The position numbers and the translations under genes are program-made. Of a stretch of DNA of 64,000 nt, positions 1 to 64,000 are shown piece by piece; within the stretch, counting starts at the first letter, position 1; each line of letters starts with the position of its first letter. Below the pieces are notes generated by a model. It searched no databases. It was not told the DNA's origin and worked only from the letters and a program-made list of their open reading frames with translations. The stretch is from Flavobacterium jumunjinense (GTDB taxonomy: Bacteria; Bacteroidota; Bacteroidia; Flavobacteriales; Flavobacteriaceae): the NCBI RefSeq assembly GCF_021650975.2, contig NZ_CP091285.1:310001-374000 (forward strand). The letters are read 5' to 3'.

Positions 1-177
1 AATTATTCTATAAATCAAATGATAACAAACCCAACCTATCGAAAATACAATACCCAAGCTATTGCAGAAAGTGTTGGCTTTAAGAGTGCAATTTCATTTA
101 GAAAGTCCTTTAACAAAAAGACTGGGGTTTCTCCAACTCAATTTCTAAAAAACATAGAGGAAAACTCCTCTAAATAA
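1..177 (+). CDS. AraC-type transcriptional regulator, C-terminal fragment (cut by window edge)
   Basis: The first 58 codons, open from base 1 to a TAA at 175-177, encode the end of an AraC/XylS DNA-binding domain. The translation contains YNTQAIAESVGFKSAISFRK followed by FNKKTGVSPTQFLKN, which is the second helix-turn-helix with its usual G-x-SP-x-x-F ending. The start and the sensor domain lie to the left of the window. It would be a cytoplasmic DNA-binding regulator; its target cannot be read from this fragment. It lies upstream of the secreted-hydrolase cluster, separated from it by a strong palindrome. Confidence 0.85.
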   Translation, partial: NYSINQMITNPTYRKYNTQAIAESVGFKSAISFRKSFNKKTGVSPTQFLKNIEENSSK

Positions 178-266
178 CACTAAAAAAAAATTCTTATTCA
201 TTCCCTAAATTTGTAATGTAACTCTCCTAAAATCAATAACATTCCTTGACTTTATGCTTAAAAATA

Positions 267-320
267 AAGGAGGAATAATTTATAAATTATTCTATTAGAA
301 TTTATAAATTATTCCTCCTT
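267..320. terminator. Perfect 22-bp inverted repeat after the AraC gene
   Basis: The arms 267-288 and 299-320 are exact reverse complements (22/22) around a 10-base loop. The arm ends are the GC-bearing part (AAGGAGG / CCTCCTT) and the middle is a second palindrome (AATTTATAAATT). There is no U-run on the + side, so it is not a textbook intrinsic terminator. It may still end araC transcription or act in both directions. See the findings. Confidence 0.5.
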
Positions 321-324
321 CCCA

Positions 325-355
325 TTTATAAACAACTGATTACTAAATAACTTTG
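325..355 (+). promoter_or_regulatory. Possible promoter of the secreted-hydrolase cluster
   Basis: TAACTTTG at 348-355 fits the Bacteroidetes -7 consensus TAnnTTTG. TTTA at 325-328, 19 bases upstream, is a weak match to the -33 element (TTTG). It would give a leader of about 65 bases before the ATG at 427. This rests on consensus matching only. Confidence 0.3.
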
Positions 356-426
356 CTTTAATAATTCACAAAATATCGAATAGCAATATTCAATTTTTTG
401 TGTCATTTTTTAAACAAAACAAATAA

Positions 427-2691
427 ATGAAAAAAAGAAAAACACTGTTAAAAATAGGAGCATGCCTTCTATTTTTAAATGCAAACTGTCAAGAATTAGT
501 TATTTCCAGTCAACAAGGGTTTCTTAATTACAACAGTAAAGAAGAAAAACTAACAAAAGAAGAAAGTAACAAATTCAACTTAGAAACCAACCCACAAAAG
601 GTTACTTACATTGATCAATTAGCCTATTATGCAGATCAAATTTCACCAAATCTTAAAGAAAGTGCAGGATATGATTTCTTTCAAGGCATCCAGAGTCCTT
701 TCGATTCTAAAATATGGATTTACATGGAAAGGCAAAAGATAGGAGGAAACTACATTCTAAATAAAATTAACACTTCTAACGAAAAAATAGAACGTATATT
801 TTCTATTAAAAATGAAAACAGAAATCAACTAGTTTACAAACCTATAGCTTGGACTAATAATCCAAATGAAATATATGTAGAAGGACTTTATTTAGACAGC
901 GCAGAAGAACATGAAGGGATATGGAAACTAAACATTGAAAATGGTAAATTAGACGAGATTAAACTACCATTCAAACTAATGCGAACTCCACTATTCTCTA
1001 AAGACAGAGAAACACTTTTTTGTGTAGGAACATTAGATAAAAAAATTAATATACTGCATGGAAACACTGATATTGTTTACAAATATGAAATTGCAACACA
1101 AAAGCACAAAGTTGTAAATCAGAATAAAGGCGAATCTTTCATTATTAATGGTTGGAAAAATGATGTAACCAATAAAACAAAAAACCAGAATCAGGCAAAA
1201 GCATCAAATATTGATTATTATTTACCATGGGACTACAATAAAGAATTATGTGTTTCTAGACACGGAACTCCTGCACCATCTGGACTGAACAACAATGTTG
1301 GTGTTTGTAATATATTTAGCCCAGGCGGACAACATAGTTATGCAGCTATTGACTTTGCGACTTCTACAAACAGTAATGACAATGTTAGAGCTGCAGCTGC
1401 TGGTACTGTCTCATTTGCTGGTATTAGTGGGAGTTTATCTACTGGTTATGGTAGACTTGTTATTATAACACATAGTGATGGTACTAGAACTTATTATGCA
1501 CACAACTCCTCTATTTTGGTCAGCCAAGGAGACAATGTTTCTCAAGGGCAAATAATTGCAAAAGAAGGAACAACAGGAGGTTCAACAGGGGATCATATTC
1601 ACTTTGAATGGAGAGCTGCTGGAGGAAATGCATCAACTATTGGGAGCTTTAAAGATATTGGACAACCAAGAGTTGATAATAGATATAGATCAAATAACAG
1701 TACGTCTACTCCAACTCCAAGCAACACACCAGTACCCGTTTCTCCTGCAAATGGAGCAACAAATTTATCTTTACCAATAAACTTTACATATACTTCTCCT
1801 GTAAATGCTGGAGCTTTTAGAATTCAAGTCTCAACTTCTAATTCTGGTTGGAGTGAAACCAATGGTTTTACAACAAATAGTAGCCCTAATGCAACAGTAG
1901 TAGTAAATGCGAGTATTACTACAAATAATTATTATTGGAATGAAACTGCTCTAGGTGGTTATGAAGGCCCTAAAGCTGGAAAAACTTATTATTATACTAT
2001 TAGAAGTTGGGATGCAACTACAGGAACTTCAAAATATTCGGCTGTGAGAACAGTTTCAACTGAATTTGGTGTACAACCTATTGCTCCTACTAATGCTGCT
2101 AATGTAAATAGTCCTGCTAATATTTCTTGGGCAAGTTCTGTAAGTGGCGCTTCTTGTAGATTACAAATTTCTAGAGTAAATTCTGGTTGGACTGCAGATA
2201 ATGGTTTTACAACAGACTCATCTCCCACTACATCTGTCCCTGTTAATTATAGCACAGCTAATTTATTAAACTATACTTGGCCTAATCAATATACTGAATC
2301 TCAAGATTTACCTACATCTGGAAACACTTATTATTGGACAGTACGTTTATGGAGTCCTTCAACTGGAAGCTCTAAATATACTCCTGTGAGAAGTTTTACT
2401 ATTAATGGAACTACTTCTAAAATGACTTTCAATACTTCAGACATCCTTTTGTACCCAAATCCTAGTACTGGTACTTTAAATATTTCGTTTGAATCAAACA
2501 CAGAAGAAGCAGAAGTAAATATTTATGATATTTCTGGAAACACTGTATTCACTAAAAAATACAAAACAGAAAAAGGAAGCACAACCATCAACGAAGACAT
2601 TTCTAAATTAAAAGACGGGAACTATTTTCTTTTATTAAATGATGGAGAAAAAATATTAAATCAAAACCTATCAATAAATAATAAACAATAA
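427..2691 (+). CDS. Secreted M23 peptidoglycan endopeptidase with two beta-rich modules and T9SS sorting domain
   Basis: 754 residues. Residues 1-22 are a signal peptide ending LNANCQE. Residues about 30-250 have no domain I recognise. Residues about 275-395 are a LytM/peptidase M23 domain: the zinc ligands H303 and D309 (HSYAAID) and the H390-I-H392 pair are all present, so it should be an active peptide-crosslink endopeptidase. Two FN3-like modules follow (about 434-660, each ending YYYTIRSW or YYWTVRLW), then a T9SS type A sorting domain (LLYPNPSTGTLNISF onward). It is probably exported through the outer membrane to cut peptidoglycan outside the cell. The module and sorting region is nearly identical to that of the next gene, which starts 7 bases downstream. 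Confidence 0.88.
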   Translation: MKKRKTLLKIGACLLFLNANCQELVISSQQGFLNYNSKEEKLTKEESNKFNLETNPQKVTYIDQLAYYADQISPNLKESAGYDFFQGIQSPFDSKIWIYMERQKIGGNYILNKINTSNEKIERIFSIKNENRNQLVYKPIAWTNNPNEIYVEGLYLDSAEEHEGIWKLNIENGKLDEIKLPFKLMRTPLFSKDRETLFCVGTLDKKINILHGNTDIVYKYEIATQKHKVVNQNKGESFIINGWKNDVTNKTKNQNQAKASNIDYYLPWDYNKELCVSRHGTPAPSGLNNNVGVCNIFSPGGQHSYAAIDFATSTNSNDNVRAAAAGTVSFAGISGSLSTGYGRLVIITHSDGTRTYYAHNSSILVSQGDNVSQGQIIAKEGTTGGSTGDHIHFEWRAAGGNASTIGSFKDIGQPRVDNRYRSNNSTSTPTPSNTPVPVSPANGATNLSLPINFTYTSPVNAGAFRIQVSTSNSGWSETNGFTTNSSPNATVVVNASITTNNYYWNETALGGYEGPKAGKTYYYTIRSWDATTGTSKYSAVRTVSTEFGVQPIAPTNAANVNSPANISWASSVSGASCRLQISRVNSGWTADNGFTTDSSPTTSVPVNYSTANLLNYTWPNQYTESQDLPTSGNTYYWTVRLWSPSTGSSKYTPVRSFTINGTTSKMTFNTSDILLYPNPSTGTLNISFESNTEEAEVNIYDISGNTVFTKKYKTEKGSTTINEDISKLKDGNYFLLLNDGEKILNQNLSINNKQ
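1726..2688 (+). repeat. Near-identical ~963-bp direct repeat, copy 1 (modules + T9SS domain)
   Basis: This segment matches 3971-4933 at a constant offset of 2245. I found only one substitution near the start (1746 versus 3991) and a handful in the last 30 bases. It encodes the two FN3-like modules and the sorting domain. Synonymous positions are conserved too, which points to recent duplication or gene conversion. Confidence 0.9.
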
Positions 2692-2698
2692 TAAACAA

Positions 2699-4933
2699 AT
2701 GAAAAAACACTTAATTATTTTATTCGCACTAGTCTTTCAAATGAGCATTAACGCTCAAGACAACAAGAGTTATGAAAGACTCATGAAATTACCTGTCAAA
2801 AAAGTAGCCAGCAAGAATGGTGATATCTATTTGAAAGCAGATTTTACAGAAGTATTAACAGGACAAACTAACAAAAAAGCACTCCAGGAGGAAACTATTG
2901 AAATGCTAGATTTCTTAAATGCACCACATCCAAGTGTTGGTACAATTAAAAATCAATTAAAAGAAGCAGCAAATGAATTTAATGTTCCTTTACCTATTTT
3001 AGAAGCGATTGCTAAAACATATAATAATTATTGTATGTACGGTCCGTCTGAATATGGAGCTTACGGAGTAATGGGACTAGTTGAAAATGAATCTAATCAA
3101 CTTTTATCGAAAGCAGCAAGTTTAATCAAAATTGATATTGAAGACGTAAAAACAAATTCACGTCAAAACATTAGGGCTACAGCAGCAATATTAGCTGAAT
3201 ATGGAAAAGACATCAAAGACCCTAAAAATCTAATTTCTTGGTTTGAAGCGGTAAAAGAAGTTACTGGTCTAAGTGATGAATTTACAAAAGAAATGCAAGC
3301 CATAGACTACTATAAAGTAATGAACAATGGTCGTAACACAATTACTTTATGGAAAGAAACTGCAGAAATTTCTCCACTTAATGACAATAATATCAATAGA
3401 TTAATTAAAGATTATAATTCTAGACTAAAACAAACTACTAATAAAGGAGCTACAACGGGAACAGTTGATTATCCTTCTGCAGTGGGTGCATTCACAAATT
3501 GTAATTTTTCTAGTAGAGGCGGAAGAGATATTGATACATGGGTAAACCATTATATAGCAGTTGGAACAGTTGCAGGTGCAATATCTCATTTTAGAAATTG
3601 TAATGCAGGTGCAAGTGCACATTTTATTATTGCTGTTGACGGAACAGTTTATCAATCTGTTAAAGTAGCAAGTAAAGCTTGGCATTCAGGAGCAACTGGA
3701 AAACCTAATAACGAACGTTCTATAGGTACTGAACATGATGTTACAGTCTCAACTCCATCAAATTGGAACAATACAACTATGCTTGAAGCGTCTACAGATT
3801 TAGCACGTTATTATTGTAATAAATATGCTATTCCAAAAACTCGTTCTTTACCGGGAATAAGAGGTCATAAAGAAATGCCAGGAACTAGTACAGATTGTCC
3901 TTTTACTATTCCTTGGACAACATGGATGAATATGTTGAATAACAATACTCCTCCACCTCCAACTAGTAATACACCAGTACCCGTTTCTCCTGCTAATGGA
4001 GCAACAAATTTATCTTTACCAATAAACTTTACATATACTTCTCCTGTAAATGCTGGAGCTTTTAGAATTCAAGTCTCAACTTCTAATTCTGGTTGGAGTG
4101 AAACCAATGGTTTTACAACAAATAGTAGCCCTAATGCAACAGTAGTAGTAAATGCGAGTATTACTACAAATAATTATTATTGGAATGAAACTGCTCTAGG
4201 TGGTTATGAAGGCCCTAAAGCTGGAAAAACTTATTATTATACTATTAGAAGTTGGGATGCAACTACAGGAACTTCAAAATATTCGGCTGTGAGAACAGTT
4301 TCAACTGAATTTGGTGTACAACCTATTGCTCCTACTAATGCTGCTAATGTAAATAGTCCTGCTAATATTTCTTGGGCAAGTTCTGTAAGTGGCGCTTCTT
4401 GTAGATTACAAATTTCTAGAGTAAATTCTGGTTGGACTGCAGATAATGGTTTTACAACAGACTCATCTCCCACTACATCTGTCCCTGTTAATTATAGCAC
4501 AGCTAATTTATTAAACTATACTTGGCCTAATCAATATACTGAATCTCAAGATTTACCTACATCTGGAAACACTTATTATTGGACAGTACGTTTATGGAGT
4601 CCTTCAACTGGAAGCTCTAAATATACTCCTGTGAGAAGTTTTACTATTAATGGAACTACTTCTAAAATGACTTTCAATACTTCAGACATCCTTTTGTACC
4701 CAAATCCTAGTACTGGTACTTTAAATATTTCGTTTGAATCAAACACAGAAGAAGCAGAAGTAAATATTTATGATATTTCTGGAAACACTGTATTCACTAA
4801 AAAATACAAAACAGAAAAAGGAAGCACAACCATCAACGAAGACATTTCTAAATTAAAAGACGGGAACTATTTTCTTTTATTAAATGATGGAGAAAAAATA
4901 TTAAATCAGAACCTATCAATAAGTAACAAATAA
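2699..4933 (+). CDS. Secreted lytic fusion: lysozyme-like domain + N-acetylmuramoyl-L-alanine amidase (Amidase_2) + modules + T9SS domain
   Basis: 744 residues with a signal peptide (1-20, ending INAQD). Residues about 85-220 resemble a lytic-transglycosylase or lysozyme-like fold (PLPILEAIAKTYNN, YGAYGVMGL, RATAAILAEY), which I infer weakly. Residues about 255-410 are an Amidase_2 domain with the three zinc ligands H284 (VNHY), H390 (RGHKEMPG) and C400 (STDCP). It should cleave the amide bond between MurNAc and the stem peptide. A proline-rich linker leads to the same two modules and T9SS domain as in the preceding M23 protein. The two genes are almost certainly co-transcribed and attack different peptidoglycan bonds. 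Confidence 0.88.
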   Translation: MKKHLIILFALVFQMSINAQDNKSYERLMKLPVKKVASKNGDIYLKADFTEVLTGQTNKKALQEETIEMLDFLNAPHPSVGTIKNQLKEAANEFNVPLPILEAIAKTYNNYCMYGPSEYGAYGVMGLVENESNQLLSKAASLIKIDIEDVKTNSRQNIRATAAILAEYGKDIKDPKNLISWFEAVKEVTGLSDEFTKEMQAIDYYKVMNNGRNTITLWKETAEISPLNDNNINRLIKDYNSRLKQTTNKGATTGTVDYPSAVGAFTNCNFSSRGGRDIDTWVNHYIAVGTVAGAISHFRNCNAGASAHFIIAVDGTVYQSVKVASKAWHSGATGKPNNERSIGTEHDVTVSTPSNWNNTTMLEASTDLARYYCNKYAIPKTRSLPGIRGHKEMPGTSTDCPFTIPWTTWMNMLNNNTPPPPTSNTPVPVSPANGATNLSLPINFTYTSPVNAGAFRIQVSTSNSGWSETNGFTTNSSPNATVVVNASITTNNYYWNETALGGYEGPKAGKTYYYTIRSWDATTGTSKYSAVRTVSTEFGVQPIAPTNAANVNSPANISWASSVSGASCRLQISRVNSGWTADNGFTTDSSPTTSVPVNYSTANLLNYTWPNQYTESQDLPTSGNTYYWTVRLWSPSTGSSKYTPVRSFTINGTTSKMTFNTSDILLYPNPSTGTLNISFESNTEEAEVNIYDISGNTVFTKKYKTEKGSTTINEDISKLKDGNYFLLLNDGEKILNQNLSISNK
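3971..4933 (+). repeat. Near-identical ~963-bp direct repeat, copy 2 (modules + T9SS domain)
   Basis: Partner of 1726-2688. A third, visibly diverged version of the two modules, without the sorting domain, lies at about 7742-8424 in the lipoprotein gene. It shows what unhomogenised copies look like here. Confidence 0.9.
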
Positions 4934-4939
4934 TTTTCT

Positions 4940-4979
4940 ACACCTGTAAGACATAAATGAAAAAATGTCTTACAGGTGT
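4940..4979 (+). terminator. Hairpin terminator after the amidase gene
   Basis: A 14-bp perfect stem (4940-4953 with 4966-4979, ACACCTGTAAGACA) with an A-rich loop is followed by TATTATTT. It probably reduces read-through from the two lytic genes into the downstream genes. Confidence 0.75.
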
Positions 4980-5001
4980 TATTATTTAATAACATTAAAA
5001 A

Positions 5002-5433
5002 ATGAAAAAAACTTTTTTTATACTATCCCTATTTTTTATCATTCACATGCATGCTCAAAACAATGAAGAATATTCTAAATCAGAAATAGGACAATTCTTA
5101 AAAGCCTACAAACAAAGCCTAGATTCTCCATTTGATCTTGTATCATCTATGAAAAAAAATGCGCTTAAAATTAAAATATCCGAAGAGCGTTTATCCGAAA
5201 TTTTACAATCTCAAGTAAACGGAATAGAATTAGAGCTTACAAATAGTGAAACTTCTGAAATGAACACTCTAAAAGAACTAATGGAATTAGACAAAAAAGA
5301 ATACGATACGTCATTTGAAAATTATTTAAAGAGTATAAATTTGGATTCTATAAAGTTCTATGAAATGAAAAAATTATTTAATAACAATAAAGATTTTCAA
5401 AAAACTGTCATTAACCAAATGAGTACAAATTAA
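5002..5433 (+). CDS. Small exported protein of unknown function
   Basis: 143 residues. Residues 1-19 form a signal peptide (FFILSLFFIIHMHAQ). The mature part is highly charged and mostly helical by composition, with many Lys, Glu, Ser and Asn residues and no cysteines. I recognise no family. It sits just after a terminator hairpin and 16 bases before the esterase gene, so it is likely co-transcribed with it. Because it is small, secreted and next to cell-wall hydrolases, an accessory or inhibitor role is possible, but nothing in the sequence shows that. Confidence 0.65.
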   Translation: MKKTFFILSLFFIIHMHAQNNEEYSKSEIGQFLKAYKQSLDSPFDLVSSMKKNALKIKISEERLSEILQSQVNGIELELTNSETSEMNTLKELMELDKKEYDTSFENYLKSINLDSIKFYEMKKLFNNNKDFQKTVINQMSTN

Positions 5434-5449
5434 TGTAAGAATATAAAAC

Positions 5450-7000
5450 ATGAAAATATTAAAAATAAAAAAACACCTACTAAAGTGTTTACTAATAACA
5501 CTCTCAATTAGCACATATTCACAACAACTCCCTAACAGATATATTGAAAACATTACTCAAAATGTACAAATCACTAAAAATATAATTTTCAGCACTAACA
5601 TACCAACTGTGAGAACCACAAATCTTTTTGGCAACCATATTGCAAATGAAGACAGCTTTGGAAAAAAAAAGGTAACACTAAAAATGGACATCTACAGACC
5701 TTCTGGTGACACATTAACAAAAAGACCAGTAATCATTTTTGCGTTTGGTGGTGCATTTATAAATGGTAAGAAATCTAATAAAGGAATGGTTAAACTTTGT
5801 GAAGAATTTGCGAGAAGAGGTTTTGTAACCGCTTCAATAGAATACAGGTTAGGAATGAATATAACCGACCAAGAATTATCAAGAAGAGCTGTTTACAGAG
5901 CACTTCAGGATGGTCGTTCTGCAGTACGCTTTTTTAGAAAAAATGCAGCTACTTATGGAATAGACCCAGATCAGGTTTACATATCTGGTCAGAGCTCGGG
6001 CGCTATACTTTCGCTTCATAGTGTGTATTTAGACAAAGAGTCAGACAGACCAGCATCTACAAGAGATTATTTTGGAAGACCTGATTTAGGAGGTATAGAA
6101 AGCATTGGAGATAATAAAACCTATAATAACGGAAGCGTTGTAAACGGAAAAGCAAACGGAGTTATGGCTTTTGCTGGAGCACTTGGAGAAATTGATTACA
6201 TTGAAAATGCAAACGATGTTAAAGCTATTTACTTCCATAGTACGGATGACAACATAATTCTTTATGATTCAGGAGAACCTTTTAAAAATTTTAATTGGAT
6301 ACCTGGTTTTAATTTACCAACACTTTATGGAAGTAAACCATTAAGCATACGTTCATCTAATGTAAACCTAACTAATGCTTTATACACATACTCTAATAGA
6401 GGACATGCAGTTCATTTGGATGGCAATTCTATTTACCCAGATATAACTCCAAAAGGTAGCCAATACTTTTATGATAATTTTTTAAAACCAAACAACGTTA
6501 CTATTTCAGGAAACAATTTAGGTTGTTCTAATTGTATCGAAACGTATTCTGTTCCTAATAATTCGTTTTATTACGATTGGGAAGTTATAGGTGGTTCAAT
6601 CATTAATCAATCACCTTATTCAAATAACGTTACTATACAATGGAATAGCACTTCTACAAAACAAATTACAGTAACCAATTACAGTAGACAACTAGCAAGA
6701 GGTAACGTTACATCGCTAGTAATTAATAATCAATTAAAGAACTTCGTTCAACCTGTAGTTACAATTAGTCCAAATCCGTTCAAAGAGAACTTAAATATTG
6801 AACTAAATGAAGCTTTTAATGGCGAAATTAGAATTGCTATATTCAATATAAATGGAGAAGAAGTACTAAACACGCACTCTACCAAGAATAATCCTACTAT
6901 CATTGAGACTATAAACACAAGTAATTTAATTTCTGGTTTCTATTTTATTAAGATCATTGATGAGAAGAATAGTGTGGTTAAAAAATTAATAAAACAATAA
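5450..7000 (+). CDS. Secreted alpha/beta hydrolase (carboxylesterase/BD-FAE type) with T9SS sorting domain
   Basis: 516 residues with a signal peptide ending SISTYSQQ. Residues about 75-340 are an alpha/beta hydrolase: an oxyanion-type motif (IIFAFGGAF), the nucleophile elbow GQSSGA with S182, and a likely catalytic histidine in NRGHAVHLDG. The family includes esterases and feruloyl or xylan esterases; the substrate cannot be told. Residues about 350-425 are a beta-rich, Ig/PKD-like segment with CSNC. The last 80 residues are a T9SS type A domain (TISPNPFKENLNIEL, ending VVKKLIKQ). Its sorting domain is unrelated in detail to the near-identical pair upstream. Confidence 0.82.
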   Translation: MKILKIKKHLLKCLLITLSISTYSQQLPNRYIENITQNVQITKNIIFSTNIPTVRTTNLFGNHIANEDSFGKKKVTLKMDIYRPSGDTLTKRPVIIFAFGGAFINGKKSNKGMVKLCEEFARRGFVTASIEYRLGMNITDQELSRRAVYRALQDGRSAVRFFRKNAATYGIDPDQVYISGQSSGAILSLHSVYLDKESDRPASTRDYFGRPDLGGIESIGDNKTYNNGSVVNGKANGVMAFAGALGEIDYIENANDVKAIYFHSTDDNIILYDSGEPFKNFNWIPGFNLPTLYGSKPLSIRSSNVNLTNALYTYSNRGHAVHLDGNSIYPDITPKGSQYFYDNFLKPNNVTISGNNLGCSNCIETYSVPNNSFYYDWEVIGGSIINQSPYSNNVTIQWNSTSTKQITVTNYSRQLARGNVTSLVINNQLKNFVQPVVTISPNPFKENLNIELNEAFNGEIRIAIFNINGEEVLNTHSTKNNPTIIETINTSNLISGFYFIKIIDEKNSVVKKLIKQ

Positions 7001-7014
7001 AAAACTTAGACATA

Positions 7015-8427
7015 ATGAAAAACTTTTTTTTATACTTAGCAATGCTTTCTATAATATCTTGTTCTCAAAATGATGATGAAAAGGTTATTGACGTGAGCAA
7101 GAAAGACACCAATACTAGCAATCGTTCTCCAACTTCAGCTTCTTGTGATACTTCTCCTTACACTGTTAATCATTCGTTTGGCAACACATGGAGTAGAACA
7201 CTTCAATTACCAGCTACTGGAAAATTCGTACAAGAAAGTCATTATGTAACAACAGAAGATAACTTTCCTGGAAGTAGATTATTTGCAAATACAGTAACTG
7301 AAAATATAAATTCTCATTTACAAAGATCTTTTAATTCATATAAGGCTTATGACCCTAACAAAACCTATTCGCAGTTATACGCTTCGAGTTTTCAAAGAGA
7401 ATGGACTCCTGCAGAAGCCGGAGCAATTGGACAAGGATCGATAGGAAATATTCAAACACAATATTTAACTCCTGAAAAAGAAATGTGGTTCATGACAATG
7501 ATGTGGTCACCAGGAACTAGACCTGCAATAGATACCAAATTTTTATTAAGTGCTAATGGAAAAAAAGTTGTAGTTGTTGCAGGCTATGAAACTGGACCAA
7601 GATCGCAATCTTTTATAGGTGGATTAACTCCAGAAACTCATGCTTGGCTAGGAACAAATAATAGTTCTCAAATAACAGTTTCATATTTAACAAATCAATC
7701 TACACCTATTGGGCCTATAGATTGTGTTTCAGCAACCGCTAACACTCCTATACCGGTTTCTCCTGCAAATGGAGCCACAAATTTATCTTTACCAATAAAT
7801 TTTACGTATACTTCTCCTGTTAACGCTGGAGCTTTTAGAATTCAAATTTCAACATCTAATTCTGATTGGAATGAAACTGATGGGTTCACTACAAATAGTA
7901 GCCCAAATGCAACAGTAATAGTAAATGCGAGTATTACTACTAATAATTATTATTGGAATGAAACTGCATTAGGAAGTTATGAAGGTCCTAAAGCTGGAAA
8001 AACTTATTATTATACTATTAGAAGTTGGGATGCGGCTACAGGAACTTCAAAATATTCGGCTGTAAGAACTGTATCAACAGAATTTGGAGTGCAACCTATT
8101 GCTCCAACAAATGCTACAAATGTAAATAGTCCTGTGAATTTATCTTGGGCAAGTTCAGTAAGTGGTGCTTCTTGTAGATTACAAATATCTAAAGTAAATT
8201 CTGCTTGGACTGAAGATAATGGTTTTACAACAGCATCTGGATCTACTTCAATAGTGCCCGTTAATTATAACACAGCCAATTTATTAAATTATACATGGCC
8301 TAATCAATATACACAAGCCCAAGACTTACCTACTGCTGGAAACACTTATTATTGGACAGTACGCTTATGGAGCGCTTCAACAGGAACCTCAAAATATACT
8401 CCTGTGAGAAGTTTTACCGTTAATTAG
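7015..8427 (+). CDS. Lipoprotein with unknown N-terminal domain and two FN3-like modules
   Basis: 470 residues. The leader MKNFFLYLAMLSIISCSQND carries a lipobox, so C17 should be lipidated. Residues about 45-240 form one domain with conserved-looking blocks (MWFMTMMWSPGTRP, VAGYETGPRSQSFIGG) that I do not recognise. Residues about 243-470 are a diverged copy of the two modules in the M23 and amidase proteins, starting TPIPVSPANGATN. The protein ends right after the second module, with no sorting domain. The same modules are therefore used on a lipid-anchored protein and on T9SS-exported enzymes, so the module may bind a shared target such as cell wall. Confidence 0.75.
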   Translation: MKNFFLYLAMLSIISCSQNDDEKVIDVSKKDTNTSNRSPTSASCDTSPYTVNHSFGNTWSRTLQLPATGKFVQESHYVTTEDNFPGSRLFANTVTENINSHLQRSFNSYKAYDPNKTYSQLYASSFQREWTPAEAGAIGQGSIGNIQTQYLTPEKEMWFMTMMWSPGTRPAIDTKFLLSANGKKVVVVAGYETGPRSQSFIGGLTPETHAWLGTNNSSQITVSYLTNQSTPIGPIDCVSATANTPIPVSPANGATNLSLPINFTYTSPVNAGAFRIQISTSNSDWNETDGFTTNSSPNATVIVNASITTNNYYWNETALGSYEGPKAGKTYYYTIRSWDAATGTSKYSAVRTVSTEFGVQPIAPTNATNVNSPVNLSWASSVSGASCRLQISKVNSAWTEDNGFTTASGSTSIVPVNYNTANLLNYTWPNQYTQAQDLPTAGNTYYWTVRLWSASTGTSKYTPVRSFTVN

Positions 8428-8453
8428 CGTACATTTTGGTTGATTTTTATAAA

Positions 8454-8489
8454 AATCCCCAACTAACATTAATTTGAAAGTTGGGGATT
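8454..8489. terminator. Bidirectional terminator between convergent genes
   Basis: An 11-bp perfect stem (AATCCCCAACT, 8454-8464, with 8479-8489) is followed by CTATTTTTT on the + side and by a U-run on the - side. It closes the secreted-protein cluster from the left and the yajC operon from the right. Confidence 0.85.
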
Positions 8490-8513
8490 CTATTTTTTAA
8501 ACATTTAAAAAAA

Positions 8514-8792
8514 TTACTTCTTCTCTTTCTCAACAAGTTTTGCACTCATTTCTAAAGAAATAGCCGATTTTTCCATTTTAATTTTTCCTGCCATTGTTTC
8601 AACAACCACAGTAGCATCAGATTGCTCTGCTATTTTACCATGAATTCCAGATTTCGTGATTACTTTATCGCCTACTTTTAAACCTGCTTCAAACTCTTTT
8701 TCTTTTTTTGCTCTTTGTTGATTTGGTCTAATCATTAAAAAATAAAATATTGCAATCATCAACAATATTTGTATGGCTAACTGATAAGTCAT
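8514..8792 (-). CDS. yajC: Preprotein translocase subunit YajC
   Basis: 92 residues with one N-terminal membrane segment (AIQILLMIAIFYFLMIRPNQQ) followed by a small charged cytoplasmic domain. The family signature FLMIRPQ/NQQRAKKEKE and the KVGDKVITKSGIHGKI block are clear. It is an accessory subunit of the SecDF-YajC complex that assists Sec export. It is the last gene of a three-gene leftward set (nusB, DUF1573, yajC), 24 bases after the DUF1573 gene. That arrangement is common in Flavobacteriaceae. Confidence 0.93.
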   Translation of the reverse strand: MTYQLAIQILLMIAIFYFLMIRPNQQRAKKEKEFEAGLKVGDKVITKSGIHGKIAEQSDATVVVETMAGKIKMEKSAISLEMSAKLVEKEKK

Positions 8793-8816
8793 GTTCTTCT
8801 AATTTAATTTTATTAT

Positions 8817-9302
8817 TTATTTTTTGAAAGGAGGAATTCCTTCTTTTGTTAAAACATTTGCTCTAATATTAAATGTTTCACTTGCTTTTTCTGTATTCGT
8901 AGTTAACGTAACTGTTTTACTTTGATTTCCAGATTTTCCAGTAGAGTCAAAAGTTACCTTGATTGGTGCAGATTCTCCAGATTTTAAAGGGTGCTTTGGA
9001 TATTCTGGCACTGTACAACCACAAGTTGCCTTTGCATCTGAGATTATTAAATCTCCTTCACCAATGTTTTTCACTATAAACTCGGTCGTAACTTTATCAC
9101 CTGCGTTTATTGTTCCAAAATCGTGATCTATTTTATCAAATTCTACAACTGGCATTTTACCAGCTTTTTCTTCTGCTATTTTAGTAGCAACTTCAACTGC
9201 TTCCATATCTGCATCAGTAATTTTCATTGTTGCATTATCTTTACAAGATGTAACAGAAAATAAAAATGACAAGGTTACTAGGGTTAACGTTTTTTTTAAC
9301 AT
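8817..9302 (-). CDS. DUF1573 lipoprotein
   Basis: 161 residues. The leader LVTLSFLFSVTSCKDN has a lipobox with C20. Residues about 55-155 are a DUF1573 immunoglobulin-like domain, recognised by FDHDFGTI-like residues (IDHDFGTINAGD), ATCGCTVPEYPKHPLKSGES and the FDSTGKSG block. It should be a periplasmic or surface lipoprotein. The function of the family is not established. It lies between nusB and yajC with short gaps, so it is probably in one operon with them. Confidence 0.88.
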   Translation of the reverse strand: MLKKTLTLVTLSFLFSVTSCKDNATMKITDADMEAVEVATKIAEEKAGKMPVVEFDKIDHDFGTINAGDKVTTEFIVKNIGEGDLIISDAKATCGCTVPEYPKHPLKSGESAPIKVTFDSTGKSGNQSKTVTLTTNTEKASETFNIRANVLTKEGIPPFKK

Positions 9303-9323
9303 AACTATAAATAATTAATGGGT

Positions 9324-10265
9324 TTATAATAATCCTCTTCCCGCTTTATTCAAACGGTTTTCTTTTTCAAATTCTTTAACTAAATTATCCAAAATTCCAT
9401 TGATAAAAATACTACTTTTTGGGGTAGAATATTCTTTTGCAATTTCTAAATATTCGTTAATTGTAACTTTTGTTGGAATTGAAGGAAATTTTAACAACTC
9501 ACAAATTGCCATTTTCAAGATAATTGTATCTATTTCTGCAATTCTATCGGTGTCCCAATTTGGAGTTTTATCAATATATTCTTTAGAAAGTTCTGTTTCG
9601 TTTAGAATTGTCTTTCTAAATAAACTTTTCACATAATCTTTATCATCCAGATCTTTATACAATCTTGTAATTAAAAAACTTTCATCGTTTTCATTACATT
9701 GCTTTAATTGTTTTAAGATTAATGTGTTTACAGATGGTAAATCGTCTAACCAAGTTAACTTATGTTCTTCCAAATAGTCATACAGTCTTTCATTTGGCGC
9801 AATCACTTCTGTAAATAAATCGGAAATAAAGTTCTTATCATCTTTAAAAGTTACTTTAGGCAAATCCATATATTCTTTATATAGTTCGCTTTCCTTAATA
9901 ACTTCTAAAAGAAATAAAATGATATCATCATTATGTTTCCAATTCGTTATAGATCTTTTGTCTATTGCTTCAGTTAATGAATCACTACGCAATAATAGAT
10001 TCAATACTTTGTTTTCAACAAATCTTTTGCTTGGATTTCGTTCTTCTTTAGTTGCTAAATGCTTTTTAGATGCTAACTCTAAATACTCTTCTTCTTTTTC
10101 ACGAATTTCTATCAATGCAGACAATATCAAAAGATACAAATCGTGCATATTATCAATACTTTGAAACAAGAATTTTTCCTCTTTATCAAGATTTTCTCCT
10201 TGATGTTGGTGCATCGCATAGATACCTTGCATCACCTTCACTCGTATATGTCTTCTATTTAACAT
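9324..10265 (-). CDS. nusB: Transcription antitermination protein NusB
   Basis: 313 residues, about twice the length of E. coli NusB (139). The C-terminal half (from about residue 175) carries the NusB fold with DTIILKMAICELLKFPSIPTKVTINEYLEIAKEYST and FINGILDN. The N-terminus begins with the typical NRRHIRVKVMQGIYA. The long insert between these blocks is usual for Bacteroidetes NusB. It binds boxA RNA with NusE in rRNA antitermination. First gene of the nusB-DUF1573-yajC set. Confidence 0.92.
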   Translation of the reverse strand: MLNRRHIRVKVMQGIYAMHQHQGENLDKEEKFLFQSIDNMHDLYLLILSALIEIREKEEEYLELASKKHLATKEERNPSKRFVENKVLNLLLRSDSLTEAIDKRSITNWKHNDDIILFLLEVIKESELYKEYMDLPKVTFKDDKNFISDLFTEVIAPNERLYDYLEEHKLTWLDDLPSVNTLILKQLKQCNENDESFLITRLYKDLDDKDYVKSLFRKTILNETELSKEYIDKTPNWDTDRIAEIDTIILKMAICELLKFPSIPTKVTINEYLEIAKEYSTPKSSIFINGILDNLVKEFEKENRLNKAGRGLL

Positions 10266-10293
10266 ACTAATTTAAGAACTTTTAAAAATTAAG

Positions 10294-10318
10294 AAAGCGA
10301 AAGAAAATCTTTCGCTTT
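10294..10318 (-). terminator. Terminator of leucine dehydrogenase gene
   Basis: An 11-bp perfect stem (AAAGCGAAAGA with TCTTTCGCTTT) and a 3-base loop, with a U-rich tail on the - strand. It lies 70 bases after the dehydrogenase stop codon and just upstream of nusB. Confidence 0.75.
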
Positions 10319-10387
10319 GCAAAAATACATTTTTTTTTTATTTTAGATAATAACTGTTTACAATTTAAAGTCTAAATAAAAATTTTA

Positions 10388-11488
10388 TTATGAATTCTCA
10401 TTCTTTTTATCATCAATACGCTTTTGTGCAATAGACATAGCCGCTTGATGTGTTGTAATATTGTTTTTACTAGCAAAATCGAAAATCTCAAGAGATGTAT
10501 TATAAATATTTTCGGTCTTCTCCATCACTTGTTCTTTTGTCAAATTAGCTAATTCCGAATAGACATTAATTACACCACCTGCATTAATAAGGAAATCTGG
10601 AGCATATAAAATACCTTTATCCTTTAAGATATTTCCATGAACTACTTCATTAGCTAATTGATTATTAGCTGCACCAGCAATAATTTTTGCTTTAATTTGC
10701 CCAATAGTTTTGTCGTTAATAGTTGCACCTAATGCACAAGGAGCATAAATATCAACGTCTGCACTATACAAATCGTCTCCTGTATAAATTTTTGCTCCAT
10801 ATTTAGCACCAACATCATGAAGACGTTGTTCGTTAATATCAGAAATTGAAACAATTGCTCCATTTTCTGTTAAATGTTGTACTAAAACTTCACCAACATG
10901 ACCAATTCCTTGTACTAAAACCTTTTTACCATCTAAATTATCTGAACCAAATTTGTATTTAGCTGCAGCTTTTAGCCCCATATAAACACCATAAGCTGTT
11001 ATAGGTGAAGGATTCCCTGAACCTCCTTTTTCTTTAGAGATACCAGTTACATATTTAGTTACTTCACGAACCGTATCCATATCTTTCGTTTCCATTCCAA
11101 CATCCTCTGCTGTAATATATTTTCCTGATAAAGAATCTACAAACTCTCCAAATCTTCTCATTAATTCTGGAGTTTTTTGCGTTTTTGCATCCCCAATAAT
11201 AACAGCTTTACCTCCTCCAAGGTTTAAACCAGAAATTGAAGATTTAAAAGACATTCCTCTAGACAAACGTAAAACATCATTCAATGCTTCCCATTCGTTA
11301 GAATAATTCCACATTCTTGTTCCACCTAAAGCTGGCCCTAAAACTGTGTTATGAATTCCAATAATTGCTTTTAATCCTGTATCTTTGTCATGGCAAAATA
11401 CAACTTGCTCATGTCCGTCAAATGAGATTTGACCAAAAACGGGATCAACTTTATGTAGCTCTTTTGCTAGTAATAGTTCTGTTGACAT
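10388..11488 (-). CDS. ldh: Leucine dehydrogenase (Glu/Leu/Phe/Val dehydrogenase family)
   Basis: 366 residues, the usual length for leucine dehydrogenase. The active-site region GMSFKSSISGLNLGGGKAVIIGD holds K82 and the catalytic K94 with the 12-residue spacing known in the family. The NAD-binding Rossmann motif is VQGIGHVGEV, and PCALGATIND and AGAANNQLA are present. It reversibly deaminates branched-chain amino acids to 2-oxo acids, supplying precursors for branched fatty acids that are abundant in flavobacteria. It is monocistronic, with its own terminator. The symbol ldh is the one used for this enzyme in Bacillus; bcd is an alternative. Confidence 0.9.
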   Translation of the reverse strand: MSTELLLAKELHKVDPVFGQISFDGHEQVVFCHDKDTGLKAIIGIHNTVLGPALGGTRMWNYSNEWEALNDVLRLSRGMSFKSSISGLNLGGGKAVIIGDAKTQKTPELMRRFGEFVDSLSGKYITAEDVGMETKDMDTVREVTKYVTGISKEKGGSGNPSPITAYGVYMGLKAAAKYKFGSDNLDGKKVLVQGIGHVGEVLVQHLTENGAIVSISDINEQRLHDVGAKYGAKIYTGDDLYSADVDIYAPCALGATINDKTIGQIKAKIIAGAANNQLANEVVHGNILKDKGILYAPDFLINAGGVINVYSELANLTKEQVMEKTENIYNTSLEIFDFASKNNITTHQAAMSIAQKRIDDKKNENS

Positions 11489-11677
11489 ATAACTTTGTGT
11501 TGAAAATTATTCAATAATTAGTCACAATATTACGAATAAAAATAAAATAATTGAAAAATTTATCTTTTTTTTACAGATTTCATAATTAATTATTACATTT
11601 AAAACAATTACAGATTTCTGAAAAAATCATAAAATTTTGCTTTTTTAATAAAAAAAAATACAACTTTGAATTTTTAA

Positions 11678-13438
11678 ATGAAAGAATTACAATACTTAAA
11701 CAAATATTTTGCAAAATATAAATACCGTTTTTTTTTCGGAATTATTTTTACTATTGCAGCACAAATTTTCTCATTATTCACTCCTGAACTAATTGGGAAC
11801 TCAATAAGTGCGATAAAAGAACTTACTCAAAACAAGAATCTAACCATTGAACTCATAACCTCAGCACTTTATAAGAATATTCTTCTAATAATTGGAACCA
11901 CAATTATAGCTGGTTTTTTTACCTTCTTAATGCGTCAATCTATTATCGTAATGTCCCGATATGTAGAATTCGACTTAAAAAATGAAGTTTTCAATCACTA
12001 TCAAAGACTTACTCAAAGTTTCTACAAGAAAAACAGAACTGGAGATTTAATGAGTCGTATTAGTGAAGATGTTGGAAAAGTACGTATGTATGTTGGTCCA
12101 GCAGTTATGTATTCCTTAAACACAATAATACGTTTCACTGTTGTTATTATTTATATGTATAACATTTCACCCAAACTGACATTATACACATTACTTCCTT
12201 TACCTTTATTATCGTATGGTATCTTCAAAATTAGTACTGTAATTAATAAAAAAAGTGGTCTTTTTCAACAAAATTTATCTACTTTATCCTCTTTTACTCA
12301 GGAAATGTTCTCAGGAATTAGAGTAATTAAAGCCTACGCAATAGAAAATTACAAAACAGAAGAGTTTTCAAAGTTAACTAAAGACAGTAATGAGAAAGCA
12401 ATGAGTTTAGCAAAAACACATTCTTTATTTGGGCCTTTAATGATTCTTTTAATAGGCTTAAGTAATTTAGTTGTTATTTATGTTGGGGGAATGATGTATA
12501 TCAAAGGTGATATTCCTGATATTGGTATTATTGCGCAATTTATCCTCTACATTAACATGCTAACTTGGCCTGTAGCATCACTTGGTTGGGTTTCATCACT
12601 TGTTCAAGAAGCAGAAGCCTCACAAAAAAGAATCAATGAATTTTTATTAATTCAACCAGAAATAACAAATCAGGTAGAAGAGCATACTGAAATTGTTGGA
12701 AGAATTGAGTTTAAAGATGTTTCTTTCACTTATGAAGACACGAATATTGAGGCTTTAAAGCACATCAATTTCACCGTTAATCCTGGAGAAACACTTGCCA
12801 TACTTGGAAAAACAGGCTCTGGAAAATCGACAATACTTTCTTTAATTAGTAGACTGTATGATGTTTCTTCTGGAGTTATTAAAATCGATGAAAATCCAAT
12901 TCAAAAAGTACACTTAGATGATTTAAGAAACAATGTAGGTGTTGTTCCGCAAGATGCATTTCTATTTTCTGACACTATTAAAAACAACATTAAGTTTGGA
13001 AATGAAAACGCAACTGATGAAGAAGTAATTGAAGTCGCTAAAAAAGCAGTTGTTCACCACAATATTGTTGATTTTACGAACCAATATGAAACAATTCTTG
13101 GAGAAAGAGGAATTACTTTATCTGGTGGACAAAAGCAACGTGTTTCAATTGCAAGAGCTTTAATAAAGAATGCACCTATTTTATTACTAGACGACTGCTT
13201 GAGTGCAGTTGATACTGAGACCGAAGAACAAATTCTTAACAATTTAATGGCGTTTTGTGATAATAAAACCACTGTTATTGTGAGTCATAGGATATCATCT
13301 GCTAAAAATGCAGATAAAATAATCATACTAGAAGACGGTAAAATAATACAAAAAGGTACTCATAATCAATTAGTAGTTGAAGATGGTTACTACAAAGACC
13401 TTTATTTTAAACAGCTATCGGAAAAAGAAATCGTATAA
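11678..13438 (+). CDS. ABC exporter half-transporter (MsbA/multidrug type)
   Basis: 586 residues. Residues 1-315 form the six-helix exporter membrane domain (first helix FFFGIIFTIAAQIF). Residues about 340-580 form the ATPase with Walker A GKTGSGKST, the Q-loop VPQDAFLFSDT, signature LSGGQ, Walker B ILLLDDCLSAVD and switch His in IVSHR. All catalytic residues are intact, and the protein should work as a homodimer. The substrate could be lipid or drug; it cannot be decided. It is followed by a terminator overlapping its stop codon, so it is transcribed alone. Confidence 0.88.
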   Translation: MKELQYLNKYFAKYKYRFFFGIIFTIAAQIFSLFTPELIGNSISAIKELTQNKNLTIELITSALYKNILLIIGTTIIAGFFTFLMRQSIIVMSRYVEFDLKNEVFNHYQRLTQSFYKKNRTGDLMSRISEDVGKVRMYVGPAVMYSLNTIIRFTVVIIYMYNISPKLTLYTLLPLPLLSYGIFKISTVINKKSGLFQQNLSTLSSFTQEMFSGIRVIKAYAIENYKTEEFSKLTKDSNEKAMSLAKTHSLFGPLMILLIGLSNLVVIYVGGMMYIKGDIPDIGIIAQFILYINMLTWPVASLGWVSSLVQEAEASQKRINEFLLIQPEITNQVEEHTEIVGRIEFKDVSFTYEDTNIEALKHINFTVNPGETLAILGKTGSGKSTILSLISRLYDVSSGVIKIDENPIQKVHLDDLRNNVGVVPQDAFLFSDTIKNNIKFGNENATDEEVIEVAKKAVVHHNIVDFTNQYETILGERGITLSGGQKQRVSIARALIKNAPILLLDDCLSAVDTETEEQILNNLMAFCDNKTTVIVSHRISSAKNADKIIILEDGKIIQKGTHNQLVVEDGYYKDLYFKQLSEKEIV

Positions 13439-13456
13439 ACTATTGCTTTATACGAT
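13430..13456 (+). terminator. Terminator overlapping the ABC transporter stop codon
   Basis: A 10-bp perfect stem (ATCGTATAAA, 13430-13439, with 13447-13456) contains the TAA stop and is followed by a run of T to 13464. The last codons of the gene are part of the terminator. Confidence 0.85.
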
Positions 13457-13507
13457 TTTTTTTTAGACTTTTGGGAAACTATAAAACAATAAATCGACCG
13501 TTGGATT

Positions 13508-13882
13508 ATGAGAGAAAATGAAATGTTAGAAAAAGAAGATATCTTTTCTAAAGTATTAAGAGCTGGAAGAAGAACATATTTCTTCGATGTGAGAGCAACA
13601 AAAGCTGATGATTACTACATAACCATTACTGAAAGTAAAAAATTTACAGAAGAAGATGGTTCATACCATTTTAAAAAGCATAAAATTTACTTATACAAAG
13701 AAGATTTTGTAGCTTTTAAAGAAATTTTAGATGAAATGACTGATTTTGTAGTATCTCAAAAAGGTGAAGAAGTGATATCTGAAAGACATCAAAAAGATTT
13801 CAAAAAAGAAACTTATACTGACTCTGATGATTCAACTCCTTCAACAGAAAGCTTTACAAATGTAAGTTTTGAAGATATTTAA
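13508..13882 (+). CDS. DUF3276 / PUR-like nucleic-acid-binding protein
   Basis: 124 residues. The core LRAGRRTYFFDVRATKADDYYITITESKK followed by HKIYLYKEDFVAFKEILDEM matches the bacterial PUR (DUF3276) fold, which binds single-stranded nucleic acid as a dimer. The last 40 residues are acidic and Ser/Thr-rich, probably a disordered tail. The protein is cytoplasmic, with no signal peptide or membrane segment. It is bracketed by two terminators, so it is a single-gene unit. Its cellular role is not established. Confidence 0.85.
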   Translation: MRENEMLEKEDIFSKVLRAGRRTYFFDVRATKADDYYITITESKKFTEEDGSYHFKKHKIYLYKEDFVAFKEILDEMTDFVVSQKGEEVISERHQKDFKKETYTDSDDSTPSTESFTNVSFEDI

Positions 13883-13907
13883 TCGAAAGTTAAAAAATAT
13901 TAAATTA

Positions 13908-13929
13908 AACCTAGAATCAATTCTAGGTT
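13908..13929. terminator. Terminator between convergent genes
   Basis: A 9-bp perfect stem (AACCTAGAA, 13908-13916, with 13921-13929) has a TCAA loop and is followed by eight T on the + side. It ends the DUF3276 gene. Confidence 0.85.
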
Positions 13930-13933
13930 TTTT

Positions 13934-14278
13934 TTATGTCATTTTCATTCCGTTTTTCACCTGAATATCTGGAGACAACAATACTACTCCACCTTCATGT
14001 CCGTCTAAACCTAAGACAAGACATTCACTCATAAATTTTCCAATTTGTTTTCTAGGAAAATTAACAACAGCCATGATTTGCTTTCCTTTTAGTTCCTCTT
14101 TAGTATAATGCGTTGTAATTTGAGCTGATGATTTTCGAATTCCAATCTCTTCTCCAAAATCAATTTGCAATTGAAACGCTGGCTTTCTAGCTTCAGGGAA
14201 ATCATTTACTTCTAAAATTGTACCTACTCGAATGTCTACTTTTTCAAAATCATTCCAAGTTATTGTATTATTTCCCAT
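13934..14278 (-). CDS. tRNA-binding domain protein (CsaA/Trbp111-like)
   Basis: 114 residues if started at the ATG at 14278 (MGNNTITWNDFEKVDIRVGTI). A longer frame reaches 14311 but has no family match there. The whole protein is an OB-fold tRNA-binding domain as at the C-terminus of methionyl-tRNA synthetase: DIRVGTILEVNDFP, LQIDFGEEIGIRKSSAQIT, VNFPRKQIGKFMSECLVLG. It is a free-standing tRNA-binding protein or chaperone (CsaA type). Its start overlaps the end of the upstream DUF962 gene by 11 bases, which suggests translational coupling. Confidence 0.88.
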   Translation of the reverse strand: MGNNTITWNDFEKVDIRVGTILEVNDFPEARKPAFQLQIDFGEEIGIRKSSAQITTHYTKEELKGKQIMAVVNFPRKQIGKFMSECLVLGLDGHEGGVVLLSPDIQVKNGMKMT

Positions 14279-14729
14279 TAAAAACTGAATGTATAACCCA
14301 AGCTGGGCCAATTAATAAAAATTGTAAATCTTTTAAAAATGAAGGCTTTTTACCTTCTATCTTATGTCCATAAAATTGTCCAATCCATCCAATTACAAAT
14401 ACTGATAACGAAAACCAAAAAACAGCCAATAATAAAGATAGCCAATAATTAACAACAAGACAAATAAAAGTAAACATAAACATTTTGATTCCCATTGAAA
14501 AAGAGAGTTTAAAATAAAACAATGACACCAAAATCATAGCTATAAATCCCCAATTCCCTAATATTGGATGAATTTTATCTAATGGAATAAGCAACTTACT
14601 TGGAATACTCATAATCATTCCAACAACAGAGAAAAAAATTAAAGGAACACAAACATAGTGTATCTTCTTATTTGTCATATTTTGATGACTTACGCTATAC
14701 TCTTCAAACCATTCTCTTAGTGTTTTCAT
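14268..14729 (-). CDS. Mpo1-like / DUF962 membrane protein
   Basis: 153 residues with four or five hydrophobic segments. The N-terminal TLREWFEEYSVSHQNMTNKKIHYVCVPLIF is the DUF962 signature, with two conserved histidines (H15, H24), and another conserved His motif lies further on (FYGHKIEGKKPSF, ending PAWVIHSVF). Yeast Mpo1 in this family is an iron-dependent dioxygenase of 2-hydroxy fatty acids. The bacterial members are presumed similar but little tested. It is probably co-transcribed with the overlapping tRNA-binding protein gene. Confidence 0.82.
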   Translation of the reverse strand: MKTLREWFEEYSVSHQNMTNKKIHYVCVPLIFFSVVGMIMSIPSKLLIPLDKIHPILGNWGFIAMILVSLFYFKLSFSMGIKMFMFTFICLVVNYWLSLLLAVFWFSLSVFVIGWIGQFYGHKIEGKKPSFLKDLQFLLIGPAWVIHSVFNGK

Positions 14730-14853
14730 CTAAGAATCTTATATTATTACAATTTTCAATTTAAATCTAAACATTTTGTAACAAATTAGCAAGTTTCAAC
14801 GTATAATAATTAGAGGTAAGTCTTTTCTTTCCTTTCTAAATTTCATACTCACT

Positions 14854-15408
14854 ATGGCACAAACAGCTTCAAACATGTTAGCGTTAGGAACAAAAGCTCC
14901 TGATTTTTTATTACCTGCTACAAATTTCAATACTACATTTAATTTTGAAGAATGCAAAGGCAGCAAAGGCACATTAGTAATATTCATTTGTAACCATTGT
15001 CCGTTTGTAATTCATGTTATTGACGAAATAGTTATGATTGCAAATGATTATCGCGTGCAAGGATTAGGAATTGTTGCCATTTCTAGTAACGATATAGTGA
15101 AATACCCTCAAGATAATCCAGAAAAAATGGCTGATTTTGCATTAGAAAACAAAATGGATTTTCCGTACCTATTTGATGAAACTCAAAACACAGCAAAAAG
15201 TTATAGCGCAGCTTGTACACCCGATTTTTATTTATTTGACAATCAGAATAAATTAATATACCGTGGACAATTAGATGATTCTCGTCCTTCGAATGGTATT
15301 CCTGTTAGCGGAAGCGATTTAAGAAATGCTATTGATAGTGTCATTTATAATCGTCATTTGAATGAAGTACAAAAACCGAGTATTGGTTGTGGAATCAAGT
15401 GGAAGTAG
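14854..15408 (+). CDS. Thioredoxin-family redoxin (AhpC/TSA-like)
   Basis: 184 residues. The fold starts at LGTKAPDFLLPATNFN and carries the motif FICNHCPFV in the redox-active position (two Cys separated by two residues, C-N-H-C). This type is usually annotated as a thioredoxin family protein. There is also a GLGIVAISSND block and TPDFYLFD, as in ResA-like redoxins. No signal peptide is visible, so it is probably cytoplasmic. A Cys sits near the end (IGCGIKWK). The substrate is unknown. Confidence 0.85.
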   Translation: MAQTASNMLALGTKAPDFLLPATNFNTTFNFEECKGSKGTLVIFICNHCPFVIHVIDEIVMIANDYRVQGLGIVAISSNDIVKYPQDNPEKMADFALENKMDFPYLFDETQNTAKSYSAACTPDFYLFDNQNKLIYRGQLDDSRPSNGIPVSGSDLRNAIDSVIYNRHLNEVQKPSIGCGIKWK

Positions 15409-15441
15409 TGTTATAGTATTCAGTAAATAGATAGTTATTTT

Positions 15442-15972
15442 ATGATTCTAGATGATTTTTTAAAGAAACACGAACTAAAAGAGGTTTTTAATACAGAACT
15501 CAAAATAGAAAGAGAAAAATTCATTGAAAAAATGAAAGAGATATCTGACATAAGTTTCAAAACAAAATTTTCATTAATTGCAGATAATTTTTTACCCGAA
15601 AAAATTAAATATGTTGGTAATTTTTCAAGAAGTTTTATAGAACTTAGAGAAAGGACATTCCCGTTCAAACGATATAAAGCAGAAAGCATTATAAAATTAA
15701 ATTTAAATTCTCAAAACGAAATACTCTTTATTAAAACAAGTATTCAAGGAATTTCATACTTTAGGTTTATTTTAAGCGCATTAATTTTATCTGTTTTATC
15801 ATTACTTTGTATTTTACTTTTATTTGAATTAGCATTTCTGCCTATACTATTAATTGTATTAATTAGTTATTTTTATTTATTTATAACTTTTAAAAACTCA
15901 AAAACTAATGTACAGAGAATAAAAAAAGAATTATCAAACTATTACAAAACAATTGAAAATGAACTGCAATAA
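15442..15972 (+). CDS. Membrane protein of unknown function
   Basis: 176 residues. Residues 1-105 are charged, with a Lys/Glu-rich helical start. Residues about 108-150 are a strongly hydrophobic double-span (FILSALILSVLSLLCILLLF then FLPILLIVLISYFYLFITF), and the end is basic and helical. I recognise no family. It is followed by no clear terminator. The gene looks real from its length, RBS-bearing position and codon use; its function is unknown. Confidence 0.65.
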   Translation: MILDDFLKKHELKEVFNTELKIEREKFIEKMKEISDISFKTKFSLIADNFLPEKIKYVGNFSRSFIELRERTFPFKRYKAESIIKLNLNSQNEILFIKTSIQGISYFRFILSALILSVLSLLCILLLFELAFLPILLIVLISYFYLFITFKNSKTNVQRIKKELSNYYKTIENELQ

Positions 15973-16015
15973 AAAATAATTAAAACTTTAATTACAACAA
16001 AAGCAAAGTGTTAGA

Positions 16016-16423
16016 TCAAAACCATTTCCCACTATTCATCGGCTTTTTAAGCATTTCTTTTACCGCATTTAATGACTCTCCGTTACCGAATTTTCTTTTA
16101 AAATTTTAAGCCCCTTTAAGATTCTCTTGTGTTACTTTTCTTTGATTATTTTCTGCAATCTTGCGCGCAAACCAATATTGCTTTCTTATTTGTATTCTTG
16201 TTTGCAAGCTTTCAGCAATATTCAAATCGTCAATAGTTAATAGTGCTTTATTGAAAATAATCTCAATTGGTTCATCAATGAGTATTTCAATCAATTCTTT
16301 TTGACAATCATCACTTAGCAACATCAAATTTTCAGCAATTTGCATTCTGTTTTTGTAATGTCCTTTTTTGAGAATAGATCTCAAAATTATTACTTTCTCT
16401 TTTTTATAAAAGAAAAAATCCAA
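16016..16423 (-). pseudogene. Uncharacterised gene with an in-frame stop (possible pseudogene)
   Basis: A reading frame runs from a TTG at 16423 (first ATG 16345) to a TAA at 16106-16108, giving at most 105 residues. The same frame continues without another stop to a TGA at 16016-16018, adding 29 residues (starting NFKRKFGNGE and ending MNSGKWF) that look like natural protein. Either a nonsense mutation split the gene or translation ends at the first stop. The N-terminal part is helical (IAENLMLLSDDCQKELIEIL); I recognise no family. There is no good ATG near the full-length start, which also favours decay. Confidence 0.45.
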
Positions 16424-16510
16424 CTTTCAGGAAGCTTAAAATAAAAAAGAGAATAAATCAATCTTAAGAGCATAATATTTTTTTAAAGAAACAGAATAGA
16501 AATTATAACA

Positions 16511-17014
16511 TTATTTACGTTCCAAAACAACATCAATTGGTCGATTTGTTCTTGGTCCGAATTGTCTAGATTGTTTTTCGTTTTCACTTGAGCAAAGTAC
16601 GTATAGATTGAAGCTTTGCAATGGTATGACTTGTGGTTTAAAAACACCAGATGGATCTTCAATTTTTATACTGAAATTTTCAGCAGGAAAAGTGTTTGCT
16701 ACTGATATAAAATAATTATCTTTTGCGTAGGGAAAGAAATAACGTTCTTTTTCTCCTTCTTTATTAATTAAATAGTTTTGTTGAAATACAAGTGGTTGAT
16801 TACTATTACTCCAACTATACATGTTATTTATATTGATAACAACAGTTTCATTTGGATTGACTACTGTTATTTTTAAATTTTTCAGATTTTCAGACTTTCC
16901 ATTCTCATGTGCATTAACCACTACATAAGAAGTAAAATCGTAGCCGCAATGTTGAATTTGGCTGAAAGAAAAGAAAGAGAAAAGTAAAAAGAGAAAAGCA
17001 TATAGGTTTTTCAT
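16511..17014 (-). CDS. Exported protein of unknown function
   Basis: 167 residues with a clear signal peptide (LYAFLFLLFSFFSFSQIQ). The mature part is beta-rich with several Asn/Ser turns (ITVVNPNETVVININN), a Cys in QHCGYDF and another in YVLCSSE. I recognise no family. It shares the leftward orientation with the next gene (17068-17580, 53 bases upstream) and may be in the same unit. The function is unknown. Confidence 0.68.
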   Translation of the reverse strand: MKNLYAFLFLLFSFFSFSQIQHCGYDFTSYVVVNAHENGKSENLKNLKITVVNPNETVVININNMYSWSNSNQPLVFQQNYLINKEGEKERYFFPYAKDNYFISVANTFPAENFSIKIEDPSGVFKPQVIPLQSFNLYVLCSSENEKQSRQFGPRTNRPIDVVLERK

Positions 17015-17067
17015 AGATTTGATATATAATTGTAAAAATACAAAATCAAAAACAATACCAATAACTA

Positions 17068-17580
17068 CTACCTTACTTTAAATTCTTTATACTTCCTGCA
17101 GTATTCATTATTTTTAGCATTACACAGTTCCTGATAACAAACAAGGAGTTTGTATTTCAATTGTTTTGTTTGTTTAATAGCATAAGCCAACTCTAGCTCT
17201 TTCGAAGCTTCAGAATAGTCTCCTTCATTATAATACGCTGTTCCTTGATTGATTAAGATTTCATATGACTTATTTTCAAAAGCAACTTTACTTTCTAATT
17301 GCGATTTCTTATTTAAAGCTTCATAGTTACTAAATCGTATTGAAAAGTAATACCCTAAACCACCCAATGCAATTATTATAGCAAACAATGTCAATAAATC
17401 AAACCTTCTTCTGTTTGAAATATTCGCTAAAGCTTCATCCTTTTCATAAGCTCCAAACGAAGCATTAAAATTATTCGAAAACTCAGAGTTCCCTGCTACT
17501 CCATTTCTAGAACGCGTAAATGGCTTTCTCGCTTTTTGCTTATATATCCATTTTTGCAACCCAAAACCACCATAGCCCAT
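17068..17580 (-). CDS. Single-span membrane protein with TPR-like C-terminus
   Basis: 170 residues. Residues 1-58 are basic and Gly/Asn-rich. One membrane span lies at about 62-82 (LLTLFAIIIALGGLGYYF). The C-terminal part has a tetratricopeptide-like pair of helices (ILINQGTAYYNEGDYSEASKELELAYAIKQ). With no signal peptide, the basic N-terminus should be inside the cell and the TPR outside the inner membrane. Cysteines cluster near the end (CYQELCNAKNNEYCRKY). The function is unknown. Confidence 0.66.
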   Translation of the reverse strand: MGYGGFGLQKWIYKQKARKPFTRSRNGVAGNSEFSNNFNASFGAYEKDEALANISNRRRFDLLTLFAIIIALGGLGYYFSIRFSNYEALNKKSQLESKVAFENKSYEILINQGTAYYNEGDYSEASKELELAYAIKQTKQLKYKLLVCYQELCNAKNNEYCRKYKEFKVR

Positions 17581-17635
17581 AGCAACATCATTTTAATAAA
17601 GATACAATAAATGCTTATTTTTTCAAAACAAAAAA

Positions 17636-17661
17636 AGCCTCGAAATTTTTTATTCGAGACT
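17636..17661 (-). terminator. Terminator of the graspetide cluster
   Basis: A 9-bp stem (AGCCTCGAA / TTCGAGACT, one G-U pair on the - strand) is followed on the - strand by a run of seven U. It lies 33 bases after the stop of the second ATP-grasp gene and marks the end of the cluster. Confidence 0.8.
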
Positions 17662-17693
17662 CTCTTCATTTTATTTTATAAGCTACAAAATCA

Positions 17694-18710
17694 CTAAACT
17701 GTAGCGTATTCTAAAACTGGTTTGTAACGTCTAAATGTTTGTCCTAATAAAACTTTTGCCATATGAGTAGTAATTGCACCGTCTACTAATTTATCTAACC
17801 AATAGAATTCTCCCGCCGAATTAATCTCTAAGAAATAATGATCTTTCTCTGGTGTAACAATTATATCTATAGCTCCATAATTGATTTGATAAACATCCAT
17901 CATTTCAAGTATTTTGTTTTTAACATCTAATGGCAACTCATAAGGAACCCAATCATTAAGCAGAGTTGTTCCTTCTCTTCTCCAATCGATTTTAGCATTT
18001 GATAACTTTTGAGAATCTACGGCAAAAGCAAAAATTTCATCTCCAACAACCGTTACCCTTAACTCTACCTCTTTTTCTAACTTTTCTTGAAATTGCATTG
18101 GACAATATTGCAATGTATCTATAGATTCTAAATCTTCTTCTTTAATAACATTCGTAAAAACAACATTTTCAATTCCGTCTTTATAAATCGCAAAAGAACT
18201 TTGCATTTTTGCTATCGCTCCATTCGGATGTGCTTTTACAAATCTTTTTGCTTCTTCTGGACTGTTTGTAATACAGGTTTCTGGTATTAGCATTCCTAAA
18301 AATGAAGCAATTTTCATTTGTTCTTCTTTACTATCTAATCTTCTGTAAGAACTATACTTCCCTATTTGAAAACAATTCAAACTTTCAAGCATTCCATATA
18401 ATGTTGTACGCACTTCGCCATGAGCACTACTTAAAAATTCTCCTGATAATACAGATTTTAATCCATCTGCTAAATGATGACTCCTTCTATACCATAACGC
18501 CTCAATATCATGAAGTGCTTCTCTATGTCCTTCATAATCTAAGAAAACTTTCCATTGTTTTTCCTCATAACAAGAACTTAATGAATATTTCGTAGGATAT
18601 TCATCTACATTAAAACGAATAGGATGTCCTCCCATTTCTTTAATTTTATCTGAAATAACAGTTATGCATTCATTATCCCTGCTATGGGTTATAATCAATA
18701 CTTTTTTCAT
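17694..18710 (-). CDS. Graspetide ATP-grasp ligase (microviridin MvdC/MvdD-type)
   Basis: 338 residues. It starts KKVLIITHSRDNECITVI, as in microviridin ligases, and contains ALWYRR, LQYCPMQFQEKLEKEVELRVTV, VDSQK, the DWRRE motif and a C-terminal ATP-grasp metal site YGAIDIIV then FLEINSAGEFYWLD. It should use ATP to activate side-chain carboxylates of the precursor and close ester or amide rings with Thr, Ser or Lys. By its start and DWRRE/EFYWLD motifs it looks closer to the MvdC (amide-forming) branch, but I am not sure of that assignment. It is second ligase in a leftward operon with the precursor at 19900-20139. Confidence 0.88.
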   Translation of the reverse strand: MKKVLIITHSRDNECITVISDKIKEMGGHPIRFNVDEYPTKYSLSSCYEEKQWKVFLDYEGHREALHDIEALWYRRSHHLADGLKSVLSGEFLSSAHGEVRTTLYGMLESLNCFQIGKYSSYRRLDSKEEQMKIASFLGMLIPETCITNSPEEAKRFVKAHPNGAIAKMQSSFAIYKDGIENVVFTNVIKEEDLESIDTLQYCPMQFQEKLEKEVELRVTVVGDEIFAFAVDSQKLSNAKIDWRREGTTLLNDWVPYELPLDVKNKILEMMDVYQINYGAIDIIVTPEKDHYFLEINSAGEFYWLDKLVDGAITTHMAKVLLGQTFRRYKPVLEYATV

Positions 18711-18807
18711 ATGTTTAAATTTTATTTGTTATAACTAATCTATGTTATCGACTTATAATGGTTTACTTTCAATACACAAACTCATTGTTAAAAGTGATTT
18801 CAATAAA

Positions 18808-19800
18808 TTAAATATTATTCTTTCTATTTTTTCTTTCTACTAACTTATTTGCAATTGTTTCTCCTATAGGATATCCCAAATCGCGTTGAAGCATTCCCCA
18901 TTCTCCTTGTGGGTTTACTTCTAAAAAAACATACTGACCGTCTTTTTGCTTAATAACATCAATAGCTCCAAAAACGAGTCCCATTGTATTCATCATTTTT
19001 GTAATAGAATGGGTGATTTTTTCAGGTAATTCATAAATTGCCCAACCAACATTCCCTTCTTTTGTTGCTCTCCAATCTGTTTTTCCTGTTTCAGATAATG
19101 TTGCATTTATTTTCCCCGCATAGAATATTCCATCAATATAGATAACTCTTAATTCATATTCTTTCTCTATTTTTCTTTGAAATATCATTGGGCAGTAAGC
19201 CAAAGTAGCCTTTAATTCTTCTATTTGATCTTCTTCTACTAAGGTTGTAGGAAAAAAAGAAGCCGATCCGCTCATACTTCTAGACAATGATCCGTTTAGT
19301 TTTGCTATGAGTTCTTTTTTACAAACGTCATAAAAAAAACGCTCAACAGTTGCTCCATTATTGGTAAAAATAGTTTCTGGAATAGCTAATCCAGATTGTT
19401 TTGCTATTCTTAATTGTTCGAATTTATTCTCTCCTATACTATGATCTGTTTCAATTAGATTTATCCAATCCTTATTTTTTAAAGATTCGAAAAACATATT
19501 TCTCATAGCACTATATTCTTGAACATATATTGATCTATACGCTTTATCTAAATTTTCAGGTATCTCAATTGGCCATATTTTTCGATACCAAACTGCTTTT
19601 ATATCATCAGCTGTAAAACGAATATCACCATCTATAATTTCAAGTAGTGGTTCTCCAGCTATATTTTGATAGGAAAATGATAACTTTTCAGAAAAATTAT
19701 CGGAATTTAATCTATAAACATCTTCGCCTAATTCTTTTAATCTTTTTATTACACTATCAATTGTATAATAATCTTTACTATGGCTTATGCATAAAATCAT
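18808..19800 (-). CDS. Graspetide ATP-grasp ligase (second paralogue)
   Basis: 330 residues, paralogous to the downstream ligase. The features are MILCISHSKDYYTID, AVWYRKIWP, ATLAYCPMIFQRKIEKEYELRVIY, a DWRATKEG variant of the DWRR motif and the ATP-grasp metal site FGAIDVIKQ with FLEVNPQGEWGML. It lies next to the precursor gene with a hairpin between them. By analogy with microviridin it would make the ester (omega-ester) rings, with the other enzyme making the amide; the division of labour here is inferred. It has no transporter or protease domain. Confidence 0.87.
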   Translation of the reverse strand: MILCISHSKDYYTIDSVIKRLKELGEDVYRLNSDNFSEKLSFSYQNIAGEPLLEIIDGDIRFTADDIKAVWYRKIWPIEIPENLDKAYRSIYVQEYSAMRNMFFESLKNKDWINLIETDHSIGENKFEQLRIAKQSGLAIPETIFTNNGATVERFFYDVCKKELIAKLNGSLSRSMSGSASFFPTTLVEEDQIEELKATLAYCPMIFQRKIEKEYELRVIYIDGIFYAGKINATLSETGKTDWRATKEGNVGWAIYELPEKITHSITKMMNTMGLVFGAIDVIKQKDGQYVFLEVNPQGEWGMLQRDLGYPIGETIANKLVERKNRKNNI

Positions 19801-19865
19801 GTTTTCTATTTAAATTCAGGAAAATCTATTTTCATTTTTTTCTATAAAAAAACAATAAAAATTAA

Positions 19866-19890
19866 GGAGTAACAGTTAGACCGTTACTCC
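19866..19890 (-). terminator. Hairpin between graspetide precursor and ligase genes (attenuator)
   Basis: An 8-bp perfect stem (GGAGTAAC, 19866-19873, with GTTACTCC, 19883-19890) lies just after the precursor stop codon. A U-rich stretch follows on the - strand. Partial termination here would give more precursor than ligase mRNA, as in many RiPP operons. Confidence 0.6.
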
Positions 19891-19899
19891 CTATTATTT

Positions 19900-20139
19900 C
19901 TAGATTTCGTCTAGTGGTCCTGACTCATCATTATCTGATGGGTATTTCATAGTGTGAACATTATCTGAAATTGGATTTGTAGTATCATCATCACTATCAG
20001 AAGGGAATTTTAAAGTATGATCTCCATCCTTTAATTTTGAAGTTAGTGCTCCACCTTGTACTTCATTAGACTCTCCTTGAGTTAATTGATTTTCTAAAAA
20101 ATTTGCGAAAAAAGGTTTTTTCAATTCTTGATTTTTCAT
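19900..20139 (-). CDS. Graspetide (microviridin-type) precursor peptide with two cores
   Basis: 79 residues from the ATG at 20139; upstream frame to 20196 has no good start. The leader holds KKPFFANFLENQL (residues 7-19), close to the PFFARFLE helix that microviridin ligases bind. A GG pair is at 29-30. Two core segments follow: T42-L-K44-F-P-S47-D48-S-D50-D51 and T63-M-K65-Y-P-S68-D69-N-D71-E72, both matching TxKxPSDxxx, where Thr and Ser form esters and Lys an amide with the acidic residues. The six ring-forming acids are all Asp except E72. No other gene nearby encodes export or leader removal. Confidence 0.9.
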   Translation of the reverse strand: MKNQELKKPFFANFLENQLTQGESNEVQGGALTSKLKDGDHTLKFPSDSDDDTTNPISDNVHTMKYPSDNDESGPLDEI

Positions 20140-20353
20140 TTTTGTTGATTTTAATTTTAATGTTTTTGTTTTGTTGTATTTGCAAATAACGAACACCCGA
20201 ATTTAACAATTTTTACGGAAAAACCCCACATTAAATTGTGAAAAAATTGTTAAAAAATAAAAAACCCAGTAACCATTAGCCTTTCCAAGCTAAAAAAAAT
20301 ATTTTTAAAATATATTTTCTTAAACAAAACCATAAAAACTATTTCCATAAAAA

Positions 20354-20375
20354 AATCCCGAAAAAATTCGGGATT
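20354..20375 (-). terminator. Terminator of the cyclophilin-FKBP gene
   Basis: A 9-bp perfect stem (AATCCCGAA with TTCGGGATT) has a 4-A loop and a U-run on the - strand. It lies 40 bases after the isomerase stop codon. Confidence 0.85.
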
Positions 20376-20414
20376 CATTGTAGTATAACTTTGTATTACT
20401 ATATAGACATAGTA

Positions 20415-21347
20415 TTATTTTACGTCCATCAATTCAACATCAAAAACTAAAGTTGCATCTGGTGGAATTACTCCTCCAGCTCCTTGAGAACCATATCCTA
20501 AAAATGAAGGAATAACAAAACGTGCTTTATCTCCAACATTCAACAATGCAATACCTTCGTCCCAACCTTGAATTACTTGACCAACTCCTAATTGAAATTC
20601 GATTGGTTGTTTTCTTTTATATGATGAGTCAAAAACTTGACCATTCTCTAAAGCTCCTTGATAATGAACTGATACTTTTTTTCCTTTTTCAGCTTGTTTA
20701 CCACTTCCTTTTTGGATAATTTGGTAACGCAATCCGCTTTGTGTTTTTTGAAAACCAGCTGCTATTTTTTCCAATGCTTCTTCAGCTTCTTTCTTTTGTT
20801 CAGCTAATCTTTTCTCTCTAGATCCTTCAAAAGTTCTGAAAGCTTCGATAGCATTCCAATTTTTAGCTTCGTCTCCTACCCTAACAATTTCAACTGACTC
20901 TAAAGCATCTTCTTGAGCAACTGCATCAACAACTTCTTGCCCTTCAACTACATGTCCGAAAACTGAATGTTTCCCATCTAACCAAGGAGTTGGAACATGT
21001 GTAATAAAAAATTGTGTTCCATTTGTTCCAGGTCCTGCATTTGCCATAGATAAAACACCTGGCTTATCATGCTTTAATTCTGGGTGAAATTCATCATCAA
21101 ATTTATAACCACCATCACCTGTACCTGTACCTTGTGGACAACCACCTTGAATCATAAAATCAGGAATTACACGGTGAAATTTTAATCCGTTGTAATATGG
21201 AGTTCCCATTGATTTTACTGAATTTTCTAACTGTCCTTCAGCTAGTCCTACAAAATTACCAACAGTTCCTGGAGTCTTATCATGTGTTAGCTTAACTAAA
21301 ATACTTCCTTTAGAAGTATTAAACTTTGCGTAAATTCCGTCTTGCAT
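20415..21347 (-). CDS. Bifunctional peptidyl-prolyl isomerase: cyclophilin + FKBP fusion
   Basis: 310 residues with two catalytic domains. Residues 1-165 are a cyclophilin ([46 protein letters not shown]). Residues about 200-310 are an FKBP ([40 protein letters not shown], ending [12 protein letters not shown]). The linker is charged and helical ([16 protein letters not shown]). No signal peptide is seen, so it should act in the cytoplasm. Such fusions are known in Bacteroidetes and a few other groups. It is transcribed alone. Confidence 0.92.
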
Positions 21348-21540
21348 TTTATTGAATTTAAATTATATCTCACAAAATTAGTGATTTTATTACAGAAAAA
21401 AAATTACATTTTAAGATATAAAACCACATCTCAATCAGCAACAAACCGCTTTATTTACAGAAAATTCACATAACTTTAAGAACCTACATCATTTCGATTG
21501 CATCCAAATACTTATTTTTGCAGCACTAAAACAAATTACA

Positions 21541-22260
21541 ATGGAAAAATTAAACGGAAAAAAGGCAATCATAACAGGAGGAAGTAGAGGTTTAGGAAAA
21601 GCAACTGCAATTGCTTTTGCAAAAGAAGGAATTGATGTTGCTATTACCGGAAGAAACGAGACTAAATTAATTGAAACTGTAAATGAATTAAAAGCATTAG
21701 GCGTAAATGCGACCTATGCAGTTTTCGATGTTAGCAACTATGAGGAAGTTAAAAACGGAATAAAAAAAATAATCACATCTCTTGGCTCAGTTGACATTCT
21801 AGTAAACAATGCTGGTATTGCGGCTTTTGGTTCTTTTAACGATATGGAAGTAAACCAATGGACAGAAATCATTCAAACCAATGTTATGGGAATGTATTAT
21901 GTTACAAAAGAAGTACTTCCTTTCCTGATTGAAAAAAATCAAGGAGATATTATCAATGTTTCTTCGACAGCTGGCTTAAATGGAAACCCAAATACTTCTG
22001 CTTATTCTGCGTCTAAGTTTGCTGTTATCGGAATGTCTGAATCACTAATGAAAGAAGTACGCAAAAACAATATTAGAGTTTGTACTTTAACACCAAGTAC
22101 AATTGCTTCTGATATGTCGATTGAATTAGGAATTGCAAACAAAGATTCGGTTGATAGTGTATTACAACCTGAAGATTTTGCAGAATTAATTGTTACTAGT
22201 CTTCAATTACCTAGAAGAGCAATGCTTAAAAATGCTTCACTTTGGTCTACTAATCCATAG
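21541..22260 (+). CDS. SDR oxidoreductase (3-ketoacyl-ACP reductase-like)
   Basis: 239 residues, the size of FabG. The cofactor motif TGGSRGLGKA, the NNAG motif, the catalytic Ser in NVSSTAG and the YSASK tetrad (Tyr, Lys) are all in place, so the enzyme should be active with NAD(P)H. A likely -7 element TATTTTTG lies at 21513-21520. The exact substrate is not set by the sequence; it could be a FabG-like reductase or another SDR. No fatty-acid genes are next to it, and a terminator follows at once. Confidence 0.82.
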   Translation: MEKLNGKKAIITGGSRGLGKATAIAFAKEGIDVAITGRNETKLIETVNELKALGVNATYAVFDVSNYEEVKNGIKKIITSLGSVDILVNNAGIAAFGSFNDMEVNQWTEIIQTNVMGMYYVTKEVLPFLIEKNQGDIINVSSTAGLNGNPNTSAYSASKFAVIGMSESLMKEVRKNNIRVCTLTPSTIASDMSIELGIANKDSVDSVLQPEDFAELIVTSLQLPRRAMLKNASLWSTNP

Positions 22261-22282
22261 TTTACAAAGAACTACTTCTATT

Positions 22283-22317
22283 AAATGCATAATTGAAACT
22301 TTTTTGATTATGCATTT
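22283..22317 (+). terminator. Terminator of the SDR gene
   Basis: An 11-bp perfect stem (AAATGCATAAT, 22283-22293, with 22307-22317) runs into a T-run ending at 22320. It overlaps the region where the first codons of the decayed DUF1569 gene would lie. Confidence 0.85.
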
Positions 22318-22749
22318 TTTAGTATATTTAATCCATTCTATAATCTTTAAAATAAGATTAGACAAGACAATAATTTAACTTCAGAGTCAAAAGCAGTTTG
22401 GGGTAAAATGTCTGTTAACCAAATGTTATCACATTGTGTTTCTCCAATCGCAGTAGATTTAGGAACGGAAACATTAAAAATTCCTTTCGCAATGAGAATA
22501 TTAGGTCGAATGAAGAAAAACAAATGGTTAAACACCCCTGAATTCAAGAAAAATAGCCCAACAGCCAAAGAATTTATTCGTACAGAACATTATGAATTTG
22601 AAACTATCAAAAATGAGTTAACACAAAAAGTTCAAAAATTAGGTAAAGGTTTTCAAGTAATTCAAATTAAAACACATCCTTTTTGGGAAAAATTAAGTGA
22701 ATCAGACTGGAAGAATCTACAATCGAAACATTTAGATCATCATTTGTGA
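22318..22749 (+). pseudogene. DUF1569 (DinB-like) gene remnant, start lost and in-frame stop
   Basis: An ATG at 22408 opens 113 residues, but the family signature begins further upstream in the same frame: NNLTSESKAVWGKMSVNQML, then HCVSPIAVDLG and HPFWEKLSESDW. Still further up, the frame reads SIFNPFYNL, like the normal N-terminus, then a TAA at about 22351-22353 interrupts it, and no start codon is found before the next stop. Family members are about 150 residues. The remaining 113-residue frame could be translated, but the domain would lack its first helix. I therefore call it a decayed gene. Confidence 0.65.
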
Positions 22750-22792
22750 CAGTTTGGAGTGTAAACCAAAAAATAATTATACAAAAGCAAAA

Positions 22793-22820
22793 AACCTTCA
22801 ATTGCAATTAATTGAAAGTT
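22793..22820. terminator. Terminator between the DUF1569 remnant and the CDGSH gene
   Basis: An 11-bp stem with one mismatch (AACCTTCAATT with AATTGAAAGTT) is followed by a T-run to 22825. It lies between convergent genes. Confidence 0.7.
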
Positions 22821-22841
22821 TTTTTGCAATATTATTGTTCA

Positions 22842-23069
22842 TTATAATTTTTTCATTGGAGGCAAATCAAATGCTTTTGCTTCATGATCAAAGTTATTAC
22901 GATGCGAACCATCGCAAAATGGTTTATTGCCTGACATTCCACAACGGCAAATACCTAAAGTAGTTCTCCCTTCTAATCCGTATGTATTTCCTTGGCTATC
23001 TACTATTTCAAAATCACCTTCAATCTTCAAAGAACCATTGCTATTAACTGTTAGTTTAGTCTTACTCAT
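22842..23069 (-). CDS. CDGSH iron-sulfur domain protein
   Basis: 75 residues from the ATG at 23069 (MSKTKLTVNSNG); a frame extension to 23093 lacks family similarity. The signature C-x-C-x2-S-x3-P-x-C-D-G-S-H is present as CRCGMSGNKPFCDGSH, which binds a 2Fe-2S cluster with three Cys and one His. Members transfer electrons or iron-sulfur clusters. It is soluble and cytoplasmic here, with no membrane anchor as in the mitochondrial relatives. Confidence 0.9.
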   Translation of the reverse strand: MSKTKLTVNSNGSLKIEGDFEIVDSQGNTYGLEGRTTLGICRCGMSGNKPFCDGSHRNNFDHEAKAFDLPPMKKL

Positions 23070-23366
23070 TATACATTTTTTTATTAAGTTCAAAGATTAC
23101 AAAATATATTTTAATTTGGTACATTTTTACGTCTAAAGTTAATCATAAAACGACAAACACCTATAGAGGATGATATCTAAATTTAAAACAAATTTATTAT
23201 GTAAAAACCACCTAGTGTTCATTTGAAAAAAAGTAAATACGGTTTTTTGTAAAATTTGAATACGGATTTTTATTACGAATTAAGTAATTGTGAGTTTCAG
23301 ATTCAAAATATAATAAAGCACTTTACACTTTTAAACTTTTAAAGTACTTTTGCAAAAAACATTCCA
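23070..23366. other. Intergenic region between divergent CDGSH and trmD genes
   Basis: This 297-base gap is AT-rich and I see no gene in it. It holds the divergent promoters. TACTTTTG at 23345-23352 fits the -7 consensus for trmD, which would then have a very short leader. No riboswitch or tRNA-like fold is visible to me. Confidence 0.5.
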
Positions 23367-24044
23367 ATGCGTATTGATATTATTACCGTATTACCTGAAC
23401 TTATAAAAAGTCCGTTTGAAGCTTCAATATTAAAGAGAGCTATTGAGAAAGGATTGGTTGAAGTACATTTTCACAACTTAAGAGATTATACTACAAACAA
23501 ACAAAAGAGTGTAGATGATTATCAATTTGGTGGTGGTGCTGGAATGGTTATGAATATCCAACCTATAGATGATTGCATTGCCAAATTGAAAGATGAACGC
23601 GATTATGATGAAATTATTTATATGACTCCAGATGGCGAAACTTTAAATCAGAATATGGCAAATGGAATGTCATTATTAAAAAACATAATTATACTTTGCG
23701 GACATTACAAAGGAGTAGATCAACGTGTGCGTGACCATTTTATTACTAGAGAAATTTCTATAGGTGACTATGTTCTTTCTGGTGGTGAACTTGGAGCGGC
23801 TATACTTTGCGATAGTATTATTCGTTTAATTCCTGGTGTTTTAAGTAATGAAACTTCTGCATTAACAGATAGTTTTCAGGACAATTTACTTTCTCCTCCA
23901 ATTTATACGCGTCCCGCAGATTATAAAGGTTGGAAAGTTCCAGAGATTCTACTAAGCGGAAATTTCCCTAAAATTGAAGAGTGGAGAGAACAAAAAGCCT
24001 ACGAACACACCAAAAACAGAAGACCCGATTTATTAGAAGAATAA
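23367..24044 (+). CDS. trmD: tRNA (guanine-N1)-methyltransferase TrmD
   Basis: 225 residues, the normal length. It has the SPOUT-family trefoil-knot motifs [14 protein letters not shown] and [13 protein letters not shown], and the [10 protein letters not shown] block early on. It uses S-adenosylmethionine to methylate G37 of tRNAs that read CCN, CUN and CGG, which prevents frameshifting. It is followed by rplS after 142 bases; trmD-rplS linkage is conserved in bacteria. Confidence 0.95.
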
Positions 24045-24186
24045 AATTCAAGTTAATAAGTCATAAATTATTAACAATTAGTAATTAATAATTCATAATT
24101 AATTTTTACATTTGCACCCATATTTGGACCAACCTCTAGCGATAGACGTGTATGTTGTTCTAAATCAAATAATTATATCATTAACA

Positions 24187-24540
24187 ATGGCTAATTTAGT
24201 AGATTTCGTACAAAGCGAATTTGTAACAAAAAAAGATTTCCCAGAATTTGGAGCTGGAGACACAATTACTGTGTACTATGAAATTAAAGAGGGTGAAAAA
24301 ACTAGAACTCAGTTCTTCAAAGGTGTAGTAATACAAAAAAGAGGTACTGGAACAACTGAAACTTTCACAATTCGTAAAATGTCTGGTGCAATTGGTGTTG
24401 AGCGTATCTTCCCAGTTAACATGCCAGCTTTACAAAAAGTTGAAGTTAACCAAAGAGGTAAAGTTCGTAGAGCTCGTATTTTCTACTTCAGAGAACTTAC
24501 TGGTAAAAAAGCTAAAATTAAAGAAAAAAGAAGAAGATAA
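24187..24540 (+). CDS. rplS: 50S ribosomal protein L19
   Basis: 117 residues from the ATG at 24187 (MANLVDFVQSEFV). A longer in-frame extension from 24112 has no family match. Signature regions are FGAGDTITVYYEIKEG, RTQFFKGVVIQKRGTG and KMSGAIGVERIFPVN, ending basic (KAKIKEKRRR). It sits at the 30S-50S interface. It is followed by a strong terminator and so ends the trmD-rplS unit. Confidence 0.96.
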   Translation: MANLVDFVQSEFVTKKDFPEFGAGDTITVYYEIKEGEKTRTQFFKGVVIQKRGTGTTETFTIRKMSGAIGVERIFPVNMPALQKVEVNQRGKVRRARIFYFRELTGKKAKIKEKRRR

Positions 24541-24592
24541 TCTTCCTATTCTAAAGAGTGAGATAGTTTATTTCTATCAAACCGAAATAACT

Positions 24593-24626
24593 AAAAAGCA
24601 GTTACATTTTTTTGTAACTGCTTTTT
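24593..24626 (+). terminator. Terminator of rplS
   Basis: A 13-bp perfect stem (AAAAAGCAGTTAC with GTAACTGCTTTTT) ends in a run of T. Confidence 0.9.
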
Positions 24627-24700
24627 TTATATTGGGCGCAAATATCTTTCTTATCAATTTCTATTGGAACAGTTATAAAAATTTATTTATTGTATAAAAA

Positions 24701-24728
24701 AAGCGGGTTCCTATTGACGAACCCGCTT
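24701..24728 (-). terminator. Terminator of lpd
   Basis: A 10-bp GC-rich perfect stem (AAGCGGGTTC with GAACCCGCTT) has an 8-base loop and a U-run on the - strand, 23 bases after the lpd stop. Confidence 0.9.
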
Positions 24729-24751
24729 ATTGATATAGTACTAATACTTAA

Positions 24752-26155
24752 TTACACATGTAATGGTCTATTATCTGTAGCAGCCATAGCAGCTTCTTTA
24801 ATTGCTTCTGCAAATGTTGGATGCGCATGTGACATTCTTGAAATATCTTCCGCACTAGCTCTAAACTCCATTGCAACAACTGCTTCTGCAATTAAATCTG
24901 CACAACGTGCTCCAATCATATGCACACCTAAAACTTCATCCGTTTTAGCATCAGCCAAGATTTTAACAAATCCATCTGTATCTCCACCTGCTCTAGCTCT
25001 TCCCAAAGCTTTAAAAGGAAAGCTTCCCGATTTATAAGCTACACCAGATTCTTTCAATTGCTCTTCTGTTTGACCAACAGCAGCAACTTCTGGCCAAGTA
25101 TAAACAACACCAGGAATCAAATTATAATCAATATGTGGTTTTTGACCTGCTAAAATTTCAGCAACCAAAACACCTTCTTCTTCCGCTTTATGTGCCAACA
25201 TCGCTCCACGAACAACATCACCAATAGCATAAATATTAGAAACAGATGTTTGTAAATGATTATTCACTTCAACCTGACCTCTATCTGTTAACTTAACACC
25301 CGCATTATCTGCATTTAATCCATCAGTATATGGACGACGTCCAACAGAAACTAATGAATAATCTCCTTCTAAAGAAACAACCTCTCCTTTTGTATTTTCA
25401 GCTTCTACTGTTACTACATCTCCTGCTCTTTCTACAGATTTTACCTTATGCGATGTATAAAATTTCATTCCTTGTTTTTTCAACACCTTTGTCAATTCTT
25501 TAGACAAAGAAGCATCCATTCCAGGAATAATTCTATCCATATATTCAACTACAGAAACTTTCGCTCCTAATCTTAAATATACCTGACCTAATTCGATACC
25601 AATAACCCCACCACCAATAATTACCAAATGCTTAGGAACTTCTGGTAATTTTAATGCTTCTGTAGAAGTAATCACTCTTTCCTTATCTAATTTAATAAAC
25701 GGTAAAGATGATGGTTTAGAACCTGTAGCAATAATTATGTTTTTAGACTCAATCACTTCTGATGAACCATCATTTTTAGTAACTTTTACAGTTGTTGCAC
25801 TTTCAAAAGAACCAATTCCTTCAAAAACTTCAACTTTATTTTTATCCATTAGATATTTAACTCCACCAGATGTTTGATCAACAACAGCTTGTTTTCTAGC
25901 TATCATCTTTTCTAAGTTAACTTTAACATCTCCAGAAACCTCGATACCGTGATCTGCAAAGTGTTGCAATTCTTGATAATGGTGAGAAGATGCTAATAAC
26001 GCTTTCGAAGGAATACATCCTACATTTAAGCAAGTACCTCCAAGTGAAGAATATTTCTCAATAATAGCTGTTTTCATTCCTAGTTGTGCGCAACGAATAG
26101 CTGCTACATATCCACCAGGACCTGAACCTATAATAACTACGTCAAATGAACTCAT
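24752..26155 (-). CDS. lpdA: Dihydrolipoyl dehydrogenase (E3)
   Basis: 467 residues. The FAD motif GSGPGGYVAAIRCAQLG and redox-active disulfide GGTCLNVGCIPSK are at the N-terminus. The NAD-binding motif IGGGVIGIELGQVY is in the middle. The dimer-interface histidine lies in SHAHPTFAEAIKEAA. It reoxidises lipoamide in the pyruvate, 2-oxoglutarate and branched-chain 2-oxoacid dehydrogenase complexes. No E1 or E2 gene is beside it, so it is a stand-alone E3 that may serve several complexes. Confidence 0.95.
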   Translation of the reverse strand: MSSFDVVIIGSGPGGYVAAIRCAQLGMKTAIIEKYSSLGGTCLNVGCIPSKALLASSHHYQELQHFADHGIEVSGDVKVNLEKMIARKQAVVDQTSGGVKYLMDKNKVEVFEGIGSFESATTVKVTKNDGSSEVIESKNIIIATGSKPSSLPFIKLDKERVITSTEALKLPEVPKHLVIIGGGVIGIELGQVYLRLGAKVSVVEYMDRIIPGMDASLSKELTKVLKKQGMKFYTSHKVKSVERAGDVVTVEAENTKGEVVSLEGDYSLVSVGRRPYTDGLNADNAGVKLTDRGQVEVNNHLQTSVSNIYAIGDVVRGAMLAHKAEEEGVLVAEILAGQKPHIDYNLIPGVVYTWPEVAAVGQTEEQLKESGVAYKSGSFPFKALGRARAGGDTDGFVKILADAKTDEVLGVHMIGARCADLIAEAVVAMEFRASAEDISRMSHAHPTFAEAIKEAAMAATDNRPLHV

Positions 26156-26297
26156 AGAATATATTTTATTTATGTTGTGTATTTAAAAATAATAAGATAC
26201 AAAATTAAGGAATTATGTTTACAACATTTTAGTTTATTTGGAAAATATATCCATTTCAACTTTTTATCACATTAGAAACTTTTTTATATAAAAAAAA

Positions 26298-26321
26298 TAG
26301 CCTTAATTTTCATTAAGACTA
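26298..26321 (-). terminator. Terminator of the first Cys-rich peptide gene
   Basis: A 10-bp stem with one G-U pair on the - strand (26298-26307 with 26312-26321) is followed there by eight U. It lies 26 bases after the stop at 26348. Confidence 0.8.
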
Positions 26322-26347
26322 CTTCTTCTATTTTCTTTTAAAATCTA

Positions 26348-26539
26348 CTACATTTCTTCATTACAAGTATAAACTTGTAAACAAGCCATGTACATTTGGC
26401 AATAAGCTGGACCTGTTACAGAACCACTACATGAACATCCACACTTTGACATATCTATTTTTGCACTTCCTTCAATATTCTTTAAATTTTCTCTTGATAA
26501 AATTTCTACTCCAGAAATATTCAATAATTTACTTTTCAT
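26348..26539 (-). CDS. Cys-rich small peptide with double-glycine-type leader (paralogue 1)
   Basis: 63 residues. The leader-like start MKSKLLNISGVEILSRENLKNIEGS resembles Bacteroidetes RiPP/bacteriocin leaders, which normally end in GG; here the site reads EGS. The C-terminal part is GCSCSGSVTGPAYC then ACLQVYTC, with five closely spaced cysteines plus one in SKCGC. It shares both halves with the neighbouring 67-residue peptide. A good promoter lies just upstream. I recognise no named family; a secreted or modified peptide is likely. Confidence 0.72.
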   Translation of the reverse strand: MKSKLLNISGVEILSRENLKNIEGSAKIDMSKCGCSCSGSVTGPAYCQMYMACLQVYTCNEEM

Positions 26540-26569
26540 CTGTATTTGTTTTTTTTGTTAAAATTTTAT

Positions 26570-26600
26570 CAAATATAACAAAAAATAAATACAAAACAAA
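26570..26600 (-). promoter_or_regulatory. Promoter of Cys-rich peptide 1
   Basis: On the - strand TATATTTG (26570-26577) is a perfect TAnnTTTG -7 element and TTTG (26597-26600) is the -33 element, spaced by exactly 19 bases. The leader to the ATG at 26539 would be about 25 bases. The gene therefore has its own promoter, separate from its paralogue. Confidence 0.6.
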
Positions 26601-26649
26601 TAATACATCAAACTATTATTATCTAAATTAGACTATACTTATTTCAACA

Positions 26650-26681
26650 AATAAGCCACCTAGTAAACTAGATAGCTTATT
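26650..26681 (-). terminator. Hairpin after Cys-rich peptide 2
   Basis: AATAAGC and GCTTATT pair, then a 3x3 internal loop, then CTAG with CTAG around TAAA. It lies 20 bases after the stop at 26701. Its U-run is weak, so it may be a weak terminator. Confidence 0.45.
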
Positions 26682-26700
26682 ACATTTATTATGTTGATAA

Positions 26701-26904
26701 CTATATTGAAACATTATCGTCACAAGTATACACCTGAGGACATGCAAAATATCTACTACAGTAAAACGGACCTGTTACAGAACCACTACATGAACATCCG
26801 TATTTTGATAAATCTACATTTCCAGAAACACCACCTAAAATATTTTTTTGATTCTCTCTATTTAAGGTTACTACACCTTCAATTTTTAATAATTTACTTT
26901 TCAT
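26701..26904 (-). CDS. Cys-rich small peptide with double-glycine leader (paralogue 2)
   Basis: 67 residues. The leader MKSKLLKIEGVVTLNRENQKNILGG ends in a canonical GG at 24-25, as in substrates of C39-type peptidase/ABC exporters. The mature part reads VSGNVDLSKYGCSCSGSVTGP then FYCSRYFACPQVYTC, nearly the same as paralogue 1 around GCSCSGSVTGP. Five cysteines could form disulfides or thioethers. No peptidase, ABC exporter, radical SAM or lanthipeptide enzyme is seen nearby. Confidence 0.74.
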   Translation of the reverse strand: MKSKLLKIEGVVTLNRENQKNILGGVSGNVDLSKYGCSCSGSVTGPFYCSRYFACPQVYTCDDNVSI

Positions 26905-26955
26905 GATATAATTTGTTTATTGTTAATACTTTCAAATACAAACAATTAATTCAAC

Positions 26956-27414
26956 TTATAATTTAAAAGCAGTTGTGTTTTTTACTTCTCCAATCATAAA
27001 TGTACTATGTGTACTACCAATATGTTGTATCGTTGTTAATTTAGTAACCATAAATTCTCTATAAGCTTCCATATCTTTAACATAGATTTTCAAAATGTAA
27101 TCATAATCTCCACTAACATGAAAACATTCCAAAACCTCATCTAGTTTTACAACTTCTTTCTCAAATTGAGAAATCAGATCAATATTATGCTGCGTTAGTT
27201 TTATATGACAAAAAACTACGAAATTTTTATCTACCTTTGATTTATCTAAAAGTGCAACATATTTATTAATTACTTGCTCTCGTTCTAGTTTTTTAATTCT
27301 CTCATAAACAGCTGTTACAGAAAGATGTAACTTTAAAGACAATTCTTTTGTTGTCCTTTTTGTATCTAACTGCATCAACTCCAAGAGCTTCTTATCAATG
27401 TCGTCTAGTTTCAT
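26956..27414 (-). CDS. Lrp/AsnC-family transcriptional regulator
   Basis: 152 residues. The N-terminal helix-turn-helix (DDIDKKLLELMQLDTKRTTKELSLKLHLSVTAVYERIKKLE) and C-terminal RAM/ligand-sensing domain (ECFHVSGDYDYILKIYVKD, then HIGSTHSTFMI) are typical. It senses amino acids and binds DNA as a multimer. It is divergent from the marC and PLP-enzyme pair with a 150-base gap, so it probably controls them, perhaps in response to leucine or methionine. This is an inference from position. Confidence 0.9.
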   Translation of the reverse strand: MKLDDIDKKLLELMQLDTKRTTKELSLKLHLSVTAVYERIKKLEREQVINKYVALLDKSKVDKNFVVFCHIKLTQHNIDLISQFEKEVVKLDEVLECFHVSGDYDYILKIYVKDMEAYREFMVTKLTTIQHIGSTHSTFMIGEVKNTTAFKL

Positions 27415-27564
27415 TTGTTTATATTTTTAGTAAAAATACAAAAAAAGACTCTTCAAACAGAATAAACAACAACTATATCACAAAAAACCAGTTTATAAAA
27501 CTGAAATTTAACTTTATCATTGATAAATATTCCTTTATTACATTAATTTGTAATAAAAAAAACA

Positions 27565-28200
27565 ATGAATACTGCTTTTTCTTTTCTTTTCTTATGTTTG
27601 ACTTCGTTTTTCACTCTAATCAATCCTCTAGGAACGATGCCTGTTTTTCTGGCTATGACATCTGACCTACCAAAAGACGAAAGAAACAAAACAGCAAAAA
27701 AAGCAACCTTATACTCCTTTTTCATCCTTTGTGGTTTTGCTTTTTCAGGACAACTACTATTTTCATTTTTTGGCATTTCTATAAATAGTTTCAAAATAGT
27801 TGGCGGTGCAATATTTTTCCTAATGGGAATGGATATGCTTCAATCAAGACTTAGCCCTTCAAAAATAAAAACCGAAGAAATAAATAGCTATGTAAGCGAC
27901 ATAACAATAACACCACTAGCAATACCAATGATATGTGGACCAGGAGCAATTACTAATGCAATTGTATTAATGGAAGAAGCAGACTCCATTTTAAAAATCG
28001 TCTTCTTATTTTCTTCCATATTAATTATAAGTTTCTTTACCTACCTTATTCTATTAAGCTCTTCAAGAATTATAAAAATAATTGGTCAAACAGGCATTAA
28101 TGTAATGATGCGATTAATGGGACTAATTGTAATGGTAATTGCGGTAGAGTTCTTTTTTAGCGGTTTAATTCCAATTATCAATCAAATTAATTTTAAATAA
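27565..28200 (+). CDS. MarC-family integral membrane protein
   Basis: 211 residues with six hydrophobic spans. FFTLINPLGTMPVFLAMT at the start and PLAIPMICGPGAITNAIVLM in the middle are the MarC/UPF0056 signature repeats. Members have been proposed as amino-acid or small-solute transporters, but the role is not settled. It lies 6 bases ahead of the PLP enzyme gene and opposite an Lrp-type regulator. An export or uptake role for a sulfur or branched amino acid would fit this context. Confidence 0.87.
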   Translation: MNTAFSFLFLCLTSFFTLINPLGTMPVFLAMTSDLPKDERNKTAKKATLYSFFILCGFAFSGQLLFSFFGISINSFKIVGGAIFFLMGMDMLQSRLSPSKIKTEEINSYVSDITITPLAIPMICGPGAITNAIVLMEEADSILKIVFLFSSILIISFFTYLILLSSSRIIKIIGQTGINVMMRLMGLIVMVIAVEFFFSGLIPIINQINFK

Positions 28201-28206
28201 AAATAT

Positions 28207-29406
28207 ATGAAATTCAATCCAGCAGACAAAATTCAAGATTTACAATACTTTGGAGAATTTGGAGGAGTTAACCCTTCAATTTCTGATTCATCAACCTATA
28301 CTTTCTTATCAGCAAAAACAATGTTCGATACATTTGAAGGAAACGCAGAAGGTTGCTATCTATACTCTCGTCATTCTTCACCTAGTAATTTATACTTAGA
28401 CAGAGCATTAGCCGCTATGGAAGGAACAGAAACAGCAAATGTTTCCGCTTCTGGAATGGGAGCAATAACACCAACTCTATTACAATTATGCGGAAATGGA
28501 GACCATGTTGTTTCAAGCAGAACTATATACGGTGGAACATATGCATTCTTAAAAAACTTTGCTCCGCGAATGGGAATACAAACATCATTTGTAGATATCA
28601 CAAAATTAGATATCGTTGAATCTGCTATTACACCAAACACTAAAGTACTATACTGCGAAACAGTAAGCAACCCATTATTAGAAATTGCCGATTTAGCCAA
28701 TCTCTCAAAAATTGCAAAAAAACATAATTTAAAACTAGTTGTTGACAATACCTTTTCACCTTTATCTGTTTCTCCTATTAAATTAGGAGCCGATATTGTT
28801 ATTCATAGTTTAACAAAGTACATTAACGGAAGCAGCGACACTGTAGGCGGTGTTGTTTGTGCGTCGCAAGAATTTATTAATGACTTGAAAAATGTTAATT
28901 CTGGAGCAAGTATGCTTTTAGGACCAACAATGGACAGCATGCGTTCTGCTTCAGTAATGAAAAACCTAAGAACACTTCATTTACGCATCAAACAACATAG
29001 TTACAATGCTACTTATTTAGCAGAAAAATTTGAAAAAGACGGTTTAAAAACAGTTTATCCAGGACTAAAAAGTCACCCAAGTCATGAAGTTTACAAAAAA
29101 ATGATTAATCCTGAGTATGGTTTTGGTGGAATGATGACAGTTGACGTTGGAAATTTAGACAAAGCAAACGCTTTGATGGAACTAATGCAAGAGCGTAACT
29201 TAGGATACTTAGCCGTAAGTTTAGGATTCTACAAAACGTTATTTAGCGCACCAGGAACTTCTACTTCTTCTGAGATTCCTTTAGAAGAACAAGTAGAAAT
29301 GGGATTGACCGATGGACTAATACGTTTTTCTATAGGATTAGACAACGACATCGAAAGAACCTATCAAATGATGAAAGATTGCATGAAAGAAATTGGCATT
29401 TTATAA
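28207..29406 (+). CDS. Cys/Met-metabolism PLP enzyme (methionine gamma-lyase-like)
   Basis: 399 residues. Fold-type I PLP enzyme of the trans-sulfuration family: YSRHSSPSNLYLDRALAAMEGTE, the phosphate-binding SGMGAITPTLLQL, VVDNTFSPL, and the PLP lysine in SLTKYINGSSDTVGG. FSAPGTSTSSE near the end is the usual C-terminal substrate block. It could be methionine gamma-lyase, cystathionine gamma-lyase or a synthase; MGL is the common annotation for this length in flavobacteria. It is likely in an operon with marC under the divergent Lrp regulator. Confidence 0.85.
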   Translation: MKFNPADKIQDLQYFGEFGGVNPSISDSSTYTFLSAKTMFDTFEGNAEGCYLYSRHSSPSNLYLDRALAAMEGTETANVSASGMGAITPTLLQLCGNGDHVVSSRTIYGGTYAFLKNFAPRMGIQTSFVDITKLDIVESAITPNTKVLYCETVSNPLLEIADLANLSKIAKKHNLKLVVDNTFSPLSVSPIKLGADIVIHSLTKYINGSSDTVGGVVCASQEFINDLKNVNSGASMLLGPTMDSMRSASVMKNLRTLHLRIKQHSYNATYLAEKFEKDGLKTVYPGLKSHPSHEVYKKMINPEYGFGGMMTVDVGNLDKANALMELMQERNLGYLAVSLGFYKTLFSAPGTSTSSEIPLEEQVEMGLTDGLIRFSIGLDNDIERTYQMMKDCMKEIGIL

Positions 29407-29489
29407 TAAACACAACCTTATTTGTGATAAAATCCGATTACGAAAATGAACATGCCCCAAAAAGTTAGACACTATTTGGGGCATTTTTT

Positions 29490-30008
29490 ATGGAAAGAAA
29501 AGTCAAGTATTCTTATGCATTTAAGTTAGAATGTGTAGAATTAGTATTAAAGAAACATTATTCAAATTTATATGTTTCAAAGTTAAAAGGTCCAGACGAA
29601 TCTAATATTCGTAAGTGGATTAGATTTTATAAAAGCTATGGAAAAGAGGGTTTATTACCCAGGAGAAATCAAAGTTATTCAGCTGATTTTAAGCTAAAAG
29701 TATTAAAAACTATAGAAAAGGAATCACTTTCATTAATAGATACTTGTTTAAAGTTTAATATTCCTGATTTAGCTATTATTGTAAAATGGAAAAAAGATTT
29801 TGTTAACTTTGGTTTTGAAGGACTACAACCAAAAATTAAAGGAAGACCAAGATCTATGAATTTTAAAAGCAAAAAAAGCAAATCAGCTAAGCCACTAACC
29901 AGAGAAGAAGAACTTCTTAAGGAAAATGAAGCATTACGTTGTGAGAATGATTATTTAAAAAAGTTACAAGCCTTAATTCAGGCGGAAGAAAGAGCCAACA
30001 AGCGCTAG
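29490..30008 (+). CDS. IS3-family transposase OrfA
   Basis: 172 residues with helix-turn-helix regions (YSYAFKLECVELVLKKHYS and a second near 60-100) and a leucine-zipper-like coiled coil at the end (EELLKENEALRCENDYLKKL). It binds the element's ends and dimerises. The frame ends at 30008 just past an A-AAA-AAG slippery heptamer (29957-29963). Intact. Confidence 0.9.
   Translation: MERKVKYSYAFKLECVELVLKKHYSNLYVSKLKGPDESNIRKWIRFYKSYGKEGLLPRRNQSYSADFKLKVLKTIEKESLSLIDTCLKFNIPDLAIIVKWKKDFVNFGFEGLQPKIKGRPRSMNFKSKKSKSAKPLTREEELLKENEALRCENDYLKKLQALIQAEERANKR
29957..29963 (+). other. Programmed -1 frameshift site of IS element 1
   Basis: AAAAAAG is in the right phase (A AAA AAG relative to orfA). 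The -1 frame is open from here to the orfB start at 30014 and through orfB, so slippage would give an OrfAB fusion transposase, as in IS150 and IS911. Confidence 0.8.
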
Positions 30009-30013
30009 TCATA

Positions 30014-30847
30014 ATGGAATTAAGGCATAAATATGATTTAAAAGTACTTTTAAATTATACAAATATGGCAAGAAGTAGTTTTTATTATCATCAAAAACAA
30101 AGTAAATTAAGTGATAAATATAGAGTAGTTAAAGAACTGATTAAATCGATTTATCACAAACATAAAGGTCGTTATGGTTATCGAAGAGTAACTGATGAAC
30201 TTCAAAATAAAGGAATAATTATTAATCATAAAACAGTTTTCAGGTTAATGAAATTATTAGGATTAAAAAGCGTCATTAGAGTTAAAAAGTATAGATCATA
30301 TAAAGGAGAGCATGGTAAAATAGCTCCTAATATTTTAGAAAGAAATTTTAAAGCAACAGCACCAAATCAAAAATGGGCAACTGATGTTACCGAGTTTAAT
30401 GTCTCTGGAAAGAAGCTATATTTATCACCGATAATTGACTTATTTAATCAAGAAATTATTAGTTATGAGTTAACAGAACGACCTGTATTTAATCAGGTAG
30501 TTATGATGCTTAAAAAAGCATTTAAGAAAATACCAAATAAGACTAATTTAATTTTACACTCTGACCAAGGTTGGCAATATCAAATGAAGCACTATCAATA
30601 TTTATTGAAACAAAAAGGGATTACACAAAGTATGTCTAGAAAAGCAAATTGTTTAGACAATGCCATTATTGAAAACTTCTTTGGAATATTAAAATCAGAG
30701 CTGTTTTATCTAAAAAAATACAAGTCTATTGAAGAATTAAAAAAGGAGATAATAGAATATATAAGTTATTATAATAATGAAAGAATTAAATCAAATTTAA
30801 ACAAAATGAGCCCGATAAAATATCGAGCTCATTATTATCAAAATTAA
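30014..30847 (+). CDS. IS3-family transposase OrfB (DDE integrase)
   Basis: 277 residues. It has the HTH_21 domain (KGRYGYRRVTDELQNKGI) and an rve/DDE integrase core: the first Asp in WATDVTEF, the second in LHSDQGWQY, and the Glu in ENFFGILKSEL with YYNNERI after it. All three catalytic acids are present and the frame is uninterrupted, so the transposase should be active when fused to OrfA by frameshifting. Confidence 0.92.
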   Translation: MELRHKYDLKVLLNYTNMARSSFYYHQKQSKLSDKYRVVKELIKSIYHKHKGRYGYRRVTDELQNKGIIINHKTVFRLMKLLGLKSVIRVKKYRSYKGEHGKIAPNILERNFKATAPNQKWATDVTEFNVSGKKLYLSPIIDLFNQEIISYELTERPVFNQVVMMLKKAFKKIPNKTNLILHSDQGWQYQMKHYQYLLKQKGITQSMSRKANCLDNAIIENFFGILKSELFYLKKYKSIEELKKEIIEYISYYNNERIKSNLNKMSPIKYRAHYYQN

Positions 30848-30925
30848 TTATAAATTTGTCTAACCTTTTGGGTGCAGTCTAAATTTAGTCAAACGGTTTT
30901 TTTTATCTTTGAAAAAATGCAGACT

Positions 30926-32281
30926 ATGAAAAAAACCAATCTTATAGTATTATTACTTTTTTCCTACTTAGGACATACTCAAACCGATTCGAAAATTTAC
31001 AACATCATTGATGAAGTTTCAGTAGAAAGAATAAAAAAAGACATTACAAAACTTACGAACTTCGGAACAAGAAACACTTTTAGCGACACCGTTTCTAACA
31101 CACGAGGTATTGGAGCAGCAAGAAGGTGGATTAAAAAAGAATTCGAAAACATTTCAAAGAATTGCACAAACTGTTTAGATGTTTTCTATCAAAAAGATTT
31201 CGTTACTACCAATGATGGAGAAAGAGTCCCTAAAGATACTTGGATTGTAAATGTTGTTGCGATACAAAAAGGAACAAAATACCCAAATCGATTTGTTATT
31301 ATGAGTGGTGATATTGATAGTAGGAATTCTGACACTATGGATTTTTCTACTGATGCACCTGGCGCAAATGATAATGCTACTGGTATGGCAGGAACAATAG
31401 AAGCAGCAAGAGTATTATCTAATTACAAATTCGAAAACAGCATCATTTATCTAGGACTTTCAGGTGAAGAACAAGGATTATTTGGAGGAAAAGGCTTTGC
31501 AACCTATGCCAAAAACAAAGGATGGGAAATTATTGGGGTTTTAAACAACGATATGATTGGAAACATTGAAGGAGTTGATGGTATTATTGACAATAGAACA
31601 TTTCGAATATTCTCTGAGCCAACTCCAACAAACGAAACAGACAAAGAACGTAATCTAAGACGCTTTTATGGTGGAGAAGTTGACGGTATTTCAAGGCAAT
31701 TAGCACGCTACATTGAAAAAACAACCAAAACATATATGCCAGAAATGAATCCAATGATGATTTATCGTTTGGATCGATTTGGAAGAGGCGGACATCATCG
31801 TCCTTTTAATGATTTAGGCTTTGCAGGTGTTAGAATTATGGAAGCACACGAAAATTACAACCGTCAACATCAAAACATTAGAGAAGAAAACGGTATAAAA
31901 TATGGCGACATTTTAGAGGGCGTAAATTTTGAATACACAAAAAAGCTCACAACGGTTAACGCAATAAATCTAGCAGCATTAGCTTGGTCACCACCAGCAC
32001 CTGAAAATGTTTTAATTGGAGGAATTGTTGAACCAAATGTAAAATTAAGATGGAAAAAAAGTGAAGACACAACCATAAAAGGTTATAAAATTTATTGGAG
32101 GCTCACCACTTCTTCACAATGGGAACACAGCAGATTTGTAGGAAATGTTGATAATTTCGAATTAAAAGGTATTATAATTGACAACTATTTCTTTGGTGTT
32201 GCAGCAGTTGGAGAAAACAATCATGAAAGTATTGTTGTTTTCCCAAATGACATCATAAAAAACACATTTAGAAAAAAGTGA
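30926..32281 (+). CDS. Secreted M28-family peptidase with Asp at the first metal position
   Basis: 451 residues from the ATG at 30926, which begins a signal peptide (NLIVLLLFSYLGHTQT). A longer frame starts inside the IS and is artificial. The M28 core holds DAPGANDNATG with the bridging D149 and LSGEEQGLFGG (catalytic Glu pair). The first zinc ligand, normally His in GHYD or GHID, is D129 in SGDIDSR. The C-terminal 90 residues are an FN3-like module (VKLRWKKSEDTTIKGYKIYW). A -7 element TATCTTTG lies at 30904-30911, 28 bases past the IS end, so the insertion sits at or near its -33 region. Confidence 0.82.
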   Translation: MKKTNLIVLLLFSYLGHTQTDSKIYNIIDEVSVERIKKDITKLTNFGTRNTFSDTVSNTRGIGAARRWIKKEFENISKNCTNCLDVFYQKDFVTTNDGERVPKDTWIVNVVAIQKGTKYPNRFVIMSGDIDSRNSDTMDFSTDAPGANDNATGMAGTIEAARVLSNYKFENSIIYLGLSGEEQGLFGGKGFATYAKNKGWEIIGVLNNDMIGNIEGVDGIIDNRTFRIFSEPTPTNETDKERNLRRFYGGEVDGISRQLARYIEKTTKTYMPEMNPMMIYRLDRFGRGGHHRPFNDLGFAGVRIMEAHENYNRQHQNIREENGIKYGDILEGVNFEYTKKLTTVNAINLAALAWSPPAPENVLIGGIVEPNVKLRWKKSEDTTIKGYKIYWRLTTSSQWEHSRFVGNVDNFELKGIIIDNYFFGVAAVGENNHESIVVFPNDIIKNTFRKK

Positions 32282-32405
32282 TTTTCACATATATACAAAA
32301 AATTAAGAAAAAAATCTAAATAATGAAAATTAAGTCATTTTTGAAGCTAGACATCTTTGTCATTACTAACTCTTTTTTCTATCTTGCATCCTCAAAAAAC
32401 AATAA

Positions 32406-33863
32406 ATGGATACTAAAATAAATTCAAATAAAGAATTAAGCATTTGGGAAGCTCTAATTCCTGTTTTTGCATTAATAGCAATGCTAGGTTATAACGTTTA
32501 CATATTTGGTGACGATGCGCTAGGCGGAAGCAATCAATTTGTCTTACTATTAGGTGCTTCAGTTGCTGCAATCGTAGGCTTTTTCAACAAAGTATCTTAC
32601 CAGAAAATGATTGATGAAGTTGCTGAAAACATAAAATCTACTGCTGGTGCCATTTTAATCTTACTAATGGTCGGTGCACTTGCAGGAACATGGTTAGTAA
32701 GTGGTATTATTCCATCGATGATATATTATGGTCTACAAATTTTAAGCCCTGCAATATTTCTACCAGCTACATTAGTTATTTGTGCAGTAATATCTATCGC
32801 GACAGGTAGTTCTTGGACTACTTCTGCCACTGTAGGTATTGCGCTTATTGGAATTGGAGGAGCACTTGGTTTTCCTCTTGGAATGATTGCTGGTGCCGTA
32901 ATCTCTGGAGCTTATTTCGGTGACAAATTATCTCCAATGTCAGACACTACAAATTTAGCTCCCGCAATGGCTGGAACAGATTTATTTACCCATATTAAAT
33001 ATATGGCTTTAACAACTACTCCTACTTTTATCATCACATTAATTTTATTCATAATTTTAGGACTAACCGTTGATACAAATGGAATTGCAGATTCTTCAGG
33101 TTTACTTTTAGACATAGAAAAATCTTTCAACATTACCCCTTGGTTATTTTTAGTCCCTGTCGTTGTTATAGGTTTAATTATTAAAAAAACTGAACCTCTA
33201 GTTGCATTATTGGTTGGTACATTATTAGCAGGTATTTTTGCTATTATTTTTCAACCAGAAATTGTACTCATGCTTTCTGGTGGTAAAAACCTAAACTTTG
33301 CAAATGCATACAAAGGGATTCTAAATGCTATAACTACTGATTCTGTAATTCCAACAGAAAACGAAACCCTACAAGACTTATTTAAATCTGGAGGAATGCA
33401 AAAAATGCTTGGTACTATCTGGTTAATTGTTTGCGCAATGGTATTTGGAGGAATTATGGACGCAATTGGAGCATTAGCAAGAATAAGTCAAACTTTATTA
33501 AAAATGGCTAAATCTGTATTCGGATTATTCGCAGCAACTGTTGGTAGTTGTTTAGCATTAAACATTACCGCTTCAGATCAATATTTAGCAATAGTAGTTC
33601 CTGGGAAAATGTTCTCAAAAGCTTATGCAGACAAAGGTTTAGCTCCGGAAAACTTAAGTAGAACATTAGAAGATTCTGGAACTGTTACTTCCGTATTAAT
33701 TCCTTGGAACACATGTGGTGCTTATCAATCTGGAACGCTTGGAGTAGAAACCTTAGACTATCTTCCATATGCCTTCTTCAACATATTAAGTCCATTCATG
33801 ACATTAATTTTTGCAGCTTTCAATATAAAAATAAAACAATTAGTTTCAACTATTAAAGAATAA
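32406..33863 (+). CDS. nhaC: NhaC-family Na+/H+ antiporter
   Basis: 485 residues with about 11-12 membrane spans. Family blocks are SSWTTSATVGIALIGIG, GAVISGAYFGDKLSPMSDTTNLAP and SGTVTSVLIPWNTCGAYQSGTLG. It exchanges Na+ for H+ and helps pH and salt homeostasis, common in marine flavobacteria. It is followed by a terminator and so is a single gene. Confidence 0.92.
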   Translation: MDTKINSNKELSIWEALIPVFALIAMLGYNVYIFGDDALGGSNQFVLLLGASVAAIVGFFNKVSYQKMIDEVAENIKSTAGAILILLMVGALAGTWLVSGIIPSMIYYGLQILSPAIFLPATLVICAVISIATGSSWTTSATVGIALIGIGGALGFPLGMIAGAVISGAYFGDKLSPMSDTTNLAPAMAGTDLFTHIKYMALTTTPTFIITLILFIILGLTVDTNGIADSSGLLLDIEKSFNITPWLFLVPVVVIGLIIKKTEPLVALLVGTLLAGIFAIIFQPEIVLMLSGGKNLNFANAYKGILNAITTDSVIPTENETLQDLFKSGGMQKMLGTIWLIVCAMVFGGIMDAIGALARISQTLLKMAKSVFGLFAATVGSCLALNITASDQYLAIVVPGKMFSKAYADKGLAPENLSRTLEDSGTVTSVLIPWNTCGAYQSGTLGVETLDYLPYAFFNILSPFMTLIFAAFNIKIKQLVSTIKE

Positions 33864-33900
33864 TAAAACTATAACTAAAATCTATTTTAAAATAAAAATT

Positions 33901-33927
33901 AACCATTACTTAAAAGAAGTAGTGGTT
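33901..33927 (+). terminator. Terminator of nhaC
   Basis: An 11-bp stem with one G-U pair (AACCATTACTT with AAGTAGTGGTT) and a 5-base loop is followed by a run of seven T. Confidence 0.85.
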
Positions 33928-33989
33928 TTTTTATTTGTATTTTTGGTAAACAAACAATTGATTTTCAAATCATTTATTAAAAAATATAA

Positions 33990-36185
<2,196 letters not shown>

Positions 36186-36252
36186 ATAAAGTAATTAGTT
36201 TCAGCTATCAAAGAACAACTCAATAATAGCTAAAAACTATTTTAAAATAAGA

Positions 36253-36285
36253 AATAACCATAACTTAATCCTAGTTATGGTTATT
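36253..36285 (+). terminator. Terminator of katG
   Basis: A 13-bp perfect stem (AATAACCATAACT with AGTTATGGTTATT) around a 7-base loop, followed by TTATTTAT. Confidence 0.85.
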
Positions 36286-36339
36286 TTATTTATAATTTTG
36301 CCTTAAGAAATTAAAACAACAATTTAAACACAAAAAACT

Positions 36340-36975
36340 ATGGCATTAGTAGGAAAAAAATTCCCAAACATCACTGTAGATGCAATCTCTGAAATGGGTG
36401 ACAATTTAAGAATCAACGTTTTAGAAGAAGCTGTAAACAACAAGAAAAAAGTACTTTTATTTTGGTATCCAAAAGATTTTACTTTTGTTTGCCCAACTGA
36501 ACTACATGCTTTCCAAGCTGCTTTAGGTGATTTCGAAAAAAGAAACACTATGGTTATTGGTGCTTCTTGCGACACAAATGAAGTTCATTTTGCTTGGTTA
36601 AATACTGCAAAAGACAACGGTGGAATTGAAGGAGTAACTTACCCTTTATTAGCTGACACAACTAGAAACTTATCTGCTTCTTTAGATATTCTTGATGCAG
36701 AATGGGTTTATGATGACAACATGGAAGAAGAAATCTTAGAAGGTTCTAATGTAACTTTCAGAGCTACTTATTTAATTGACGAAGAAGGAAAAATCTTCCA
36801 CGAAAGTGTAAACGATATGCCATTAGGTAGAAATGTGAATGAATATTTACGTTTAATAGACGCTTATACCCACGTTCAAACTAAAGGTGAAGTTTGTCCT
36901 GCAAACTGGGAAGAAGGAAAAGATGCAATGAGTGCTGACAGAAACAGTACAGCTGCTTATTTATCTTCTCACTAA
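36340..36975 (+). CDS. 2-Cys peroxiredoxin (AhpC/TSA family)
   Basis: 211 residues. The peroxidatic cysteine is C51 in FTFVCPTEL; the resolving cysteine is C186 in GEVCPANW. The Thr and Arg of the active site and the helical C-terminal end are typical of the AhpC-like group. It reduces H2O2 and organic peroxides. A -7-like element TAATTTTG is at 36293-36300. It is followed by a thioredoxin gene that could supply its electrons. Confidence 0.93.
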   Translation: MALVGKKFPNITVDAISEMGDNLRINVLEEAVNNKKKVLLFWYPKDFTFVCPTELHAFQAALGDFEKRNTMVIGASCDTNEVHFAWLNTAKDNGGIEGVTYPLLADTTRNLSASLDILDAEWVYDDNMEEEILEGSNVTFRATYLIDEEGKIFHESVNDMPLGRNVNEYLRLIDAYTHVQTKGEVCPANWEEGKDAMSADRNSTAAYLSSH

Positions 36976-36992
36976 TAAATTACTCTGTTTCG

Positions 36993-37024
36993 AGTTTCAA
37001 GTTCAATAAAGAGAACTTGAAACT
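36993..37024 (+). repeat. Inverted repeat between peroxiredoxin and thioredoxin genes
   Basis: A perfect 12-bp stem (AGTTTCAAGTTC, 36993-37004, with 37013-37024) lacks a U-run. It may be an mRNA processing or attenuation hairpin, letting the peroxiredoxin be made in excess over thioredoxin. Confidence 0.6.
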
Positions 37025-37058
37025 TGGAACTATTTTAAAATCTTAAATTACAAAGAAA

Positions 37059-37367
37059 ATGTTTACAGAAATAGAACAAGATAACCTAGCTGAAGTTATT
37101 GCTTCAAATGAGACTGTAGTTGTACAATTCTCTGCAACATGGTGTGGAAACTGCAGAATTATGAAACCGAAATTTAAAAAAATGGCTTCTGAAAATGAAT
37201 CGATTCCATTTTTAATGGTTGATGCAGAAAAATTCCCTGAGTCAAGAAAATTGGCAACAGTTGATAATTTACCCACTTTTGCAACTTTCAAAAATGGAAA
37301 ATTAGTAAATCAAACGCAAACTAATAAAGTTGAAGTCTTAACAGAATTAGTAAAAGAAGTAATCTAA
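37059..37367 (+). CDS. Thioredoxin-family protein
   Basis: 102 residues. The redox motif is WCGNC (C29, C32) in SATWCGNCRIMKPKFKK, with the conserved cis-proline in NLPTFATFKNGK. It is soluble and cytoplasmic. The motif CGNC differs from the classic CGPC, so its redox potential may differ. It lies between the peroxiredoxin gene and a small conserved gene, and probably recycles the peroxiredoxin. Confidence 0.9.
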   Translation: MFTEIEQDNLAEVIASNETVVVQFSATWCGNCRIMKPKFKKMASENESIPFLMVDAEKFPESRKLATVDNLPTFATFKNGKLVNQTQTNKVEVLTELVKEVI

Positions 37368-37391
37368 TATTTTTTTAAAAAATATAAAAAA

Positions 37392-37649
37392 ATGAAAATA
37401 CCTGTAATTAAACAGCTGACACAATTTATAGAAGATAACGATCAAGATTATCTAATTGAAACTATTGAGGTTTTAGAAAACTTAACCGAGGTCTCTTCTT
37501 TAAAAGACGAGGAGCTTGATGTACTAGGTGAACTTATTTCTAATATGTATGGAGCTCTTGAAGTTCATAAAATGATAAAAGATGGAGCTGATAAAAAAAC
37601 AGCTTTAAATGATTTCATGAAACGTGTCTTAGGTTCTATAGATAAATAA
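37392..37649 (+). CDS. Small acidic conserved protein (DUF6952-like)
   Basis: 85 residues, helical and acidic (QFIEDNDQDYLIETIEVLENL), with no cysteines and no signal peptide. I believe it belongs to the DUF6952 family, which often follows peroxiredoxin and thioredoxin genes in flavobacteria; this memory-based naming is not certain. It starts 24 bases after the thioredoxin gene and is likely co-transcribed. A role in the peroxide response is inferred only from position. Confidence 0.7.
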   Translation: MKIPVIKQLTQFIEDNDQDYLIETIEVLENLTEVSSLKDEELDVLGELISNMYGALEVHKMIKDGADKKTALNDFMKRVLGSIDK

Positions 37650-37671
37650 AAGAAATTTATTTAAATATTCG

Positions 37672-37732
37672 AACCATTAAGACATTAAGAAAGATTCAGA
37701 AAAACTAAATGAAACTTAATATCTTAATGGTT
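37672..37732. terminator. Bidirectional terminator between the peroxide and arsenic regions
   Basis: An 11-bp perfect outer stem (AACCATTAAGA with TCTTAATGGTT) with a long loop that can also pair partly. It is followed by TATTTTTTA on the + side. It separates the DUF6952 gene from acr3. Confidence 0.7.
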
Positions 37733-37746
37733 ATTTTTTATACAAA

Positions 37747-38777
37747 TTATTTATAATATTTTTTCTTTAACCAAAAAGCTACATTTACCAATATAATCAA
37801 AGCTGGGACTTCTACTAAAGGACCAACAACTCCTGCAAAAGCTTGCCCACTATTGATTCCAAAAACCGCAATAGAAACTGCAATAGCTAATTCAAAATTA
37901 TTCCCAGATGCCGTAAACGACAAGGCAACTGCATCACGATAGTTGGCTCCAATTTTCTTTGAAACAAAAAACATCAAGAAAAACATAACAGTAAAGAAGA
38001 TTACTAATGGAATCGCTATTCGAACAACATCTAAAGGTAAATCAACAATCATTTCTCCTTTCAAACTAAACATCACAACAATTGTAAACAATAAAGCAAT
38101 CAATGTAATTGGAGAAACAAACGGAATAAATTTCTGATTAAACCATTTATCTCCAACATATTTTTTAATAAAATAACGACTCGCAACGGCTAATGCAAAA
38201 GGAATTCCTAAATAAATCCCAACTGTTTTGGCTATTTCAGTAATTGTAATATCTAATTCTAAACCTTGTATTCCAAATAAAGGCAACATAACTTCCAAAT
38301 AAAAATAAGCATACAAACTAAAGAAAAACACTTGCAACAGACTATTAATCCCTATTAAACCAGCTGTTAATTCTCTATTACCTTCTGCTAATTCATTCCA
38401 TACAATAACCATTGCAATACATGGAGCAATTCCGATGATAATTAAACCTGTCATATATTCTGGATAATCTTTCAAGAAAAATGTCGCTAATAAAAACATT
38501 AAAAACGGACCAACAATCCAAGTAACAAAAAAAGAAATCCCAATAATTTAGGCTTTGCAAACATTAAAGGTACTTTTGAAAAATCAATTTTAGTTAAAGG
38601 TGGATACATCATTAAAACTAACCCAATAGCTAAAGGAATATTTGTAGTTCCAGAAGAAAATGAATTAATAAATCCAGCAGCATTTGGAATAAAAAAACCT
38701 GTTCCAACTCCAATTAACATCGCTAAAAAAATCCAAAGCGTTAAATATTTATCCAAAAACCCTAATCTTTTTTTCAT
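37747..38777 (-). pseudogene. acr3: ACR3-family arsenite efflux transporter, frameshifted
   Basis: The first part (38777 to 38499, starting MKKRLGFLDKYLTLWIFLAM) ends early in LLVRF, and the second part (38499 to 37747) carries the rest of ACR3: DYPEYMTGLIIIGIAPCIAMVIVWNELA and the later helices. A one-base loss near 38539-38541 (a GGG run on the - strand) accounts for it; restoring it gives LLGISFFVTWIVGP joined smoothly to FLMFLL. The total of 1031 bases is one short of 344 codons, the usual ACR3 size. A T7 stretch just downstream could alternatively allow -1 slippage. It would export arsenite. Confidence 0.85.
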
Positions 38778-38791
38778 TTTAATAGGTTTTA

Positions 38792-39247
38792 TTATTTTCC
38801 ATATTTGTTAATTATTGCCATTTGACCAGCGTGATAAGCCGTGTGAGAAACTATTCGCCCAAAAGCTTCTGCTTTGGTTTTTGCACCAAATTCATTTGTA
38901 CTAATAGTTGTTTCCCAATCTTCTTCACTTTGTTTTTCTACAATTAACTTTAAAGAATCAAAAGAATAGATAACATAAGCTTTTAACTCTTGTAAATTTG
39001 TCCACTCACCAGTATCTTTTTTATCAATTACTGTTTTTGCAATAACTTTAACTTCTTTTGCTCCGAAAACATTTTTTGCAAATAACAATTCTACATCACC
39101 AATATGACGAATTAAAAAACCAACACTATTAACAGATGGTTCTAATTTTTTCATCAAATCTTCTTGTTTAAAATTTTCTAATTGATTTGTGAATCTTGTT
39201 CTAGATTCTATCCAAAGTTCTAATAAAAGCTGTGTTTTTGATTTCAT
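38792..39247 (-). CDS. DinB-family protein (DUF1572-like) in the ars operon
   Basis: 151 residues, the normal size for DinB four-helix proteins. The likely metal-binding histidines are in LIRHIGDVEL and in VSHTAYHAGQMAII. Family members include thiol-dependent (bacillithiol or mycothiol) transferases, though many have no known reaction. It ends 15 bases before acr3 and shares its direction, so it belongs to the arsenic operon. A detoxification role is inferred from context. Confidence 0.82.
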   Translation of the reverse strand: MKSKTQLLLELWIESRTRFTNQLENFKQEDLMKKLEPSVNSVGFLIRHIGDVELLFAKNVFGAKEVKVIAKTVIDKKDTGEWTNLQELKAYVIYSFDSLKLIVEKQSEEDWETTISTNEFGAKTKAEAFGRIVSHTAYHAGQMAIINKYGK

Positions 39248-39338
39248 AATTATAAAATTAAAATCCTAATAGATTCATTAACCGAAAATAGCAAGAGTTT
39301 TTACACTACTCTATTTTATTATTATTTTTTTGCAGCGA

Positions 39339-39953
39339 CTAATTATTATTTTTTATTTGAGAAAAAACATAGTTCATTTCTGAAGCTATTTCTATACTTC
39401 TCTCTAAATATTTCACATCCATTAAATCTGTACCATCAAATATTTTTGGATCCTCGTAGCGAATTGGCAAACGTTTTTCTGCTCCAGCAATAAACGGACA
39501 ACCTTCATCCGCAGACGAACATGTCATTATTGCTGCAAAATTCAACCTAGGATTAAATTCATCATCAAATGTCTTTGAAAAACAAATAATTGGAGGTTCA
39601 TTTTCCGAATATTTTATGGCATACACAGGATTACTATCATCGCTCAATTTTTGAATTTGAAACCCTTGATTTTGTAATGTTACTGCTACTTTTGAAAACA
39701 ATGCTGTAGCTTCCGTTCCGCCAGAATAGCAATTCACGTTATTAACACTATAATGAGAAGCCATTGTTTGTGCCCAAATTTGCGATAAATGACTTCTTCT
39801 CGAATTATGAGTACATATAAAGTTTAAATTTACAGCTTGCTTATTATCTACTTTTGACTGTACAAATTCAATTAACGGTTGTAAAACTTCCTTTCTTTCA
39901 CTTGAAACTAGGATAAGTTTTTCTTCTATGATATTTTTAACTATTGAATACAT
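39339..39953 (-). CDS. arsC: Arsenate reductase-like protein (low-molecular-weight phosphatase fold)
   Basis: 204 residues. The LMW-PTP P-loop C-x5-R-S appears as C47-T-H-N-S-R-R53-S (FICTHNSRRSHLSQIWA), compared with CTGNSCRS in classic enzymes, so the second Cys is replaced by Arg. Later cysteines lie in PPIICFSKTFDDE and MTCSSADEGCPF, which could serve as the resolving pair. It probably reduces arsenate to arsenite. It is fourth in the arsR-led operon, directly abutting the methyltransferase gene. Confidence 0.82.
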   Translation of the reverse strand: MYSIVKNIIEEKLILVSSERKEVLQPLIEFVQSKVDNKQAVNLNFICTHNSRRSHLSQIWAQTMASHYSVNNVNCYSGGTEATALFSKVAVTLQNQGFQIQKLSDDSNPVYAIKYSENEPPIICFSKTFDDEFNPRLNFAAIMTCSSADEGCPFIAGAEKRLPIRYEDPKIFDGTDLMDVKYLERSIEIASEMNYVFSQIKNNN

Positions 39954-40568
39954 TTATGACTTTTTATAATGACAAAAAATAAAATCTTGCACACTTTCAA
40001 ATGGTGTTTCGTGTTCTTCAGTAAAACAGTTCTCTAATTGAAAGTCATTCTCGAAAACTGCTTCCATTTTTTCAACTGTATATTGTGTAATTGGCAAGCC
40101 ACTACATTTCAAAGGTCCTTCATCTGAAAAAGCGCCAATAATTAGATTTGATTTATCTTTTAACGCTCTAACAACATTGTTTTTATATTTTTCAACTTCA
40201 GAATCTTCCAATAAAAAATGAAAAGAAGCTCTATCATGCCAAATATCAAATTCATTTTCAATCTGATAATCCAATACATCCGTAACTAAAAAGTTAACAA
40301 GCTTAGCCTTATCCCCTAGCCTTGCTTTAACTTTATTAATCGCATTTTCAGAAATATCTAACAAATAAAGATTTGTATATCCTAAGTCAATTAAATTGTC
40401 TATCAAAAAACTATCGCCACCACCAATGTCTATTATTTTAGCATCTAAAGACAATTTACAGGCTTTTATTAACTGCAATGATGTTTCTGGTTTTTCCTGA
40501 AACCAACTCACTTCTTTTTCCGATTTAGTTTCAAAAATCGTTTCCCAATGTTCTCTTTTATCACTCAT
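39954..40568 (-). CDS. Class I SAM-dependent methyltransferase
   Basis: 204 residues from the ATG at 40568 (MSDKREHWETIFETKS). An upstream extension overlaps the previous gene and is unlikely. The SAM motif is KIIDIGGGDSFLIDNLIDLG with acidic LLDIS, then DIWHDRASFHFL and KCSGLPITQYTVEKM. It could methylate an arsenic or thiol compound; it lacks the classic ArsM cysteine set, so I do not call it ArsM. It lies tightly packed between DUF6428 (1-base gap) and the arsC-like gene. Confidence 0.83.
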   Translation of the reverse strand: MSDKREHWETIFETKSEKEVSWFQEKPETSLQLIKACKLSLDAKIIDIGGGDSFLIDNLIDLGYTNLYLLDISENAINKVKARLGDKAKLVNFLVTDVLDYQIENEFDIWHDRASFHFLLEDSEVEKYKNNVVRALKDKSNLIIGAFSDEGPLKCSGLPITQYTVEKMEAVFENDFQLENCFTEEHETPFESVQDFIFCHYKKS

Positions 40569-40569
40569 A

Positions 40570-41043
40570 TTAACAACATCCAGAATTCGGACTACATAAA
40601 TTTTCTTTTTCTTTCCATTCGCCAATTTTAACTTTTGGTTTCTCAGTTGGAATTCCGCATTTATCTTTAGCCAAACAATTAGTTAATTTTGATACTAGCA
40701 AAAAGTTTTTCCCATCAAAATCAAGATCAAATTTACCAATAGTAGCTGCCATTTGATATTCAACCTCTATTTCTAAATCTTCAATCCCAATAATTTTCTC
40801 AGACAATTCAATAATATGAACTAATTTTTCTGGATGCAAACGATGATCATAGTCATTCTCTTCCCATAATTGAAAATTTACAACTTCTTCCTTTCGAACG
40901 GTTCCACCACAATCTATAAAATGCTTCGTAACTTTACCTACTTCCGTAACATGAAAATGATTCGGTACTAATTCTCCATTTGGTAATTGAAAAGCTATTG
41001 TTGCCAATTCTTTTAACGCGGTTTTAATTTCTGATAATTTCAT
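40570..41043 (-). CDS. DUF6428 family protein with Cys-rich tail
   Basis: 157 residues. The body (MKLSEIKTALKELATIAFQLP, then VPNHFHVTEVGKVTKHFIDCGGTVRKEE) resembles DUF6428, which is repeatedly found beside arsR in flavobacteria. The C-terminus has TNCLAKDKCG and ends NLCSPNSGCC, with six cysteines in the last 45 residues. That is a plausible arsenite or metal-binding tail. It is the first structural gene after arsR. The biochemical function is not known. Confidence 0.78.
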   Translation of the reverse strand: MKLSEIKTALKELATIAFQLPNGELVPNHFHVTEVGKVTKHFIDCGGTVRKEEVVNFQLWEENDYDHRLHPEKLVHIIELSEKIIGIEDLEIEVEYQMAATIGKFDLDFDGKNFLLVSKLTNCLAKDKCGIPTEKPKVKIGEWKEKENLCSPNSGCC

Positions 41044-41073
41044 AATTAAGTAATTTATTATTAGTATTTAACT

Positions 41074-41397
41074 TTAGCAACATTTGTTTTGTAGCTGATT
41101 TGATATTCCTTTAAAATGTTTTTCTATAATAGCAATAGTTGCTTCATTAAGACAATAACAAATTGCTGTACCTTCAATAGTTCCTTTTATGATATTTGCA
41201 TTTTTTAGTTCTTTTAAGTGCTGAGAAACTGTGGGTTGTGCCAAAGGCAATACATTTACAATATCTCCACAAATACATGAATCAACGCTTAATAAATATT
41301 GAATAATCGCAATTCTTGCTGGATGCGACATTGCTTTAAACAAATTAGCTATTTCATTTTGTTCTTCTGTAAAACCCTCTGTTTTTGAAACTCCCAT
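41074..41397 (-). CDS. arsR: ArsR/SmtB-family metalloregulator
   Basis: 107 residues. The winged helix is AMSHPARIAIIQYLLSVDSCICGDIV...QPTVSQHLKELKNANI. C41 and C43 in DSCICGD at the start of the recognition region match the As(III)-binding site of ArsR, and a CC pair ends the protein. It represses the ars operon and is released by arsenite. A likely operator lies just upstream of its start. Confidence 0.92.
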   Translation of the reverse strand: MGVSKTEGFTEEQNEIANLFKAMSHPARIAIIQYLLSVDSCICGDIVNVLPLAQPTVSQHLKELKNANIIKGTIEGTAICYCLNEATIAIIEKHFKGISNQLQNKCC

Positions 41398-41411
41398 AAT
41401 TTAATTATTAT

Positions 41412-41427
41412 ATTGCAATATTACAAT
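41412..41427. promoter_or_regulatory. Likely ArsR operator
   Basis: ATTGCAATATTACAAT is a 16-base imperfect palindrome (one mismatched pair) centred 23 bases upstream of the arsR ATG. Its form, ATTGN-AATATT-NCAAT, resembles ArsR/SmtB operators. It would overlap the promoter of the leftward operon. Confidence 0.6.
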
Positions 41428-41462
41428 ACAACAATTGAACTACCAAATATTTTTAAAACAAA

Positions 41463-41491
41463 AAAAGCCCTGATAAAAAATCAGGGCTTTT
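41463..41491 (-). terminator. Probable original rpsA terminator, now cut off by an IS
   Basis: An 11-bp perfect stem (AAAAGCCCTGA with TCAGGGCTTTT) has a U-run on the - strand. No other leftward gene ends here, and without the IS it would lie about 27 bases after the rpsA stop codon. Confidence 0.8.
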
Positions 41492-41541
41492 ACTATTTAA
41501 ATGTCCCGTCCTGAAATAAGTTGACATAAAATCGACTTATT

Positions 41542-41934
41542 ATGAATAAATCAGAAAACAGGCCAGCAAAGCGTAGTCAACGCGATTATAATCTGGGCTT
41601 TAAATTAGCTGTTATTTCTCAAGTAGAAAAAGGCGAACTTACCTATAAGCAAGCTCAAAAGAAGTATGGAATTCAAGGTAGAAGTACAGTTTTGGTTTGG
41701 TTAAGAAAATTTGGTAATTTAGATTGGAGTAACCCCAAGCTTTTGTTTATGGTCAAATCTAAAGAAACTCCAGCCCAAAGCATTAAAAGATTAGAGAAAG
41801 AATTAGCTGATGAGAAGCTTAAAAACACAGTGCTAAACACCATGATTGATATCTCAGATAGTCAATACGGTACTCAAATTAGAAAAAAGTTTTCACCCAA
41901 ACCATCCGACGCATCCAACAAGAAGAAGGCATAA
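41542..41934 (+). CDS. IS3-family transposase OrfA
   Basis: 130 residues. It has an N-terminal helix-turn-helix (RDYNLGFKLAVISQVEKGELTYKQAQKKYGIQGRSTVLVWLRKFG) and a C-terminal coiled coil (SIKRLEKELADEKLKNTVLNTMID). It ends at 41934 past an A-AAA-AAG slippery heptamer at 41883-41889. Intact. Confidence 0.92.
   Translation: MNKSENRPAKRSQRDYNLGFKLAVISQVEKGELTYKQAQKKYGIQGRSTVLVWLRKFGNLDWSNPKLLFMVKSKETPAQSIKRLEKELADEKLKNTVLNTMIDISDSQYGTQIRKKFSPKPSDASNKKKA
41883..41889 (+). other. Programmed -1 frameshift site of IS element 2
   Basis: AAAAAAG is in phase A AAA AAG with orfA. The -1 frame reads VFTQTIRRIQQEEGIS directly into the orfB start at 41937 without a stop, so an OrfAB fusion is expected. 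Confidence 0.82.
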
Positions 41935-41936
41935 GT

Positions 41937-42773
41937 ATGTCCAGAACTTGTAGATTGTTTGGGGTAAGCCGACAAGCTATTTATCAGCAGGAAGCACGTT
42001 GTTTAGAACGAGAGAAAGAATTATTAATAGTAAAGCAACTCGTTGAAAAACAAAGAAGAATTATGCCTCGATTAGGCACAAGAAAACTTTATTTTTTACT
42101 AGAACAATCTTTTGTTGAAAATAGAATTAAAATCGGGAGAGATGCATTTTTTGCTTATTTGAAAAGAGAAAAAATGCTAGTTAAACCAATGAAAAATTAC
42201 ACAAAAACCACCTTTTCTAAACACTGGTTACGTAAGTACCCCAATTTATTTAAAGATATCGATATCAACAGAATAGAACAGGTTTTTGTTAGTGACATAA
42301 CTTATATAAAATCTAATAAAAGAACTCATTATCTATCATTAGTTACAGATGTTTTTAGCAGAAAAATAGTTGGTTATCATTTGAGTGATGACATGAGTGC
42401 AGAAAGTGTGGTTAAGGCCTTAAGAATGGCAGTAAAAAACAGAAAAACAAACCTTCAATTAATACATCACTCAGACAGAGGTTTACAATATTGTTCTAAA
42501 ATTTATCAAAATGAATTAACCAAAAATAATATTATTGCTTCTATGACCGATGGCTATGATTGTTATCAAAATGCTCTAGCGGAAAGAATAAATGGTATTC
42601 TAAAACAAGAATTCCTCATATACAAATGTAAATCAGGTGATGAACTTAACCTTTTAGTTAGAGAGTCTGTGGAATGCTATAATAGTAAAAGACCTCATTT
42701 GAGTTTAAATATGAAAACACCTAACTTTGTATATGAAAAAACCAGTGAAGTTAACTTCACTGGTTTTAATTAA
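41937..42773 (+). CDS. IS3-family transposase OrfB (DDE integrase)
   Basis: 278 residues. HTH at the start (CRLFGVSRQAIYQQEARC), then a DDE core: VSDITYI (first Asp), LIHHSDRGLQY (second Asp) and ALAERINGILKQEFL (Glu), with YNSKRPHLSLN after. All catalytic acids are present. It overlaps a 30-bp palindrome near its end (codons for KTSEVNFTG). It should be active as an OrfAB fusion. Confidence 0.93.
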   Translation: MSRTCRLFGVSRQAIYQQEARCLEREKELLIVKQLVEKQRRIMPRLGTRKLYFLLEQSFVENRIKIGRDAFFAYLKREKMLVKPMKNYTKTTFSKHWLRKYPNLFKDIDINRIEQVFVSDITYIKSNKRTHYLSLVTDVFSRKIVGYHLSDDMSAESVVKALRMAVKNRKTNLQLIHHSDRGLQYCSKIYQNELTKNNIIASMTDGYDCYQNALAERINGILKQEFLIYKCKSGDELNLLVRESVECYNSKRPHLSLNMKTPNFVYEKTSEVNFTGFN

Positions 42774-42829
42774 TTTATTGTAAAACTCGTCAACTTATTT
42801 TAGGACGACTCAAAAAAAGAATCTAGTGA

Positions 42830-44593
42830 TTATTTTTCACCTTTTTCCATTTTCGCTTTTAATTCAGCTAATGCATCGATATCTCCTAAAGTAGATTTCT
42901 CAACATTATTGTTTGAAGAATTATTTTCTACAGATTTAACTGCTTTTTCTTCTTCTTCACGGAAGATAGCTGTGTGAGAAGCTACAACTCTTTTGAATTC
43001 TTTATTGAATTCGATAACTTTAAAGTCAGCTGCTTCACCTTTTTTCAATTTTTTACCATCTTCTTTTTCTAAGTGACGAGTAGGAATAAACGCTACAACA
43101 TCATCTCCGAAATCTACAGTAGCACCTTTATCTACGATTTCACCGATAGTACCGTTATGAACAGTCCCAACAGCGAAAGCAGCTTCATGCTTATCCCATG
43201 GATTTTCAGTAGTTTGCTTATGACCTAAAGATAACTTACGACCATCAACATCTAACTCTAACACCACAACTTCCATATTGTCTCCAACATTTACAAATTC
43301 TGATGGATGTTTGATTTTTTTAGTCCAAGATAAATCAGAGATATATACTAAACCATCAATACCTTCTTCTAATTCTACGAAAATTCCGAAGTTAGTAAAG
43401 TTTCTTACAATACCTGTATGTCTAGAAGCAACAGGATACTTAGCAGTAATATCTGTCCAAGGATCTTGTGTTAATTGCTTAATACCTAATGACATTTTTC
43501 TATCTTCTCTATCTAAAGTTAAGATAACTGCTTCAACTTCATCTCCAATTTTCATGAAATCTTGAGCAGAACGCAAATGCGTAGACCAAGACATTTCAGA
43601 AACGTGGATTAAACCTTCAACACCTTCAGCAACTTCGATGAAAGCACCGTAATCAGCTAAAACAACTACTTTACCTTTTACTTTATCACCAATAGCTAAA
43701 TCAGTACTTAAAGCATCCCATGGATGAGCATTTAATTGTTTTAAACCTAATTGAATTCTTGTTTTCTCATCATCGAAATCAAGGATTACAACGTTTAATT
43801 TTTGATCTAATTCAAGAACTTCACTTGGGTGATTAATTCTAGACCAAGAAAGATCAGTAATATGGATTAATCCATCTACACCACCTAAGTCAATAAACAC
43901 ACCGTAAGAAGTAATGTTTTTAACCACACCTTCTAAAACTTGTCCTTTTTCTAATTGACCAATGATTTCTTTCTTTTGTTCTTCGATATCAGCCTCAATA
44001 AGTGCTTTATGAGAAACTACTACGTTTTTGAATTCGTGGTTGATTTTCACAACTTTAAATTCCATAGTTTTGTTTACATACTGATCGTAATCTCTAATTG
44101 GTTTAACATCAATTTGAGAACCTGGTAAGAAAGCTTCAATACCAAATACATCAACGATCATTCCACCTTTAGTTCTACATTTTACGAAACCATTAACGAT
44201 TTCTCCAGATTCATGTGCAGCAATAACTCTATCCCAAGCTTTGATTGTACGCGCTTTTCTGTGAGATAATACTAACTGACCTGTTCTATCTTCACGAATA
44301 TCGATAAGCACTTCTACTTTATCACCAACTTTTAAGCTAGGATTGTAACGAAATTCATTTAAAGAGATAACACCTTCAGACTTAGCATTGATATCAACGA
44401 TAACGTCTCTATCTGTAATTCTAACTACAGTACCATCTACAACTTCGTCATCTTTTGTATCGATGAATGTTTTAGATACTAAATCTTCAAATTCTTCTAA
44501 GTTTTTTTCATCTACTACATCAATACCTTCTTCGTAATTGTGCCAGTTAAAATTCGCTAAAAACTCTTCTTGTGTTTTATTAATTTCAGACAT
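42830..44593 (-). CDS. rpsA: 30S ribosomal protein S1
   Basis: 587 residues with six S1-type OB repeats, for example VLEGVVKNITSYGVFIDLGGVDGLIH and VKGKVVVLADYGAFIEVAEGVEGLIHVSEMSW. It brings mRNA to the ribosome and is essential. The 3' end is now followed by an IS instead of its terminator. A good promoter lies 120 bases upstream, giving a long leader that could hold autoregulation. Confidence 0.96.
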   Translation of the reverse strand: MSEINKTQEEFLANFNWHNYEEGIDVVDEKNLEEFEDLVSKTFIDTKDDEVVDGTVVRITDRDVIVDINAKSEGVISLNEFRYNPSLKVGDKVEVLIDIREDRTGQLVLSHRKARTIKAWDRVIAAHESGEIVNGFVKCRTKGGMIVDVFGIEAFLPGSQIDVKPIRDYDQYVNKTMEFKVVKINHEFKNVVVSHKALIEADIEEQKKEIIGQLEKGQVLEGVVKNITSYGVFIDLGGVDGLIHITDLSWSRINHPSEVLELDQKLNVVILDFDDEKTRIQLGLKQLNAHPWDALSTDLAIGDKVKGKVVVLADYGAFIEVAEGVEGLIHVSEMSWSTHLRSAQDFMKIGDEVEAVILTLDREDRKMSLGIKQLTQDPWTDITAKYPVASRHTGIVRNFTNFGIFVELEEGIDGLVYISDLSWTKKIKHPSEFVNVGDNMEVVVLELDVDGRKLSLGHKQTTENPWDKHEAAFAVGTVHNGTIGEIVDKGATVDFGDDVVAFIPTRHLEKEDGKKLKKGEAADFKVIEFNKEFKRVVASHTAIFREEEEKAVKSVENNSSNNNVEKSTLGDIDALAELKAKMEKGEK

Positions 44594-44714
44594 TTGCTGA
44601 TAAAAAATTTGTATGTTGTGTTCTTATAGAGTTTCTTATACAGATTAAAAACTACAACAGTGTTTACATAAATGATTGATACCTAATGGAAACTCAACTC
44701 CGTCAAAAGGTGTG

Positions 44715-44744
44715 CAAAATTACAAATAAATTATTAATTACCAA
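44715..44744 (-). promoter_or_regulatory. Promoter of rpsA
   Basis: On the - strand TAATTTTG (44715-44722) fits the -7 consensus and TTG (44742-44744) the -33 element, exactly 19 bases apart. The leader to the ATG at 44593 would be about 115 bases. The + strand genes from 44876 are divergent from it. Confidence 0.6.
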
Positions 44745-44875
44745 AGATTTGTAGATAGAAAAGTAGATTTAAACAATGAGATGCGAGAATAAAGAAAATT
44801 GACTCAAAAAAAGAAATTAAGTTTTTAAAAACAGTAGTACTATTTTGTAGATTTACATATAAACAATCAAGAACC

Positions 44876-45247
44876 ATGAGTTTACTATTATCTTTAATAC
44901 ACAAAAGCAACAACTCATCAGCGAAAGAGTTTGAAAAACTAATCGACAATTCTCATAACAATTTATTTGGTTTCGAAATTTGGAGAAATGAACTTTGGGG
45001 AAATAAAGTTATAGAAGAACTGAATTGCCACTTGCTATTCTCTCTAAAAAAACAGGACCTATTCTTATTTGACAATGATTTGCTAATTCTTAAAAAGGAA
45101 TGCGAAATCATCTATAACAATATTGAATACATTTCAACTTCAACCACTATTGAAGCTGATGCTATTTCATTTCGAATAGGCAACCTAGAGGAATACATAA
45201 AAAAAGCATTAAAGTACCAATCATTAATAGGTTTAAATATTTCTTAA
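44876..45247 (+). CDS. Small protein of unknown function
   Basis: 123 residues, acidic and helical with several Trp and Leu clusters (FEIWRNELWGNKVIEELNCHLLFSLKKQDLFLFD). No signal peptide, membrane span or motif is seen. It ends 3 bases before the next + strand gene, so the two are probably one transcript. I recognise no family; an immunity- or regulator-type role cannot be excluded or supported. Confidence 0.6.
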   Translation: MSLLLSLIHKSNNSSAKEFEKLIDNSHNNLFGFEIWRNELWGNKVIEELNCHLLFSLKKQDLFLFDNDLLILKKECEIIYNNIEYISTSTTIEADAISFRIGNLEEYIKKALKYQSLIGLNIS

Positions 45248-45250
45248 AAA

Positions 45251-45754
45251 ATGAACATTCAAAAACCACTAATACATATTCTCTGGACCACATTTGATAC
45301 TCTGCCTGTTTGGAATAAAAATGGTAATTGGGATGAATTCGCTAAAAAATATCAAATTTTAAAAGAAAACAAAATTGATTTCACAACTTCACACAAGCAC
45401 TATAGCAAATACAACAACCAAATAGGGAAACCTACAACAAGATTTCTATCTGACAAAGCAATTATTAAACTAGAAGCCGATATTTTAAACTTAACGAAAC
45501 CAAATGCCGACCGAATTATTAATGAACTCAACATTGTTCACATAAAAATAACCAATGTATTTGTAGAGATACTATTATTTTCAGATGAATTGGATATTAA
45601 TCAAAAAATTGCACGTTTAAAAAGTAGAACAGCTACATTATTACATTTTTCATTTCCTGAAGAGTTTCTAGGAAAAAAAACATGGAGCAAAGGATATTGG
45701 CAATCTACTTTTAAAAAGAATCAAAAATTAGCATTAAATATTTTAAATAAATAA
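45251..45754 (+). CDS. Unknown protein, possible inactivated IS200-like (Y1) fold
   Basis: 167 residues. The start LIHILWTTFDTLPVW resembles the HIVWxTKYRRPV opening of IS200/IS605 TnpA, and the end (KSRTATLLHFSFPEE...TWSKGYWQSTF) resembles the GKSSRRLREEFPEL...WARGYFVSTVG region. The HUH catalytic pair (NHVHLL) aligns with NVFVEILL, so both His are missing, and no Tyr-bearing helix follows. This is a weak, by-eye similarity. If true it is a dead or repurposed transposase. Confidence 0.45.
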   Translation: MNIQKPLIHILWTTFDTLPVWNKNGNWDEFAKKYQILKENKIDFTTSHKHYSKYNNQIGKPTTRFLSDKAIIKLEADILNLTKPNADRIINELNIVHIKITNVFVEILLFSDELDINQKIARLKSRTATLLHFSFPEEFLGKKTWSKGYWQSTFKKNQKLALNILNK

Positions 45755-45773
45755 TCATTTATTTAAAGCTATA

Positions 45774-46457
45774 CTACACCTTCTCCTGAATCAAATTCAT
45801 CACTAGATCGAATTGCTCTCGTTTAGACAATGCCGAATTATTAATCTCAATAGCTCCTTCTGCTTTTACTAATGGAGAATCTTCCCTATGTGTATCGATA
45901 TAATCTCGTTGTTGTACATTTTCTAATACTTCATCATAGGTTACTTTTTGGCCTTTTTCAATTAATTCATCAAAACGTCTTTGGGCTCTTGTTTCCGCAG
46001 AAGCATTCATGAATATTTTTAACTCAGCATCAGGAAAAACTACAGTCCCAATATCTCTTCCGTCCATTACAATGGCTTTATCTTTACCCATTGCTTGCTG
46101 CTGCTCCACCAACTTGGTTCTTACTTCTGAAATCTCAGCAATTTTACTTACATTTCGAGACACTTCAATTGTTCTAATAGGCTGTTCTACATTCTCACCA
46201 TTCAAGTACATTTCTGCAAATCCTAAGTTTGAATTGAATTGAAATTGTAATTTAACATTAGGCAATTGAGAAATTAGCGCTTCTTTATTCAAAAAATCCT
46301 CAGAAACATATTCGTTTTGCATAGCAAAGTAAGTTACCGCTCTATACATCGCACCCGTATCAACATAAACATATCCTAATGTTGCTGCTAATTCTTTTGC
46401 TAAAGTGCTTTTTCCTGTTGACGAAAATCCGTCTATTGCAATTGTAATTTTTTTCAA
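45774..46457 (-). CDS. cmk: Cytidylate kinase (TTG start)
   Basis: 227 residues. The P-loop is AIDGFSSTGKSTLAKELAA, with YVDTGAMYRAV and VMDGRDIGTVVFPDAELKIFM. It phosphorylates CMP and dCMP. The start is a TTG at 46457: no ATG is found before the P-loop and a stop lies three codons upstream. It is 29 bases downstream of porQ and in the same direction; this cmk-porQ pair is common in Bacteroidetes. Confidence 0.94.
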   Translation of the reverse strand: MKKITIAIDGFSSTGKSTLAKELAATLGYVYVDTGAMYRAVTYFAMQNEYVSEDFLNKEALISQLPNVKLQFQFNSNLGFAEMYLNGENVEQPIRTIEVSRNVSKIAEISEVRTKLVEQQQAMGKDKAIVMDGRDIGTVVFPDAELKIFMNASAETRAQRRFDELIEKGQKVTYDEVLENVQQRDYIDTHREDSPLVKAEGAIEINNSALSKREQFDLVMNLIQEKV

Positions 46458-46486
46458 TGTATTCTATTTTTCTTATTCTAATTTCC

Positions 46487-47503
46487 TTATTCTAGATCTA
46501 TTGTTAAACCAAACAAATTAGTACTTGCAGCAAGTGTGTACCTAGAATAGGAATAATCAAACTTAATTTTACCAAAACGTAAACCAAAACCAGCAGAAAT
46601 CCCTGCAAATGTTCTTTGATCTACTATACTTAATTCTTGCCCTCTTCTAAAATTATACCCTAAACGAATATTAAATCCTTTTTCAGGAAACAACTCTGCT
46701 CCTAAAATTACATGTCGTAATGCATTGTTAAAAAACGAAACTTTTTCTTCTTTTGATTCTCCGTCTAATGTGTTTTCAGTTCTATTTGGATTCGAAAAAG
46801 CGATATTCCATTGTTGTAAGTTTTCTAAAGTAAGATGCCAACGAACTGGTACATTTTCGACCAATTGAGAAATACCAGCATCTATAGACAGTGGTAATTT
46901 TTCTCTCACATCTTGATAGGGTGTAATTTGAAAACCTAAATTACGAACTGTAAATCCATAATTAATATCATTCTTTTCATCGACATATAAAAAACCTAAA
47001 TCAACTGCTGTACCCCATGAATTGTAAGATTCTAAAGTAGAAGAAATCAATTTCACGTTTGCACCAACATACATATTTGTCCATGGAACATTATATGCAT
47101 ACCCAAAAGACAAAGCAGCTTCACTACCCGTAAAATCGGATGTTAGATTACCCAATTCATCTCTTCCTTCAAAGGTTCCGTAATTTATATAATTGATTCC
47201 TGCATGAAAAGTTTGCACATGTCTATCCCAAGTATAAGCATAGGCAGCAGTACCATAGGAAACTTCCCCATAATAGTTTCCGTAATTTGCAGACAAACGT
47301 TTGTGCATTTTTGAATTAATTGTTGCTGGATTATAGAATGCTTGATTCACATCATGATCCACAACTGTCACTGTTTTTCCTCCTAAGGCTGCTTGCCTTG
47401 GAGATTGTGCTAAATTCAAAAATTGATATACATATTTACCTCCAATTTGCGCTTGACAAAAAGCAACTGAAAAAATAAACAATAACTGTAATCTTAATTT
47501 CAT
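46487..47503 (-). CDS. porQ: Type IX secretion system protein PorQ
   Basis: 338 residues with a signal peptide (LQLLFIFSVAFCQAQ). It has the PorQ opening GGKYVYQFLNLAQSPRQAALGG and an outer-membrane beta-barrel-like body with a repeated aromatic strand pattern, ending SRYTLAASTNLFGLTIDLE. PorQ belongs to the T9SS attachment machinery with PorU, PorV and PorZ. Its presence confirms that the T9SS sorting domains encoded at 2.4, 4.7 and 6.8 kb can be used. Confidence 0.92.
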   Translation of the reverse strand: MKLRLQLLFIFSVAFCQAQIGGKYVYQFLNLAQSPRQAALGGKTVTVVDHDVNQAFYNPATINSKMHKRLSANYGNYYGEVSYGTAAYAYTWDRHVQTFHAGINYINYGTFEGRDELGNLTSDFTGSEAALSFGYAYNVPWTNMYVGANVKLISSTLESYNSWGTAVDLGFLYVDEKNDINYGFTVRNLGFQITPYQDVREKLPLSIDAGISQLVENVPVRWHLTLENLQQWNIAFSNPNRTENTLDGESKEEKVSFFNNALRHVILGAELFPEKGFNIRLGYNFRRGQELSIVDQRTFAGISAGFGLRFGKIKFDYSYSRYTLAASTNLFGLTIDLE

Positions 47504-47515
47504 TCTTATTTTGAA

Positions 47516-48367
47516 TTACCAACCTGTAATTAATAACTTTTTCGCTGATTTTTCGCTACATTTTTGATATTTAGCGTAAGCTTTCGCAGCAGCAGCAGCA
47601 ATTTTCTGCTCATCATTCGTGTTACAATATACATTTATTGCATCATGAATTGAATATGCTTCTGGACACATTAGTCCAGTAATCCAAACTAATGGATTTG
47701 ATTTACACTCTTTTATGAATGGCAAAAAAAATATTTTACTATAGCATGCTAATATAATACAATCTCTTACTTTATTGTCTACATTTTTAATTTCTTCTTC
47801 AATTTTAAAATCCATCAAGCCATCATGACCAATATATCCTAATAAATTTGAATTTCCATTAACACCAATCACTTTATTATTTACCATTAAAGTATCTTTC
47901 ATTTGTCCGGAACAACTTTTCAAAAAATCAACAGTACATTGTTTAATATATTTACCGTTGTAAGCATCTGCAACAAGATAATTCTCTTTTGACGTGTGTT
48001 TAAAAACCAATCTTTCCATTTTAACACTATCAATCTGAGAAGATTTAATCAATTTCCATTCCTTACTTTTCTTAAAATAAGTTTTCACACCATACCCACA
48101 ACCCCAATATAGATTATTCTTAGGATCTTGTCCGTTTCCAATCCCCTTTGGCACAGGTACAATTCCCTGATATTTATTATCGCACAAAGCTACTAAAATA
48201 TGAATAACTTTTTCAGTTTTATTATCAAACGTAGCATTAGAAGTCAAATTCACTTCTTCTATACTAGAAATTGATTTTGAAATAAACTTCTCTTGAATTG
48301 AATTCTCATTCTCCCTCTTATCACAAGAAAAGAAGAAAAGCAAGAAAAAAACAAAATGATAAGTCAT
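47516..48367 (-). CDS. Lipoprotein with possible His/Cys (clan CD-like) dyad
   Basis: 283 residues from the ATG at 48367, which gives a lipoprotein signal with lipobox Cys at 15 (FFLLFFFSCDKR). The N-terminal part has HILVALCDNKYQGIVPVPKG and NLYWGCGYGVKTYF, which I recall as conserved in uncharacterised proteins. H181 in YIGHDGLMDF and C208 in RDCIILACYS have the spacing and surroundings of the His/Cys dyad in caspase-like (clan CD) proteases. It ends 12 bases before porQ in the same direction. The function is unknown; protease is only a hypothesis. Confidence 0.68.
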   Translation of the reverse strand: MTYHFVFFLLFFFSCDKRENENSIQEKFISKSISSIEEVNLTSNATFDNKTEKVIHILVALCDNKYQGIVPVPKGIGNGQDPKNNLYWGCGYGVKTYFKKSKEWKLIKSSQIDSVKMERLVFKHTSKENYLVADAYNGKYIKQCTVDFLKSCSGQMKDTLMVNNKVIGVNGNSNLLGYIGHDGLMDFKIEEEIKNVDNKVRDCIILACYSKIFFLPFIKECKSNPLVWITGLMCPEAYSIHDAINVYCNTNDEQKIAAAAAKAYAKYQKCSEKSAKKLLITGW

Positions 48368-48503
48368 ACAAAATTGATTTAAACTAATACTATTTATCAC
48401 TTGAATTTACTGCAATAAAACACCCTTTTATTTTACAGCAAATTTAAATCACAACTGATATAATAACGTAGTAATAATTCTAAAAGTATGTAAACACAAA
48501 AAA

Positions 48504-48530
48504 AACCTAAGCATTAAATATACTTAGGTT
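48504..48530 (-). terminator. Terminator of lon
   Basis: An 8-9-bp stem (AACCTAAG with CTTAGGTT) has an 11-base loop and a U-run of eight on the - strand, 25 bases after the lon stop. Confidence 0.82.
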
Positions 48531-48554
48531 TTATATCTTAGAAAAACTTTATTC

Positions 48555-51011
48555 TTATTCGCTTAATTTTTTTGCGCTTTTAACTTTCTGATCGGTAATT
48601 GCAATTTCAACTACTTCACTCATTTTATCTACATAATGAAAAGTCAAGCCTTTTAAATAATCTGGTTTAATTTCATCTATATCTCTTTTATTTTCACTAC
48701 AAAGAATAATTTCTTTAATATTCGCTCTTTTTGCTGCCAATATTTTTTCTTTTATTCCTCCTACTGGTAAAACTTTCCCTCTCAAAGTAATTTCTCCTGT
48801 CATAGCAATACTTTTCTTTACTTTTCTTTGCGTAAAAGTTGAAATCATCGATGTCAACATTGCAATACCAGCACTAGGACCATCCTTTGGAGTTGCTCCT
48901 TCAGGAACGTGTATATGTATATTATTACCTGTCAAAACTTCATTTGGAATGCCTAATATTTCATTATTAGATTTAATATATTCCAAAGCAATAGTAACCG
49001 ATTCTTTCATTACAGTTCCTAAATTCCCTGTCATTGTCATCGTACCTTTCCCCTTAGAAATAGAAGACTCTATAAACAAAATATCACCCCCAACAGAAGT
49101 CCAAGCTAAACCTGTAACCACTCCAGCAGAATCATTATTCTCATATTTATCTCTTTCTAATCGTGGTGACTTTAGCACCTCTAAAATATCCTCATCTGTT
49201 AAAACCTTATTGTATGTTTCCTCCATAGCAATAAATTTCGCAGCATTACGAACCATTTGAGCAATTTTTTTATCCAATCCACGAACTCCAGATTCTCTTG
49301 TGTAGCCAATAACAATTTTTTCTAATTGTTTTTTTCCTATTTGTAAATCATCTGGCGTTAAACCATGCTCTTTCAATTGTTTTGGAAGTAAGTGTTTTTT
49401 AGCAATCTCTACTTTCTCTTCAATCGTATAACCCGACATGTTTATAATTTCCATTCTATCCCTTAAAGCAGGCTGTATAGTAGACAAACTATTCGAAGTT
49501 GCAATAAACATAACTTTAGACAAATCATATCCTAATTCCAAGAAATTGTCATGAAACTCAGAATTTTGCTCAGGATCTAAAACTTCAAGCAAAGCCGAAG
49601 AAGGATCTCCATTATGACTTGTTGATAATTTATCAATCTCGTCTAATACAAAAACTGGATTTGACGTTTTTGCTTTTTTAATACTTTGAATAATACGTCC
49701 TGGCATAGCACCAATATAGGTCTTTCTATGTCCACGAATTTCAGATTCATCACGCATTCCTCCTAAAGAAATACGAACATACTCTCTTCCTAACGCTTCT
49801 GCAACAGATTTTCCTATTGATGTTTTCCCAACACCTGGAGGACCAAATAAACACAAAATTGGAGATTTCATATCATTTCTTAGCTTTAAAACCGCCAAAT
49901 GTTCAATGATACGTTTTTTAACATCTTCCAATCCGAAATGATCTCTATCTAATATTTTTTGCGCTCTTTTTAAATCGAATTTATCTTTTGAAAACTCATT
50001 CCAAGGCAAATCTAAAAACAACTCTAAATAGTTACGTTGAATTCCGAAATCTGGTGAGTTTGGATTTGAACGTTGCAATTTAGAAAGCTCTTTCTCAAAA
50101 TGCTCTCCAACATTTTCATTCCATTTCTTTGATTTTGCTTTCTCACGCATTTCATCAATTTCCGCTTCATGAGAAACCCCACCCAATTCCTCTTGAATGG
50201 TCTTCATTTGTTGATGTAAGAAATACTCACGTTGCTGTTGATCTAAATCAAAACGCACTTTCGATTGAATGTCATTTTTTAATTCTAATTTTTGCAACTC
50301 AAGATTCATATATCGAAGCGTTTCTAATGCTCGCGTTTTTAAATCGCTGATTGAAAGCAATTCTTGTTTTTCCTCTACAGAAAGATTCATGTTTGAAGAA
50401 ACAAAACTGATTAAAAAAGGATTACTCTCTATGTTTTTAATTGCAAAAGTAGCTTCTGTCGGAATATTTGGACTCTCTCTAATGATTTGAATTGCCAATT
50501 CCTTAATCGATTCGATAATCGTATTGAATTCTACATCATCATTTTCAGGACGAACCTCTGCAACTTCTTTGATTGTCGCTTTTAAATAAGGCTCTTCTTG
50601 TGTAAAAGTATCTATTTCGAACCTTTTCTTTCCTTGAAGAATTACAGTAGTATTACCATCAGGCATTTTCAGCACTCTAATAATACGCGCAACTGTTCCA
50701 ATATGATGCACATCGTTTGGAGAAGGTTCTTCAATACTTTCATCTATTTGAGCTACAACACCAATGACTTTGCCTCCAGCATTCGCATCATTAATTAATT
50801 TTATAGACTTATCTCTACCCGCAGTAATTGGAATTACTACACCTGGAAACAAAACTGTGTTTCTTAACGATAGAATTGGTAAATCATTTGGTAAAACCTC
50901 ATTATTCATCTCCTCTTCGTCTTCTGGTGTTAACAAAGGGATTAATTCAGCATCTGAATTAATATCTTGAAGTGACAAGTTGTCAAATGTTATTATTTTT
51001 TGATCTGGCAT
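48555..51011 (-). CDS. lon: ATP-dependent protease Lon
   Basis: 818 residues. The N-terminal LON substrate domain starts LPILSLRNTVLFPGVVIPI. The AAA+ module has Walker A LFGPPGVGKTSIGKS and VFVLDEIDKL. The protease domain has the catalytic Ser-Lys dyad S713 (PKDGPSAGIAM) and K756 (VGGIKEKILAA). It degrades misfolded and regulatory proteins in the cytoplasm. All active-site residues are present. It is transcribed alone with its own terminator. Confidence 0.97.
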   Translation of the reverse strand: MPDQKIITFDNLSLQDINSDAELIPLLTPEDEEEMNNEVLPNDLPILSLRNTVLFPGVVIPITAGRDKSIKLINDANAGGKVIGVVAQIDESIEEPSPNDVHHIGTVARIIRVLKMPDGNTTVILQGKKRFEIDTFTQEEPYLKATIKEVAEVRPENDDVEFNTIIESIKELAIQIIRESPNIPTEATFAIKNIESNPFLISFVSSNMNLSVEEKQELLSISDLKTRALETLRYMNLELQKLELKNDIQSKVRFDLDQQQREYFLHQQMKTIQEELGGVSHEAEIDEMREKAKSKKWNENVGEHFEKELSKLQRSNPNSPDFGIQRNYLELFLDLPWNEFSKDKFDLKRAQKILDRDHFGLEDVKKRIIEHLAVLKLRNDMKSPILCLFGPPGVGKTSIGKSVAEALGREYVRISLGGMRDESEIRGHRKTYIGAMPGRIIQSIKKAKTSNPVFVLDEIDKLSTSHNGDPSSALLEVLDPEQNSEFHDNFLELGYDLSKVMFIATSNSLSTIQPALRDRMEIINMSGYTIEEKVEIAKKHLLPKQLKEHGLTPDDLQIGKKQLEKIVIGYTRESGVRGLDKKIAQMVRNAAKFIAMEETYNKVLTDEDILEVLKSPRLERDKYENNDSAGVVTGLAWTSVGGDILFIESSISKGKGTMTMTGNLGTVMKESVTIALEYIKSNNEILGIPNEVLTGNNIHIHVPEGATPKDGPSAGIAMLTSMISTFTQRKVKKSIAMTGEITLRGKVLPVGGIKEKILAAKRANIKEIILCSENKRDIDEIKPDYLKGLTFHYVDKMSEVVEIAITDQKVKSAKKLSE

Positions 51012-51161
51012 ATTTTTAAAAGGGTCATTTTGTCATTATTCATATTCATTATCAGGCTTGTAAAATCTAAAAAATATTAGTTAAACATCTAAAAATCAAT
51101 ACAAATAAAAGAATTATACTAATTATAAGCTAACTATAAAAACAAGATTTATGCCATAAAA

Positions 51162-51187
51162 AATCCCGAACAAATAAATTCGGGATT
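51162..51187 (-). terminator. Terminator of the 51.2-51.9 kb lipoprotein gene
   Basis: A 9-bp perfect stem (AATCCCGAA with TTCGGGATT), an 8-base loop and a U-run on the - strand. Its stem sequence is the same as at 20354-20375. Confidence 0.85.
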
Positions 51188-51209
51188 AAGTTCTATTTTT
51201 TTCAACAGA

Positions 51210-51941
51210 TTAATACAATGTATAATCTACTAATATTGAAGCATAAGTAGTTCCTCCTGAAACTGTTATACTTTTTATTATACCTACATTTTTTGCATAC
51301 CAATATTCTGTAACCGCAGTTGTACTAGGTGAACCAACCATGCTTGCAATTTGAGTTATTTTAACTTTAATTACATCTGCATACGTTTCTCCATCAACTA
51401 TTGCTGAAACATTTTTCTCTAAAACAACACCCGAATATGTTGTATTTATAGTTATTCCAGGAAAACCAGTATATGTTGTAGTTTGAGAGTAGCTACCATT
51501 CCAAGAGCCCCCTACAGCTAAATTATCGTTCAGAACAACATGTTCATAACCTGTTTGCGTTCCATTCAAACCACCTGCACTTATCGTAATATCATCTGTT
51601 TTAAGCTTATATATTCCTGAGTCTTTATTCAAACTAATTGTTACTGTACCTGAAGAGGTAGATCCAGTACCTGATTGAGGAGCAAATTTATAATATGTTT
51701 TACCACTTACAACTTCTGTACTTACCATTTTCATAACAGGTAATGCAGTACCATTTCTTTCTAAATGCCATTCATTATTAATTGCAGCCGGCCAATAATC
51801 TCCTGAAGAAGTACCTCCTCCTGAAGAATTTCCACCATTATCAACTTCACTAGATAAAGAAGAATCTATAGGTTCGATATTACATGAATTCAATGTAAAA
51901 ATTGCTGTTATTACAACAAAAAGAAAATTTATCTTTTTCAT
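51210..51941 (-). CDS. Lipoprotein of unknown function
   Basis: 243 residues from the ATG at 51941 (MKKINFLFVVITAIFTLNSCNIE), which gives a lipobox with Cys at 20. A Ser/Gly-rich linker (SSEVDNGGNSSGGGTSSG) leads to a beta-rich domain with many Thr and Tyr (DYWPAAINNEWHLERNGTALP, then EYWYAKNVGIIKSI). Proteins of this layout occur widely as outer-membrane lipoproteins in flavobacteria. It sits 45 bases after the MFS gene in the same direction. The function is unknown. Confidence 0.75.
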   Translation of the reverse strand: MKKINFLFVVITAIFTLNSCNIEPIDSSLSSEVDNGGNSSGGGTSSGDYWPAAINNEWHLERNGTALPVMKMVSTEVVSGKTYYKFAPQSGTGSTSSGTVTISLNKDSGIYKLKTDDITISAGGLNGTQTGYEHVVLNDNLAVGGSWNGSYSQTTTYTGFPGITINTTYSGVVLEKNVSAIVDGETYADVIKVKITQIASMVGSPSTTAVTEYWYAKNVGIIKSITVSGGTTYASILVDYTLY

Positions 51942-51986
51942 TTTTAGATTTTTTTTTAAAAATAGATTCAAAAATAACATTTTATT

Positions 51987-53279
51987 TTATTCCTTAGGCA
52001 CTTTTGTAAGCAAAAAGACACCCATAATAAAAAATACAGCTAAAAAGACAATTGCATTACGCATTGAACCAGAGAATTGATCGATTGTTGCAAAAATTCC
52101 CATTCCAATCACAATTCCGATTTTTTCAGCCACATCATAAAAACTAAAATAAGAAGTGGTATCTTCTGTCTTTGGTAAAAACTTTGAATAAGTTGAACGA
52201 GATAACGATTGAATTCCTCCCATTACCAACCCAACGAATCCTGCTGTAAGATAAAAATGAATGGGTTCCGTTACAAAAAATGCAAAAACACAAATAACGG
52301 CCCAAATTACATTTATAAAAAGAAGAGCTTTAATATTACCCCATTTTAGTGCCAGCATTGATGTTAAATAAGCGCCTCCAATTGCAACTATTTGAATAAC
52401 TAAAATACTAATTATCAAACCAGTAGTTTTTTCACTATCTGATGCCCAATTAATTTCCTGTTCTCCAAAATAAGTAGCTACCAACATTACTGTTTGTACT
52501 GCCATACTATAAACAAAGAATGCAAACAAGTAGCGTTCAAGTCTTACATTGTTAAATAATTCTTTCTTTACTTTATTTAATTCCCTAAAACCATTGAATA
52601 GAATTTCCTTTGTTACTTTGCGTTTTGAGCTATTCCCTTTTGGCAAATAATAAAAAGTATATTGACTAAATACTAACCACCAAACACCTGTTAAAACAAA
52701 AGAAAATCGCATCCCATCGAGCGCTTCTTGCCCTTCTTTTCCTAGAATAAAAACAAACAAACAAATCACCAACAAAATAACACTACCAAAATACCCAAAT
52801 GAATACCCTCTAGCACTTAAATCATCCTGCTGCTCTTCGTAAGCAATATCAGGCAAATACGAATTATAAAAAACAATACTCCCCCAAAATCCAATCAATC
52901 CAAAATAGAAACAGGCAACTCCAAAATATATATTTTCAGTAGAGAACCAATACAAACCTATGCAGGACAACGCTCCTAAATAACAAAAGAATTGCATGAA
53001 ACGCTTTTTATTACCAACATAATCAGCAACACCTGACAATATTGGAGACAACAGAGCTACTGTTAAAAAAGCAAATGCAGTTACATAACTTATTAATGAT
53101 GTCGGCTTGAAAAATATTCCTAAAAACTCCAAATCTGATCCACCTTTGGGATACAGAAAACCAAAGTATAATGGAAAAATTGAAGAAGAAATCACTAATG
53201 AATACACCGAATTTGACCAATCATAAAACGCCCAAGCATTTAACAACTTCTTACTTCCTTTTTGTAATGTTTTAAACAT
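51987..53279 (-). CDS. MFS transporter (Atg22/UMF1-like)
   Basis: 430 residues with about 12 membrane spans. The N-terminus LNAWAFYDWSNSVYSLVISSSIFPLYF and the later GGIQSLSRSTYSKFLPKTEDTTSYFSFYDVAEKIGIVIG are signatures of the Atg22/UMF1 branch. The yeast member exports amino acids from the vacuole; the bacterial substrate is not known. It follows the M48 peptidase gene after a terminator hairpin, so it has its own transcript, perhaps shared with the next lipoprotein gene. Confidence 0.88.
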   Translation of the reverse strand: MFKTLQKGSKKLLNAWAFYDWSNSVYSLVISSSIFPLYFGFLYPKGGSDLEFLGIFFKPTSLISYVTAFAFLTVALLSPILSGVADYVGNKKRFMQFFCYLGALSCIGLYWFSTENIYFGVACFYFGLIGFWGSIVFYNSYLPDIAYEEQQDDLSARGYSFGYFGSVILLVICLFVFILGKEGQEALDGMRFSFVLTGVWWLVFSQYTFYYLPKGNSSKRKVTKEILFNGFRELNKVKKELFNNVRLERYLFAFFVYSMAVQTVMLVATYFGEQEINWASDSEKTTGLIISILVIQIVAIGGAYLTSMLALKWGNIKALLFINVIWAVICVFAFFVTEPIHFYLTAGFVGLVMGGIQSLSRSTYSKFLPKTEDTTSYFSFYDVAEKIGIVIGMGIFATIDQFSGSMRNAIVFLAVFFIMGVFLLTKVPKE

Positions 53280-53294
53280 AGCTTATAAATTAAA

Positions 53295-53315
53295 AAGTCC
53301 TGCTTAGCAGGACTT
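53295..53315 (-). terminator. Terminator of the M48 peptidase gene
   Basis: A 10-bp perfect stem (AAGTCCTGCT with AGCAGGACTT) with a 1-base centre, and a U-run on the - strand, 23 bases after the peptidase stop. Confidence 0.8.
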
Positions 53316-53337
53316 CGAATATACATATTATATTTTA

Positions 53338-54156
53338 TTATTTGAAAGTAACTCCATATTTTGCTGCTTCAGCTTTTGCTTGAGGAATTAAAGCTGTTAA
53401 TTCTCTAATCCTTGTTTCATTACTTGGGTGTGTACTTAAAATTTCTGGTGGAGCTTGTCCTGATGATAATTCAGACATTCTTTCCCAAACTTTCACAGCA
53501 TTAATTGGATCATAACCCGCTATAGACATTAAAGTTAATCCAATCATATCGGCTTCACTTTCATGACTTCTACTAAAAGGTAACATTGCTCCAACTTGAG
53601 ATCCTGCACCATACGCTTGCATAATTAAAGCTTGTGTTTTTGGGTCTTTATTACCAACTGCTACTTGCGTTCCAACAGCACCTAATTGCTGTAACAACCC
53701 TGCACTCATTCTCTGTTGCCCATGATTTGCTAATGCATGAGCTACTTCATGCCCCATTACAGATGCTATTCCTGCATCATCTTTACAGACTGGCAAAATA
53801 CCTGTATAGAAAACAATTTTACCTCCTGGCATACACCAAGCATTCAATTCTTTACTTTCAACTAAATTATATTCCCAAGAATACCCTTCTAAATAATCTG
53901 ATTTTCCATTAGCGTTCAACCATCTTTCAGCCGCCGTTTTAATCTTCATTCCAATAGTTTCAATTCTTTTCGCATCTTTTGTTCCTTTTAAAACTTTATT
54001 TTCAGTCAAAAACTGATCATATTGTTGAAAAGCAGAAGGAAAGATTTGACTATTTGGCACTAAAGCCATTGTAGACTTACCTGTAAAAGGATTTTTTGCA
54101 CATGATAGTATTAATGCAAAAAAGAATACCGAAACAATTTTTACTTTATTATTCAT
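53338..54156 (-). CDS. M48-family metallopeptidase lipoprotein (Oma1/YcaL-like)
   Basis: 272 residues. The signal KIVSVFFFALILSCAKNPFTG has a lipobox with Cys at 19. The zinc motif HExxH is GHEVAHALANHG, and the third ligand Glu lies in SRSHESEADMIGLTLM. It should be a periplasmic, outer-membrane-anchored zinc protease that clears misfolded membrane proteins, as the BepA/LoiP/YcaL group does. It stands alone with its own terminator. Confidence 0.9.
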   Translation of the reverse strand: MNNKVKIVSVFFFALILSCAKNPFTGKSTMALVPNSQIFPSAFQQYDQFLTENKVLKGTKDAKRIETIGMKIKTAAERWLNANGKSDYLEGYSWEYNLVESKELNAWCMPGGKIVFYTGILPVCKDDAGIASVMGHEVAHALANHGQQRMSAGLLQQLGAVGTQVAVGNKDPKTQALIMQAYGAGSQVGAMLPFSRSHESEADMIGLTLMSIAGYDPINAVKVWERMSELSSGQAPPEILSTHPSNETRIRELTALIPQAKAEAAKYGVTFK

Positions 54157-54281
54157 CTTAATTAGTGTTTATACAAAGTTAATACTTTTCAAAAACCATA
54201 TCAAATATTAGCCCATAAATATTTTTTAAGATAAATTTAATAATCTTACACCACTATAAATAGTAATTTCGCAACAAAAAG

Positions 54282-55142
54282 ATGTCAAAAAGACAAAAAG
54301 TAATATCAAGTAACTCAATACCAAGATCCATTTTATTCATAGCAAGTACGCTACAAATAGTTTCAACTACACTCACTGTAAAATTCGCAAAGAAGCTATT
54401 TACAAAACCTATAAAATACAAGGTGCCAAAAAGAGAATTTGAAATGAATATGAATTCTAAACAAGAATTGATTCACATATCTTCTATCAACAAAAAGATA
54501 ATGACATATAATTATGGCAAGTATTCAAAAAAAGTACTACTTGTACATGGTTGGTCCGGAAGAGGTACACAATTAGTTAAAATAGCTGACAAAATGTTAG
54601 AATTAGGTTATTCTACAATAAGCTTTGACGCACCCGCTCACGGAAAATCGCCAGGCAACTCAACATTAATGCTTGAGTTCATTGAAAGTATATTAACATT
54701 AGAAAAATTACATGGACCTTTTGAATATGCAATTGGACATTCTCTAGGTAGCATGTCAATATTAAATGCAATTAAAAACGGCTTAGATGTAAAAAAAGCA
54801 GTATTAATTGGAAGTGGAGATAGCGTTAATGACATTCTATTAGATTTCGTTTCTAAACTAGGGTTAAAACCAACAATTGCAATAAAAATGAGAGAATCTT
54901 TTGAAAAGGATTTTGATGATTCCATGGAAAGTTATTCCTCTTATGTTGCTGCAAAAAACATAAAGACACCAACATTACTCATTCATGACAAAAACGATGA
55001 TGATGTTCCCTATACAGCATCTGAAAATATTCATAAAAACTTAGAAAACAGCTCCATATTTTTAACAAAGAAACTGGGTCATAGAAAAATATTAGGTGAT
55101 GAAAAGGTAATTAATCAGATTGAAAAATTTCTTACTAACTAA
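54282..55142 (+). CDS. Alpha/beta hydrolase
   Basis: 286 residues. The oxyanion loop LLVHGWSGRGTQ, the nucleophile elbow GHSLGS, the acid in LIHDKNDDDVPY and the His in KKLGHRKILGD form a full catalytic triad. A hydrophobic stretch near the start (ILFIASTLQIVSTTLTVKF) may anchor it in the inner membrane. The substrate is unknown. The gene is convergent with the chalcone-isomerase-like pair across a perfect palindrome that begins at its stop codon. Confidence 0.86.
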   Translation: MSKRQKVISSNSIPRSILFIASTLQIVSTTLTVKFAKKLFTKPIKYKVPKREFEMNMNSKQELIHISSINKKIMTYNYGKYSKKVLLVHGWSGRGTQLVKIADKMLELGYSTISFDAPAHGKSPGNSTLMLEFIESILTLEKLHGPFEYAIGHSLGSMSILNAIKNGLDVKKAVLIGSGDSVNDILLDFVSKLGLKPTIAIKMRESFEKDFDDSMESYSSYVAAKNIKTPTLLIHDKNDDDVPYTASENIHKNLENSSIFLTKKLGHRKILGDEKVINQIEKFLTN

Positions 55143-55192
55143 ATAAAAAGCAAATAGGCGTTTCAATTGAAACGCCTATTTGCTTTTTATTT
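55141..55192. terminator. 52-bp perfect palindrome, bidirectional terminator
   Basis: Bases 55141-55192 read the same on both strands, with no unpaired loop in the written sequence (centre AATT at 55165-55168). The arms hold AAAAAGCAAATAGGCGTTTC, so each strand ends in a U-run. It starts within the hydrolase TAA stop (55140-55142) and serves the convergent genes on both sides. Confidence 0.85.
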
Positions 55193-55210
55193 TATGAAAA
55201 ATATAATCAA

Positions 55211-55777
55211 CTACTTCCCTAACATACTATTTTTTAAATCTTTGTCTGCAGGTTTTCCAGACAGCCAAATACCAAACAAAGCTTTTTTAAAGTCAGCTCC
55301 ATCAATTGTTCCTTTTTTAGTACCATTTTTATATACTACAACTCCAGATCCAGGAACATTTGCAATTATAAATGAATCTCCTTTATTAAATTCATCTTTA
55401 AAAAACGATTTAAATTGATCAATTTTAGTTTTCAAAGCATCCGTTTTTCCACCTGTAGCATTTTGAAATCCTTCATCAACTGCACTTATCATTTTTTCTG
55501 AAGTAATCATTCCTGAAACAATATCCAATTTAATTACTGCAGCATCATTACTATTTATAATTTCACTTGCGTTTGAGCTTTTTTTAGGAAGATATAGAGA
55601 ACCAACATATAAATCGATCCAAAATTTCTCTCTAATTCCAGCACCATTCAATGTCAAATTCTTTCCTTCAACAGTTATATTTTCATCAAGTTTAACACCT
55701 GAAACTGTTTTTTGAGCTTGTAAAGATGTCATTGTTGTCATTACAACAATTAAAAATGTAAAAATTCTTTTTTTCAT
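55211..55777 (-). CDS. Chalcone-isomerase-fold exported protein (paralogue 1)
   Basis: 188 residues with a signal peptide ending SLQAQK. The blocks NGAGIREKFWIDLYVGSLYLP and KMISAVDEGFQNATGG match the chalcone isomerase-like family, whose bacterial members are mostly not known to act on flavonoids. It is 45 bases downstream of a paralogue with about half of its residues the same by eye. A lipid or small-molecule binding role is possible. Same direction, likely one operon. Confidence 0.85.
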   Translation of the reverse strand: MKKRIFTFLIVVMTTMTSLQAQKTVSGVKLDENITVEGKNLTLNGAGIREKFWIDLYVGSLYLPKKSSNASEIINSNDAAVIKLDIVSGMITSEKMISAVDEGFQNATGGKTDALKTKIDQFKSFFKDEFNKGDSFIIANVPGSGVVVYKNGTKKGTIDGADFKKALFGIWLSGKPADKDLKNSMLGK

Positions 55778-55822
55778 GTTTGTGATTAATTATTAATTCA
55801 AATAAACATTAGTAACTTATCC

Positions 55823-56386
55823 CTAGTTGTCTAACATTGCTCTTTTTAATTTTTCGTCAGCTGGCTTAATGCACAACCAAACTCCGAATAATGCTTTCTT
55901 AAAATCCATTCCTTCAATTGTACCTTTTTTTACACCATTCTTAAAAACTGTAATACCAATTTTAGGATTAAAGACAATCATAAACTCATCTTTTTCTTTA
56001 AGATCATCTCTAAAAACCGTTAGGAATTTATCAATTTTAGTTTTTATTGAAGTTATGTTTCCATTTGTTGCATTCACAAAGCCTTCTTCCATTAATTCTA
56101 TCATTTTATCTGTAGAAACTAAACTAGAAACGATATTTATCTTAATAATTGCTGGTTCACTACTGTTTATTATTTCATCAGCATTTGTACTTTTACTTGG
56201 AAGATATAATGAGGCAACATATAAATCAATCCACATCTTTTCTTTAACACCTGCTCCGTTTAAAACAAGTTTATTTCCATCAAAAGAAAGAGTCTCATAT
56301 ACACTTACACCAGACACCTTATTTTGAGCGGTTGTCATGTTTATTTGTAAGATCAGAAATGTTAATAGTAGGTAAAGTTTTTTCAT
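55823..56386 (-). CDS. Chalcone-isomerase-fold exported protein (paralogue 2)
   Basis: 187 residues with a signal peptide ending TTAQNK. It carries GVSVYETLSFDGNKLVLNGAGVKEKMWIDLYVASLYLP, then the same GTIEGMDFKKALFGVWL block as its partner. It is the upstream member of a tandem duplication. The gene upstream is the YihY-type membrane protein in the same direction, 25 bases away, so these may share a transcript. Confidence 0.85.
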   Translation of the reverse strand: MKKLYLLLTFLILQINMTTAQNKVSGVSVYETLSFDGNKLVLNGAGVKEKMWIDLYVASLYLPSKSTNADEIINSSEPAIIKINIVSSLVSTDKMIELMEEGFVNATNGNITSIKTKIDKFLTVFRDDLKEKDEFMIVFNPKIGITVFKNGVKKGTIEGMDFKKALFGVWLCIKPADEKLKRAMLDN

Positions 56387-56411
56387 AATTTTAAAATATT
56401 GTAATTTTTTG

Positions 56412-57338
56412 TTAAATATATAAATTTTTTCTTTTCAATTTGTTAATTGCAGCATTTAATTCGAATCCTAATAAAAGAACCATACAATTAATCCATATGT
56501 AGAACATTAAAACAAGAAGCGTGCCAATTGATCCATACAATTCGTTATATCTTGCAAATTTCTCCACATAAATACCAAATATATAAGAAGTTAGCACTAT
56601 TAGAAGCGTTGTAAAAACTGCTCCATAACTTATAAATGGGACATTTTTGGTTTCACTTGCACCAAATTTATATAAAATTGACGTCGTTATAAGTATCATT
56701 AAAACAACGAACAAATACCTTCCCCATTCAATTAAATAGACATCATTACTTATAAATCCTTGACTTTTAATCTTCTGTATCAATACTTCAAAAATAACAA
56801 TCGAGGCAACAGTTATAATTAAAATCAAAGATAAAGTTAATGAAATTGCTAAAGCTACGAAATATTGTTTAAAAAAATTTCTAGTTATTGTAATATGCTC
56901 TGACATTTCAAAACCACCTAAAATAGCATTAACACCATTTGTCATCAAGAAAATAGACAAAATAAAACCTGATGAAAGGAGACTTTTATAACTCGTATTC
57001 ATGATGTCTTTTAGAATGAGTTCAATTGCTTCATATGTATTTGGAGGCACACCTTTTTCTACAAAAAACAAGAAATCATTTTGAAAATTTTCAATTGGAA
57101 TATAAGGAATTAAATTTAAAATAAACAATGCAAAAGGAAATAATGCCATAAAAAAACTAAATGCAACTGCACTTGCCCTATATGAAAAAGCACCTTTTAC
57201 AATTCCTAAAAAATACAATTCAACAATATCATACAGACTTAAACCTTCTGATGACATGAATGTAATTTTCTTAGCAAAAGCAACTAATTGTTTTACTATT
57301 GGAATTTTATTCAACCTCTTTTCTATCGCCTCTGACAT
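56412..57338 (-). CDS. YihY/virulence factor BrkB family membrane protein
   Basis: 308 residues with six membrane spans. Family blocks are YRASAVAFSFFMALFPFALFILNLIPYIP and YGSIGTLLVLMFYIWINCMVLLLGFELNAAI. It was once called RNase BN, which is not supported for the family. The role is not established; transport or envelope function is proposed. Its ATG overlaps the nadC stop codon by one base (TAATG), so it is translationally coupled to nadC. Confidence 0.9.
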   Translation of the reverse strand: MSEAIEKRLNKIPIVKQLVAFAKKITFMSSEGLSLYDIVELYFLGIVKGAFSYRASAVAFSFFMALFPFALFILNLIPYIPIENFQNDFLFFVEKGVPPNTYEAIELILKDIMNTSYKSLLSSGFILSIFLMTNGVNAILGGFEMSEHITITRNFFKQYFVALAISLTLSLILIITVASIVIFEVLIQKIKSQGFISNDVYLIEWGRYLFVVLMILITTSILYKFGASETKNVPFISYGAVFTTLLIVLTSYIFGIYVEKFARYNELYGSIGTLLVLMFYIWINCMVLLLGFELNAAINKLKRKNLYI

Positions 57339-58195
57339 TAAAGTGCTTTTAAGCTTAAATCCATATTATAAACTGAATGGGTCAATGCTCCTGATGATAT
57401 ATAATTCACACCACATTCGGCATATTGTCTAATTGTTTTTTCATTTATATTCCCCGAAGATTCTGTCAAACACTTACTTCCTATTAAAGCAACAGCTTCT
57501 CTTGTCATTTCAAAAGTAAAGTTATCTAATAAAATTCTATAAACACCATCGCTCATCAGAATTTCTTTTACTTCATTCATATCTCTTGCTTCAACAATTA
57601 TTTTTAAATCCCTATTGGTTTCTTTTAAATAATTTTTGGTCTTATTTATTGCTTTTGTAATACCTCCTGCAAAATCTATATGATTGTCTTTCAACATTAT
57701 CATATCATAAAGTGCAAAACGATGATTTTCTCCTCCTCCAATTTTCACAGCCCACTTTTCAGGAGCTCTTAATCCTGGGGTTGTTTTTCTTGTGTCTAAT
57801 ATCTTTGTTGATGTCCCTTCTAACAAATCAACAAAAAACCTAGTTTTAGTTGCAATAGCACTCATTCTTTGCATTGCATTTAAGACTAAACGTTCTGCTT
57901 TTAAAATAGACTGAGAACTTCCTGTTACATGAAAAACTACATCTCCGTATTTTACTTTTTCACCGTCATTGATAAACGTTTCAACATGCATTGAGGCATC
58001 AACATAAGCAAAAACTTGTTTCGCAAATTCAACTCCAGCAATAACCCCATCGTCTTTTACCAATAATTTAGCTTTCCCCATTGCATCACTTGGTATACAA
58101 GCCAAAGAGCTATGATCTCCGTCTCCGACATCTTCTCTTAATGCATTAATTATTATTATCTCTAATTCGTTTTGAAATTGTGCTTCTGAAATCAT
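57338..58195 (-). CDS. nadC: Nicotinate-nucleotide pyrophosphorylase (carboxylating)
   Basis: 285 residues from the ATG at 58195 (MISEAQFQNELEIIIINALREDVGDGDHSS); a longer frame to 58261 has no family match. Signatures are LDTRKTTPGLRAPEKWAVKIGGGENHR and IVEARDMNEV. It makes nicotinate mononucleotide from quinolinate in NAD synthesis. It is directly followed by the coupled YihY gene. No nadA or nadB gene is in this window. Confidence 0.95.
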   Translation of the reverse strand: MISEAQFQNELEIIIINALREDVGDGDHSSLACIPSDAMGKAKLLVKDDGVIAGVEFAKQVFAYVDASMHVETFINDGEKVKYGDVVFHVTGSSQSILKAERLVLNAMQRMSAIATKTRFFVDLLEGTSTKILDTRKTTPGLRAPEKWAVKIGGGENHRFALYDMIMLKDNHIDFAGGITKAINKTKNYLKETNRDLKIIVEARDMNEVKEILMSDGVYRILLDNFTFEMTREAVALIGSKCLTESSGNINEKTIRQYAECGVNYISSGALTHSVYNMDLSLKAL

Positions 58196-58265
58196 TATAT
58201 AAAATTTGAATGCTAAATTATGAATTCGAATTAACAAACTCAATAGTTTTATTAAAAACATAAAA

Positions 58266-58286
58266 AATCCCGCTAGTAGCAGGATT
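58266..58286 (-). terminator. Terminator of the DUF2853 gene
   Basis: A 9-bp stem with one G-U pair on the - strand (58266-58274 with 58278-58286) and a U-run of six. It lies between DUF2853 and nadC. Confidence 0.75.
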
Positions 58287-58297
58287 CAATATGATAA

Positions 58298-58642
58298 TTA
58301 TTTATTGTATACCGACTCTTTTTTAAAATGTTTTGTTAACAAATAATAAAAAACTGCTCTATATTTATGCTTGTTAGATTTCCCATACTGCTCTATTACA
58401 TCTGCGATTGCACTATCAAGTTCTGGCCCATCGTTTAATCCTAACTTTTTAATTAAGAAATTATTTTTAACAGTAGCTAATTCTTTTGGATCTGTTCCTG
58501 AAACTGTTGAAGAATCTGCATTATAAATTGAAGGTCCACAACCAATTGTTACTTTCGTTAACAAATCCATATCTGCGGTTATACCACATTTATCTTTTAA
58601 ATCAGCAGCATACTTTGTAATTAATTCATCTCTTTTACTCAT
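58298..58642 (-). CDS. DUF2853 family protein
   Basis: 114 residues from the ATG at 58642 (MSKRDELITKYAADLKDKCGI). It matches DUF2853, a small alpha-helical family: DLLTKVTIGCGPSIYNADSSTVSG near the middle and KKLGLNDGPELDSAIADVIEQYGKSNKHKYRAVFYYLL near the end. It is soluble. A structure is known for one member but the function is not. It is transcribed with its own terminator. Confidence 0.85.
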   Translation of the reverse strand: MSKRDELITKYAADLKDKCGITADMDLLTKVTIGCGPSIYNADSSTVSGTDPKELATVKNNFLIKKLGLNDGPELDSAIADVIEQYGKSNKHKYRAVFYYLLTKHFKKESVYNK

Positions 58643-58722
58643 AATCATGTTGTTTTTAAATGTTAAAAATAATTTGTTTTATAGTCTAATAAAACGCATT
58701 AAGTCCTTATAAAATTATAATT

Positions 58723-60393
58723 TTATTTTAAATTTTTAAAATATTCTAGCAAAATTTTATTATTTAATTTCTCAGGTGTTGTTATTTCTAACAAATTCGG
58801 TTTAGTATTATCTGTAAAAAAAGTTTTCAATTGCGTTTCTAACTCTAAAGATGTTTTAACATTCTGATAATTAAACCCAAACATTTCTGCTAGTTTAATT
58901 GCAGTCAAATTATGCGAAGTTTCAAAAAATTGATTAAATGTTCTTTCTTCTTTATGACCTGGTAAAATCCTAAAAATACCACCTCCACTATTATTTATCA
59001 AAATTATCTTGAAATTTTTAGGTATGTATTGATTCCAAAGCGCATTACTATCATAAAAAAAGCTAATATCTCCCGTAATTAAAACAGTTGGCTTATTAAT
59101 TGCACAAGCAGCTCCAATTGCTGTTGAAGTACTACCATCTATTCCACTCGTTCCTCTATTGCAAAACACCTCTATCGTTTCATCTAACTTTAAAAGCTGC
59201 AAATATCGAACAGCAGAACTATTACTTATTTGCAATTGACTATTCTTAGGTAAATTTTCAACAACAAGATCAAATGCCTTAAAATCAGAAAAAGGTATAT
59301 TGCCTAAATAATCATCTGATTTAATCTTTCTTTCTGCTACAATTTGAAGCATTCTCTTTTTATAATTACTAAAATCTTCATTCTTTACAGAAATTAATAA
59401 TTTTAAAAATGACGCTACATCTGTTTCAAAATGTTTTGTAAGACATCCATAAGTATCATAAGCTCTTAAGTTATCAACATGCCAATGTTCATTTGGTTGA
59501 TATTTCCTCAAAAAAGCTTTAATTCTTTTCGAAACGACCATTCCTCCAAAGGTTAACAAAATATCAGGTTGAAAAAACTTAAAATCTTCTTCATCAAAAG
59601 GAGTAATTATAGTGTCGATATTAGAAACAAATGTTTCATGATGAAGATTCGATGTTTTCTCTGTCATTACAATAACATTTGGGTCGCTTGCCAAACTATT
59701 TAAAATTGATTGTTCAATTCTACTTGGTTTACTTTCTCCTACTAAAATTAACTTTTTATGACTAGTATTCCATCTTGAAATAAACTCTTGATTCAGAACA
59801 AATTCATTTTCTTTTTCATTACAAAAATCAACCAATTTTGGATTTATTGACAAATCCGTAACCACCTCATACAAAGGTTCTTCGAAAGGAATATTTATAT
59901 GAACTGGCCCGTGATTTACACTTGCTAAATGCAACGCATACTGAATTGAAAGATCATTTTTCTCTGACGCTTCTTCAGTTAAATTTGCGCTATTCAAAAT
60001 ATGGTTTGAAAAGACATTTTCTTGACGAATAGTTTGTCCATCGCCAATATCAATTTTATCATGCGGCCTATCTGCACTAATTACAACTAAAGGAATTCGA
60101 CTATAGAACGCCTCGGCAACAGCAGGATAATAGTTTAAAACAGCCGAACCAGAAGTACAAACAACTGCAACTGGCTCCTCTATTTGTTGTGCAATTCCTA
60201 AAGCAAAAAAAGCAGCACATCTCTCATCAACAATACTATAACATTCAAAGAAAGAATCATTAACAAATCCAATCGTTAATGGTGCATTTCTAGATCCAGG
60301 AGAAATAACAATATGTTTTAATCCTTTAGCTTTACAAATGGTTAATAGGCTTTGTGCTAATGGAATTTTTGGGTATTTAATTTGTTCTATCAA
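58723..60393 (-). CDS. menD: MenD, 2-succinyl-5-enolpyruvyl-6-hydroxy-3-cyclohexene-1-carboxylate synthase (TTG start)
   Basis: 556 residues. ThDP enzyme with the catalytic-Glu region VDERCAAFFALGIAQ, KHIVISPGSRNAPLTIGF, and the ThDP/Mg motif ITGDISFFYDSNALWN ending at the INNSGGGIFRILPG block. It joins isochorismate and 2-oxoglutarate in menaquinone synthesis. It starts at TTG 60393: no ATG precedes the conserved block and a stop lies four codons upstream. It is the only men gene in the window. Confidence 0.93.
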   Translation of the reverse strand: MIEQIKYPKIPLAQSLLTICKAKGLKHIVISPGSRNAPLTIGFVNDSFFECYSIVDERCAAFFALGIAQQIEEPVAVVCTSGSAVLNYYPAVAEAFYSRIPLVVISADRPHDKIDIGDGQTIRQENVFSNHILNSANLTEEASEKNDLSIQYALHLASVNHGPVHINIPFEEPLYEVVTDLSINPKLVDFCNEKENEFVLNQEFISRWNTSHKKLILVGESKPSRIEQSILNSLASDPNVIVMTEKTSNLHHETFVSNIDTIITPFDEEDFKFFQPDILLTFGGMVVSKRIKAFLRKYQPNEHWHVDNLRAYDTYGCLTKHFETDVASFLKLLISVKNEDFSNYKKRMLQIVAERKIKSDDYLGNIPFSDFKAFDLVVENLPKNSQLQISNSSAVRYLQLLKLDETIEVFCNRGTSGIDGSTSTAIGAACAINKPTVLITGDISFFYDSNALWNQYIPKNFKIILINNSGGGIFRILPGHKEERTFNQFFETSHNLTAIKLAEMFGFNYQNVKTSLELETQLKTFFTDNTKPNLLEITTPEKLNNKILLEYFKNLK

Positions 60394-60499
60394 TTTTATA
60401 TTTTAAAATATTCAAAAAAACTGAATGTATATTTAATTGCAAAGTTATAAAGTTGAAAAGGTTTTTTATACTTTTGTTTGAAAATAAATACTTTTTACA

Positions 60500-61000
60500 A
60501 TGTCAATCTTCATTAGACCTTATACTTCTTCCGATTGTGAAGCCATTTTAGACATTATAAACTTCAATATACTAAATTCTACAGCTTTATACGATTACAA
60601 AGCGCGAACATTATCGCAACAAATAGCTATTTTTGAAGACAAATTAGAGAAAAATTTCCCTATAATTGTTGCTGAGCAAGACAATAAAGTTGTTGGTTTT
60701 GGATATTATAGTGAATTTCGTTTTAGAGAAGCATATAAATTCACTGTTGAGCATTCGGTATACGTTACACACAAAGAGCATGGAAAAGGCATTGGTAACC
60801 TTTTACTTTCCGAATTAATAACTTTAGCTAAAAAACAAGAACTTCACACTATGATAGCTGTAATTGATTCTGAAAACCAAAATAGCGTGAAGTTTCATGA
60901 AAAATATGGTTTTGAAACCGTTGGAGTAATTAAAGAATCTGGCTATAAGTTTGACAAATGGCTAAACTCTGTAATTATGCAATTATTTTTAAAACCTTAA
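60500..61000 (+). CDS. GNAT-family N-acetyltransferase
   Basis: 166 residues. Acetyl-CoA binding motif A is HKEHGKGIGNLLLSELI, and NQNSVKFHEKYGFETVGVI is the usual late block. The opening IFIRPYTSSDCEAILDIINFNILNSTALYDY resembles the phosphinothricin/methionine sulfoximine acetyltransferase group. The substrate is likely a small amine or amino acid analogue. Divergent from menD and convergent with a glutathione peroxidase gene (2-base gap). Confidence 0.88.
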   Translation: MSIFIRPYTSSDCEAILDIINFNILNSTALYDYKARTLSQQIAIFEDKLEKNFPIIVAEQDNKVVGFGYYSEFRFREAYKFTVEHSVYVTHKEHGKGIGNLLLSELITLAKKQELHTMIAVIDSENQNSVKFHEKYGFETVGVIKESGYKFDKWLNSVIMQLFLKP

Positions 61001-61002
61001 TA

Positions 61003-61590
61003 TTATTTACCTTCAATCCAATTAACAATTGAAGCATCAGTTGGTAAAGTTGTTGGAGCTATTACTTTTTCTAATATTCCATTTTCATTAATTAGATATT
61101 TTTGAAAATTCCACTTTACCTCACTATCTTCAACACCGTTTTTAGACTTTTGAGTTAGATATTGATAAATGACATGCATATCGTCACCTTTTACAGAAAT
61201 CTTACTCATCATAGGAAAACTTACACCATAATTACGTTCACAAAAAGTTGCAATTTCGCTTTCTGTACCTGGTTCTTGTGCTCCAAAGTTGTTTGCAGGA
61301 AAGCCAACAATTACAAAATCACTATCCTTATACTTTTCATACAAAGCTTGCAATTCTTTATATTGTGGTGTTAATCCACATTTAGAAGCCGTATTCACTA
61401 TCATTACCTTCTTCCCTTTCAAAGTAGAGAAATCGAACTCATTCCCTTCAATATCTTCCACTTTAAAATGATATAAACTTTCTTTCATTTTCATTTCCTT
61501 TTTATTCTCCACGTTTAACTTTTTAGATTGCGCTTGAAAGCTCTGACTCGCAAAAAAAACTAAAGCACAAGCAATAATACTTTTTTTCAT
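61003..61590 (-). CDS. Glutathione peroxidase family (Cys-type), exported
   Basis: 195 residues from the ATG at 61590; a longer frame has no match. A signal peptide (KSIIACALVFFASQSFQAQ) precedes the fold. The active site is Cys, not selenocysteine (VNTASKCGLTPQYKELQALY), with the Gln in GFPANNFGAQEPGTE and Trp in VKWNFQKYLI. Such enzymes usually take electrons from thioredoxin. It should detoxify peroxides in the periplasm. Confidence 0.9.
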   Translation of the reverse strand: MKKSIIACALVFFASQSFQAQSKKLNVENKKEMKMKESLYHFKVEDIEGNEFDFSTLKGKKVMIVNTASKCGLTPQYKELQALYEKYKDSDFVIVGFPANNFGAQEPGTESEIATFCERNYGVSFPMMSKISVKGDDMHVIYQYLTQKSKNGVEDSEVKWNFQKYLINENGILEKVIAPTTLPTDASIVNWIEGK

Positions 61591-61693
61591 TTTTTTTATT
61601 TCAAATTTAGTTTTAATTCTACTAAAAACACCTAAACAAATCATAAATCTAAATTAAATTTGTACATTAGAAAATCCAAACAAACTTAATACT

Positions 61694-62095
61694 ATGTTTT
61701 TTTTTAGAACAGTCATCTCCTTTTTACAAGATGATGAATACAGAGATTTATTAATCACCACATTTATGATACTTTTAATTGGAACATTAACGTATCATTA
61801 TTTAGAAGGGTGGGGAATTATTGACTCATTATACTTTTCTGTTGTTACATTGACAACCATAGGTTACGGTGATTTTACCCCAAAAACTGATGCAGGAAAA
61901 CTTTTTACTGTTTTATATATAATTGTAGGTATTGGTATGATTCTTAGCTTCATAAACACTATCCAACATCATTATACCTATATGAAATATAGAGAAAAGA
62001 AAGAAATTTTAAAAACAAGAAACTTAAAAAAAATAGCTGAAAAGAAAGAGCATCAGCAACATTTAGATTCTAAAAACAATAATTTTAAAAACTAA
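61694..62095 (+). CDS. Two-transmembrane potassium channel subunit
   Basis: 133 residues. Two spans enclose a pore loop with the selectivity filter TLTTIGYGDFTP. The first span is TTFMILLIGTLTYHYLEGW and the second LFTVLYIIVGIGMILSFI. The C-terminal 40 residues are basic and helical. There is no RCK domain. It should form a tetrameric K+ channel in the inner membrane. Confidence 0.9.
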   Translation: MFFFRTVISFLQDDEYRDLLITTFMILLIGTLTYHYLEGWGIIDSLYFSVVTLTTIGYGDFTPKTDAGKLFTVLYIIVGIGMILSFINTIQHHYTYMKYREKKEILKTRNLKKIAEKKEHQQHLDSKNNNFKN

Positions 62096-62174
62096 ATACA
62101 TTAAGTGTTCTATAACTAACAGTCTTTTTTTTATGAAGACATTAATTTTGCTTTATAACAAAAACATTAGTATT

Positions 62175-62633
62175 ATGAAGCATTTATTTTTATTCATACA
62201 CTTTATTACAATTATTGGATTTTCTCAAACCACAGAGAGTAGAATTAAGAACTTCAATCTTGAAAAAGACTTAGGCATTCAAGGCTATGATCCCGTTGCC
62301 TATTTTACAACAAACAAAGCCGTTAAAGGAAAACCCGAATTTCAACACAATCATAACGGCATAATTTATTATTTCTCATCAAATAACAACAAGGCACTTT
62401 TCATAAAGTCTCCATCAAAATACGAACCTCAATATGGTGGTTGGTGTGCTTACGCAATTGGTAAAACTAGCGAAAAAGTAAAAATAAATCCAACTACTTT
62501 CAAAATCATTAATAACAAGCTTTATCTTTTTTACAATGCTTATTTAACCAATACATTAAAACTTTGGAACAAGAATGAATCGATACTTAAAGCAAATGCA
62601 GATATTAATTGGAATCACTTAATTAAAGAATAA
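62175..62633 (+). CDS. Exported YHS-domain protein
   Basis: 152 residues from the ATG at 62175, which begins a clean signal peptide (HLFLFIHFITIIGFSQT); an upstream ATG at 62133 would spoil it. The YHS domain is IQGYDPVAYFTTNKAVKGKPEFQHNHNGIIYYFSS, then KYEPQYGGWCAYAIGK with one Cys. The domain is thought to bind metal. It may act in periplasmic metal handling. The role is not known. Confidence 0.85.
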   Translation: MKHLFLFIHFITIIGFSQTTESRIKNFNLEKDLGIQGYDPVAYFTTNKAVKGKPEFQHNHNGIIYYFSSNNNKALFIKSPSKYEPQYGGWCAYAIGKTSEKVKINPTTFKIINNKLYLFYNAYLTNTLKLWNKNESILKANADINWNHLIKE

Positions 62634-62686
62634 AGTGAAAAATTGTTTTAAAGATCAGTTATTCCCCTAAAAAAGACTTTTACTAT

Positions 62687-62708
62687 AATCCTGAATCAAT
62701 TCAGGATT
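62687..62708 (+). terminator. Terminator of the YHS gene
   Basis: A 9-bp perfect stem (AATCCTGAA with TTCAGGATT) has a TCAA loop and a run of nine or more T. It has the same TCAA loop as the terminator at 13908-13929. Confidence 0.85.
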
Positions 62709-62739
62709 TTTTTTTATTTTTACAAAAAACAAATTCATT

Positions 62740-63711
62740 ATGCGATTTTTCTTAGCAATTGCTTCATTTACCATTTTCTCTTCTTGTATTGCTCAAAAAG
62801 AAACAACAACATCTAAAAAAAGCACTTCAATTAAAGAGCTTACTTTTTCAACTCCAGAAAGTGTATCAAAAACATTATCTTACCTTGCTTCTGACGAATT
62901 AGAAGGAAGAGACACAGGTAGTGAAGGAATAGAAAAAGCAAGTATTTTTTTAGAAAACATATTAAAAGAAAACAGTGTAAATCCCTACTTTAAAACCTAT
63001 AGAGACACACTTTCAAATTATAACAAAACTTCCTATAATATTGTTGGTTATATTGAAGGTTCTGATCCGAAATTAAAAAATGAATTTGTAATTATTGGAG
63101 CACATTACGATCATATTGGAAAAATAAGCGCTGTTAACGGAGATGATATTGGTAATGGTGCCAATGATAATGCATCTGGATCTACAGCTGTAACAGAAGT
63201 TGTGAAATATTTTGCCAAAGCCAAAAATAACAAAAGAAGTTTATTGTTTGTGTTTTTCTCTGCGGAAGAAAAAGGATTATTAGGTTCTAAACATTTAGCT
63301 CAAAAATTAAAAAAACAAAACATGGATTTATATTTCATGTTTAATTTCGAAATGATTGGTGTTCCAATGGTTAGGAAAGACATGTTACTCTATTTAACTG
63401 GCTTTGGAAAAACCAATATGGCACAAACCATGAATGAATATGCAGGCGAAAAACTAATTGGTTATATTCCAGCAGAAACACAATATCAATTATTTAGAGC
63501 TTCTGATAATTATCCGTTTTTTACTGAATTTGATGTTCCTGCACAAACTGTCTCTACTTTTGATTTTGAAAATTTTGAATTTTATCATCAACCAGATGAT
63601 GAATTTGAATTAATGGATCCTACTCACATGGCAAATGTGGTAAACAAAATGATTCCTGTATTAGAAAAAATGATTAACTCACCAACAAAAGAGATTCAAA
63701 TAAAAAAATAA
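62740..63711 (+). CDS. M28-family aminopeptidase lipoprotein
   Basis: 323 residues. The signal RFFLAIASFTIFSSCIAQ carries a lipobox with Cys at 16. The zinc site is complete: GAHYDHIG (first His present), GANDNASGS with the bridging Asp, and FSAEEKGLLGS with the Glu pair. It should be a surface or periplasmic aminopeptidase. It differs from the M28 at 30.9 kb, which lacks the first His. Its TAA overlaps the ATG of the next gene. Confidence 0.92.
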   Translation: MRFFLAIASFTIFSSCIAQKETTTSKKSTSIKELTFSTPESVSKTLSYLASDELEGRDTGSEGIEKASIFLENILKENSVNPYFKTYRDTLSNYNKTSYNIVGYIEGSDPKLKNEFVIIGAHYDHIGKISAVNGDDIGNGANDNASGSTAVTEVVKYFAKAKNNKRSLLFVFFSAEEKGLLGSKHLAQKLKKQNMDLYFMFNFEMIGVPMVRKDMLLYLTGFGKTNMAQTMNEYAGEKLIGYIPAETQYQLFRASDNYPFFTEFDVPAQTVSTFDFENFEFYHQPDDEFELMDPTHMANVVNKMIPVLEKMINSPTKEIQIKK

Positions 63712-64000
63712 TGAAAAACATAATCATAACTGGAACTTCTCGTGGAATTGGTTACGAATTAGCATTGCAGTTTGCAAATGAAGGTCATAATGTATTAGCT
63801 ATTTCTAGAAAAACACCTAAAAGTTTAATTGAAAACCCAAATATTACTTGCTTAGCAATCAACATTTCAGATGAAAATCAACTAGAGCAAGTAAGTAATT
63901 TCGTTTCAACCACGTGGAAGAAGGTAGATATCTTAATTAATAATGCTGGTAGTCTTTTACACAAACCTTTCCAAGAAATTACATCTAAAGAATTTCAAGA
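63711..64000 (+). CDS. SDR-family oxidoreductase, N-terminal part (cut by window edge)
   Basis: The ATG at 63711 overlaps the stop of the M28 gene (TAATG), so the two are coupled. The 96 residues in the window begin KNIIITGTSRGIGYELALQF, the TGxxxGxG NAD(P) site, and include VDILINNAG. The catalytic Tyr and Lys lie past the edge. The substrate is unknown. Confidence 0.88.
   Translation, partial: MKNIIITGTSRGIGYELALQFANEGHNVLAISRKTPKSLIENPNITCLAINISDENQLEQVSNFVSTTWKKVDILINNAGSLLHKPFQEITSKEFQ

Follow-up and report, generated by a model that had tools for sequence, protein, structure and literature searches.

A Flavobacterium jumunjinense graspetide cluster of the microviridin/chryseoviridin type with two ring-plus-cage units on one precursor

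The stretch of the Flavobacterium jumunjinense genome analysed here (64,000 nucleotides, referred to below as the window) carries a short gene cluster which, on the basis of its sequence, is of the microviridin/chryseoviridin graspetide type. The family is a known one, and the single precursor carries two ring-plus-cage units. By homology, it is probable that these two units mature into a single exported peptide of 49 residues, cut by a C39 peptidase, with up to eight rings, which would act as a two-headed serine-protease inhibitor. The genes, their motifs, the conservation of these motifs and the ligase family are observed directly, and are as follows:

19900..20139, minus strand: precursor peptide gene (79 aa), an open frame with an in-frame Met at 20139
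20092..20115, minus strand: leader recognition helix PFFANFLE, residues 9-16, invariant or nearly so in 22 aligned precursors
20050..20055, minus strand: double glycine, residues 29-30, invariant or nearly so; predicted leader cleavage site
20026..20043, minus strand: putative single-ring motif of unit 1, T33-x4-D38 (TSKLKD), assigned from its position, the survey (349/489 cores) and the published motif
19987..20016, minus strand: predicted cage of unit 1, T42-LKFPSD48-S-D50-D51, with all-Asp acceptors, from the sequence
19963..19980, minus strand: putative single-ring motif of unit 2, T54-x4-D59 (TNPISD), assigned from its position and the survey
19924..19953, minus strand: predicted cage of unit 2, T63-MKYPSD69-N-D71-E72, from the sequence
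19863..19893, minus strand: terminator-like hairpin between the precursor and the first ligase gene (14-pair stem and T-rich tail; z = -4.70)
18808..19800, minus strand: ATP-grasp ligase of the MvdC/MdnB/CdnB type, predicted lactam former, 330 aa (TIGR04185, E 2.9e-111)
17694..18710, minus strand: ATP-grasp ligase of the MvdD/MdnC/CdnC type, predicted lactone former, 338 aa (TIGR04184, E 3.2e-121)
20353..20376, minus strand: terminator-like hairpin between the precursor and the peptidyl-prolyl isomerase gene that lies upstream of it

The precursor matches the microviridin/marinostatin family far above chance (NCBIfam NF033738 at E 4.3e-21 and 75.5 bits, the cut-off being 26; Pfam PF12559 at E 4.4e-12) and is the one precursor of this kind in the genome. 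Among the matches listed it has 42 homologues, one of which is the window's own cluster; a PDB search with the precursor sequence gave no match. On the minus strand, transcription would run from the precursor to the MvdC-like and then the MvdD-like ligase, an order also found in close relatives. Both ligases score below the NCBIfam equivalog cut-offs (371.6 and 404.4 bits against 425 and 475), and are therefore MvdC/MvdD family members rather than strict equivalogs; PF21068 lies above its own cut-off in both. Residues D282, E295 and N297 (numbering of the 17694-18710 ligase), which we take to have an ATP/Mg role, are likewise kept in both enzymes. The best PDB relatives of the MvdC-like ligase are 7m4s (AMdnB) and 5ig8, and the best relative of the MvdD-like ligase, with the comparison confined to solved structures, is CdnC (7mgv; 392 bits versus 248 for MdnC, 5ig9). 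MdnB/MvdC is described as the lactam former (excerpt of PMC7823629), and PFFARFL, the counterpart of PFFANFLE, as the ligase-binding motif (excerpts of PMC8939145 and PMC7823629). The first-pass annotation had described a precursor with this leader, two TxKxPSD cores and two ATP-grasp ligases, and its coordinates and residues are confirmed; its assignment of a two-core, two-ligase microviridin-type cluster is likewise supported by NF033738, PF12559, the ligase profiles and the solved relatives.

Each core is preceded by a T-x4-D motif that was absent from the earlier feature list. The acceptors given in that list, D50/D51 in core 1 and D71/E72 in core 2, are borne out by the sequence, with SDDD after PSD in core 1 and NDES in core 2. 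T33/D38 and T54/D59 lie at positions -9 and -4 relative to each TxKxPSD, and both units fit TxxxxDxxxTxKxPSDxD[DE], a motif described for Chryseobacterium precursors, in which three linkages are counted over the whole motif and the bonding positions are tied to experimentally determined linkages (excerpt of PMC8939145). When the free residues of the core region were shuffled, T/S plus D/E at -9/-4 arose in both units with a frequency of 0.0017. In the survey described below, T/S at -9 together with D/E at -4 was found in 349 of 489 cores among the matches listed; the full pattern was missing in the other 140 of 489, which counts against a TxxxxD ring. In the last cores surveyed, T/S occurs at -9 in 86% of cases, versus 4-25% at -11, -10 and -8, and D/E at -4 in 96%, versus 4-13% at -5 and -3. 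By chryseoviridin precedent, T33-D38 and T54-D59 may each form a single lactone.

By homology, we infer up to four rings per unit, reading the three linkages of PMC8939145 as esters and the amide as a fourth. The count in the excerpt of that source is three rather than four, which argues against the four-ring proposal, as three would correspond to the esters alone. The three water losses per core predicted in the first-pass annotation are, given the extra T-x4-D ahead of each core, probably too few. In the mechanism that we propose, the leader helix PFFANFLE would dock on both ligases; the CdnC-type ligase (17694-18710) would close the esters T33-D38, T42-D48 and S47-D50 of unit 1 and T54-D59, T63-D69 and S68-D71 of unit 2; and the CdnB-type ligase (18808-19800) would then close the amides K44-D51 and K65-E72. 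Counted in atoms, Asp in place of Glu makes a ring one atom smaller (14 versus 15 for S-D, 29 versus 30 for K-D).

In its PFFxxFL helix, its TxKxPSD cores with two acids and its adjacent MvdC/MvdD-type ligases, the cluster has the features of the microviridin type; TxxxxD directly before the cage in both units, together with a lactone ligase that is closest to CdnC among solved structures, are features of the chryseoviridin subgroup, and the GG before the core at residues 29-30 is a feature of microviridin classes II/III. The chryseoviridin system of Chryseobacterium gregarium (CdnA/CdnB/CdnC) shares the leader type, the ligase types and the TxxxxDxxxTxKxPSDxD[DE] unit (excerpt of PMC8939145), and supplies in CdnC (7mgv) the best solved relative of the 17694-18710 ligase. 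The four C. gregarium precursors examined (at L072), however, each combine several T-x4/5-D motifs with just one cage motif at the end, whereas in the window one precursor holds two units of ring plus cage. No alpha/beta hydrolase or epimerase was present among the flanking proteins scanned, a set that left out 21541-22260 and genes further out; these are flanking genes of Chryseobacterium loci rather than a definition of the type (excerpt of PMC8939145). AMdnA of Anabaena PCC 7120, a class II multi-core microviridin precursor, resembles that of the window in having several cores on one leader and one lactone ligase, but has three cores rather than two, and the excerpted account describes no TxxxxD ring (PMC5934393). 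Closer still, among the matches listed, are the Flavobacterium precursors P0002-P0006 (P0005 being from F. jejuense), which have two or three cores and 56-82% identity to the window's precursor. In P0002 and P0003 the acceptors of the two cores are all Asp, whereas in the window an Asp-Asp first core is followed by an Asp-Glu last core.

The extent to which Asp acceptors are unusual was determined by a survey that drew on 149 loci, of which 139 yielded a precursor and 10 none, together with 123 proteins. The inputs included 80 of 168 confirmed loci and 120 of 2123 proteins, and Cyanobacteria were not deliberately included. This yielded 333 distinct sequences from the leader onwards, including the window's precursor and P0001, with 489 TxKxPSD cores; 17 of the 333 precursors lacked TxKxPSD and contributed no core. 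Among these matches, the acceptor pairs were DE in 226 cores, DD in 136, ED in 104, EE in 20, DA in 2 and EG in 1. Since the contig scan behind the 80 loci looked for a pattern in which position 9 is Asp, and the protein search depends on words in common, position-9 counts from those sources lean to Asp. The count was therefore repeated on the loci found by profile HMM alone, which are free of the Asp-9 pattern and in which 62 of 92 cores come from outside Flavobacterium, nearly all from one other genus, probably Chryseobacterium. In this subset (n = 92) the pairs were DD 42, DE 41, ED 6, EE 2 and DA 1, and within Flavobacterium (n = 30) DE 14, DD 7, ED 6, EE 2 and DA 1.

Asp acceptors as an anomaly can thus be rejected (DD in 136/489 cores among the matches listed, 42/92 profile-found cores and 7/30 in the genus). 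The second ester of marinostatin likewise uses Asp. The amide acceptor is described as Glu or Asp, with microviridin E having Asp where earlier microviridins have Glu (excerpt of PMC7823629), and the published motif itself ends in PSDxD[DE]. The first-pass annotation had singled out the Asp acceptors as special and had accepted as grounds for giving up that view a survey that finds them to be common in described flavobacterial microviridins; in the present survey, Asp acceptors are common. These data indicate that, for microviridin-like cores in Flavobacterium and its order, having Asp as the sole acceptor is normal rather than exceptional. Four precursors among the matches listed have two cores with Asp as their sole acceptor. 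They include a nearly identical pair, and one, whose two-core precursor is accompanied by two ligases, comes from Roseateles subflavus (L095). Roseateles subflavus is a proteobacterium, and its cluster possibly reflects horizontal transfer.

Acceptor order depends on the position of the core. In multi-core precursors among the matches listed, the first core is ED in 83 of 136 and the last core DE or DD in 132 of 136, a pattern for which common descent may be the cause. A DD first core occurs in 6 of 136 multi-core precursors (among the matches listed, and including the window and P0001), so that the Asp-Asp first core of the window is mildly unusual. DD followed by DE was seen, among the matches listed, only in the window and in the 99%-identical cluster representative P0001. 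The nearest relatives alternate between D and E at the lactam position, with a DE first core in P0004-P0006 and a DD first core in P0002 and P0003. Core 1 offers D50, D51 and D52, and the register of its Lys bridge could therefore vary. The acceptor pair is followed by a further D in 112 of 136 DD cores versus 63 of 226 DE cores (among the matches listed), and 8 of 19 versus 18 of 73 when distinct 11-mers are counted; a Lys bridge shifted to position 11 in DD cores was considered, but relatedness may explain the D excess. Two other loci (L024 and L045) have Ala at the lactam position of the first core (PSDSDADE), making them candidates for a natural core with a shifted lactam or none.

We then asked how the ligases are distributed with respect to the acid at position 10, using whole frames from 84 unique loci after removal of repeats. 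Asp and Glu are both present at this position in 55 of the 84 loci, 53 of which have exactly two ligases; Asp alone is found in 11, all with two ligases, one of each type; Glu alone in 17, 16 of them with two ligases; and Asp plus Ala in a single locus, again with two. The three loci without two ligases comprise two short stretches (L067 and L108) and L054 (16 kb), which showed one. In an alternative count by best tblastn match, with repeats kept, the B-type ligase was found in 10 of the 11 Asp-only loci, the one at L095 being missed. The B-type ligase is thus kept where only Asp is available, although this retention is not proof that a Lys-Asp amide forms. Of two close relatives, one has Asp alone at the lactam positions and the other has Glu; identity to the window's enzymes is 72-75% for their B-type ligases and 87-88% for the C type. 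Separate ligases for Asp and Glu were considered, but 53 of the 84 unique loci hold both acids under one ligase pair. The window's mix of Asp and Glu lactam acceptors under one ligase pair, an arrangement shared with those loci, is mildly unusual; with both acids in one chain and served by one enzyme pair, the cluster offers a natural internal control for how a ligase reads acceptor length.

These counts bear on a reading in which core 1 is marinostatin-like, closing two esters but not the lactam, since the B-type ligase would find D51 too short, and core 2, with E72, forms the full cage. Marinostatin has lactones without a lactam (excerpt of PMC13039773), the published motif is credited with three linkages, DD is rare in first cores (6/136), and 3 of 489 cores, all first cores, lack an acid at position 10 (DA 2, EG 1; all among the matches listed). 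Against it, acids occupy both acceptor positions in 486 of the 489 cores (among the matches listed), both ligase types are kept in 11/11 Asp-only loci (10/11 by best tblastn match), and Asp is named beside Glu as an amide acceptor, as in microviridin E. On this balance we consider a core 1 without a lactam rather unlikely.

The preferred reading of one exported peptide rests on the double glycine. GG occurs solely at residues 29-30, and the linker between the cores, DTTNPISDNVH, contains none, which makes one linked product likelier than two. A C39 peptidase/exporter encoded elsewhere would cut after GG30 and export a single 49-residue peptide. The genome has seven C39 matches, and for three the reading frame is 734-736 aa long; none of the seven lies inside the window, and the cluster contains no C39 peptidase/exporter or other peptidase or transporter, a point against this reading. 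C39 cleavage after GG is reported for a graspetide, and the GG-cleaved microviridin classes II/III are described as "often accompanied" by a C39 exporter, which is therefore not strictly defining (excerpt of PMC13039773). GG is present in 34 of 173 surveyed core-to-core gaps among the matches listed, making cutting between cores conceivable in some relatives; in the window, the linker not only lacks GG but is partly made up of the conserved T54-D59 motif, and two separate microviridin-like peptides are an improbable outcome. The earlier suggestion of two products or one linked one is accordingly narrowed in favour of the latter.

Once exported, the peptide would present two cages with up to eight rings and act as a two-headed serine-protease inhibitor, with L43 and M64 as its specificity residues. 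These correspond to position 5 of microviridin L, the residue after Thr, at which mutants move specificity among elastase, trypsin, chymotrypsin and subtilisin, with F5L directed to elastase and F5M to subtilisin (excerpt of PMC7823629). Since specificity in that account lies mainly with the residue after Thr, it is unlikely that the protease target is dictated by the acceptor acids, and the notion that Asp rings could alter it finds no support. A more specific version, which we put forward only tentatively, is that one B-type ligase closes both the Lys-Asp and the Lys-Glu amide, giving a single 49-residue, eight-ring product whose two heads (L43 and M64) would bind two different serine proteases at once.

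The family is sporadic, being present in 12 of 398 genomes of the genus and in 41 of 395 genomes of the order, the latter in 2 of 108 genera (the window's own genome being included in both counts). A cluster acquired long ago and often lost since, or one that has entered the same site several times, would both fit. While such sporadic occurrence could also suggest a silent cluster or one in decay, none of the three frames is interrupted, the motifs are intact and the order of precursor, B-type and C-type ligase is kept in close relatives, so that this is very improbable.

The first-pass annotation had described a tight operon. The gaps, at 99 and 97 bp, are indeed short, but the first, after the precursor, holds a strong terminator-like hairpin. 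A strong hairpin was found in the precursor-ligase gap in 6 of 6 loci folded (the window and five chosen relatives, the latter with z from -4.01 to -5.78); the gap sequences of the five relatives group into a small number of types, and one of them (L156) has a weaker run of T behind the stem. The gap between the window's two ligases holds nothing comparable (z = 0.14). The hairpin is probably an attenuator that would end most transcripts after the precursor, yielding more substrate than enzyme. A scan for sigma-70-type promoters found 17 sites versus 16.6 in shuffles, and thus no excess. For expression work, it is helpful to know that the ring-plus-cage unit is repeated and that a hairpin recurs behind the precursor gene.

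Upstream, the cyclophilin/FKBP gene at 20415-21347 was rejected as a tailoring gene, given that it has a match in 61 of 61 sampled genomes of the genus (full-length with at least 73% identity in 58) and is separated from the precursor by a hairpin. This isomerase gene probably marks the site of the cluster without being part of the kit; it lies near the cluster in 10 of 14 compared loci (the window and 13 chosen Flavobacterium loci). In 16 of 29 cluster-free genomes examined, a weakly GLPGLI-like or redoxin gene lies within 1.5 kb after the isomerase gene, and in the window genes of these two kinds are found beyond the cluster.

Outside the window, the genome also encodes an ATP-grasp protein of the MvdD pre-grasp family (L016:880-1845, minus strand; G000:C1:736082-736426; 30.1 bits against a cut-off of 27). 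It lies less than 4 kb from C39 matches at G000:C1:732262 and 739429, the latter weak, and together these genes may make up another graspetide-like system of this bacterium.
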